Of a stretch of DNA of 38,311 nt, positions 1 to 38,311 are shown piece by piece (position 1 is the first letter of the stretch; each line of letters starts with the position of its first letter). The stretch covers positions 1-38,311 of the forward strand of contig CAMARB010000015.1 in assembly GCA_945860355.1 (NCBI GenBank), given 5' to 3'. The notes beneath the pieces are model-generated. The model saw nothing but the letters and a program-made list of their open reading frames with translations. It did not search any database and was not told the DNA's origin. This DNA comes from Chthoniobacter flavus. GTDB lineage: Bacteria > Verrucomicrobiota > Verrucomicrobiia > Chthoniobacterales > Chthoniobacteraceae. The translations under genes were made by a program, and so were the position numbers.

Positions 1-617
1 CCTCCCCCGGAAGCATCGCCGAGAAAAGGGTTCGCGATGCGCACAACCGCCCCGGACTGGGAGAGCACAGCGGAGGGGAATTCCAGTTCCACGGAGAGCC
101 CGTTGCCGTTCACCGCCCTCAAATCGAGCTCGGCTTCCAGCCGCACCCATCGTCCCGAGGACAACTCGCCCAAAGTCAGCGTCGGCAGAGGCTCGACTTG
201 GTCGTTCCAAGGGCCGCCGAACCGATCCCCCTGTTTTGCCGTGCCCAGGACGAGATTCACGGAGGACCCGGCGCCGGAGGGCGTTTCCAGCCAGAGATCG
301 ACGGAAAACCTCAGACGCCGCCGGTAACGAGGCGCGTCCGCCGATTCCAAGCGCTGCCCGAAAAACACGTTCTGGGTGACTCCGGACGCGCCGCGAATCT
401 CCAGACTCCAAACGGCCGGGGATTCCTCGGGAACGTGACCTACCCGGCACTGCGTGACCGTGGCACCGCTGGGGGCGGCGTAGCGGATTTTCCAGCGATC
501 GGCCGCGAAATTTTGCCTCCAGAGTTCACAACGCGCCTCGGCATCCGGGTTCGACGAACGCGCCCAGAGAGCGAGTTCGGGGTTCAAGAAGAGGTTTTCT
601 GCGGGCCACTGAGACAT
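1..617 (-). CDS. Partial hypothetical protein with carbohydrate-binding-like jelly-roll domain
   Basis: The reverse strand is open from an ATG at 617 to the window edge, giving the first 205 residues; the C-terminus is outside the window, which is why the ORF track misses it. The protein starts MSQWPAENLFLNPELALW and continues with a Trp- and Gly-rich, beta-strand-like sequence (ADRWKIRY, WSLEIRGASG, QRLESADAPRYRRRLRFSVDLW, SGRWVRLEAEL). The order N-P-E-L-x-x-W, A-D-R-W, Q-R-L and later S-x-R-W-V-R resembles carbohydrate-binding-like domains seen in tail-fibre and sugar-modifying proteins; this is pattern resemblance only. No signal peptide or membrane segment is visible. No Shine-Dalgarno site precedes the ATG. 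It lies 67 bp downstream of the pseudoprotease and may be a separate unit. Coding status is fairly sure, function is not. Confidence 0.7.
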   Translation of the reverse strand, partial: MSQWPAENLFLNPELALWARSSNPDAEARCELWRQNFAADRWKIRYAAPSGATVTQCRVGHVPEESPAVWSLEIRGASGVTQNVFFGQRLESADAPRYRRRLRFSVDLWLETPSGAGSSVNLVLGTAKQGDRFGGPWNDQVEPLPTLTLGELSSGRWVRLEAELDLRAVNGNGLSVELEFPSAVLSQSGAVVRIANPFLGDASGG

Positions 618-684
618 ACTAGGAAAAGACGGCGCGGGGCGCGTCCCGGGACCGAACACGCCGGGCGGCTCATTCCCGGCGGGT

Positions 685-2280
685 TTACTCCAGGCGTTTG
701 AGGACGGGAATCCGGTAGTTCTGCATCAGCATCGCATCGGCCTCCGCCAGGGACGCGGCGTCGAGATAGATGCAGGAGGGGTCTCCCTCGAACTCGATCT
801 TGTGCAGACCCTGGACGGGGTTGGCGAGGGCCACGGGCACATCCCCGAGTTTGCTGAGTTCGACGCCGTTGATGCGTTTGACGACCATCTGACGCAGCTC
901 CTCGTATCCCACCGTCAGGGCGGAGGGCAGCATCCCGCTCAGCACCACGATTTTGCGGTCGCCGTCCTTGAAGAGCTCCGTCTGATGGCGGTCGAGATAC
1001 ACGAAGTCTTCCGGGGCTTTTTTGGACCAATCGGCCCCCCACTCCTTGAGCAACTGCCGTGAGAGCTCCTGAAGCACCAGTCCGCCGAGGATGTAAAACC
1101 GCGGGGCTCGATCGATGACGTAAGGCTCGCTCACAAACTGGCCCGGGCTGCGGCGGGCGAGGGTGAGTCCCATCTTTTTGCGTTGTCCCTTGCGGAGCAC
1201 GGTCACCTGAACAGTGTCGCCGTCAAAATGCCGGGTGCCCATGAGATGGGTCAGAGAGAGTTTGCCGTAGGCGGGGTCGTTGTAATTCCCGTCCTGATCG
1301 ATGGCCTCGCCGTTGATCTCGGCAATCACGTCCCCGGGCTCGATGCCGGCTTTCTCGGTCGGCCCGCCCTTGAGCACGTCGGTCACGTAGATACCGCCCG
1401 AAGTGTCGCCGTTGAGGCCGATATACCGGCGGAACTGGGGATCGCGCGTGTTGGAGTAAGCCAAACCCGCGCGCGGGAACCCTTCGTAGGGCGCCCGGGC
1501 GGCGTCCTTGAGAAAATGTTCGATCACGGGGGTGGGCACGATTTCAGCGCTTTTGGTGGTGTTGTCGTAGCGCATGATCAAGCCGGCGAGTTTGCCGTCT
1601 TTCACCACGGGCAGCGTGAAACTGCTGTCGCGGAACTGAAGCGACACCGTGGCGCGGTAGACCAGCAGCGCGGATTCATCGATGGGATACCGGGCCACCT
1701 CGGCCGTTGTCAGGGATCCCTTGGTTACGAGCACCGTCCCGGTGTTTTCCAGCTGCCAGACCGAGAGGGTGTCGCCCACCGTCCCCTCGGTGAACGCGAG
1801 GGCCTCGAAGTTTTTCATGAACGTGGGGTCCTCCGCCTTGAGCAGCGCTAGGTTGGCTTCGTAGTCCACCACCTCGACCGAGGCGGAAACCTTCTGGCCA
1901 CCCTCGGGCGCCTCCAGCTCGATGAAATTGGCGTTGGCCACGAGTTCCCCGGTCACCAGCACCCGTTTGTCGGAAAGCACCGCGCCGACCGCCCTCCGGG
2001 AAAACGGGGCGCGTTTCGCCCAGGGCCGCATGAAATCCCAGGGTTGATTGGTCACGTTCACCCGCACCACCGCGGGTTTGCTCTGCGTTTTGAGCGCCTC
2101 GGGCGGAATCCCGGGCGTTTGCACCGGGGCGGGCTGGGCGCCGGAAGGGTTCTGCGGCGAGCCGGTCGGGGAATTGCTCCCCGGGGCCTCCGAGTTCTGG
2201 GCGGCCAACGGCAGCGCCCCGGCCGCCAGCAGGCAACCGAGCAAACGCAGGAGGGGAAGAGAGAGAGCGGGCTTGTTCAT
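685..2280 (-). CDS. Secreted trypsin-like/PDZ pseudoprotease (catalytic triad lost)
   Basis: 531 residues. A hydrophobic N-terminal segment (about 6-27, ending LPLAAQ) is a likely Sec signal, followed by a Pro/Gln/Ser-rich linker (28-65), a trypsin-like double barrel (about 66-255) and PDZ-like material with a clear PDZ core (GGIYVTDVLKGGPTEKAGIEPGDVIAEING). Aligning by eye to the protease encoded just upstream shows that all three catalytic residues are replaced: His is Glu112 (VTGELVANA against LTNAHVVSNA), Asp is Asn143 (ANLALLK against CDLALLK) and Ser is Phe221 (DSSFTLPVV against GNSGGPVL). The fold is kept without catalysis, so a binding, chaperone or regulatory role is likely. The gene starts 12 bp after the stop of the active paralogue, so the two are probably co-transcribed and may assemble together in the periplasm. 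Confidence 0.88.
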   Translation of the reverse strand: MNKPALSLPLLRLLGCLLAAGALPLAAQNSEAPGSNSPTGSPQNPSGAQPAPVQTPGIPPEALKTQSKPAVVRVNVTNQPWDFMRPWAKRAPFSRRAVGAVLSDKRVLVTGELVANANFIELEAPEGGQKVSASVEVVDYEANLALLKAEDPTFMKNFEALAFTEGTVGDTLSVWQLENTGTVLVTKGSLTTAEVARYPIDESALLVYRATVSLQFRDSSFTLPVVKDGKLAGLIMRYDNTTKSAEIVPTPVIEHFLKDAARAPYEGFPRAGLAYSNTRDPQFRRYIGLNGDTSGGIYVTDVLKGGPTEKAGIEPGDVIAEINGEAIDQDGNYNDPAYGKLSLTHLMGTRHFDGDTVQVTVLRKGQRKKMGLTLARRSPGQFVSEPYVIDRAPRFYILGGLVLQELSRQLLKEWGADWSKKAPEDFVYLDRHQTELFKDGDRKIVVLSGMLPSALTVGYEELRQMVVKRINGVELSKLGDVPVALANPVQGLHKIEFEGDPSCIYLDAASLAEADAMLMQNYRIPVLKRLE

Positions 2281-2292
2281 GTGCGTTTGGGA

Positions 2293-3747
2293 TTAAAACG
2301 AAGCGGAAATGTTCTGCTCCTCGAGCACGTTGTAGCGCCGCTTGATCCGGCTGCGGGCGGCCTCCACGGCGGCCCGCTCCAGAACCAGCGGCCGTCCAAC
2401 GCCCACAAATTTGAGGACGTAAAACTCCGTCTTTTCCTCGAACGCTTCGGCCAGATCCTTGAGGGCGTTGATTTTTTTGCCGTTCACCTCGTCCACAATA
2501 CCCTCCTTAAAATCGCCCAGATAGGTGTTGATCGGGTCGGGCAGGATCGAGCTGAGGATGATGACGCTGGGATGCGTTTTGTAGAGTTCCTTGGAAACGA
2601 ACGCGTCGAAAAAGTAGCCGATCCGCGGGTTGGCGAACTGATAGGCGCCGGTCAGGTTCCGGGAGAGGGGCTGGAAAAGCAGGCCGCCGAACAGGACGTA
2701 ATCGGGTTGTTGCTCGTAGGTGTTGGCTTGCAGGGTGTAGGGCCAGGCCCGGTCGAACTTCACGGTCAAACTCTGCTCTTTGCCCTCGCGCAGCACCGAG
2801 AACCGGACCGAATCCCCCAGAAACTTGCGCTCGGCCACCTCGGCCATCAGCACCCGTTCCCCGTCGAGCTCCACCATGCCGTCGCTGAACACCGGATGCC
2901 CGTCGATGGCGAGAATCACGTCACCCTCCTTCAAGACCCCCGCGCACACGCCCGCCGATTGCACGCTGCTGACCACCACCCCGCGCCCGTCGTCCGGCAG
3001 ATTCAAGGCGCGCCGGTGGGCCGGGTTGAGCAGGTTAAACGTGTTCAACGAGAGATCCATGTAACGGTCATAACGACCGTCGGCGATGTCCTGCAGGAAC
3101 CGCTGAATGACGGGGGTCGGAATCATGTAACCCACGTTCTGAGCCACGTCGCCGCTGTATCCCTGGAAGGCGACCCCCACCACCTTGGAGTCCTGCAAAA
3201 CCGGGCCGCCGCTGTTGCCCGGATTGATGGCCGCGTCGATTTGAATGCAGAGATGCGAGTCGAGCAGCGAGTGGGAATAGGTCCGGAAATCGACCCGGGA
3301 AACAATGCCGCGGGTGACCGAGAGCCGGTCGCCGCCGATCGGGTAACCGAACACCGAAACCGTCGACTCAATCTCGGGCAGCGCGCCCAGGGGCAGCGGT
3401 TTGGTGTCCTTGAAGAAAGAGGGGTCATCCACCTTCAGAAGCGCCAGATCACAGTCGTGGGCGATGTGCTCCACAGTGGCGATGTACTTCTTGGGATCGT
3501 TCTCTTTTTCCACCGTCAAAAAACGGGCGTTGCTCACCACATGCGCGTTGGTGAGCAAACGTTCCTTTTCCACCACCCAACCCGTGCCCGAGCCGCCGCC
3601 GGTCTGCCCCGGCAACCACGGGATCCGGTAATTGGGGACCTGGGCGGTGTTGGTGATCCGCGCCAAACTCTTGCGCACCTCGTTGGGCTGGGCCCATGCC
3701 GATGCCGTCGTCAAAGCCAGAGCAATCAGAAGCTGCGGGACACGCAT
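2293..3747 (-). CDS. Secreted S1C-type serine protease with PDZ domains (DegP/HtrA-like)
   Basis: The track's 540-residue ORF begins too early. The start MRVPQLLIALALTTASAWAQ (ATG at 3747; an ATG at 3753 adds two residues) gives 484 residues with a clean signal peptide cleaved near residue 20. The trypsin fold carries the full triad: His69 in LTNAHVVSN, Asp100 in HDCDLALLK and Ser179 in NPGNSGGPVL. PDZ-like repeats follow (GVVVSSVQSAGVCAGVLKEGDVILAIDG, then a second, more diverged region with FKEGIVDEVNGKKI). HtrA/DegP proteins degrade or refold damaged envelope proteins. This one is longer than classical DegQ because of the extended C-terminal half. It is followed at 12 bp by a catalytically dead paralogue. 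No Shine-Dalgarno site is visible. Family assignment is firm; substrate is unknown. Confidence 0.9.
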   Translation of the reverse strand: MRVPQLLIALALTTASAWAQPNEVRKSLARITNTAQVPNYRIPWLPGQTGGGSGTGWVVEKERLLTNAHVVSNARFLTVEKENDPKKYIATVEHIAHDCDLALLKVDDPSFFKDTKPLPLGALPEIESTVSVFGYPIGGDRLSVTRGIVSRVDFRTYSHSLLDSHLCIQIDAAINPGNSGGPVLQDSKVVGVAFQGYSGDVAQNVGYMIPTPVIQRFLQDIADGRYDRYMDLSLNTFNLLNPAHRRALNLPDDGRGVVVSSVQSAGVCAGVLKEGDVILAIDGHPVFSDGMVELDGERVLMAEVAERKFLGDSVRFSVLREGKEQSLTVKFDRAWPYTLQANTYEQQPDYVLFGGLLFQPLSRNLTGAYQFANPRIGYFFDAFVSKELYKTHPSVIILSSILPDPINTYLGDFKEGIVDEVNGKKINALKDLAEAFEEKTEFYVLKFVGVGRPLVLERAAVEAARSRIKRRYNVLEEQNISASF

Positions 3748-3871
3748 GATCATAAGTCGCAGAAGATGGGGGCAAGTTTTGACCCTGTAAAATGGAATGT
3801 CAGAAGGGAATTGGGCGCCCGGGACGGCGCGAAAATGGTCGGGGTTCGCACGCGAAAAAAGGGCGCCGTTT

Positions 3872-5152
3872 TCAGCCCCGCGCCAATGCCTGGCGCACCT
3901 CGGTCGCCTCGGCAAACGCCTGCCGGATCACACCCGCCACCCGTTCAATCTCGCGGGGGCCAACGGCCGTGCCTGTGGGCAGGGCCAGGATCCGATCCGA
4001 AAGCCGCTCGGTGTTGGGCAGGTTCGCCCCGGCCTCCGGATAAAGGGTGCGGTAAGGTTCCATGCGATGGCATCCGGGGAAAAAATACCGCCGGGCCAGG
4101 ACGTTGTCCGCGTGCAGCACCCGCAGCAGCTCGTCGCGGGTCAGCGGGCACACCGTCGGATCCACCTCCATAACGACGTACTGGTAGTTGCCGCGCTCGG
4201 ATGGATCGTAGGGAATGAGGGTCAACCCGGGGATGCCCGCGAGCTGGGTGGCGTAGGCGGCGTGGTTGCGCCGGTTCATGGCGATGAACGAGTCGATGCT
4301 CTCCAGGCTGGTGATTCCCATGGCCGCGCACACCTCGGTCATCTTCGCGTTCATCCCGAGGTATTGGACCGTGTCGTAGCCCGTGAACCCGAAGTTGCGC
4401 ATGAGCCGCAGTTTCTGGGCGAGTTCATCGTTGTCCGTGACCACCGCCCCGCCCTCAAAGCTGTTGAGGAACTTGGTTGCGTGAAAACTAAAGACTTCAG
4501 CGTCCCCGAAATGCCCCACCAACGTGCCCTTGTGCGAACAACCGAAGGCGTGGCTGGCGTCAAAAAGCAGACGGAGCTTGTGGCGGCGCGCAATGTCCTC
4601 CAAGGCCGCCGTGTCGCACGTGCGCCCCCAGAGATGGACTCCGATGATGCCCGTGGTGCGGGGGCTGATGAGCCGCTCCACGGACTCCGGATTCAACGTG
4701 TGCGTCTCGGGATCCACGTCGCAAAACACGGGTTTGGTTTGCTGCCATTGCAGCGCGTGCGCGGTCGCCACGAAGGTGAAGGAGGGCAGGATGACCTCGC
4801 CCTGCAAATCCAGGCCCCGCATGGCGAGCATCAAGGCGGTCGTTCCGTTGCAGGTCACCAGGCAATGTTTGACCCCGATGTAATCCGAAATGCGTTTCTC
4901 AAACTCCCGCACATACGGCCCGTCGTTGGAGAGCCAACGCGTGTCGAGCATCTGGTCGATCCGCTGCTGCAGATCCGCCCGGTTGCCGATGTTGGGCCGC
5001 CCCACATGGAGCGGTTCGCGAAATGCGGGGAGCCCCCCCAGGATCGCCAGTTGGCGCGGCGCGCCGCCCAAGTCCGGCTCGGCTGGGATGGCCTCGACCA
5101 AATCCAATTCGGGCATTGGGTCCGGGAACTCCTTGATTTGAGGGATCGCCAT
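3872..5152 (-). CDS. DegT/DnrJ/EryC1-type PLP sugar aminotransferase
   Basis: The start is placed at ATG 5152 (MAIPQIKEF), 13 bp after the upstream stop, because the longer ORF would run back into the neighbouring gene; this gives 426 residues. Family marks are VTCNGTTALMLA (about 100), the PLP-ring Asp198 in LLFDASHAFG, and the Schiff-base lysine Lys227 in SFHATKFLNSFEGG, followed by the GCHRMEPYRTLYP segment near the C-terminus. These enzymes aminate nucleotide-linked keto sugars, commonly dTDP-4-keto-6-deoxyhexoses, using glutamate. An N-terminal stretch of about 35 residues precedes the usual domain start. As the last gene of the nine-gene locus, next to a NeuD-like acyltransferase, it most likely supplies the amino sugar that is then N-acylated. 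A VioA/QdtB/WecE-like role is inference; regiochemistry cannot be read from sequence. Confidence 0.88.
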   Translation of the reverse strand: MAIPQIKEFPDPMPELDLVEAIPAEPDLGGAPRQLAILGGLPAFREPLHVGRPNIGNRADLQQRIDQMLDTRWLSNDGPYVREFEKRISDYIGVKHCLVTCNGTTALMLAMRGLDLQGEVILPSFTFVATAHALQWQQTKPVFCDVDPETHTLNPESVERLISPRTTGIIGVHLWGRTCDTAALEDIARRHKLRLLFDASHAFGCSHKGTLVGHFGDAEVFSFHATKFLNSFEGGAVVTDNDELAQKLRLMRNFGFTGYDTVQYLGMNAKMTEVCAAMGITSLESIDSFIAMNRRNHAAYATQLAGIPGLTLIPYDPSERGNYQYVVMEVDPTVCPLTRDELLRVLHADNVLARRYFFPGCHRMEPYRTLYPEAGANLPNTERLSDRILALPTGTAVGPREIERVAGVIRQAFAEATEVRQALARG

Positions 5153-5165
5153 AAGAATAGGGGGG

Positions 5166-5984
5166 TTACTTGATTTGCCGCGCTGGAACACCAAAGACCG
5201 TGGCGCCTTCCGGCACATTCTGGATCACCACGCTGCCGGCGCCCACCGTCGCGCCCGCGCCCACGGTGATGTCCGGCAACACCACCGCGTGACTGCCGAT
5301 CTGCACCTCGTCGCCGATCACCGCGCGACCCAGGATACTGGCAAACGGCGCCACCTGCACAAACGAGCCCATCCGCACGTCGTGGGCGACACTCACGTGG
5401 CTGAGGATCGTCGAGAAATCGCCGATCCGGCTGTTGACGCCGACACCGGTGAACGCCTCGATGATGACGCCCTCTCCGAGGCAGACACTGGCAGCGAGGC
5501 TGGCCGAGGGTTGAACCAGGTTCACAAAACGGGCGCCGCGGCCGCGCAGCCGGTCGCAGACCTTTTTGCGCCCGGCCACATCCCCGATGGCGCAGATGAA
5601 CACCTCTTCGGGGCCGGGCGCATGGTCTGTCCCTCCCACAATCGGAGGCAATTCCGCAAAACCCTCCAGCGCATCGGGGATGTCGTTGAGAAACCCGCGG
5701 ACAACCCATTCCCGGCCCGAACCGCGCGCGGTTTGCGACATCCCGAAAATCTCGCGGCCGTAGCCACCCGCCCCGACGATGAGCAGCGACTTAGGCCCTG
5801 AAAACACCGGGCGCGGACCGGGATTGCTCCCGGGGTTGAAGGGGCTTCCGGCGGGCTTGTTTCCCAGAGCGCACCACGCCTCAAACTCCTGCCAAGCCCC
5901 CAACTCGTCGGAGGGCATGATGAACGTGGACCCGGATTCCTCCAATCGTTCCACGCCAAACTCCACGAGCCGAAACCCGATCAT
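5166..5984 (-). CDS. NeuD/PglD-type sugar N-acyltransferase with N-terminal extension
   Basis: The start at ATG 5984 (MIGFRLVEF) is chosen because GGGGAGGGGG sits just upstream, one of only two clear Shine-Dalgarno sites in the window; the longer ORF uses a GTG at 6107. 272 residues. After about 66 residues of unassigned sequence comes the typical two-part fold: a Rossmann-like N-domain (SLLIVGAGGYGREIF) and a left-handed beta-helix of hexapeptide repeats (RIGDFSTILSHV, VRMGSFVQVAP, AVIGDEVQIGSHAVV, VTVGAGATVGAGSVV) ending GVPARQIK. The likely catalytic His lies in SVAHDV, matching the His of PglD. These enzymes transfer acyl groups to sugar amines. With an ACP and ketosynthases in the same operon, the donor may be an acyl-ACP rather than acetyl-CoA; that is inference. 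Confidence 0.85.
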   Translation of the reverse strand: MIGFRLVEFGVERLEESGSTFIMPSDELGAWQEFEAWCALGNKPAGSPFNPGSNPGPRPVFSGPKSLLIVGAGGYGREIFGMSQTARGSGREWVVRGFLNDIPDALEGFAELPPIVGGTDHAPGPEEVFICAIGDVAGRKKVCDRLRGRGARFVNLVQPSASLAASVCLGEGVIIEAFTGVGVNSRIGDFSTILSHVSVAHDVRMGSFVQVAPFASILGRAVIGDEVQIGSHAVVLPDITVGAGATVGAGSVVIQNVPEGATVFGVPARQIK

Positions 5985-6141
5985 AACGCCCCCTCCCCTG
6001 CCAGGCGGCGGCGCACCCGATTCCCCGCCGACGCCCCGCCGCCTCCCGGACCAAGCGCCGACAATCCGGGGACGCACCGTGCCAAACACGATGCGGCTCT
6101 GGGACACCGGCAGGGGGAACAGGCAGGCGCGCGCATAAAAC

Positions 6142-7188
6142 TTACACCTCGAGGATTTCCGGACAGACGAGGTTCTCCGTCGTCAGGACAGCGCTGGACC
6201 AGGCCAAACCCGGGCCGACCCCGCCCAGAAGCGAAATCCTGCGTCCGGCGCGGAGCTCGGAGCGTCCCCGGGCGAGCATGGCCAGCGGCAGGGTGCCCGA
6301 TCCGCTCAAGCCGTATTCGAAAACAGGGCCGCAGTATTTGTCTGAAGGAATCCCCAGCGCCCGGCACAAAGCCGTGTCACCCGCCATGCTCAACGGCTCA
6401 AAGTAGCCCCGGTCCAGGTCCGAGGAAGTAACGCCGGCGGCTTGGAGCACCCGGGAAACCGACCCGGGCAGTTCACGGAGGGCGGCCGCTTCCACGGCCT
6501 GGCAATCCAAACTGTAGCCGCTGGCCCGTTCGATCCCCTCCGGGGTGGAGAACATCTCCGGGTTGGGCGGGTTTCGGACGCCCCCCACGGGCATGTAAAG
6601 GGCCTCAAAAGCGGCGCCGTCGCCGCCGCTGTCAAAATGCAGGGCCGGGGCGTCCGCCTGGTATTCCAGCGCGCAAACGCTCCCGCCGTGTCCGTCAATC
6701 GTGGAAAACAACGTTTCGCCGGCCACACTCGAGACCGACTTGGACACCTCGCCGGTGAGCAGGAGCCCCCGCTTGAGGTGGCCGGCCCCGAGCATACTCG
6801 CCAGCACCTGGAGCCCGTGAAGAAAACCCAGGCTGCCCGACGGCAAATCAAACGCCACCGCCGTCTTCGGAATCCCGAGCCGGTCCTGGACGATAATCGC
6901 CGTGGCGGGGATGGGATAATCCGGCGTCAACGTGGTCATGATCACCACGTCGATTTGAGCCGGTTCCCAGCCCAAATCCGCGAGTAGGCGCCGCGAGGCG
7001 TCGACGCAGAAATCCGACTGGCACTGTTCCCATCGGGCCCTGCGCTGAAGGGCGCGCACGTTGCGGCGCCGGGCCGAGGCGAGCTGGGCGGCGCTCAGTT
7101 CGAGTTGTTCGAGCGGGATGTCCCGCAGGGGCGGCACGGCGGCAGCCAACCCGGCGATGCGGACATTGGGAATTGAAAGAGTGGGCAT
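6142..7188 (-). CDS. Catalytically degenerate KASIII (FabH-like) partner protein
   Basis: 348 residues, colinear over the whole length with the intact KASIII-like protein encoded two genes upstream (shared IAGxxxAVP start, PDYPIPATA, LKRGLLLTGEVSK and the C-terminal VCPEILEV). All three thiolase-fold catalytic residues are changed: Cys119 of the partner aligns with Ser119 (SGSLGF against LGCSGY), the His of FHQAN aligns with Glu264 (YFEPLS), and the Asn of DFGNTSS aligns with Leu294 (EYGLSGS). The protein should fold but not condense acyl chains, so a heterodimer subunit, as PqsB is to PqsC, is the best explanation. Its start codon overlaps the SDR stop as TAATG, which suggests coupled translation and matched stoichiometry. 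Confidence 0.87.
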   Translation of the reverse strand: MPTLSIPNVRIAGLAAAVPPLRDIPLEQLELSAAQLASARRRNVRALQRRARWEQCQSDFCVDASRRLLADLGWEPAQIDVVIMTTLTPDYPIPATAIIVQDRLGIPKTAVAFDLPSGSLGFLHGLQVLASMLGAGHLKRGLLLTGEVSKSVSSVAGETLFSTIDGHGGSVCALEYQADAPALHFDSGGDGAAFEALYMPVGGVRNPPNPEMFSTPEGIERASGYSLDCQAVEAAALRELPGSVSRVLQAAGVTSSDLDRGYFEPLSMAGDTALCRALGIPSDKYCGPVFEYGLSGSGTLPLAMLARGRSELRAGRRISLLGGVGPGLAWSSAVLTTENLVCPEILEV

Positions 7189-7925
7189 TAGGTCAAACCT
7201 CCATCCATGATGAGATTGGTGCCGGTGATCCAGCGGCTGGCCGGGGACAGGTAGAACACCACCGTGCTGGCGACATCCTCGGGAAGCCCGTATCCCAGCG
7301 GATACCGGGCCTCGTCCGCCGCAACCACCTCGGCGCTGACTTGGTTGGCAAACCCGTCCACCACCTCCGTTTTCACCATGCCCGGCGAGATGCAGTTGGC
7401 GCGAATGGCGTTACCGGAGAGTTCATGGGCCAGGACCCGGGCGATGCCCACCAGCGCCGCTTTGGAGCCGGCGTAAATGGAGTGGCCGCGCGCCCCGATA
7501 AACGCGCCGAGCGACGCGATAAACACGATGGAACCGCCGTTTTTGAGCCGCCGGGTTTTGAAAAGCCGCTGGGTGAGGAAAAGCGGCGCTTCGACGTTGA
7601 TGGCATACACCTCCCGGTAGCGCTTCTCGTCGCTGAATTTGAAGGGGTGCAGCAAAGTCACCCCCGCGCAGTGGGCGATCCCGTCCAGGGGCGGCAGTTT
7701 CGCCACGAACTCGTCCCGGTTTTGCTCATGGACCAAGTCGGCGGGAACCGCCGAGTGATTCCCCGGGGCCAACTCCGCGAGCACGGCGCTGAGTTTCGCC
7801 TCGCTGCGTCCGGTGACGATCACCTCCGCCCCCATCTGCGAGGCGGTGATCGCCGTCTGGCGGCCGATGCCTCCCGTGGCGCCGGTGACGAGGATGGTTT
7901 TTCCGACCAAATGAAACGGGGTCAT
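7188..7925 (-). CDS. SDR-family 3-oxoacyl-ACP reductase (FabG-like)
   Basis: 245 residues, the normal length for a classical short-chain dehydrogenase. The NAD(P) glycine motif TGATGGIG is at 14-21, AHCAG follows beta-4, and the catalytic set is Asn110, Ser138 (FIASLGAF), Tyr151 and Lys155 (YAGSK). The tail ITGTNLIMDGGLT is typical of FabG-type enzymes. It would reduce a 3-oxoacyl-ACP made by the flanking ketosynthase to the 3-hydroxyacyl-ACP. The start overlaps the upstream ketosynthase stop as ATGA and the stop overlaps the downstream pseudo-ketosynthase start as TAATG, so the three proteins are translationally linked. Family is certain; substrate is inferred from neighbours. Confidence 0.9.
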   Translation of the reverse strand: MTPFHLVGKTILVTGATGGIGRQTAITASQMGAEVIVTGRSEAKLSAVLAELAPGNHSAVPADLVHEQNRDEFVAKLPPLDGIAHCAGVTLLHPFKFSDEKRYREVYAINVEAPLFLTQRLFKTRRLKNGGSIVFIASLGAFIGARGHSIYAGSKAALVGIARVLAHELSGNAIRANCISPGMVKTEVVDGFANQVSAEVVAADEARYPLGYGLPEDVASTVVFYLSPASRWITGTNLIMDGGLT

Positions 7926-8974
7926 ACCTCAATGAGTTCCGGACAGACGACGCCGTCGCTTTCCCAGCAGACGGACGCCCAGGAAAGGCCCACGCCGAAC
8001 CCGGACATCACCACCTTCATGGGCTTGGAGGCGAGCGCCTCGCGCATTTGTGCGGTCAGAGTCAGGGGCACGGTGGCCGAGCTCGTGTTCCCGAAATCGT
8101 AGAGCGTCGAGGGCAGTTGCGGGGGCTTGATCCCGATTTTGCGGGCCACCTGGCTGTTGATGAACAGGTTGGCCTGATGAAACACAAATGCGTCGATGTC
8201 CGGCACGGTGTGCCCGGAGTACTCAAGAAGGCGCTTAATGGAGACGGGGATCTCCCGCATCGTGAAATTCATGATCTCGGCCGCGTCCAGCACCACGTCC
8301 GTCTCGCCCCGCGACCCGCCCCCGTCGAGCGCCGCCTTCTCAAAGGACTGGGAGCCCACCGGATTGCGGCATCCGCCCGCGGGCACATAGATGACCTTGA
8401 ATCCGCCGCCGTCGCTGCCCATTTCAAACTGCATGGGCTTGGCGTCGGCGCTGCACTCCATGGCGGTGGCGGTGCCCGCATGCCCGAAGAGCACGGCGCT
8501 GGCGGGATCCGAGTCGCCGTGCATCTTGGAGACGTCTCCGGCCAGGAGCAGGCCCCGCTTCAAGCCGGAGTTTTCAAGCAAACTGCCCAGCACATACAAT
8601 CCGTAGGTGTATCCCGAGCAACCCAGGTTCACGTCGAAAGCCAGCGCCGATTTCGGCAGACCCATCCGGGCCTGGATGAGCTGCGCCGTGGCTGGGAACG
8701 GGTAATCCGCCGTTTGCGAAACAAACACCACGGCCCCAATCTCCTCGGGCCCCCAGCCCAGCTCCTTGAGCAGACGCTCGGCGGATGCCTGGCAAAGATC
8801 CGAGCAACACAACTCTTTGGGCGCCCAACGCCGGAACCGGATCCCGGTGTATTTGATGATCTTCTCGCGTTGTTCCTCGCTGAGCAGACCGTAATCCGAG
8901 TTGGAAACAATCTGCCGCGGAACCGCCGAAGCGACTCCCGCGATCCGAGCCCGGCGGAGGGTGGCCAGTGCCAT
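7922..8974 (-). CDS. 3-oxoacyl-ACP synthase III (KASIII/FabH-like), intact catalytic triad
   Basis: 350 residues with the full thiolase-fold triad of initiating condensing enzymes: Cys119 in DVNLGCSGYTYGL, His266 in FVFHQANLFI and Asn296 in DFGNTSSATVPL. Such enzymes condense an acyl-CoA starter with malonyl-ACP. A separate house-keeping fabH would normally sit in the fatty-acid operon; here the gene is in a sugar-modification locus, 4 bp downstream of a dedicated ACP, so it probably makes a short 3-oxoacyl chain for decoration of a sugar. It is followed by the ketoreductase (ATGA overlap) and a catalytically dead paralogue, suggesting a heteromeric synthase. No Shine-Dalgarno site precedes the ATG. 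Confidence 0.9.
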   Translation of the reverse strand: MALATLRRARIAGVASAVPRQIVSNSDYGLLSEEQREKIIKYTGIRFRRWAPKELCCSDLCQASAERLLKELGWGPEEIGAVVFVSQTADYPFPATAQLIQARMGLPKSALAFDVNLGCSGYTYGLYVLGSLLENSGLKRGLLLAGDVSKMHGDSDPASAVLFGHAGTATAMECSADAKPMQFEMGSDGGGFKVIYVPAGGCRNPVGSQSFEKAALDGGGSRGETDVVLDAAEIMNFTMREIPVSIKRLLEYSGHTVPDIDAFVFHQANLFINSQVARKIGIKPPQLPSTLYDFGNTSSATVPLTLTAQMREALASKPMKVVMSGFGVGLSWASVCWESDGVVCPELIEV

Positions 8975-8978
8975 GGAA

Positions 8979-9224
8979 TCAGGCGGCCTTGAGCGCTTTT
9001 TTGGCGACGACCAATTTGTACACGTCTTCCAACGTGTCGCATTGCTTGAGCTCCATGCCCGGGACCTGCACTTCGTATTCGCAATCGATCATTGCGAGCA
9101 GGCAGAGCAGCGCCAGGGAATCCCACTGCGGAATGCGGTGGTACTGGGTTTGCGGGGTCAAAGACTCGGGTTCGATGCCTTCCACGGCGTTTTCGAAATG
9201 GCGGACGAATTGTTCAACTTCCAT
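8979..9224 (-). CDS. Acyl carrier protein
   Basis: 81 residues, the usual ACP size. The phosphopantetheine attachment Ser36 lies in QWDSLALLCLLAMID, matching the DSL motif, with a preceding acidic helix and the expected four-helix spacing. The C-terminus ends in a short Lys/Ala tail (VAKKALKAA). It differs from fatty-acid AcpP, which has a more acidic helix II and a DSLDTVEL motif, so it looks like a pathway-specific carrier. It sits between the Rieske oxygenase gene (39 bp away) and the active KASIII gene (4 bp away). The acyl group built here is probably handed to the NeuD-like transferase. The leader before ATG is C-rich (ACCACCCCT). Confidence 0.9.
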   Translation of the reverse strand: MEVEQFVRHFENAVEGIEPESLTPQTQYHRIPQWDSLALLCLLAMIDCEYEVQVPGMELKQCDTLEDVYKLVVAKKALKAA

Positions 9225-9263
9225 AGGGGTGGTTCGGTGGGTGACGGGTTGCAGTTTAGCTCT

Positions 9264-10439
9264 TTAATCAAAATTCATGCTCGCGGCGTACGCCTCGTGG
9301 AACGCGCAGATCCGCTGCTCTTCATCGCTGAGCACGCCGGCGCCGTGGGCAAACCCCACCGAACGCTGGACCTGCTCACAAATCGCGGCGTCCTCGGCAA
9401 AGATCGCCTGCACAAACTCGGCAGCCGAACGGTAGAACTGCTTTTTGAGCGCCAGCTCCATCTTGCTGAGTTCCCCAAGGCCGCTTGTCGCAAAGAGGTA
9501 ACTCGTTAAAACCGTGGTCTTTTCGTCAATCGGCAGGATCCGCTGCAAGCTGAATGATTCGCCCCGGGTCGATGCGAGGACAAAGTTGGGGTAGAGATAA
9601 AAATGCCGATACCCCTCGATGCGTTGGGGCCGCCGCGCAAGGAATTTGTAGGCGCGATCCATGCGCGCGGACACCTCGGCATTCAACGGCGAAAAAACAG
9701 CCGAATTCCGGCCCGCAAACCGGAAGAAACTCGCCTTCTGCCCCCCCGGCTCGGCGTCCGACTCCGGGGCGCCCTGGGCAGACTCCGGGGCCGGCCCCGC
9801 CAAACCCGACATACCCAGTTTCCGGATCGTGTCCGGATGCACGCAATCGACGTGGTAACCCTCCAGCGTGTTCTCCACCACCAGCTTCCAGTTCGCGTTC
9901 ACGCGGTGTTCGGTGTGCTCGACCACCTCGCCAAAGGCGCTCGCCAACTGCGAAACGGGTGCCCAGAAATCGCCCCACTGGCGCTCAAAATCGTCTTCCG
10001 CAAGGGTCTCGCCGGGGTTCTCCCGCTTGATGAAAACCAGGGGCCCGAGGAACCGCACATGCCAGCGCACCAGCCGGTAGTCGCAGAGCGTCTGCGGGGT
10101 GATCTCCGAGATGAGCGGCTTGCGGGGGATCGCGTAGGGCAGCCCCTCGGCGTTGTAGATCCAGCCGTGATAGGGGCATTTGAGCTGCCGGTTCCCGCAC
10201 GGCTCCGTCTGCAACCGGGCGAACCGGTGGGAACAGACGTTGTTAAATGCGCGGATTTCGCCGCCGAAATTCTGGAGCACCACCGAGACGTTCCCCACGT
10301 CGATGCAACGAAAGTCCTGGTCCTTCGAAAGCTCATGAAGGCTGCAGGCGAAAATCCATTCCCGCTCGAAAATACGCTTCAACTCGAGCGCGAGCACGCC
10401 GGGGTCAACGTATTGGGAGGGAGCGATCAGGGGTTTCAT
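9264..10439 (-). CDS. Rieske non-haem iron oxygenase, alpha-subunit type
   Basis: 391 residues. The Rieske [2Fe-2S] domain has C69-x-H71 (CSHRF) and C88-x2-H91 (CPYHGW). The catalytic mononuclear iron site is His196 and His201 in NTLEGYHVDCVH, with the third ligand probably the Asp of the C-terminal FAEDAAICEQVQ segment. Overall it is closest in layout to choline-monooxygenase/GbcA-type and other single-component Rieske oxygenases. No reductase or ferredoxin gene is nearby, so electrons must come from elsewhere. Its start overlaps the FkbM stop as TGATG, which ties it to the glycan locus. It could hydroxylate the acyl chain or oxidise the sugar; the substrate cannot be read from sequence. Confidence 0.9.
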   Translation of the reverse strand: MKPLIAPSQYVDPGVLALELKRIFEREWIFACSLHELSKDQDFRCIDVGNVSVVLQNFGGEIRAFNNVCSHRFARLQTEPCGNRQLKCPYHGWIYNAEGLPYAIPRKPLISEITPQTLCDYRLVRWHVRFLGPLVFIKRENPGETLAEDDFERQWGDFWAPVSQLASAFGEVVEHTEHRVNANWKLVVENTLEGYHVDCVHPDTIRKLGMSGLAGPAPESAQGAPESDAEPGGQKASFFRFAGRNSAVFSPLNAEVSARMDRAYKFLARRPQRIEGYRHFYLYPNFVLASTRGESFSLQRILPIDEKTTVLTSYLFATSGLGELSKMELALKKQFYRSAAEFVQAIFAEDAAICEQVQRSVGFAHGAGVLSDEEQRICAFHEAYAASMNFD

Positions 10440-11647
10440 CAGTCGGCAAATGCGTAGAAGACGGAGTCGTAGCGGGTGTTGCTGTGATGGCGCAGCCCAA
10501 AACGGTATCCGCGGTCGAGGCTCTGCAAATAACGGGGCAAATCAATGAGATCCGACGGCCGATGCGAGGTGCAGGCCGCAACCTTCGGGCGCTCAGCGGC
10601 GAGATGCCGACTGGCCCCGTGCAAGATACCGAGGCTTTGCCCCGCCATATCCAGCCGCAGAAAAGAGACCTCCTCCTCCAGCGATTCATCCAGACAGACC
10701 ACCGCCGCGGACTGCGCATCGGTCGGTTCGCCCAACCCGTCCAAGTCCGGCAGCGCCGACGGGATGCAGACTCCCACGCCCCGCCACGGGTTCACATCCA
10801 GCGTCCCCGTGCAGCGCCCCACCACCTCCCGCCGCAGGTGGATTCTCTGCGAGTAGTCGTAGAAAGACTGCCGGTTAAGCCATTTCTCCAGCCGCTCAAA
10901 TTCAGCCGGATCGGGTTCAAACGCGTGAATCCTCCCGAACCGCCCTTTCGCGGCCCGGATGAAACTGCGGACGTGATCGCCGCTACCCGCGCCGCAATCC
11001 ACGTAAACCTCCTCGGAGCCTACCCCGAGAACGCCGGAGCGAAAATACGCGGCATCCGCGGGTCGGTTCAGGGCGAGAAGATATTCCCGGTCCGCTTCGA
11101 GGTGGGAGAGAAGGAACGCGTAAAAGGTCTCCACGGAGAGCGGATCCACCCAGAGTTTTTCCAGCGCGAGGCAATCCCCCAGGCGGGAGGTGATGAACGG
11201 CAGCCAATCGGCGAGTTGAATATCGGTCTCCAGGCGCAAGGCGCGGACCATCTGGAGGTAGTTGAGCATCTTCAGCCCCTTTTCCGATGCGAGCACCTCA
11301 AAGTGGCTGTATCCGGCGTCCGACTGGCCGGTGTTCACGCACACCACTTCCGGACGGTCCTGCACGAGCTCCACCAACCCACGGGTGTCCAGGCAGGGAT
11401 ACCCCATGATGTGGTTGCCCGCGTGCGCATCGTCCACAACCGCCAAAATCTCCAAGTCCCCCAGCTGCCGCGCGTAGTGGAGAAACGCGGACGCCCAGTA
11501 ACCGGTGCCGCAACACACGACGGGCACCTCGCGCACACGGCCCAGGTAATCCTCGTCCGCCCAAGCAGGGAGCCCGAACCCGGGATTGCCGCAAGCCTGC
11601 TCGACGGCTGTCTCCAGGCGGTGTTTGAGATGAGCGATTCGGTTCAT
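10439..11647 (-). CDS. FkbM-family methyltransferase with N-terminal Rossmann-like domain
   Basis: 402 residues. An N-terminal nucleotide-binding-like domain (VPVVCCGTGYWASAF about 41-55, then LAVVDDAHAGNHIMGYPCL) resembles the sugar-O-acyltransferase/PglD-type Rossmann unit often joined to FkbM proteins. The C-terminal methyltransferase has SAM motif I VYVDCGAGSGDH (about 214-225), HAFEPDPAEFERL (241-253), and an FkbM tail (RLDMAGQSLGILHGA, then PRYLQSLDRGYRFGLRHHS). The family-typical D-I-E-G-A-E motif reads D-M-A-G-Q-S here; the first Asp is kept. FkbM enzymes O-methylate sugars or hydroxyl groups. In this locus it could methylate the amino sugar ring or the hydroxyacyl group. It lies 8 bp after the glycosyltransferase stop and overlaps the Rieske gene. 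Confidence 0.85.
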   Translation of the reverse strand: MNRIAHLKHRLETAVEQACGNPGFGLPAWADEDYLGRVREVPVVCCGTGYWASAFLHYARQLGDLEILAVVDDAHAGNHIMGYPCLDTRGLVELVQDRPEVVCVNTGQSDAGYSHFEVLASEKGLKMLNYLQMVRALRLETDIQLADWLPFITSRLGDCLALEKLWVDPLSVETFYAFLLSHLEADREYLLALNRPADAAYFRSGVLGVGSEEVYVDCGAGSGDHVRSFIRAAKGRFGRIHAFEPDPAEFERLEKWLNRQSFYDYSQRIHLRREVVGRCTGTLDVNPWRGVGVCIPSALPDLDGLGEPTDAQSAAVVCLDESLEEEVSFLRLDMAGQSLGILHGASRHLAAERPKVAACTSHRPSDLIDLPRYLQSLDRGYRFGLRHHSNTRYDSVFYAFAD

Positions 11648-11655
11648 GGCTGTGT

Positions 11656-13779
11656 TCAGTTTTCAACCGCGAGGGCCGGCTCCGGAAGGGCGAGCTCCGG
11701 CAGACGCGCATTCGCGGCGGGCGCCTGCCGGGCGCACCAACGCTGCCACATGCCGCGGAACGCTTTTTCCAAACACCGGGTGAACGCGCTGCCGTCGCCC
11801 AGCACGGGATCCAGCCGCCCGCGAAGGCTCGCGCGGCACCGGCCCAAAAACTCCAGATCCGCGGCCGCAGCCACGGCTTTTTCCACATACTCCTCCGGGC
11901 TGCGCGCGATCAACTCGGGCAACCCCAAAGACGTCAGCAAGACGGCCCCGGAACGCTCGGCGCTCCCCGTCCCCTGCAGCGTGACAAACGGAACCCCCAT
12001 CCAGGCCGCCAGGATGTTGGTGGTGCCGCCCGTGTAGGGAAAGGTGTCGAGCAGGAAATCCACGCGGTGATGCAGCTTGAGGTAATCGGCCACCGGTTGG
12101 CGTTCGATGAGCTCGATACGCTCCGGAGCGATCCCGTGCGACTCCAGAACGCTCCGGACCGGGTTCCCCGCGCGCCCGACGACCAGCAGTTTTGAGCCGG
12201 GCACGGCGGCCAGCACCCGGGCCCAGGTCGCGAGCACGTCCGGGCCCACTTTCGCCAGGTTATTAAAAGAGGCGAACGTCACGAACCCGTTCTCCGCGGC
12301 CGGCAACCCGTTGACCGGCGGGCAATCCGCGGGGGGCCGGAACGTCGAAGCGCCCAGCTCCAGCCGCACGAGTTCCTCGGTGTTCCACCGCTCGGAGACG
12401 CCCGGGGGATCCATCGCCTCGTCGGTGATGCGGTAGTCCATCGCCCGCAGACCCGTGGTCTGCATGTAACCGATCATGCCCACCTGCACCGGCGCCGGTT
12501 TGCGGGCGAACACCATGAGCCGGTTGCGCGAGGTGTGCCCGGAGAGATCCACCAGGATGTCGATTGCGTCCTCTCGGATGAGCGCGGCCAACTCGTCATC
12601 GCTCATTCCCAGCACGTTGTGCCAGCGCTCCACCAACCCCTCCAACCGCTGGCTCATGGCATCGCGCTCGGCTTGGTTGGCGTACACAAAAAACTCACAG
12701 TCCTCCATCCGATGCGCCGCGAAAACGGGCTCCATGAAATAGGCCACCGGGTGCTCCCGCAGATCGCCCGAAACAAAACCCACACGCAGGGGGCGCAGCG
12801 GGTCCGGCAGGACCGTGTGCGGCCGCCAGGAAGCGCGGAGCGGCTCGGCGAACCGCTCCCCGAACCGGCAATGCTCCGCAAACAACCGCTCGCGGTCGGT
12901 CCCGGGCAGGTAATTCAGACCAAAGAGCAGATTGCTAAACGCGTGCCGGTAATCGGGTTTGAGTTCCAGCGCGCGACGGAAAGACGCCACCGCCTCCTGC
13001 GTCCGCCCCAGCTCGTTGAGCGCCGCACCCAGGTTGTTGTGAAGCAGGGCGGACCCGGGCTGGATCCGAAGCGCCTTGCTGTAACAGGTCAAGGAGTCCG
13101 AAAACCGCCCCAGATCCTTGAGCACATTGCCGAGGTTGTTGAGGGCCGTGACCGATTCCGGGTTCAACTCCAAGGCCCGGAGATAGGCGCCAATCGCGTC
13201 CCCGCCCCGGGACTGCGCATGGAGCACCACGCCCAGATTCGTGTATGTGACGTCGCTCGGCTCGTGGAGCTTCAGCGATTCCCGGTAACAGTCCTCCGCC
13301 TCCAGGTAGCGCCCGAGTTCCTTGAGAGCGATCCCCAGGTTGTTGTGAAAAACATACGACCCCGGGTTCAGCGCCAAGGCCCGCCGGTAACATTGCGCCG
13401 CCTCGGAATACCGCCCCTGTTCCTTCAACGCGTTGCCCAAATTGGAGTGCGCAAAATCCGCCTTCGGGTCCGCTTCCAGCGCCAGCTGATAAAACTCGAT
13501 GGCCTCCTCCAAACGCCCCTGCTCCTTGAGCACACCCGCCAGGTTGCTGATCGCCGCCGCGCTGCTTTCGTCCACCCGCAGGGATTCCGTGATGAATTCC
13601 TGAGCGGCATCCAAGTTCCCCAACCGTTGTTCCACCAGCCCGAGCAAATGCAGCGCCTCGGCGTGACGCGGGTTTTGCGCGATCAGCTGGCGGCAAATTT
13701 TGCCCGCTTCCGCGAGGTTCCCCGCCTCGTGATAGCGGTGAGCCTGCTCCATTTGGGAGGAAGAGGGGCGATTTTGCAT
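11656..13779 (-). CDS. TPR-containing OGT/SPINDLY-type protein glycosyltransferase (GT41-like)
   Basis: The ATG at 13779 (MQNRPSSSQ) is preferred over a GTG at 13797 that lies inside a palindrome; this gives 707 residues. About eight tetratricopeptide repeats fill residues 10-300 (for example NLGNALKEQGRYSEAAQCYRRAL). The catalytic half has the GT41 hallmarks VGFVSGDLREHPVAYF, ILVDLSGHTSRNRL, PVQVGMIGYMQTTG, ASFNNLAKVGPDVL and LLDTFPYTGGTTNILAAWMGVPFVTLQG. Relatives transfer a sugar from a nucleotide donor to Ser/Thr of proteins recognised by the TPR helix. As first gene of the locus it is the natural end-user of the modified amino sugar made by the downstream enzymes. No flagellin or adhesin gene is visible in the window, so the target is unknown. 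Confidence 0.9.
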   Translation of the reverse strand: MQNRPSSSQMEQAHRYHEAGNLAEAGKICRQLIAQNPRHAEALHLLGLVEQRLGNLDAAQEFITESLRVDESSAAAISNLAGVLKEQGRLEEAIEFYQLALEADPKADFAHSNLGNALKEQGRYSEAAQCYRRALALNPGSYVFHNNLGIALKELGRYLEAEDCYRESLKLHEPSDVTYTNLGVVLHAQSRGGDAIGAYLRALELNPESVTALNNLGNVLKDLGRFSDSLTCYSKALRIQPGSALLHNNLGAALNELGRTQEAVASFRRALELKPDYRHAFSNLLFGLNYLPGTDRERLFAEHCRFGERFAEPLRASWRPHTVLPDPLRPLRVGFVSGDLREHPVAYFMEPVFAAHRMEDCEFFVYANQAERDAMSQRLEGLVERWHNVLGMSDDELAALIREDAIDILVDLSGHTSRNRLMVFARKPAPVQVGMIGYMQTTGLRAMDYRITDEAMDPPGVSERWNTEELVRLELGASTFRPPADCPPVNGLPAAENGFVTFASFNNLAKVGPDVLATWARVLAAVPGSKLLVVGRAGNPVRSVLESHGIAPERIELIERQPVADYLKLHHRVDFLLDTFPYTGGTTNILAAWMGVPFVTLQGTGSAERSGAVLLTSLGLPELIARSPEEYVEKAVAAAADLEFLGRCRASLRGRLDPVLGDGSAFTRCLEKAFRGMWQRWCARQAPAANARLPELALPEPALAVEN

Positions 13780-13782
13780 GCG

Positions 13783-13798
13783 CGTGCTACGTAGCACG
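13783..13798. promoter_or_regulatory. 16-bp perfect palindrome at the head of the glycan locus
   Basis: CGTGCTACGTAGCACG reads identically on both strands and ends 3 bp before the chosen start codon of the TPR glycosyltransferase gene. It could be an operator for a dimeric repressor or, in RNA, a hairpin masking the start. An alternative GTG start lies inside it. No regulator gene is adjacent. Confidence 0.4.
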
Positions 13799-13964
13799 GA
13801 ACATACCAGCCCGCCTGTTTTTTAAATCCGACTCCCGAAACGAAAAGAATTCGGGCAGGAAACCGCGGGCAAGCACCGGGGGAGGCCTCGGGAGAAAGTC
13901 GGCGAATTCTCCGACGTGAGAATCCGGGAAGCGGGATTCCGGGAACGACCAGGGGGGTGAGAAG

Positions 13965-14036
13965 TGCCAGGGGGGAGGATTGAACTCCCGACCTAGGGCT
14001 TATGAGTCCCCCGCTCTGCCACTGAGCTACCCTGGC
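13965..14036 (-). tRNA. tRNA with CAU anticodon (elongator tRNA-Met, or tRNA-Ile2)
   Basis: The reverse strand folds into a full 72-nt cloverleaf: acceptor GCCAGGG pairs with CCCTGGC, D-arm GCTC/GAGC, anticodon loop CTCATAA (CAU at 34-36), T-arm GGGAG-TTCAATC-CTCCC and discriminator A. CCA is not encoded. The 1:72 pair is G-C, which argues against an initiator tRNA. The anticodon stem has an A31-G39 mismatch at its loop end. Whether it is elongator Met or lysidine-modified Ile2 cannot be settled by eye. It points toward the glycan locus, ending 186 bp before that locus's first start codon. Confidence 0.93.
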
Positions 14037-14407
14037 CAAAGGGCGCGGAAGGTAACGCAGGTTTCTTTCCGGGTTCAAGCGAAGATTTCCAAGCCTTCAT
14101 GGGAACGTGAGGCGGGAGGCGTCAAAGTGGCACAGCCATCCTGGCTGTGACTGCCATAGGCCACAGGCTGGAAGCCTGTGCCACCTTTCGACCTCGAAGC
14201 AAAACGGGCAATCTCCCACACCAAAACAGCGCCACCTCAAAACGCATCAAAGTGTGCTCAAGTGAGCGCCGTTCAAGGGTGTCCCCAAAAAACTCTCCGC
14301 GTTCTCCGCCACTCCGCGTGAAAACTGTCTTTCTCCGTCCTCTCGGAGCTCGTGTACGCACATTTCATCCTTGCCGTGGCCCGATCCACTGAGCCAAACG
14401 GTGGGCA
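14037..14407. other. Non-coding spacer with degenerate repeats
   Basis: I see no credible gene in these 371 bp. The spacer holds a two-hairpin palindromic element (14127-14184). Further on there is a stretch near 14287-14325 (CTCTCCGCGTTCTCCGCC and ACTCCGCGTG) resembling a dispersed intergenic sequence I have seen in several phyla. The small ORFs called here on both strands are translations of these repeats. Confidence 0.6.
14127..14184. repeat. REP-like palindromic element, two hairpins
   Basis: The 58-bp unit begins GTGGCACAG and ends CTGTGCCAC, an inverted pair. Inside are two perfect hairpins: CACAGCC/GGCTGTG and CACAGGCT/AGCCTGTG. Elements with this wording recur between genes in Verrucomicrobiota and Planctomycetota as I recall; only one copy lies in this window. 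Confidence 0.6.
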
Positions 14408-15538
14408 GTGAGAATCACCCTGGTCCACTACTCCTTTCTTCCGGTGATTGGAGGCGTGGAAATTGTCGTCGCCGAACATGCGCGCCTCTTCGCGGACCAC
14501 GGGCACCAAGTCACTCTGCTCGGACGGCGGGGCGCCTCCCAAGACCCGCGGATCCGGTTTCGGGAGCTGCCCGGCGGCTCGGATCCGGGCCAGGAGGACG
14601 CTCTCCGCGAAGCGCTCTGGGACCAGGACTTTGTCATCGTGCACAACGTGCTGACCATGCCGTTTGAACCGGCTTGGACCGCGATCCTCTGGCGGCTCGC
14701 GGACGAACTGGCCGGAGTCCGGTTTGTCGCGTGGGTCCACGACCTGGCCGTGGGCAACCCAGACTACCCGGGGCCGCTGCCGCCGCTGCTCGGCCAAGCC
14801 CATCCGAGGATGACCCACGTCGCCATTTCCGCTCATCGCAAGGCCCAGTTTGAGGCGTTGACTGGAGGCAACTGCGCGCTCATCCCCAACGGCCTGCACC
14901 CCGGCGAACTCGACCTGAGCCCATCGGTGAACACTCTGGCCGAGAAATCGGGGTTTTTCGCCGAGGGCTGGGCGCTGCTCCATCCCGCCCGCCTGCTGCG
15001 CCGCAAAAACATCGAGATCAGCCTCCGGGTCACAGCCGCGCTCCAGGATGCCGGTCACCCCGCGTTTCTGCTACTGACCGCCCCGCCCGACCCCCACAAT
15101 CCGGGCTCGGAAAGTTACGCCCGGGAACTCCGAACCCTCCGTTCGGACCTCGGCCTGGAGGCGCGCGCGTTTTTCCTCCACGATCATTTCCCTCTGGAGG
15201 CGAGGGACTTACGCAGCCTTTACCGGATCGCGGACGCGCTCTTTTTCCCCAGCCACCAGGAGGGCTTCGGACTCCCCCTGCTGGAGGCCGCCCTGCACGG
15301 CAAACCGGTTTTCTGCCCCGGGATCGAGCCCCTCAAAACCCTGGGCTCAACGTTTGCCCACTTTTTCCCGCCGGAGGCGACCCCGGAGCGGGTTGCCGCG
15401 CAAATCGCCGGGGTTTTGCAGGGGTCGCGAGAAACACACGCCCGCAAAAGTGTTTTGCGCGATTACGCGTGGGCTGCAATTTACGAGAAATTCCTCGCCC
15501 CGCTTCTTCTAAAAAAACCATCCTCTCATCCCGAATGA
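14408..15538 (+). CDS. GT4-type glycosyltransferase (GT-B fold)
   Basis: 376 residues starting at GTG 14408 ([19 protein letters not shown]). The N-terminal half has the GGVE loop and HxxxL-rich acceptor domain of retaining GT-B enzymes, and the C-terminal half has [16 protein letters not shown] for nucleotide-sugar binding and the E-x7-E motif in [19 protein letters not shown]. The acceptor and donor are not identifiable. Its stop overlaps the glgB start as ATGA, so the two are co-translated, which points to an alpha-glucan or related sugar polymer role; a GlgM- or GlgA-like function is possible but the sequence is not a canonical glycogen synthase. No Shine-Dalgarno site is seen, and the upstream spacer carries repeats rather than an obvious promoter. 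Confidence 0.85.
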
Positions 15539-17751
15539 ATACCACGACTTCCGTGCCGGCCATCCACGAGGGCAACCTCCAAGCGATTCTGCGAGCCGAA
15601 CACGGAGACCCGTTCTCGGTCCTGGGGATGCACTCCGTGGACGAACAACTGGTGGTCCGCGTTTTCCGGCCCGACGCGGCCGCGGTGACGGTGGAGAACC
15701 TGCTCGACGGCAGCCGCCACCCCGCCGTGCGGATCAACGAGGCGGGTTTTTTCGTCGCGCTCATTGAAGGCGCCACCGAGCGGTTCCCTTACACCCTGCA
15801 TTTTGTGTCCGCAGACGGCCATGCCTGGACGGAGCGCGATCCGTATTCGTTCGGGATCCTGCTGGGGCCGCTCGACCTCCATCTTTTTGCCGAGGGCAAC
15901 CACATGGAGCTCTACCACAAACTCGGCGCGCATCTGCGCGAGGTGGACGGGGTCTGGGGCACGTCTTTCCATGTCTGGGCGCCCAACGCGCAGCGCGTCA
16001 GCATCGTGGGCGATTTCAACCGCTGGGACGGCCGGGTCCACCCCATGCGCAAACTTCTGGGCTGCGGCGTGTGGGAGATTTTCCTGCCCGGGATCGGCGA
16101 AGGCGCCCATTACAAGCTGGAGATTCGCCAGGCGCACGGCGGTGTGGCGCTCAAGAGCGATCCGTTCGCGTTTTACAGCCAGCACGGCACCGCCACAGCC
16201 TCCCTGGTTTTTGATCTGCACCGCTACCGCTGGAACGACGAGGCTTGGATGGCCGCCCGGAAAGAGAAGGAATGGCACCGCAGCCCGATCAGCATTTACG
16301 AGGTCCACCTCGGCTCCTGGCAGCGGAAGGTGGAGGAGGGCAACCGGTTCTTCAGCTACCGCGAGCTGGCCGACACGCTGCTGCCGTACGTCCTGGAGCT
16401 GGGCTACACCCACATCGAACTGTTGCCGGTCGCCGAGCATCCGTTTGAGGGCTCCTGGGGTTACCAGGTCACCGGGTACTACGCGCCCACCAGCCGGTTC
16501 GGGAACCCCGACGAGTTCCGCTATTTCGTGGACCGCTGCCACGAGGCGGGCGTCGGCGTGATCCTGGACTGGGTGCCAGGGCATTTCCCGAAAGACGCCC
16601 ACGGCCTCGCGGAGTTCGACGGGACCGACCTTTTTGAGCACTCCGACCCGCGCCAGGGCGAGCACATGGACTGGGGCACGCTCATCTTCAACTACGGCCG
16701 CAACGAGGTGCGCAACTTCCTCATCGCCAACGCCCTTTTCTGGTTCCACCACTACCACATCGACGGCCTGCGCGTGGACGCCGTGGCCTCGATGCTTTAC
16801 CTCGATTACTCCCGCCAGCCGGGCGAATGGATCCCCAACATCCACGGCGGCCGAGAGAACCTCGAGGCCATCTACTTCCTCAAACGCTTCAACGAAGTCT
16901 GCTACGAGCGCTTCCCGGGCATCCTTACCATCGCCGAGGAATCCACCGCCTGGCCCGGAGTCTCCCGCCCCACCTACCTCGGCGGCCTCGGGTTCGGCTT
17001 CAAATGGAACATGGGCTGGATGCACGACTTTCTGAGTTACATGCAGAAAGACCCGGTCCACCGCCGGTTTCACCAGGGGGACATCACGTTCTCGCTGATC
17101 TACGCGTTCCACGAGCACTTCATGCTCGTGCTCAGCCACGACGAGGTGGTGCACGGCAAAGGCTCGATGCTCGACAAAATGCCGGGCGACGTCTGGCAGA
17201 AGTTCGCCAATCTGCGGATGCTCTACGCATGGATGTACGCGCACCCGGGCAAGAAGCTGCTGTTCATGGGAGGCGAATTCGGCCAGTGGCGGGAATGGAA
17301 CCACAACCAGTCGTTGGACTGGCATCTGACGCAATGGCCCGAACACGCGGGGCTCAGCCGGCTCGTCCAGCACCTCAACTGGCTCTACAAAAACGAGCCG
17401 GCGCTTTACGACCAGGACGACACGTACGAAGGCTTCGAGTGGATCGACTTCCACGACAGCGACAACTCGGTGGTGGCGTTTAAACGCAAGTCCAGGTCCG
17501 GCGAAACCCTGGTGTTCGTCATCAACGCGACGCCCGTGGTCCGCGAGGCTTACCGGGTGGGGGTCAACGGCGAGGGCTGGTACGAGGAAATCCTCAACTC
17601 GGACGCGGCCGTGTATGGCGGCAGCAACGTGGGGAATTACGGGGGCGCCCGCGCGGAAAACATCGCGTGGCAGGGCAAAAGCCATTCCCTGATCCTGCGC
17701 CTTCCGCCGCTTTCCGTGACCGGGCTCAAACGGCGGATCGAACCCGTCTAA
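15535..17751 (+). CDS. glgB: 1,4-alpha-glucan branching enzyme, GH13
   Basis: The ATG at 15535 ([14 protein letters not shown]) is chosen because it makes a 4-nt ATGA overlap with the upstream gene; 738 residues, standard for bacterial GlgB with two N-terminal carbohydrate-binding modules (about 10-110 and 130-225). GH13 regions are intact: [24 protein letters not shown], catalytic nucleophile Asp415 in [11 protein letters not shown], acid/base Glu468 in [13 protein letters not shown] and Asp536 in [13 protein letters not shown]. The enzyme cleaves alpha-1,4 links and re-forms them as alpha-1,6 branches in glycogen in the cytoplasm. glgA and glgC are not in the window. Identity is firm. Confidence 0.97.
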
Positions 17752-17777
17752 AACCCCGGGCGGCCCCAAATATTAGG

Positions 17778-17805
17778 TTGCCGGAAAATCAATTCGTCCT
17801 ATTTT
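17778..17805 (+). promoter_or_regulatory. Candidate sigma-70-type promoter of the pseudopilin gene
   Basis: TTGCCG and TATTTT are separated by 16 bp in an AT-richer patch immediately after the glgB stop, with 25 bp between the -10 box and the start codon at 17831. The match is moderate; nothing else in this short spacer looks like a promoter. Confidence 0.35.
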
Positions 17806-17830
17806 TTGCATGCAGCGACCCCAACTCCCC

Positions 17831-18532
17831 ATGAAAACCCCCAATCAAAAAGCATTCACCCTGATCGAACTGCTCGTGGTGATCTCCATCATCGCGATCC
17901 TGGCCGGCATCGCCCTTCCGGCGTTCACCGCAGTGCAGACCAAAGGCGCCCAGACCAAGGCCCTTTCCAACGCCAAACAGATCGGCATGGCCTGCAAACT
18001 GTTCGCCGGCGACTACAACGGAAACTTCCCGCTCTACACCGATGTCGCCAACAAAACCCTGGCCACAAACGGAAGCGATTCCAACGCAGTGCTTCAAACC
18101 TTGATGCCCGATTACCTCCCGGACAAATCGATCTTCGCGATCCCCAAATCGGCTTTCTGCAGGAACGCAGGCACGGCGAGCACGGGTGCCAACGCATTGC
18201 TCCTCAACGCCCTCGAAAACGAGTGGGCTTATGTTCTGGGCCTCACCGACACGTCCAATTCACAGTGGCCTTTGATCGCTAGCGGTTTCGCCGCTCCCGC
18301 CGCAGGGACCTATGTCGATGACGAGACGGCACAGGGCGGCATTTGGAGAAACAAGGCAGCCATCGTGATCCGTTGCGATATCAGCGGTAAAGTGGAGAAG
18401 CTCGTGGGGACCACCACCAAGGTCGTGCCTCGGAGTGACAGCGACCCGACGAATGCTTTCGTTTATACGGCAGCCTCCGGCAACGTCCCCGCTTGGCTGG
18501 GTGCGGGAACGTCCGTCCTCAATCCGAAGTGA
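17831..18532 (+). CDS. Type II secretion/type IV pilin-like pseudopilin
   Basis: The start at ATG 17831 (MKTPNQKAFTLIELL) gives a 7-residue leader before the prepilin peptidase site, rather than the upstream ATG at 17810 which adds MQRPQLP. 233 residues. The class III signal is KA/FTLIELLVVISIIAILAGIALPAF with Glu at +5, followed by an amphipathic helix (AQTKALSNAKQIGMACKLFAGDYNG), the arrangement common to the many lone prepilin-type proteins of Verrucomicrobiota, Planctomycetota and Lentisphaerota. The globular part is rich in Ser/Thr/Asn/Ala with two Cys residues. No pilus or secretion machinery gene is adjacent. It has its own candidate promoter and a strong terminator, so it is a single-gene unit. 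The role beyond being a pseudopilin is unknown. Confidence 0.85.
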   Translation: MKTPNQKAFTLIELLVVISIIAILAGIALPAFTAVQTKGAQTKALSNAKQIGMACKLFAGDYNGNFPLYTDVANKTLATNGSDSNAVLQTLMPDYLPDKSIFAIPKSAFCRNAGTASTGANALLLNALENEWAYVLGLTDTSNSQWPLIASGFAAPAAGTYVDDETAQGGIWRNKAAIVIRCDISGKVEKLVGTTTKVVPRSDSDPTNAFVYTAASGNVPAWLGAGTSVLNPK

Positions 18533-18560
18533 TCCGCCATTAAGGCATCTACCCCGTTCG

Positions 18561-18595
18561 AAAGGCGCGTTGCTCACCCAACGCGCCTTTTTTTT
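18561..18595 (+). terminator. Rho-independent terminator after the pseudopilin gene
   Basis: A perfect 12-bp stem AAAGGCGCGTTG / CAACGCGCCTTT closes a 6-nt loop and runs into eight T residues. It begins 28 bp after the pseudopilin stop. In the opposite direction only three Ts follow, so it would serve the convergent xseA gene poorly. Confidence 0.92.
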
Positions 18596-18649
18596 GCCTG
18601 TGTAGCCCGGAGGGAGACACACCGGCACAGTCAGCCTCCTCGTGCGACC

Positions 18650-20062
18650 CTACCGGATCTCCCCCACCACCGACTCCACCGTCCCGTCACTGAGCCGGGT
18701 GATGAGTTGGGTTCCCGCGACCAGCCCTTTCACGGACGGAATCAGCCGACCATCAGCGAGCGTCGTGATGCTGAACCCGCGCTCCAACACCGTCTGCGGC
18801 GCCAGCAACCGCAACATGTCCCCGCCCCGCTGCAGCCGTTGCTGACGCTCGGCGAGCCGTTGGCGCACGGCGCCAGCCAACCGCCGCTCCAGCGCGTCGA
18901 GCTGCTGCCGCCGCAGACCAATGAGTTGATCCGGCCGGTGCGCGCGGACCACTGCAAACAGATCCCCCACCCGGCGTCCCTCCCGGGAAACCCGGTCTCG
19001 CGCCGCCCGCCCCAACGCCTCCTGGGCCAGATCCAGCCGTTGCGCCGCCGCGTCCAGGCGCCGGGTCGGCTCGCTAAACAACGCCGCCCGGGAAAGATAC
19101 GCCACGCGGTTTTTCACCCGCTCGAGCACCAACAACACGGACCGCTGCAGCTGCGCCTGGGTCTGTCCCAGACGCCGGAGCAGTTCCCCCGTGTCGGGCG
19201 CCACCAGCTCCGCCGCCGCACTGGGCGTCGGCGCCCGCAGATCCGACACAAAATCGGCGATCGTGAAATCGATCTCATGCCCGACCGCGGAAACCACGGG
19301 AATCTGAGACGCGGCAATGGCCCGGGCGAGCGACTCGTCGTTGAACTCCCAGAGATCCTCCATGCTCCCGCCGCCGCGTGTCACCACCAGGACGTCCGGA
19401 CGCGGCAACCCGAGGGACTCCGCCTGGTTGAGCTCCGCAACCGCCGCGGCAAGTTCCTTGCCCGCGCCCGCGCCCTGAACCCGCACGGGCGAGACCAGCA
19501 CACGCAGCCAGGGGGCGCGGCGCTCGAGGATGTTGAGGATATCGCGCAAAGCGGCCCCGGTGGGCGAGGTCACCAGCGCCACCGTCGCCGGGAACCGGGG
19601 CAACGGGCGTTTCCGGGCGGGATCGAACAACCCCTCGGCGTCGAGCTTGCGTTTGAGCGCCTCAAACTTGGCCTGGAGCAGCCCCGCGCCACCGGCCTGG
19701 ACCAGCTGCACGTTGAGCTGATACTGACCGCGTGCCTCGTAAACGGTCAGAGCCCCGCGCACCTGCACCTGCATCCCGTCGGCCAGCGGCACCTGTTTGC
19801 GCCAGGAACCGCCCCTCGCAAACAACACGCAGGAGAGCTGGCTCTGCGCGTCTTTGAGCGTGAAATACTGATGGCCGCTGGCCTGTTTGCGGTAGTTGCT
19901 CACCTCGCCCTCCACCCACACCACGCCCAGCGCGCTTTCGATCACCCCCCGCACCACCCGGGTGACTTCCGAAACGGAAAACACCTGCGGCCCCTCCCCT
20001 GCACCCCACGCCTCCCGGGAATCGTTCCCGGCCTCTGCACTCTCCAACGGATCAAAGCTCAT
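18650..20062 (-). CDS. xseA: Exodeoxyribonuclease VII large subunit
   Basis: 470 residues. An N-terminal OB-fold (SVSEVTRVVRGVIES, VWVEGEVSNYRKQASGHQYF, SCVLFARG) is followed by the conserved nuclease core (VALVTSPTGAALRDILNIL, LVVTRGGGSMEDLWEFNDE, VVSAVGHEIDFTIADFVSDLRAPTPSAAAEL) and a long coiled-coil-like Arg/Gln/Leu-rich tail. ExoVII degrades single-stranded DNA into oligonucleotides and needs several copies of the small subunit XseB, which is not encoded nearby. It follows glcF at 16 bp and may be read through from it. The start at 20062 lacks a Shine-Dalgarno site. Confidence 0.96.
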   Translation of the reverse strand: MSFDPLESAEAGNDSREAWGAGEGPQVFSVSEVTRVVRGVIESALGVVWVEGEVSNYRKQASGHQYFTLKDAQSQLSCVLFARGGSWRKQVPLADGMQVQVRGALTVYEARGQYQLNVQLVQAGGAGLLQAKFEALKRKLDAEGLFDPARKRPLPRFPATVALVTSPTGAALRDILNILERRAPWLRVLVSPVRVQGAGAGKELAAAVAELNQAESLGLPRPDVLVVTRGGGSMEDLWEFNDESLARAIAASQIPVVSAVGHEIDFTIADFVSDLRAPTPSAAAELVAPDTGELLRRLGQTQAQLQRSVLLVLERVKNRVAYLSRAALFSEPTRRLDAAAQRLDLAQEALGRAARDRVSREGRRVGDLFAVVRAHRPDQLIGLRRQQLDALERRLAGAVRQRLAERQQRLQRGGDMLRLLAPQTVLERGFSITTLADGRLIPSVKGLVAGTQLITRLSDGTVESVVGEIR

Positions 20063-20078
20063 TTTTAAAAAGAAGATT

Positions 20079-21425
20079 TCAGTCCCGCTCGGCCCGGTAG
20101 GCCTGCGCCAACAGACTCACCGGGTGCGCCACTTTCACCGCAAGCCCCGCCTGGTTCACGCCCGCCTCCAGTTGCACGCAACAGCCCGGGTTGGCCGCCG
20201 CCACCACGTCCGCCCCGGTCTTTTGGATATGGCAAAGTTTGCGGTCCAGGAGTTTCCCGGACATCTCGGGCTGGGTGATGTTGTAAATACCCGCGCTCCC
20301 GCAGCACCACGTGGCTTCGGGCAATTCCACCAGGGTCACGCCGGGCACGTGGGAAAGCACTTCCCGGGGCTGCTGCGAAATCCGCTGTCCGTGACAGAGA
20401 TGACAGGCCTCGTGATAGGTCACGGTCTGCGCCACGGGCGGAGCCGCGACGCGCGGGGGCCGGATCCCGATCCGCACCAGCCACTCGTGCACATCCTGCA
20501 CCCGGTCCGACCAGAGCCGGGCGCGTTCGGCGTAGTCGGGGTCCTCCGCCAGCAAGCGGTCGTAATGCTTGAGGTGGGAGCCGCACCCGGCGGCGTTGGT
20601 GATGATCGCGTCGAGGCGCTCCAATCCCCCGGCCTGATCCTCGAAGAGGTCGATGTTGCGCCGGGCCATTTCCCTGGCGCATTCGAGCTCGCCGTTGTGG
20701 GCGTGCAACGAACCGCAACAGGGCTGCAGCGGGGGTGTCACCACCTCGCATCCGTTGGCCAGCAACACCTCCACAGTGTCGCGGTTGACCTCCGAATAAA
20801 CCAGGTCCTGGACGCACCCGGTCAGCATCCCCACCCGGTGCCGCGCCACGGCGGGCCGCTCCCGCTCGGCGATCAATCCGTCGGAAAAACGCCGGCGCAC
20901 CCGCGGCGTGAGCGGCTCCAGCGCCCGCAGCTTGGCCGGAAGAAACCGGGTGAGCTGGTTCCGCCGCACCCAGCCCTCGAGCCCGGACGCCTGATAAACC
21001 CACAAAAGCCGTCCCAAAAACCGGAGCAGAGCGGGCCGGGTGAAAAGACCGTGCAGGGTGAGCGTGCGCACCAGGGTGCGTTGCGGGCTGGCCAGCACCT
21101 GGCTCGCCTCCACATCGGCCCGGGCCTCCTCGAAAAGCGTGGCGTAACTCACCCCGGCCGGACACGCCGTCTCGCAGGCCAGACACCCCAGGCAATAATA
21201 GAGTTCCTCGCCGAATCCGCGGCCCAATTCCAGGCCGCCCTCGGCCACGCTGCGCATCAGGGCGATCCGGCCCCGGGGACTGTGCCGTTCGAGTTTGGTG
21301 GCGTCGTAGGTGGGACAGGTGGGCAGGCACATCCCGCAATGCATGCACTGCTGCAAAACCGCCGCGTCGAGCTGCGCGAGATGCAGCGGCTTGCCCCCAA
21401 CCGGACTCGGCGATGCGGCGTTCAT
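20079..21425 (-). CDS. glcF: Glycolate/lactate oxidase iron-sulfur subunit
   Basis: The start at ATG 21425 (MNAASPSPVGG) overlaps the glcD stop as ATGA, so I prefer it to the longer ORF; 448 residues. Two [4Fe-4S] ferredoxin clusters are seen in CMHCGMCLPTCP and CLGCLACETACP, and two CCG domains follow (LQPCCGSLHAHNGE and HEACHLCHGQR ... EATWCCGSAGIYNI). GlcF accepts electrons from the flavoprotein GlcD and passes them to the respiratory chain during oxidation of glycolate or a related 2-hydroxy acid. The separate FAD subunit GlcE of the E. coli complex is absent here, as in many two-gene systems. Confidence 0.93.
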   Translation of the reverse strand: MNAASPSPVGGKPLHLAQLDAAVLQQCMHCGMCLPTCPTYDATKLERHSPRGRIALMRSVAEGGLELGRGFGEELYYCLGCLACETACPAGVSYATLFEEARADVEASQVLASPQRTLVRTLTLHGLFTRPALLRFLGRLLWVYQASGLEGWVRRNQLTRFLPAKLRALEPLTPRVRRRFSDGLIAERERPAVARHRVGMLTGCVQDLVYSEVNRDTVEVLLANGCEVVTPPLQPCCGSLHAHNGELECAREMARRNIDLFEDQAGGLERLDAIITNAAGCGSHLKHYDRLLAEDPDYAERARLWSDRVQDVHEWLVRIGIRPPRVAAPPVAQTVTYHEACHLCHGQRISQQPREVLSHVPGVTLVELPEATWCCGSAGIYNITQPEMSGKLLDRKLCHIQKTGADVVAAANPGCCVQLEAGVNQAGLAVKVAHPVSLLAQAYRAERD

Positions 21426-22798
21426 CGGTCGAAAATTTTGCCCGGATTCAACAACCCCTCCGGATCCCACGCCCGCTTGAGTTGACGCATCAGCTCCAGG
21501 CTGGCGTCGCCAATCGCTCCGGGCAGAAAGCGTTTCTTGGCCAGCCCCACCCCGTGTTCCCCGGTGATCGTGCCGCCCAGGCTAACGGCGTATTCGAAAA
21601 TCTCGCGCATCGCCGTTTCCACCCGCTCCATCTCGGCGAGATTACGTTCGTCGGTGAGAAACGTCGGATGCAGGTTCCCGTCGCCCATGTGGCCGAACGT
21701 GCCGATCCGCAACTGGTGCCGCTGGCCCACCTCCTGGATGAACTCGATCATGGCCGTCAGCGCGCTCCGGGGCACCGTGGCGTCCTCCAGGATCGTCGTG
21801 GGCGCCACCCGGGCCAGCGCCGAAAACGCCGCGCGCCGAGCCGCCGCCAGCTGCGCCGCATGCGCGGCGTCCCGCGCAAGCACCACCGAAACCGCCCCGC
21901 ATTGCCGGGCCACAGCCTCCATGGCTTGCGCCTGCTCCTCGACCACGGCGGGATGCCCGTCGGTTTCCATGAGCAAAAGCGCCTCGGCGTCCAGGGGCAA
22001 CCCGATCTTGGCGAAGTCTTCCACGCAGCGGATGGTGACCCGGTCCAGAAACTCCAGGGTGCAGGGGATGATCTTGGCTGCGATCAGCGCCGACACTGTG
22101 TCGGCGGCGTGCGACATCCGTGAGAACGTGGCCAGAAGCGTCTTTTTCGCCGCCGGCTTGGGCACGAGCTTCAAGAGGACCCGGGTGATGATCCCCAGCG
22201 TGCCCTCCGACCCGATGAACACGTCTTTCATCGAGTAACCCGCCACATCCTTCACGCATTTGCTCCCCAGCCAGACGCACTCCCCGTTCGCCAAAACCAC
22301 CTCCAACCCCATCACGTAATCCCGGGTGATCCCGTATTTCAACCCGCGCAACCCGCCGGAGTTCTCCGCCACGTTCCCCCCGATGGTCGAGATTTTCAGC
22401 GACCCGGGATCCGGCGGATAAAGCAACCCGACGGCGTCCGCCGCCTCGGCGATGCGCTGGGTGACAACACCCGGTTCCGCCAGGAGGGTGAGATTTTTTT
22501 CGTCCACCTCCAGGATCCGGTCCATGCGCACCAGGCAAAGCACGAGGCCGCCCGCCACCGGCACACTGCCCCCGCTCAACCCGGTGCCTGAGCCCCGCGA
22601 AACCACGGGCATTTTCCTGCGCCGCGCGACCTGAACGACCTGCTGCACCTCGGCCGTGGTTTCCGGGAAAACCACCACCGTGGCCGGGGAATTGAGGGCC
22701 GCCGTGCCGTCAAATCCGTAGGGAATCAGGTCCTCCGGACGGCTCAACACGCGTTCCGGGGAGAGGATTTCAACAAGCTCGGCAACGAGATCGCTCAT
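21422..22798 (-). CDS. glcD: FAD-linked 2-hydroxy-acid (glycolate) oxidase subunit
   Basis: The start at ATG 22798 (MSDLVAELVEIL) is preferred over the TTG at 22843; 458 residues. The vanillyl-alcohol-oxidase-type FAD domain is visible in PVVSRGSGTGLSGGSVP, STIGGNVAENSGGLRGLKYG, VKDVAGYSMKDVFIGSEGTLGI, and the C-terminal cap ends with TFGHMGDGNLHPTF and GEHGVGLAKKRFL. These are standard for GlcD/D-lactate dehydrogenases, which oxidise 2-hydroxy acids to 2-oxo acids. It pairs with glcF through a 4-nt overlap. Glycolate versus D-lactate as substrate cannot be decided from the sequence. Confidence 0.93.
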   Translation of the reverse strand: MSDLVAELVEILSPERVLSRPEDLIPYGFDGTAALNSPATVVVFPETTAEVQQVVQVARRRKMPVVSRGSGTGLSGGSVPVAGGLVLCLVRMDRILEVDEKNLTLLAEPGVVTQRIAEAADAVGLLYPPDPGSLKISTIGGNVAENSGGLRGLKYGITRDYVMGLEVVLANGECVWLGSKCVKDVAGYSMKDVFIGSEGTLGIITRVLLKLVPKPAAKKTLLATFSRMSHAADTVSALIAAKIIPCTLEFLDRVTIRCVEDFAKIGLPLDAEALLLMETDGHPAVVEEQAQAMEAVARQCGAVSVVLARDAAHAAQLAAARRAAFSALARVAPTTILEDATVPRSALTAMIEFIQEVGQRHQLRIGTFGHMGDGNLHPTFLTDERNLAEMERVETAMREIFEYAVSLGGTITGEHGVGLAKKRFLPGAIGDASLELMRQLKRAWDPEGLLNPGKIFDR

Positions 22799-22871
22799 GA
22801 GAGGTGCAGCACATAACCCGCTTTCCCTCCTCAGCGCCAGCAATTCGCCGCCCCGGAGGAATCAGCGGCGG

Positions 22872-23525
22872 TTACCGGAGCTTCTCGTAAAAACGCAACG
22901 CCTCGATCCGGCTCCCCAACTCACGCAACGGGTAAAGCCCACGCTCCGCGCCGGTGCCCGGATCCCGTGTGAGGTAATCGAACCCGGATTTACCGGCCAC
23001 CACCACAAAATGGGTGGTGCCGCCCGGCATCCGCAACCGGACAATCACCGGGTTGCCCCGGCACAGGTTGGAGTCGATCAGACGATAAGACGGCAGATCC
23101 TCATAGGCGTGCCGCACCTTGCCCGGCTCCAGCTCCGCGGCGGCTTCCCAGTAAATCCAGCCTTCCGGAGTGTATCCGCTGGCGCCGGTGAGGAAGGTGT
23201 TGAGGCGCTGCGGGTCCGTGTCCACGCCGTAATAGCTCAGCACCATGGCTGCGGAGGAAACGGCGCAGCCTTCCGCGCCCAGAGTGCCCTGCGTTCCCCC
23301 CAGTGGATCTTGGCCCCAACGCTCGTCGTTCTGCCGGAACGCGGGCACCGGCAACTCCAGCCGCCTCGGAAAATAGAAGCCCCCGCTCGGCTCCAGGATC
23401 CGGAGCGCATTCCAGTCGCGCCAAAGCCAGCCCGCTCCGCCCCCGAGAAGCAGCAGCGGCAGCCCCCAGAGCAAAAACTTCCGAAGCGCGCGACGGCGGT
23501 GGGGAGAGAGCAGCGGCGGATTCAT
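22872..23525 (-). CDS. Membrane-anchored C39-like (papain-fold) peptidase-domain protein
   Basis: 217 residues with one N-terminal membrane segment (about 17-36) after a basic stretch (RRRALRK), so the domain is probably outside the cytoplasmic membrane. The C39_2-type domain has VPAFRQNDERWGQDPLG, the nucleophile Cys87 in LGAEGCAVSSAAMVLSYYGV, the general base His172 in GGTTHFVVVAG and Asp near LTRDPG. Proteins of this kind are cysteine peptidases or transglutaminase-like enzymes of unknown substrate. The gene is 73 bp upstream of glcD on the same strand; a functional link is not evident. Confidence 0.85.
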   Translation of the reverse strand: MNPPLLSPHRRRALRKFLLWGLPLLLLGGGAGWLWRDWNALRILEPSGGFYFPRRLELPVPAFRQNDERWGQDPLGGTQGTLGAEGCAVSSAAMVLSYYGVDTDPQRLNTFLTGASGYTPEGWIYWEAAAELEPGKVRHAYEDLPSYRLIDSNLCRGNPVIVRLRMPGGTTHFVVVAGKSGFDYLTRDPGTGAERGLYPLRELGSRIEALRFYEKLR

Positions 23526-23554
23526 GGGAGCGGGGTTCTACACGGGAAAACTGC

Positions 23555-23602
23555 GTGGTGCCAGCGGCGGGTCGGCTACTTTCTGGGATGCCTTCGGCAT
23601 CC
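23555..23602. repeat. Fragment of a dispersed palindromic intergenic repeat
   Basis: GTGGTGCCAGCGGCGGGTC and GGCTACTTTCTGG are followed by the hairpin GGATGCC-TTC-GGCATCC. I recall near-identical wording between genes in Planctomycetota and Verrucomicrobiota genomes. It lies between the C39-like gene and the enoyl reductase gene and lacks the T-run of a terminator. Confidence 0.45.
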
Positions 23603-23651
23603 GAGAGCGCGCTTCTTTCATCTGTTTTAGATGCGTGAGCCCTGCGCGTCT

Positions 23652-24644
23652 TTAAGGCCGCAACAGGATCTTGCCGGAACGCCGCCCCTCCGCCGCGCGG
23701 ATCAGCGCCGGCTCGATCTGCTCAAGGGGGAACACCTGCTCGACCGGTGTCCACAACGCGCCTTGGCGGGCCATTTCAAAGAGCTCCGCAAACATGGCCG
23801 CCACGGTTTCCGGGCGCGCCTGTTCATACCAGCGTGTCATCCAAAAACCGCGCCAACGGAGGTCCTGGAAGATGAGCAGCCCGTTGGGAATCCGCATCGG
23901 TTGCCGGGCCATGGCGCCGTAGGTGACCAGGGTTCCTCCGGGCGCGAGAACCTTGGCGAGACGCAGCGCGCTTTCTCCGCCGACCGCGTTGAGCGCCAGC
24001 CGCAGGGGCGCCCCCCCGCACGCGGCTGGAATCTGGCTTGCCAGATCCTCGCCCTCCAAAAGCACCGCATCGGCGCCGATCGCGCGGAGTTCATCCGCCA
24101 ACTCCGGGCGCCGGACCACGTTAAGGGTCTTCAGGCCCCGATGCCGCGCGATCTGGATCACCGCCCGGCCCACCGCGGAGTTGGCCGCGTTTTGAAGCAC
24201 CCAATCACCCGGCTGCAAGGCCTCAAAATCAGCCAGCATCCGGAAAGCCGTTGCCGGATTCACCCGGAGCATTGCCGCCTGTTCCGGGGCAACCCCCGGA
24301 GGCGCGGCAACCAGGCTGTCGGCCGGAACCAGACAGGCCTCGGACCAAGCGCCAACGCCCGAGGGGATCAGCACGGTCTGGCCCGGCTCGAAATTTTCCA
24401 CGGCTGAGCCGAGCTCGGTGATGCGTCCGAAGCCTTCGCCGCCCGGCACCGCGCCGTTCTCGAGGTTCGGCTTCCGGGCGTAAGTCCCTTCAATCGTGTT
24501 GAGGTCGGCCGGGTGAATTGGGGCGAAAAGCATCTCCACGAGCACCTCCCCGGGGCCCGGCGACGGCAACTCGCGCGTTTCCAGATGGGCAACCGCCGGA
24601 GGCGGGCCGTGTTGGCGAAAGACAATGGATCGGGTTTTCATCAT
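23652..24644 (-). CDS. MECR/ETR1-type trans-2-enoyl thioester reductase (MDR family)
   Basis: 330 residues from ATG 24644 (MMKTRSIVFRQHG); the track's extra first residue is a TTG and ATG 24641 is also possible. The medium-chain dehydrogenase fold without zinc ligands is clear. Features specific to enoyl thioester reductases are PADLNTIEGTYARKP with catalytic Tyr55, the nucleotide loop NAANSAVGRAVIQIAR and FWMTRWYEQ in the C-terminal part. These enzymes use NADPH to reduce trans-2-enoyl-ACP or -CoA in fatty-acid synthesis, the job usually done by FabI/FabK/FabV in bacteria. It stands alone and is divergent from the cation transporter gene 119 bp away. Confidence 0.85.
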   Translation of the reverse strand: MMKTRSIVFRQHGPPPAVAHLETRELPSPGPGEVLVEMLFAPIHPADLNTIEGTYARKPNLENGAVPGGEGFGRITELGSAVENFEPGQTVLIPSGVGAWSEACLVPADSLVAAPPGVAPEQAAMLRVNPATAFRMLADFEALQPGDWVLQNAANSAVGRAVIQIARHRGLKTLNVVRRPELADELRAIGADAVLLEGEDLASQIPAACGGAPLRLALNAVGGESALRLAKVLAPGGTLVTYGAMARQPMRIPNGLLIFQDLRWRGFWMTRWYEQARPETVAAMFAELFEMARQGALWTPVEQVFPLEQIEPALIRAAEGRRSGKILLRP

Positions 24645-24763
24645 CAAACAGGTGGAGACAGGCGGCGGGAGGAGGGCCCTCTGAGCGGATTTCTGGGCTG
24701 GACCTCATCAGCATCGTGCAGGATTGACGAGCCGCGACTAATTTCCTTCAACTGCCCGCCCCA

Positions 24764-25678
24764 ATGCCCCCGGCATCCGCCAGCACCCGACACAGCACTC
24801 TTCAACGCCTCCAAACAGGCGCCCGATACGCAATGCTGGGAGTCGTCGTCAACACCGTGCTGGCGCTCGCCAAGATCCTGGCCGGGATCTTTGGCAACTG
24901 CTACGCGCTCATTGCCGACGGGATTGAATCCGCCCTGGACATCTTCAGCTCGCTGATCCTTTGGTTCGGACTCAAGGTCGCCGCCGCGCCGCCCGACGAC
25001 GAACATCCCTACGGCCACGGCAAGGCCGAGCCGGTCGCGGCAGTCGTCGTTTCACTCGCCGTCATCGGCGCCGCCATCGGGCTCGCCATCCAGAGCATCC
25101 GTGAAATCCTCACCCCCCACCACGCGCCGGCTCCGTTCACCCTGCTGGTCTTGGTGCTGGTGGTGCTCGTCAAAGAAACCCTCTTTCGCCGAGTCGTCCA
25201 CGCCGGGGACCTCCTCGGCAGCGGCGCGGTCAAAACCGACGCCTGGCATCACCGCGCGGATGCGATTACTTCCGCGGCCGCGTTTGTGGGCATCGCCATC
25301 GCGCTGCTGGGCGGCCCGGGCTGGGAACCCGCCGATGATTGGGCGGCGCTGCTGGCGTGCGGACTCATCGGTTTCAACGGATTGAGCCTGCTGCGCCCGG
25401 CGCTCCACGAGGTCATGGACACGGCGCCGCCCAAAGAGCTCGAGGAAAGCGTGCGGAGCGTCGCCGCTGAGGTGCCGGGCGTGAAGGAAGTGGAGAAATG
25501 CAGGGTCCGCAAGATGGGCCTCGACTTCTACGTGGACATGCACGTGGGCGTGGAAGCGCAGATCACGGTGCACGCAGGCCATCAGATCGCGCACGCGGTC
25601 AAGGACGCCATCCGCGAGGCCAACCCCGCCGTGGCCGATGTGCTGGTCCACATCGAACCCGTCGGGCACATCGATTAG
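24764..25678 (+). CDS. Cation diffusion facilitator family metal exporter
   Basis: 304 residues. About six transmembrane helices fill residues 22-225, followed by a cytoplasmic ferredoxin-like CDF dimer domain (VRSVAAEVPGVKEVEKCRVRKMG ... HIEPVGHID). Metal-site residues are Asp52, Glu55 and Asp59 in YALIADGIESALDIF (helix 2) and His162 and Asp166 in WHHRADAITS (helix 5), with the usual DDEHPYGHGKAEP loop between helices 2 and 3. Glu at the first helix-2 position is less common than Asp or His, so specificity (Zn, Fe, Mn or Co) is uncertain. Proton-coupled efflux from the cytoplasm is the family role. Its TAG stop overlaps the convergent sufE-like stop by 3 bp. Confidence 0.92.
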   Translation: MPPASASTRHSTLQRLQTGARYAMLGVVVNTVLALAKILAGIFGNCYALIADGIESALDIFSSLILWFGLKVAAAPPDDEHPYGHGKAEPVAAVVVSLAVIGAAIGLAIQSIREILTPHHAPAPFTLLVLVLVVLVKETLFRRVVHAGDLLGSGAVKTDAWHHRADAITSAAAFVGIAIALLGGPGWEPADDWAALLACGLIGFNGLSLLRPALHEVMDTAPPKELEESVRSVAAEVPGVKEVEKCRVRKMGLDFYVDMHVGVEAQITVHAGHQIAHAVKDAIREANPAVADVLVHIEPVGHID

Positions 25679-26196
25679 CCCTCCCGATTCTCCAGGCCCC
25701 GGCAGCACTCCTGGATTCGCTCCAGAACGTAGTAAACCGTCCGGGCCCGGATCCGCACCAGGTCGCATCCGACCAGCCGCGTGACGAACGCGGGATCCAA
25801 CGCCGCGATCTGGCCGGGCAGCGCGCCCTCCAGCCCACGGCAGAGAAGCACCGCCATGGCCCGAGTCAGCGTCTGCACCTCCGGGCCGAGGGTCATCCGG
25901 AGGGTGACGCCTCCGCCCGGTTTGAGCCGGAGATACACCCCGACAAAATCCGTGCATTGCGCGTCTTTGCGCAGATCTTCCACCGCGAAACCCTCCCCGG
26001 CCCTGGGCGCGATGCTGCGGGCTTTTTCGGCGTACGCCACGAGGTTGTCCCGGCGCTCGGCCTCCGGCAACGCCTCGAAAAACGCCACGAGAGCCGCCAA
26101 TGGGGGAGGCAAATCGGGACTGATCGGACTGATCGGACTGATCGGTCCTATCGGTTCTATCGGTCCCCTAGAACACCCCGGCGCGCCTTCCTCCAT
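25675..26196 (-). CDS. SufE-family sulfur acceptor protein
   Basis: The ATG at 26196 overlaps the pyrF stop as TAATG, so this start is preferred over the much longer ORF running through pyrF; 173 residues. The SufE fold is recognisable (LVAFFEALPEAERRDNLVAYAEKA, then LEGALPGQIAALDPAFVTRLV), with the persulfide-accepting cysteine at Cys81 in RKDAQCTDFVGVYL, where classical SufE has PGCQS. SufE receives sulfur from a SufS-type desulfurase and stimulates it. No suf genes are nearby. Residues 11-28 are a Pro-Ile-Ser/Gly repeat encoded by 9-bp tandem DNA repeats, an insertion not expected in the family. Confidence 0.82.
   Translation of the reverse strand: MEEGAPGCSRGPIEPIGPISPISPISPDLPPPLAALVAFFEALPEAERRDNLVAYAEKARSIAPRAGEGFAVEDLRKDAQCTDFVGVYLRLKPGGGVTLRMTLGPEVQTLTRAMAVLLCRGLEGALPGQIAALDPAFVTRLVGCDLVRIRARTVYYVLERIQECCRGLENREG
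26103..26168. repeat. In-frame 9-bp tandem repeat (CCGATCAGT family) inside the sufE-like gene
   Basis: On the coding strand CCGATCAGT occurs three times in a row, preceded by diverged copies (CCGATAGAA, CCGATAGGA), giving Pro-Ile-x triplets. The GATC-centred 9-bp unit resembles the array at the right end of the window. Confidence 0.8.
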
Positions 26197-26927
26197 TAAC
26201 CGGGGAAAAGCCGCGCGATCTCCGCCTGCAATTCCTCGGCTTTCGCCTTGGGATCGGGTGCCTGGCGGATCGGCCGGCCGATCACGACAAAGTCCGCTCC
26301 GCTCAGAAACGCGTCGGCGATGGTGACCGTGCGTTTCTGGTCGTCCACCGGGCGATTCTCCACCGGCCGGATCCCGGGGGTGATGATGAGGAGTTTTTCC
26401 CCGAGATCGCTCCGGAGCCGGGCCGCCTCCAGACCGCTGGAGATGACGCCGTCGCAGCCGATGGCCAGCGCCCGTTTGGCGCGGGAATAAACCAACTCCT
26501 CCACATCGCACTGGAACCCGAGATCATCGAGGTCCCCGCGGTCGAGGCTGGTGAGCACCGTGACCGCGAGCAGCTTCATCGTGCCCTTGGCCTGGACGGC
26601 CGCCTCCAGGATCGCCTGGCTGCCGTGCACCGTGCAGCATTCCACTCCGCGGGTGCTGAGGTTTGCCACGGCGTTCTTCACCGTCTCCGGCACGTCGAAA
26701 AACTTCAGGTCGACGAAAATCTTTTTGCCCCGGCGCTTGAGCTCCTCGATGAGCTCAAAATAACCCTCGGTCATGAAGAGCTGCATGCCCACCTTGTAGA
26801 ACGTGATCGAATCCCCGAGTTGATCGACCACCCGCAACGCCTCGGCCCGGGTGGGCACATCCAGGGCGAAAATCAGACGGTCCCTCGGCGGGATGGCTTT
26901 ATCGGAAAGAAGAGAGCGCTCAGACAT
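26196..26927 (-). CDS. pyrF: Orotidine 5'-phosphate decarboxylase
   Basis: 243 residues, standard length. The OMP decarboxylase signature is FVDLKFFDVPETV with Asp73, Lys75 and Asp78, together with Asp23 in FALDVP and Lys45 in FYKVGMQLF, the phosphate-binding ITPGIRP loop and DFVVIGRPI near the C-terminus. It catalyses the last step of UMP synthesis. It is divergent from purA, so two nucleotide-biosynthesis genes share one intergenic region, and its stop overlaps the sufE-like start (TAATG). The start codon is preceded by CCGCGCGCC without a Shine-Dalgarno site. Confidence 0.97.
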   Translation of the reverse strand: MSERSLLSDKAIPPRDRLIFALDVPTRAEALRVVDQLGDSITFYKVGMQLFMTEGYFELIEELKRRGKKIFVDLKFFDVPETVKNAVANLSTRGVECCTVHGSQAILEAAVQAKGTMKLLAVTVLTSLDRGDLDDLGFQCDVEELVYSRAKRALAIGCDGVISSGLEAARLRSDLGEKLLIITPGIRPVENRPVDDQKRTVTIADAFLSGADFVVIGRPIRQAPDPKAKAEELQAEIARLFPG

Positions 26928-26936
26928 GGCGCGCGG

Positions 26937-28380
<1,444 letters not shown>

Positions 28381-28418
28381 GTCCCTGGGGTCTTCCGAGC
28401 CCCGCCGCACTCCCATTC

Positions 28419-29150
28419 ATGGCTTTCACTCCACCCGCCTCTCCCCCCCCGCTCCCGGTGCCCAGGCACATCGCCATCATCATGGATGGCAACGGACGCT
28501 GGGCGCGGGAGCGGGGGCTGGCGCGAATCGCCGGGCACCAGCAGGGCGCGGCCTCCGTGCGCACCGTCACCCGGGCCTGCGCGGAATGGGGCGTCGAATT
28601 CCTCACGGTTTACGCGTTCTCGACCGAGAACTGGAAACGCCCCCGGTCGGAGACCGATGCGTTGATGGTGCTTTTGGAGCATTTCATCGAACAGGAGCTG
28701 CCAGAGTTGATGCGCAACCAGATCCGGCTCCGGGCGATCGGGCGGCTGGAGGATTTGCCGCTGGGCTGCCGGAACGCGCTCCAACGCGCCATCGACCTGA
28801 CGGCGGGCAACACCTCCACCACGCTGATCCTGGCGCTGAGCTACAGCGGGCGAAGCGACATCCTCCGGGCCGCCCAGTCCCTCTGCCTCAAGGCCCGAAG
28901 CGGCCAACTCGATCCCGAGTCCTTGGACGAGGAGGTTTTCCGCCAGGAACTCTCCACGGGCGAGTATCCCGACCCGGACCTGCTGGTGCGGACGTCGGGT
29001 GAGATGCGGCTCTCCAACTTTCTGCTCTGGGAGCTGAGCTACACCGAGATTCACGTGACCCAGAAATTGTGGCCGGACTTCGGCAAGGAGGACTTGCTAG
29101 AAGCCGTCCGGGAATTCAATAAACGCGAGCGTCGTTTTGGCGCCGTGTAA
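28419..29150 (+). CDS. uppS: Undecaprenyl pyrophosphate synthase (cis-prenyltransferase)
   Basis: The ATG at 28419 (MAFTPPASPPPLPVP) gives 243 residues; the longer ORF overlaps purA. The conserved regions are all present: HIAIIMDGNGRWA with catalytic Asp23, VEFLTVYAFSTENWKRP, and LLVRTSGEMRLSNFLLWELSYTEI. The enzyme adds isoprene units to farnesyl diphosphate to make the lipid carrier of peptidoglycan and other envelope glycans. It has a Pro-rich N-terminal extension of about 14 residues. It is co-directional with purA; the leader CCGCACTCCCATTC has no Shine-Dalgarno site. Confidence 0.96.
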   Translation: MAFTPPASPPPLPVPRHIAIIMDGNGRWARERGLARIAGHQQGAASVRTVTRACAEWGVEFLTVYAFSTENWKRPRSETDALMVLLEHFIEQELPELMRNQIRLRAIGRLEDLPLGCRNALQRAIDLTAGNTSTTLILALSYSGRSDILRAAQSLCLKARSGQLDPESLDEEVFRQELSTGEYPDPDLLVRTSGEMRLSNFLLWELSYTEIHVTQKLWPDFGKEDLLEAVREFNKRERRFGAV

Positions 29151-29280
29151 ACCCGGGCCAGCCGCGCCACCCGACCCCCGGGGCTGCCGCCGCTCCCGAA
29201 ACAGCGCGGAAAGCTCGAAAGGCCCGCGCGATGCGGTCATGACCCCGCGCCGAACAACGTTCTTTGTTTAAACAGACACC

Positions 29281-30720
29281 ATGGAAAAAGTGCAGACGAT
29301 TCTTGTAGTTGACCCGGAGACCGACTTTCTGGAGTGGGCAGAGCACCAGCTCACCACCGCCACGACCCGGGTCATCACAAGCAGCAACGCCGACGATGCG
29401 TACAAGGTGTTCTGCCGGGAAACCCCGGACCTGCTCATCACCGAGACCCATCTCTCGCCCTTCAGCGGACAGGAGCTCCTGGTCAAAGTCCGGCTCCGCG
29501 AACCCAACGCCATCGTCGTGTTGACCAGCCAGTTCGGGACCACCCAGGCGGTCATCGAGTCGATGAAACTCGGCGCGTTCGATTTCATCCGCAAGGAGAC
29601 CCTGCCCTTCAACCTCAAGGTCGTCGTGGACGCCGCGCTCAAGGCCCAGGCCGAGATGAAGTCCGCCACCACGTTCAAACCCCAGCTCACGGTGGAGGAA
29701 CGCCAGGATTCCATCGTCGGCAAGTCCGACGCCATGCAGCAGGTGTTCAAAATGATCGGCCGCGTGTCGCACTCCGACGCCCCGGTGATGATCACCGGCG
29801 AGAGCGGCTCCGGAAAGGAGCTCGTGGCCCGGGCGATCCATCATTACAGCCAACGCAGCGCCAAGAGTTTCGTCGCCATCAACTGCGCGGCCATCCCCGA
29901 CCAGCTCCTTGAGAGCGAGCTTTTTGGCCATGAAAAGGGCGCGTTCACCGGCGCCGCCAGCCAGCGCATCGGCCGCTTCGAACAGAGCAACGGCGGCACC
30001 CTTTTCCTCGATGAAATCGGCGACATGCCGCTCCCCCTCCAGAGCAAAATCCTCCGGGTCCTGCAGGACGGCCAGTTTTCACGGGTCGGCGGCAACGAGA
30101 ACCTCAAGAGCGACGTGCGCATCATCACGGCGACCAACAAGACGCTGGAGCAGGAAGTGCAGGAAAAACGGTTCCGGGAGGACCTTTTTTACCGGCTCAA
30201 CGTGGTGCGCATCCAACTGCCGCCCCTGCGCCAGCGCGTGGAGGATGTCCGGCTGCTGGCGGAGTATTTTCTCCAGAAAGTCGCCCTGCAAAAGCATCTC
30301 CCCCAGTTCAAGCTCAGCGAGGAGGCTGTGCGCGTTCTCGAAGCCCATTCCTGGCCCGGCAACGTGCGGGAGCTAGAAAACACGATCCAACGCGCCTGCG
30401 TGCTCGCGACTTCCGAGCTGTTGCTGCCGAAGGACATCCCGCTCGGCATCGCCCAGGCGCTGGAGACGGCCGTTCCAGTCACGAGCGAGGCGGGCGGTCC
30501 CGTGACGACCGAGGCCGCCATCGAGGTGCTCCTGCAGGCGGCTCAAAGCGATCCCGACGTGCAACTGCTGCCCTGGCTCGAACGCGAGTTCACGATCTAC
30601 GCAATGAAGGCCACCAAGGCCAATCAGGTCCGCGCCGCAAAACTTCTCGGGATCACACGGGCCACCCTGCGCAAACGCATCGAACGCTTCGGGATCACCA
30701 AGGAACTGACAATTTCTTAA
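29281..30720 (+). CDS. NtrC-type sigma-54 activator with Asp-to-Glu receiver domain
   Basis: 479 residues: receiver (1-120), AAA+ domain (about 143-375) and Fis-type helix-turn-helix (about 440-475, NQVRAAKLLGITRATLRKRIERFG). The AAA+ part is intact: Walker A GESGSGKE, the sigma-54-contacting GAFTGA loop and Walker B GGTLFLDEIGDM. The receiver is atypical: the phospho-acceptor Asp54 of NtrC aligns with Glu55 (LLITETHLSP), and the acidic pair reads Asp11-Pro12 (VVDPETD), while Thr82 and Lys105 remain. It therefore cannot be phosphorylated at the usual site and may be constitutively active or controlled otherwise. No histidine kinase gene is adjacent. Family assignment is certain. Confidence 0.93.
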   Translation: MEKVQTILVVDPETDFLEWAEHQLTTATTRVITSSNADDAYKVFCRETPDLLITETHLSPFSGQELLVKVRLREPNAIVVLTSQFGTTQAVIESMKLGAFDFIRKETLPFNLKVVVDAALKAQAEMKSATTFKPQLTVEERQDSIVGKSDAMQQVFKMIGRVSHSDAPVMITGESGSGKELVARAIHHYSQRSAKSFVAINCAAIPDQLLESELFGHEKGAFTGAASQRIGRFEQSNGGTLFLDEIGDMPLPLQSKILRVLQDGQFSRVGGNENLKSDVRIITATNKTLEQEVQEKRFREDLFYRLNVVRIQLPPLRQRVEDVRLLAEYFLQKVALQKHLPQFKLSEEAVRVLEAHSWPGNVRELENTIQRACVLATSELLLPKDIPLGIAQALETAVPVTSEAGGPVTTEAAIEVLLQAAQSDPDVQLLPWLEREFTIYAMKATKANQVRAAKLLGITRATLRKRIERFGITKELTIS

Positions 30721-30734
30721 CCGGCCGACCCCGA

Positions 30735-33700
30735 TCAAAGGGTCGCCACCAGGCGTTTGAGCTCCTCCAGCCGACGCTCCAGGCTTCCCGAAGTCAGGCG
30801 CGGAAACTTGCCCCCGATCAGGATGTAATCCCCCGAGCGGGTCAGCATCACCTTGGATTCGCGCACCTCGATCCCGGCGAGTTTTCGCGCGGTCGCCAAG
30901 AGCTTGATGTCCGTCAGAGCCAGCAGATGCTCCGCCGCCGTCGGCAACGGCCCGAACCGGTCCCGCCAATCCTCGCGCAACGCCGCGAGTTGCTCCGCAG
31001 ACGCCACCTCGGCCAGCCGCCGGTAACTCTGGATCCGGGTTTTGGGCTCGGCGATGTAAGTCTGAGGGAGAAACGCCGGGAGCCGCTCCTTGTCGCCGCC
31101 CAAGTCCGATTCCCGGCTCGCGACAAAATCCAGACGCAGCGCCATATCCACCCGCTGGCGATGTTTCTCGCCCTTGAGCTTGGCGATGGCCTGGCGCAAC
31201 AGGGCGCAATACAGGTCGAACCCCACGGTCACAATGTGCCCGCTCTGGGCCGTCCCGAGGATGTTGCCCGCCCCGCGAATTTCCAGGTCGCGCATGGCGA
31301 TCTTAAACCCGGCCCCGAGGGAGCTGTATTGTTTGATGGCGTTGATGCGTTTGCGGGCCTCGCCCACGGTGAGCATTTCCCGGGGCAGAAGCAGATACGC
31401 GTAGGCCTTGCTCTGGGCCCGGCCCACCCGCCCGCGCAGCTGGTAGAGGTCCGCCAACCCGAACCGGTCCGCGCGGTCAATGAGGATGGTGTTCGCGTTG
31501 GGAATATCCAACCCGCTCTCGATGATCGTCGTGGAGATCAACACATCCGCTTCCCCGAGCACGAACTGCTGCATCACCTCCTCCAACTCGCCCTCCTCCA
31601 TCTGGCCGTGCCCCACCACAATCCGCGCCTTGGGACAAAGCTCCTGCACCCGGTGCCGGAGTTTTTCAATCGATTGCACCCGGTTATGGAGCAGATACAC
31701 CTGGCCTTGCCGGGCCAGCTCCCGCTCGATGGCGTCCCGGATGATCCGCTCGTCGTAGGGGCAGATGAGCGTCTCCACCGGGATCCGGTTGAGCGGGGGT
31801 GTCTCGATGGTGCTCATGTCCTTGGCGCCCATCAGCGAGAGGTAAAGGGTGCGGGGAATGGGCGTGGCGCTGAGCGTGAGCATGTCCACGAGCTTGAAAA
31901 GTTCCTTGAACTTCTCCTTGTGCAACACGCCAAACCGCTGCTCCTCGTCGATCACCACCAGCCCCAGGTCCTTGAACGCGATGTCCTTTGAAATCAGCCG
32001 GTGCGTCCCCACCACAATGTCCACGGACCCGTCCCGCAGTCCCTCCAAAGTCTTGCGCTGCTGGGCCGGGGTCCTAAACCGGCTGAGGGTCTCCACCGTG
32101 ACCGGGTAGTCCGACATCCGTTCCCGGAAATTCTGGTAATGCTGCTGGGCCAGCACGGTGGTGGGCACCAACACCGCCACCTGTTTGCCCGCCATCACCG
32201 CCTTGAACGCCGCGCGAATGGCCACCTCGGTTTTGCCGAACCCCACGTCCCCGCAAATCAACCGGTCCATGGGGCGCTCGCTCTCCATGTCCGCCTTGGC
32301 GGCGGCGATGGCGGTGAGCTGGTCGGGCGTTTCCTTGTAGAGAAACGAACTCTCAAACTCGTGCACCCATTTGTTGTCCGGAGGAAACGCAAACCCGCGC
32401 GCCGTTTCCCGCGAAGCGTGCACCTCCAGCAGGCGCGACGCGTAGTCGAACACGGCCTTTTCCGCGCTTTTTTTCGCCTTCGCCCATTTGCCGTCCCCGA
32501 GAACGCTGAGCGGCGGATTGCGTTTTCCCACCCCGACGTATTTGGCGATGAGAAAACTCTGGTCCAACGGCACGTACAACCGGGCGTCGTTGGCAAACGC
32601 GATCACCAACACCTCCTCCGGCGCGCCATCCCCCTCCCCGCGCGGGATGGTTTTCATGCCTTCATACCGGCCGATACCGTGCTCGAGGTGCACCACCAAG
32701 TCGTCCTCGGATAACTCGCTGAAATCGATCTGCGCCCGCGCGGACTGCTCCCGCACCCGTTTGATGGCGAGGCGCCGGGCCCGGTTGTTGCGGTACCGGC
32801 CGAAGAGTTCCGCATCCGAGAGCACAGCCACTTTGGCGGCCGGATAAGTGAACCCCCGGGTCAACGTCCCGAGCACAAAAGTCAGCGCATCACACTCCAC
32901 GGGGGGCAGCAGATCCCGGAGGCGTTCCACCTCGCCCTCGTTGTTGCAAAAAACCCACACGCTCCAGCCCGACTCCCGCCACTCCCGCAACTGGCGGAAG
33001 AACCGCTCGCGTTTGACCTCGTCCACCACAAAGTCGCCCGCGTCGAACTCGCCCAGGCCGTGGTCGAAAAACGCGGTCTCAAAATCCTCCCGCTCATCCA
33101 CGCCCTCGCTGTGCTCCAGGACACGGACCTGGGCGGAGTCGAACCCCGCGCCCGCGTCGAAGGTGACGTCGCTTTTGCCGATGTAAGAGCGGACCGGCAC
33201 GGTCCTTGCCGCGTCGCCGACATCCCCCAGAAGCAGGGTGCAGCTTTCGAGCGGCTCGACGCTGGTCTGATAATCCAAATCAAAATGGCGCAGCGAATCG
33301 ATGTCCTCGTCGAAGAGCTCCACGCGCACCGGCAACGTGTGATGAAACGAAAACACGTCCAGGATCCCGCCCCGCACCGCATACTGACCGCGCGCGCTCA
33401 CCTGCGCCACGTGTTCGTAACCCGCCTCCGTCAAACGCTCGACCAACTCCGCGCGATCCAGCCGGGTCCCCCGAACCAGTTTCACCTCCAGTTTCCTCAA
33501 CGCCCCGGCGGAGGGAACCCGGCTGTTGAGCGACGCCGGGGTCAGCAGCACGATCTCCCGGCCGTTTCCGGCGAGTTTCTCCAAAATCGACAGCCGCTCC
33601 GCGGACGACTCGGGATCCGGCAGCGCGCCCTCCACGGGAGCCGACTCGACCTCCGGGAAAAACAACGCGTCCGGGAACCAGTTGGCCAGTTCGTTGTGGA

Positions 33701-33899
33701 AATTCTCCTGGGCCCGGAGATGGGGACAGACAATCCAGAGCCGCTTTTTGATGGAACGCGCCACCAGAGCCGCCAGCACCGGCCGGGCGGTTTCGTGGAC
33801 CTGCTCAAACACGACTTCCTCCCCGCGGGCGGCCGCCTTGAGCTTGGCCGCCATCGCGCGGGAACGGCCAATGAGTTCAAGGAGATCAACGTGTGCCAT
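30735..33899 (-). CDS. mfd: Transcription-repair coupling factor
   Basis: 1054 residues, somewhat shorter than the E. coli protein. The UvrB-homology N-terminal part (VSARGQYAVRGGILDVFSF, LPVRVELFDEDIDSLR) is followed by the RNA-polymerase-interacting CarD-like domain (DDLVVHLEHGIGRYEGMKTI), the RecG-like translocase (GDVGFGKTEVAIRAAFKAV, LVVIDEEQRFGV, LTLSATPIPRTLYLSLMG, QLRGRVGRAQSKAYAYLL) and the C-terminal TRCF domain. Mfd removes stalled RNA polymerase at DNA lesions and recruits UvrA. It is the last gene of the ileS-lspA-aminotransferase-mfd group and converges with the sigma-54 activator gene, 14 bp apart. Confidence 0.97.
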   Translation of the reverse strand: MAHVDLLELIGRSRAMAAKLKAAARGEEVVFEQVHETARPVLAALVARSIKKRLWIVCPHLRAQENFHNELANWFPDALFFPEVESAPVEGALPDPESSAERLSILEKLAGNGREIVLLTPASLNSRVPSAGALRKLEVKLVRGTRLDRAELVERLTEAGYEHVAQVSARGQYAVRGGILDVFSFHHTLPVRVELFDEDIDSLRHFDLDYQTSVEPLESCTLLLGDVGDAARTVPVRSYIGKSDVTFDAGAGFDSAQVRVLEHSEGVDEREDFETAFFDHGLGEFDAGDFVVDEVKRERFFRQLREWRESGWSVWVFCNNEGEVERLRDLLPPVECDALTFVLGTLTRGFTYPAAKVAVLSDAELFGRYRNNRARRLAIKRVREQSARAQIDFSELSEDDLVVHLEHGIGRYEGMKTIPRGEGDGAPEEVLVIAFANDARLYVPLDQSFLIAKYVGVGKRNPPLSVLGDGKWAKAKKSAEKAVFDYASRLLEVHASRETARGFAFPPDNKWVHEFESSFLYKETPDQLTAIAAAKADMESERPMDRLICGDVGFGKTEVAIRAAFKAVMAGKQVAVLVPTTVLAQQHYQNFRERMSDYPVTVETLSRFRTPAQQRKTLEGLRDGSVDIVVGTHRLISKDIAFKDLGLVVIDEEQRFGVLHKEKFKELFKLVDMLTLSATPIPRTLYLSLMGAKDMSTIETPPLNRIPVETLICPYDERIIRDAIERELARQGQVYLLHNRVQSIEKLRHRVQELCPKARIVVGHGQMEEGELEEVMQQFVLGEADVLISTTIIESGLDIPNANTILIDRADRFGLADLYQLRGRVGRAQSKAYAYLLLPREMLTVGEARKRINAIKQYSSLGAGFKIAMRDLEIRGAGNILGTAQSGHIVTVGFDLYCALLRQAIAKLKGEKHRQRVDMALRLDFVASRESDLGGDKERLPAFLPQTYIAEPKTRIQSYRRLAEVASAEQLAALREDWRDRFGPLPTAAEHLLALTDIKLLATARKLAGIEVRESKVMLTRSGDYILIGGKFPRLTSGSLERRLEELKRLVATL

Positions 33900-33980
33900 G
33901 GGAAAAAAACAAGGGGCGGAGCTTCCTCCAACGGGCGGGCCCGCGACAATGCCTTTTGCGCGTTTTCACCCCCGGCGGAC

Positions 33981-34769
33981 TCAAAGGCGCAGCCCGGCGC
34001 TGACCGCCGTTGAGGGCAGCTTACGCGCGCCCAGAGTTTCCACCGGCATCGCGCCAATCCAGCTGTTGGTGAGGAAAATCTCATCCGCGCTGAGCACGTC
34101 CTCCAGGAACAGCGAACACTCCCGCGCATCCACCCGGCGCAGCACCTCCCAGCGGATAACCCCCGGACGCGCCCCGCATTCCCGGGACGGGGTGCGGATC
34201 CTCCCCCCGTGGACCAGGAACACATTGGCCACACAGGCCGAGACGAGCTCCGCGTTCTCGTTGAACAAAAGCGCCTCCTCAAAACCCGCCGCCTGCGCCC
34301 GGCGCAACGCCTCCAAATTCATCCAGTAATTGCCCGTCTTCAATCCCGCAAACGGCGGACAATACGCGCTCTCCGCCACGGTCACCCGGTACGCGGACTG
34401 CGCCGGGCGCGGACGCGGCTCGCTCATCACCAGCACCCGGCAACCGGTCGCCGGAGCCGTGGGCGCGCCGTCTCCGGCGGTCACGTAAATCCGCGCGAAA
34501 TGCTCTTCCCGGCCGAGCGGCGCCTGTTCTTTGAGGAGCGCTCCCGCCGCGCCGAGCGCCTCGGCCGACACGGGAAACGCCCGGCTCGCGCAGGCCTCGC
34601 GCAAACTCTCCAAATGCGCCTCCAGATGTTCCGGGCCGGATTCGGTGACGCGCAGGCTCTCAAAAAGCGACATCCCGTATCGGAACCCGCGATCGGACAA
34701 CGGCACGCCCGAGCAGGGAACAAACCCCGCCCCTTCCCATAACCAGGCCTGCTGCGGCGCGGACTCCAT
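33981..34769 (-). CDS. Class IV PLP aminotransferase/lyase (PabC/BCAT fold)
   Basis: 262 residues. Fold-type IV marks are SDRGFRYGMSLFESLRV near the N-terminus, the PLP lysine Lys144 in FAGLKTGNYWMNLEALRRA, and NENAELVSACVANVFLV. In that last segment the Glu that normally contacts the PLP pyridine nitrogen (E-G-x-x-x-N) is Ser177, followed by Ala. The length and sequence order fit 4-amino-4-deoxychorismate lyase (PabC) or a branched-chain/D-amino-acid aminotransferase relative; I cannot choose between them. The gene starts 6 bp after lspA and precedes mfd by 81 bp, so it is probably part of the ileS transcript. Confidence 0.82.
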   Translation of the reverse strand: MESAPQQAWLWEGAGFVPCSGVPLSDRGFRYGMSLFESLRVTESGPEHLEAHLESLREACASRAFPVSAEALGAAGALLKEQAPLGREEHFARIYVTAGDGAPTAPATGCRVLVMSEPRPRPAQSAYRVTVAESAYCPPFAGLKTGNYWMNLEALRRAQAAGFEEALLFNENAELVSACVANVFLVHGGRIRTPSRECGARPGVIRWEVLRRVDARECSLFLEDVLSADEIFLTNSWIGAMPVETLGARKLPSTAVSAGLRL

Positions 34770-34775
34770 GGGGCT

Positions 34776-35246
34776 CTAGGCCTTTGCCCGTTCCGCGCGG
34801 AAAGCGCCGAGCACAAAGAGGCCGGCGGCCACGCAGATACAGGCGTCGGCGACGTTGAAAGCGGGCCAGGGGTTGGCAAAACGCACATGCAAATCCACCA
34901 GGAGGAAATCCACGACATGCCCGTGGACAATCCGGTCGGTCACGTTGCCGAGGATCCCGCCCAGGAGCAGCCCGACGCCCCAGCGGCTGGGGGTGTCCTG
35001 GAAAACGCCCCGCAGATAACTCACCAGCAGGCCGAGGAACGCCACCGCCGACAGCGCGATGAAGGCGGCGTTCTGCCCCTTAAACATGCTGAACGCCGCC
35101 CCGGTGTTGGCCCAGTGGCAGAGGTAGAAATAATCGGGCACAACCGCCCGGAGCTCCCCGTTGAGCTCCATCGTCCGGACCACCCACCACTTGGTGGCTT
35201 GATCCAGCGCGTACGCGGGCAGGGCCAGAGCGAGGAGAAGTTTCAT
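34776..35246 (-). CDS. lspA: Lipoprotein signal peptidase
   Basis: The ATG at 35246 (MKLLLALALPAYALDQATKW) is chosen because GGGAGG stands 8-13 bp upstream, one of two clear Shine-Dalgarno sites in the window; 156 residues. Four transmembrane helices are expected. The aspartyl protease dyad is Asp113 in GHVVDFLLV and Asp134 in FNVADACICV, with the conserved Asn in GGILGNVTDRI. It removes signal peptides from diacylated prolipoproteins in the inner membrane. It follows ileS by 55 bp, the common ileS-lspA order. Confidence 0.96.
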   Translation of the reverse strand: MKLLLALALPAYALDQATKWWVVRTMELNGELRAVVPDYFYLCHWANTGAAFSMFKGQNAAFIALSAVAFLGLLVSYLRGVFQDTPSRWGVGLLLGGILGNVTDRIVHGHVVDFLLVDLHVRFANPWPAFNVADACICVAAGLFVLGAFRAERAKA

Positions 35247-35301
35247 GCGCAGAACCTCCCGCCCGTCGTCGGCAATCGGCGGAACGCCGCGGCGCGCCGT
35301 C

Positions 35302-38079
35302 TCATCCAAGCACCTCCGCGCAACGCTCGCAGAGCTCCGGATGCGCCGCGTGCCGCCCGACCGTGGGACGGAACCGCCAGCACCGCGAACATTTCTGGTG
35401 GGCTGTGCGAACGATCCGCGCCCGGGTTTCCGGCCCGGAAACGATGTTCAACTCGCTGAGGATGAAAAACTCCTCCAACTCGGCGGCCTTGCCCTGGAGC
35501 GCCGCCGCGCGCCCGGGATCCGCCAGCTCCAGCGTGACGGCGCCCTCGAGCGCGTTGCCGATGAGTTTGTCTTTGCGGGCCTGTTCGACCGCTTGGCCGA
35601 TCACGCCCCGCAGCGCCAGCAACTCCTCCATGTGCGCCTCCAGCTCCGGGTCGCGCCAGGAGGCGTCCGCCTCGGGAAACACCTCCAGATGCACGGAACT
35701 GGTCTTGCCGAAATACTCCCAGGCTTCGTCCGCGGTGAACGCGAGGATCGGCGCGAGCAACCGGGTCAACGCGTCGAACACCTGCTGCATGACCCATTGG
35801 CTGGCACGGCGCCGCGGGGAATCCGCCGCGTCGCAATACATGCGGTCCTTGGTGATGTCCACGTAGAGGGCGCTGAGATCCACGGTGCAGAAGTTGTTGA
35901 GCGCCTGGAACACCTTCCGGAACTCGTATCCGGCGTAGGCGTCGCGGCACGCGGCGATGACCTCCTGGAGCCGGGACATGACCCAGCGATCCACGTCGGT
36001 GAGATCGGCCCGGACCACCGGCCCCGCCGCCGCGCCGTCCAGGTTGGCCAGAAGGATCCTGAGGATGTTGCGGAACTGCCGGTAAGCGTCGGTCAGAAGC
36101 GCGAAAGATTCCTCCGAGAACGGCACCTCGTGGGTGAACTCCACGCTGGCCGCCCACAGCCGCACAATGTCGGCCCCGTATTTGCCGACAAAATGCTCGG
36201 CGTTCATCGGTTTGACGTAGGTGCCCTGCTCGGACTTGGACACTTTCTTCCGCGTGTCTTTGTCCACCACAAACCCGTGCGTGATCACCTCCTTGTAGGG
36301 CGCGGCGCCGTTGAGCGCCACGGAGGTGATGAGCGAGGACTGGAACCAGCCCCGATGTTGGTCGGTGGCCTCCAAGTAGAGGTCAGCCGGCCACTGCAGC
36401 TCGGGATGTTTGCGCAGCACCGCCTCGTGCGACACCCCCGAGTCAATCCACACGTCGAGCGTGTCGTTGCGCCGAGTCACCCCCGCCGCCAACCCCACAG
36501 CCGCCGCCCACCACGCGTCGTCCCGCTCGAACCAGACGTTGGTCCCCTCTTTTTCCACAATGTCCGCCACCTTCCGCGCCAGGGCGCCGTCGAGAATCGG
36601 GGCGCCGTTCTCCTCGTAAAACACGGGCAAAGGCACCCCCCACGAACGCTGCCGCGAGATGCACCAGTCCGGACGCGACTCCACCGTTCCGTAGATGCGG
36701 TTGCGGCCCCAGTGCGGGATCCACTGCACCCCGTCAATCGCGCTCAGAGCCGCCTGCCGCACGGCTTCAATCCGGATAAAAAACTGTTCCACCGCGCGGA
36801 ACACGATGGGCGTCTTCGAACGCCAGCAGTGCGGGTAGGAATGTTTGTAAATCTGTTCCCCGAGCAGCGTCCCGTTCTCCCGGAGGTGCTCGACGACTTC
36901 CTTGTTCGCATCGAACACGTATTTGCCCGACCACAGCGGCATGCCGGCCTCCTCGGTAAACCGGCCGTGTTCGTCCACGGGCGAAAGAATCGGCAACCCG
37001 TTTTGAACGCCCGCCAGGTAATCGTCCGCGCCGTGTCCCGGGGCGATATGCACCTGCCCGGTGCCACTCTCCATGGTGACAAACTCGGCGGTGATGATCC
37101 GCGCGGTCCGGTCCAGGAACGGATGCCGGGCCTCGTTTCCGGCCAACTGTTCCCCGGTCATCCCGCCCGAAACCCAATCCCCGGCGACCTCCGGCGCACC
37201 GCCCTCCATCGCCGCCGCCTCGTATCCGGCCGCCTCCAGAAAAGCCGGCACCAACGGTTCGGCGATCACAAACCACTGGGCCGCGCCCGGCGTCTCGTTG
37301 GCCACGGTTGGTTTCTTGCGAAACGCGCGGACCACATACCGCTGGCGGGGATGCACCGCGATCGCCACGTTGGCCGGCAGGGTCCAGGGGGTGGTGGTCC
37401 AGATCACCATACTCGCCAGCCCGCCCAACGGACCGTTGACGATCGGGAATTTGACGAAAATAGCGGGATCCACCCGGTCGGCATATTCGACCTCGGCCTC
37501 GGCGAGGGCGGTCTGCGCGCCGGTGCTCCAATAGACGGGTTTTTTGGACTGATAAACCAGCCCCAGGTCCGCGAACCGGGCAAACGCGCGGAGAATCTCC
37601 GCCTCGTAACCGGGGGCCAGGGTCAGATACGGGTTTTCCCACTCGCCCAGGACCCCGAGTCGCTTGAACTGGCCCCTCTGGATGTCGATGAATTTGCGGG
37701 CGTATTCCTCCGAGCGCCGACGCACCTCGGCCGGCGACAACCCGCGCGATTCCTTGACCACCTTGAACTCGATCGGCAACCCGTGGCAGTCCCAGCCGGG
37801 CACGAACGGGGCGCGGAACCCCGCCATGGATTTGGATTTCACCACCAGATCCTTGAGGATCTTGTTGAGGGCCGTGCCCATGTGCACGTCGCCGTTGGCG
37901 AAAGGAGGCCCGTCATGGAGCACAAAAGCCGGCGCGTCGGCCCGGGCGTCCTGGATCTTGCGGTAAAGACCCTCCGACTCCCAGCGCTTGAGGCGTTCGG
38001 GTTCCCTCTTCACCAAATCCGCTTTCATCGGGAACTCGGTTTTGGGCAGGTGCAAGGTGTCTTTGTAATTCTGGCTCAT
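35302..38079 (-). CDS. ileS: Isoleucyl-tRNA synthetase
   Basis: The ATG at 38079 (MSQNYKDTLHLPKTEFPMK) fits the family; the extra 22 residues in the track start at a GTG overlapping the promoter. 925 residues. HIGH motif is HMGT at 66-69 (DGPPFANGDVHMGTALNKILKD); the KMSKS motif reads KVSKS (KKVSKSEQGTY). The editing domain lies between them, and a C-terminal zinc site is formed by CSRCW and CERC. The short bacterial form with this zinc ribbon is the type usually sensitive to mupirocin. It charges tRNA-Ile and edits valine. A good promoter sits 25-60 bp upstream. Confidence 0.98.
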   Translation of the reverse strand: MSQNYKDTLHLPKTEFPMKADLVKREPERLKRWESEGLYRKIQDARADAPAFVLHDGPPFANGDVHMGTALNKILKDLVVKSKSMAGFRAPFVPGWDCHGLPIEFKVVKESRGLSPAEVRRRSEEYARKFIDIQRGQFKRLGVLGEWENPYLTLAPGYEAEILRAFARFADLGLVYQSKKPVYWSTGAQTALAEAEVEYADRVDPAIFVKFPIVNGPLGGLASMVIWTTTPWTLPANVAIAVHPRQRYVVRAFRKKPTVANETPGAAQWFVIAEPLVPAFLEAAGYEAAAMEGGAPEVAGDWVSGGMTGEQLAGNEARHPFLDRTARIITAEFVTMESGTGQVHIAPGHGADDYLAGVQNGLPILSPVDEHGRFTEEAGMPLWSGKYVFDANKEVVEHLRENGTLLGEQIYKHSYPHCWRSKTPIVFRAVEQFFIRIEAVRQAALSAIDGVQWIPHWGRNRIYGTVESRPDWCISRQRSWGVPLPVFYEENGAPILDGALARKVADIVEKEGTNVWFERDDAWWAAAVGLAAGVTRRNDTLDVWIDSGVSHEAVLRKHPELQWPADLYLEATDQHRGWFQSSLITSVALNGAAPYKEVITHGFVVDKDTRKKVSKSEQGTYVKPMNAEHFVGKYGADIVRLWAASVEFTHEVPFSEESFALLTDAYRQFRNILRILLANLDGAAAGPVVRADLTDVDRWVMSRLQEVIAACRDAYAGYEFRKVFQALNNFCTVDLSALYVDITKDRMYCDAADSPRRRASQWVMQQVFDALTRLLAPILAFTADEAWEYFGKTSSVHLEVFPEADASWRDPELEAHMEELLALRGVIGQAVEQARKDKLIGNALEGAVTLELADPGRAAALQGKAAELEEFFILSELNIVSGPETRARIVRTAHQKCSRCWRFRPTVGRHAAHPELCERCAEVLG

Positions 38080-38110
38080 CGTCGCGGCGGGATTTGAGGA
38101 AAAGGCCGGG

Positions 38111-38139
38111 AAGCTAAGCCCTCGGCCGGAACCGGTCAA
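38111..38139 (-). promoter_or_regulatory. Sigma-70-type promoter of ileS operon
   Basis: On the reverse strand TTGACC and TAGCTT are separated by exactly 17 bp. The predicted transcript start lies about 25 nt before the ileS ATG, too short for a T-box leader. This is the best promoter match in the window. Confidence 0.6.
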
Positions 38140-38174
38140 TGACACGCACCGGAACCGTTTCGGCTTCAGAAAAA

Positions 38175-38311
38175 GATCCGTCAGATCCGTCAGATCCGCC
38201 CGATCCGCCCGATCCGCCCGATCCGCCCGATCCGCCCGATCCGCCCGATCCGCCCGATCCGCCCGATCCGCCCGATCCGCCCGATCCGCCCGATCCGCCC
38301 GATCCGCCCGA
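38175..38311. repeat. 9-bp tandem repeat array (GATCCGCCC), running off the right edge
   Basis: Two GATCCGTCA units are followed by about 13 uninterrupted, identical GATCCGCCC units to the window end. The array starts 35 bp upstream of the ileS promoter -35 box. All six frames are free of stops. The array has no spacers, so it is not a CRISPR. Confidence 0.97.

Follow-up and report, generated by a model that had tools for sequence, protein, structure and literature searches.

Type II polyketide synthases pair a live with a dead condensing-enzyme paralogue, the ketosynthase and the chain-length factor, but these are KASI/II-type proteins rather than KASIII and offer an analogy only. Among KASIII-fold proteins, live/dead pairs as such are already known from two systems. 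In PqsBC of Pseudomonas aeruginosa, which acts in quinolone synthesis, PqsB, which is without all three catalytic residues, associates with PqsC in a FabH-like pseudo-dimer (PMC4807248); an earlier sequence-only reading of the DNA studied here had drawn this comparison, which is apt in that the dead protein described below likewise has none of the three. The lipstatin synthase LstAB, which joins two acyl-CoAs, consists of a live, full-triad KASIII and a diverged, adjacently encoded KASIII-like partner that is 23% identical to it and contributes an essential Glu60, and neither LstA nor LstB is soluble without the other (PMC12141560). The viosamine island of P. syringae (vioA, vioB, vioS, vioR, acp, vioM and vioT) has a single KASIII, and its vioS, vioR, acp and vioB genes have been proposed to build a 3-hydroxybutyryl group and attach it to a flagellin amino sugar (PMC3927599). 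Here we describe a live/dead KASIII pair that occurs as sister copies in a predicted sugar-acylation cassette.

The window, by which we mean the whole 38,311-nucleotide stretch of a Chthoniobacter flavus contig that was analysed, contains two KASIII genes with a ketoreductase (KR) gene between them that overlaps each, all three on the minus strand. They lie among the following features:

3872..5218, minus strand: DegT-family sugar 4-aminotransferase (PF01041, E 2.5e-109; TIGR04427, 526 bits, below the cut-off of 650)
5166..6107, minus strand: NeuD/PglB/VioB-family sugar N-acyltransferase (TIGR03570, 168.6 bits, cut-off 160.8)
6142..7188, minus strand: catalytically dead KASIII paralogue, 348 aa (PF08541 above cut-off, PF08545 unmatched)
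7188..7925, minus strand: SDR ketoreductase (FabG/VioR-like), 245 aa (PF13561, PF00106; YxxxK motif, reading YAGSK)
7922..8974, minus strand: live KASIII (VioS-like priming ketosynthase), 350 aa (ORF and motif; PF08541 and PF08545 above cut-off)
8979..9224, minus strand: dedicated acyl carrier protein (ACP) with a DSL serine (PF00550 above cut-off; QWDSL)
9264..10439, minus strand: Rieske non-haem iron oxygenase, alpha-subunit type (PF00355, PF00848)
10439..11647, minus strand: FkbM-family methyltransferase (PF05050 and TIGR01444 above cut-offs)
11656..13797, minus strand: TPR and glycosyltransferase family 41 (GT41, OGT-like) protein (PF13844 and TPR families)

Transcription runs from the GT41-type gene through FkbM, Rieske, ACP, live KASIII, KR, dead KASIII and NeuD/VioB to DegT. 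About 100 residues precede PglD_N in the NeuD ORF, the start of which possibly lies further in, unless the protein has an extra N-terminal part.

The two KASIII proteins share 126/354 identities (36%; BLASTP) between residues 1-348 of the dead copy and 1-350 of the live copy, and because the E-value is 1e-70 over the full length their likeness is not due to chance; the end-to-end alignment previously made by eye is thus borne out. In the live copy, the nucleophile, His and Asn motifs read NLGCSG, VFHQAN and FGNTSS and supply the Cys119, His266 and Asn296 triad of catalytic KASIIIs, whereas the dead copy reads PSGSLG, YFEPLS and YGLSGS and has Ser119, Glu264 and Leu294 in their place. These catalytic columns were identical across separate alignments, confirming the Cys-to-Ser, His-to-Glu and Asn-to-Leu changes first noticed in the sequence-only reading. 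That reading had set one outcome against itself, a Cys/His/Asn triad elsewhere in the second protein; a proper alignment and an inventory of histidines across the dead protein found none, its sole His residues (124, 137, 167 and 184) all lying outside the His motif. Of the two family domains, the active-site domain PF08545 is matched by the live KASIII only and the C-terminal domain PF08541 by both. The shared termini noted earlier are present in both proteins (VCPELIEV and VCPEILEV), although such a C-terminal tail occurs throughout the family and is not peculiar to the pair. Likewise, the ATGA overlap at the live/KR junction (GTATGACC) and the TAATG overlap at the KR/dead junction (CCTAATGCC) can both be read in the sequence; however, they had been offered as an argument for an obligate heteromer, and on their own they provide none for a heteromer of any kind because live/live KASIII-KR-KASIII cassettes are similarly tight.

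Some near-invariant positions are altered even in the live KASIII (Asp165 to His, Gly231 to Ala and Phe235 to Met; residues flagged were 161, 165, 231 and 235). Residues 231 and 235 are near the helix that we presume to correspond to the Met207-Phe213 pocket helix of FabH, and these changes may be a sign of an unusual substrate.

The loss of the triad in the second KASIII is not pseudogene decay, since its frame is intact, its codon bias normal and its KASIII fold retained, and since its losses gather in the cis-catalytic motifs, with the substrate loop retained. The frame is open over 348 codons with no stop and no frameshift; when random substitutions were simulated on the live gene until identity had fallen to 38%, 6.7 stops arose on average. 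GC3 is 0.80, like that of the neighbours, and GC by codon position also matches neighbouring genes. A functionless relic heading for loss would fit a gene that has a long branch, is the single known example and is missing from all same-genus relatives searched, but we consider it improbable, given zero stops or frameshifts where neutral decay predicts several, a normal codon structure, a selective pattern of loss and overlapping genes. An artefact of sequence or binning might be suspected in a metagenome-type assembly of 276 contigs and 86.5% completeness; it is very improbable, as an intact paralogue of 36% identity is not producible by assembly error and a GC3 of about 0.8 is common to genes along the contig.

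The AlphaFold model of the dead copy has the KASIII fold (pLDDT 83.7; Z 41.8 to PDB 4efi, with 338 residues aligned at 27% identity), with residues 152-163 and 217-223 at low confidence, and the model of the live copy scores higher (pLDDT 93.1; Z 52.0 to PDB 4efi, 338 residues aligned). Both predicted structures show the full-length thiolase-type fold of FabH-like KASIIIs. Losses were then scored over 63 columns that are at least 85% conserved among 112 live relatives. The dead copy misses 27 of these columns and the live window copy seven, against a median of three and a maximum of 11 among live homologues. Within catalytic segments, the limits of which were drawn by the analyst, 20/27 conserved columns are lost in the dead copy, compared with 7/36 elsewhere (p 2e-5, Fisher test). 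The substrate loop and the next helix keep 10/14 conserved columns, a number equalled by the live copy and inside the spread seen among live enzymes (24/112 live homologues are at or below it), whereas the four cis motifs together keep 10/29, which nearly all live homologues equal or exceed. As retention of the loop differs from that of the cis motifs at p 0.048 but not significantly from that of the rest of the protein (p 0.26), it is a hint and not proof.

In the predicted secondary structure of the dead copy, Ser119 falls at the nucleophile elbow and Glu264 falls within the His loop, and the Tyr that the family conserves at position 124 is now a His on the same helix as Ser119. Such residues could belong to a second protein with switched chemistry, in which Ser119, perhaps with His124 or Glu264, would act as an acyltransferase or hydrolase on acyl-ACP. 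We regard this too as improbable: neither the His motif nor the Asn survives, the GFGVG motif has become GVGPG and the dead copy contains no other triad-like residues. Its substrate loop reads TPDYPIPATA, with Ile93 in place of the Phe93 of the live copy, which is the equivalent of E. coli FabH Phe87. A trans glutamate like that of LstB was rejected because this loop has no Glu.

A tree of 34 sequences makes the dead copy sister to its live neighbour (support 99/89), with an end branch roughly five times as long (2.37 versus 0.43), and the two have GH in common at position 165, where most relatives have GD. Orthology of the dead gene with the second KASIII that lies downstream of KR in other cassettes was rejected by the AU test (p-AU 0.002), while a placement just outside the local clade survives the AU test (p-AU 0.17). 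Given the sister placement and the rejection of the downstream-KASIII clade, the likeliest origin of the dead copy is a duplication, either of the live gene or of a near relative, followed by fast evolution.

Among 168 KASIII ORFs read, 164 carry Cys/His/Asn and two are truncated where their loci end; the remaining two are a chimera and the dead copy of the window. No further dead KASIII was present among the 166 other KASIII ORFs in the retrieved loci, which agrees with the earlier remark that a dead partner in a sugar-modification locus is unusual. The SHN case in locus L107 was discarded as a second dead KASIII; this ORF (L107:6474-7256) has an acetyltransferase-like start fused to the C-terminal half of a KASIII and is either an assembly chimera or a real fusion. 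Every homologue read in overlapping genome sets spanning the family (40 genomes), order (213), class (384) and phylum (387) was a live KASIII, with no second dead example, and the same-genus relatives searched contained no dead copy. Exact peptide patterns, which detect close kin only, found no close kin of the dead protein in genome_contigs or viral_contigs, and a phage or plasmid origin was rejected, the matches there being just distant KASIIIs. Searches of open-access papers likewise found no dead KASIII in glycan loci. The KASIII-KR-KASIII layout itself recurs in about ten other complete loci, all of them live/live. The ACP-KASIII-KR-KASIII cassettes of Bacteroidota, Spirochaetota and other Verrucomicrobiota-like genomes (for example L023, L106 and L126) resemble the window in having KR flanked by KASIIIs, often near sugar genes, but both of their copies have Cys/His/Asn and the second comes from another clade. 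Three sugar loci (L089, L108 and L136) hold three to five KASIII genes apiece, with all triads intact.

The surroundings of the pair correspond to the viosamine island, as a sugar aminotransferase, a NeuD/VioB acyltransferase, a KASIII, a KR and an ACP are encoded together and are accompanied, as in that island, by a methyltransferase and a glycosyltransferase; the published seven-gene list has neither a Rieske gene nor a dead copy (PMC3927599). The DegT enzyme is closest to dTDP-4-dehydro-6-deoxyglucose aminotransferase (DesI/VioA-like). By this analogy, the product of the cassette is probably an N-(3-hydroxyacyl) amino sugar, and the finished sugar is probably transferred by the GT41-type protein. 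Flagellin is a plausible target because the genome has several flagellin-domain genes (seven matches, several in tandem; G000:C165, C23 and C146, loci L144-L150). The basic gene set can do without the dead copy, since a Methylovorus locus (L064) has GT41, DegT, ACP, KASIII, KR, NeuD and FkbM together, with a GT41-type gene at its head and no dead copy.

Two further observations concern neighbouring genes. Rieske genes recur beside KASIII, KR and sugar genes in Azospirillum, Methylophilaceae, Shewanella, Flavobacterium and others (L061, L062, L064, L068, L069, L117 and L128-L133). Additionally, 685-2280 and 2293-3915, both on the minus strand, encode adjoining Do/Deg9-like PDZ_3 proteins that are 25% identical and form an apparent second live/dead pair: a trypsin domain containing NAHVV and GNSGGP is present in the upstream protein, while the downstream one, aligned over 485 residues, has neither motif nor any trypsin-domain match.

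From the observed sequence, predicted fold, triad loss, ancestry, open frame and context, we infer a dimer, a role in trans and a substrate for the pair. We lean, if only slightly, towards a live/dead KASIII heterodimer with the dead copy as its non-catalytic subunit, acting in acyl supply for amino-sugar N-acylation, because PqsBC and LstAB show that a triad-less KASIII-like protein can be a required subunit. The live KASIII would condense a short acyl-CoA with malonyl-ACP, KR would reduce the condensation product, and NeuD/VioB would move the 3-hydroxyacyl group onto the 4-amino sugar that the DegT enzyme supplies; judging from their families and from the viosamine island, the FkbM, Rieske and GT41-type enzymes would complete and transfer the sugar. 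The dead KASIII would be a copy of the live one that no longer catalyses in cis and is kept as a structural subunit, pairing with the live copy in the ordinary KASIII dimer arrangement. The substrate loop of FabH lines the pocket of the partner subunit. FabH residue 87, in this loop, sets acyl-primer length, and its equivalent in PqsD, coming from the second monomer, lines the channel (PMC3734052). The substrate loop of the dead copy (DYPIPATA, with Ile93) may thus reach the live active site and stabilise or tune its acyl-primer pocket, in the manner of PqsB.

Against the heterodimer, loop retention is not significantly higher than that of the remaining protein, and the live copy is 51% identical to the Methylovorus L064 KASIII, which has no dead partner. 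As similar KASIIIs occur without such a partner, the live KASIII may be a self-sufficient homodimer. As an alternative, the dead protein would be a homodimeric pseudoenzyme outside the live dimer, serving as a scaffold, a binder of ACP or acyl-ACP or a regulator of the pathway, and its preserved fold and frame agree with this, although the dimer-forming parts are expected to be kept either way. We think this unlikely, since proteins so closely related and of the same fold would probably mix subunits unless actively prevented, and since the described triad-less KASIIIs, PqsB and LstB, act as heterodimers.

The proposed heterodimer resembles PqsBC and LstAB in that live and triad-less KASIII-fold genes share a neighbourhood, here with KR between them. 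The live copy has the full triad, unlike PqsC, which is without the Asn; PqsB is far more diverged from its partner than these sisters are; and the predicted function is acyl-ACP supply rather than quinolone synthesis. For LstAB, no ACP, KR or sugar setting is described. Nor is the dead copy kin to PqsB: the sequences closest to it are KASIIIs from sugar loci and the live copy beside it, and a search of PDB chains returned PqsC at only 2e-5 with no PqsB chain among the matches listed. PqsB also did not come up as a better structural match for its model than ordinary FabHs, although this absence is no proof of anything. It is possible, though we would not yet count on it, that a live/dead KASIII heterodimer evolved independently in sugar acylation, with subunits that are still recognisable sisters and a dead loop that reshapes the primer pocket of its partner.

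The weight of these findings is limited because they come from a single locus. PqsB and LstB are too diverged for a clear origin, whereas the window pair still groups together. If the heterodimer is real, the steps from a homodimer to a live/dead pair would be testable residue by residue, and short acyl chains on bacterial surface sugars could be set by a non-catalytic subunit.
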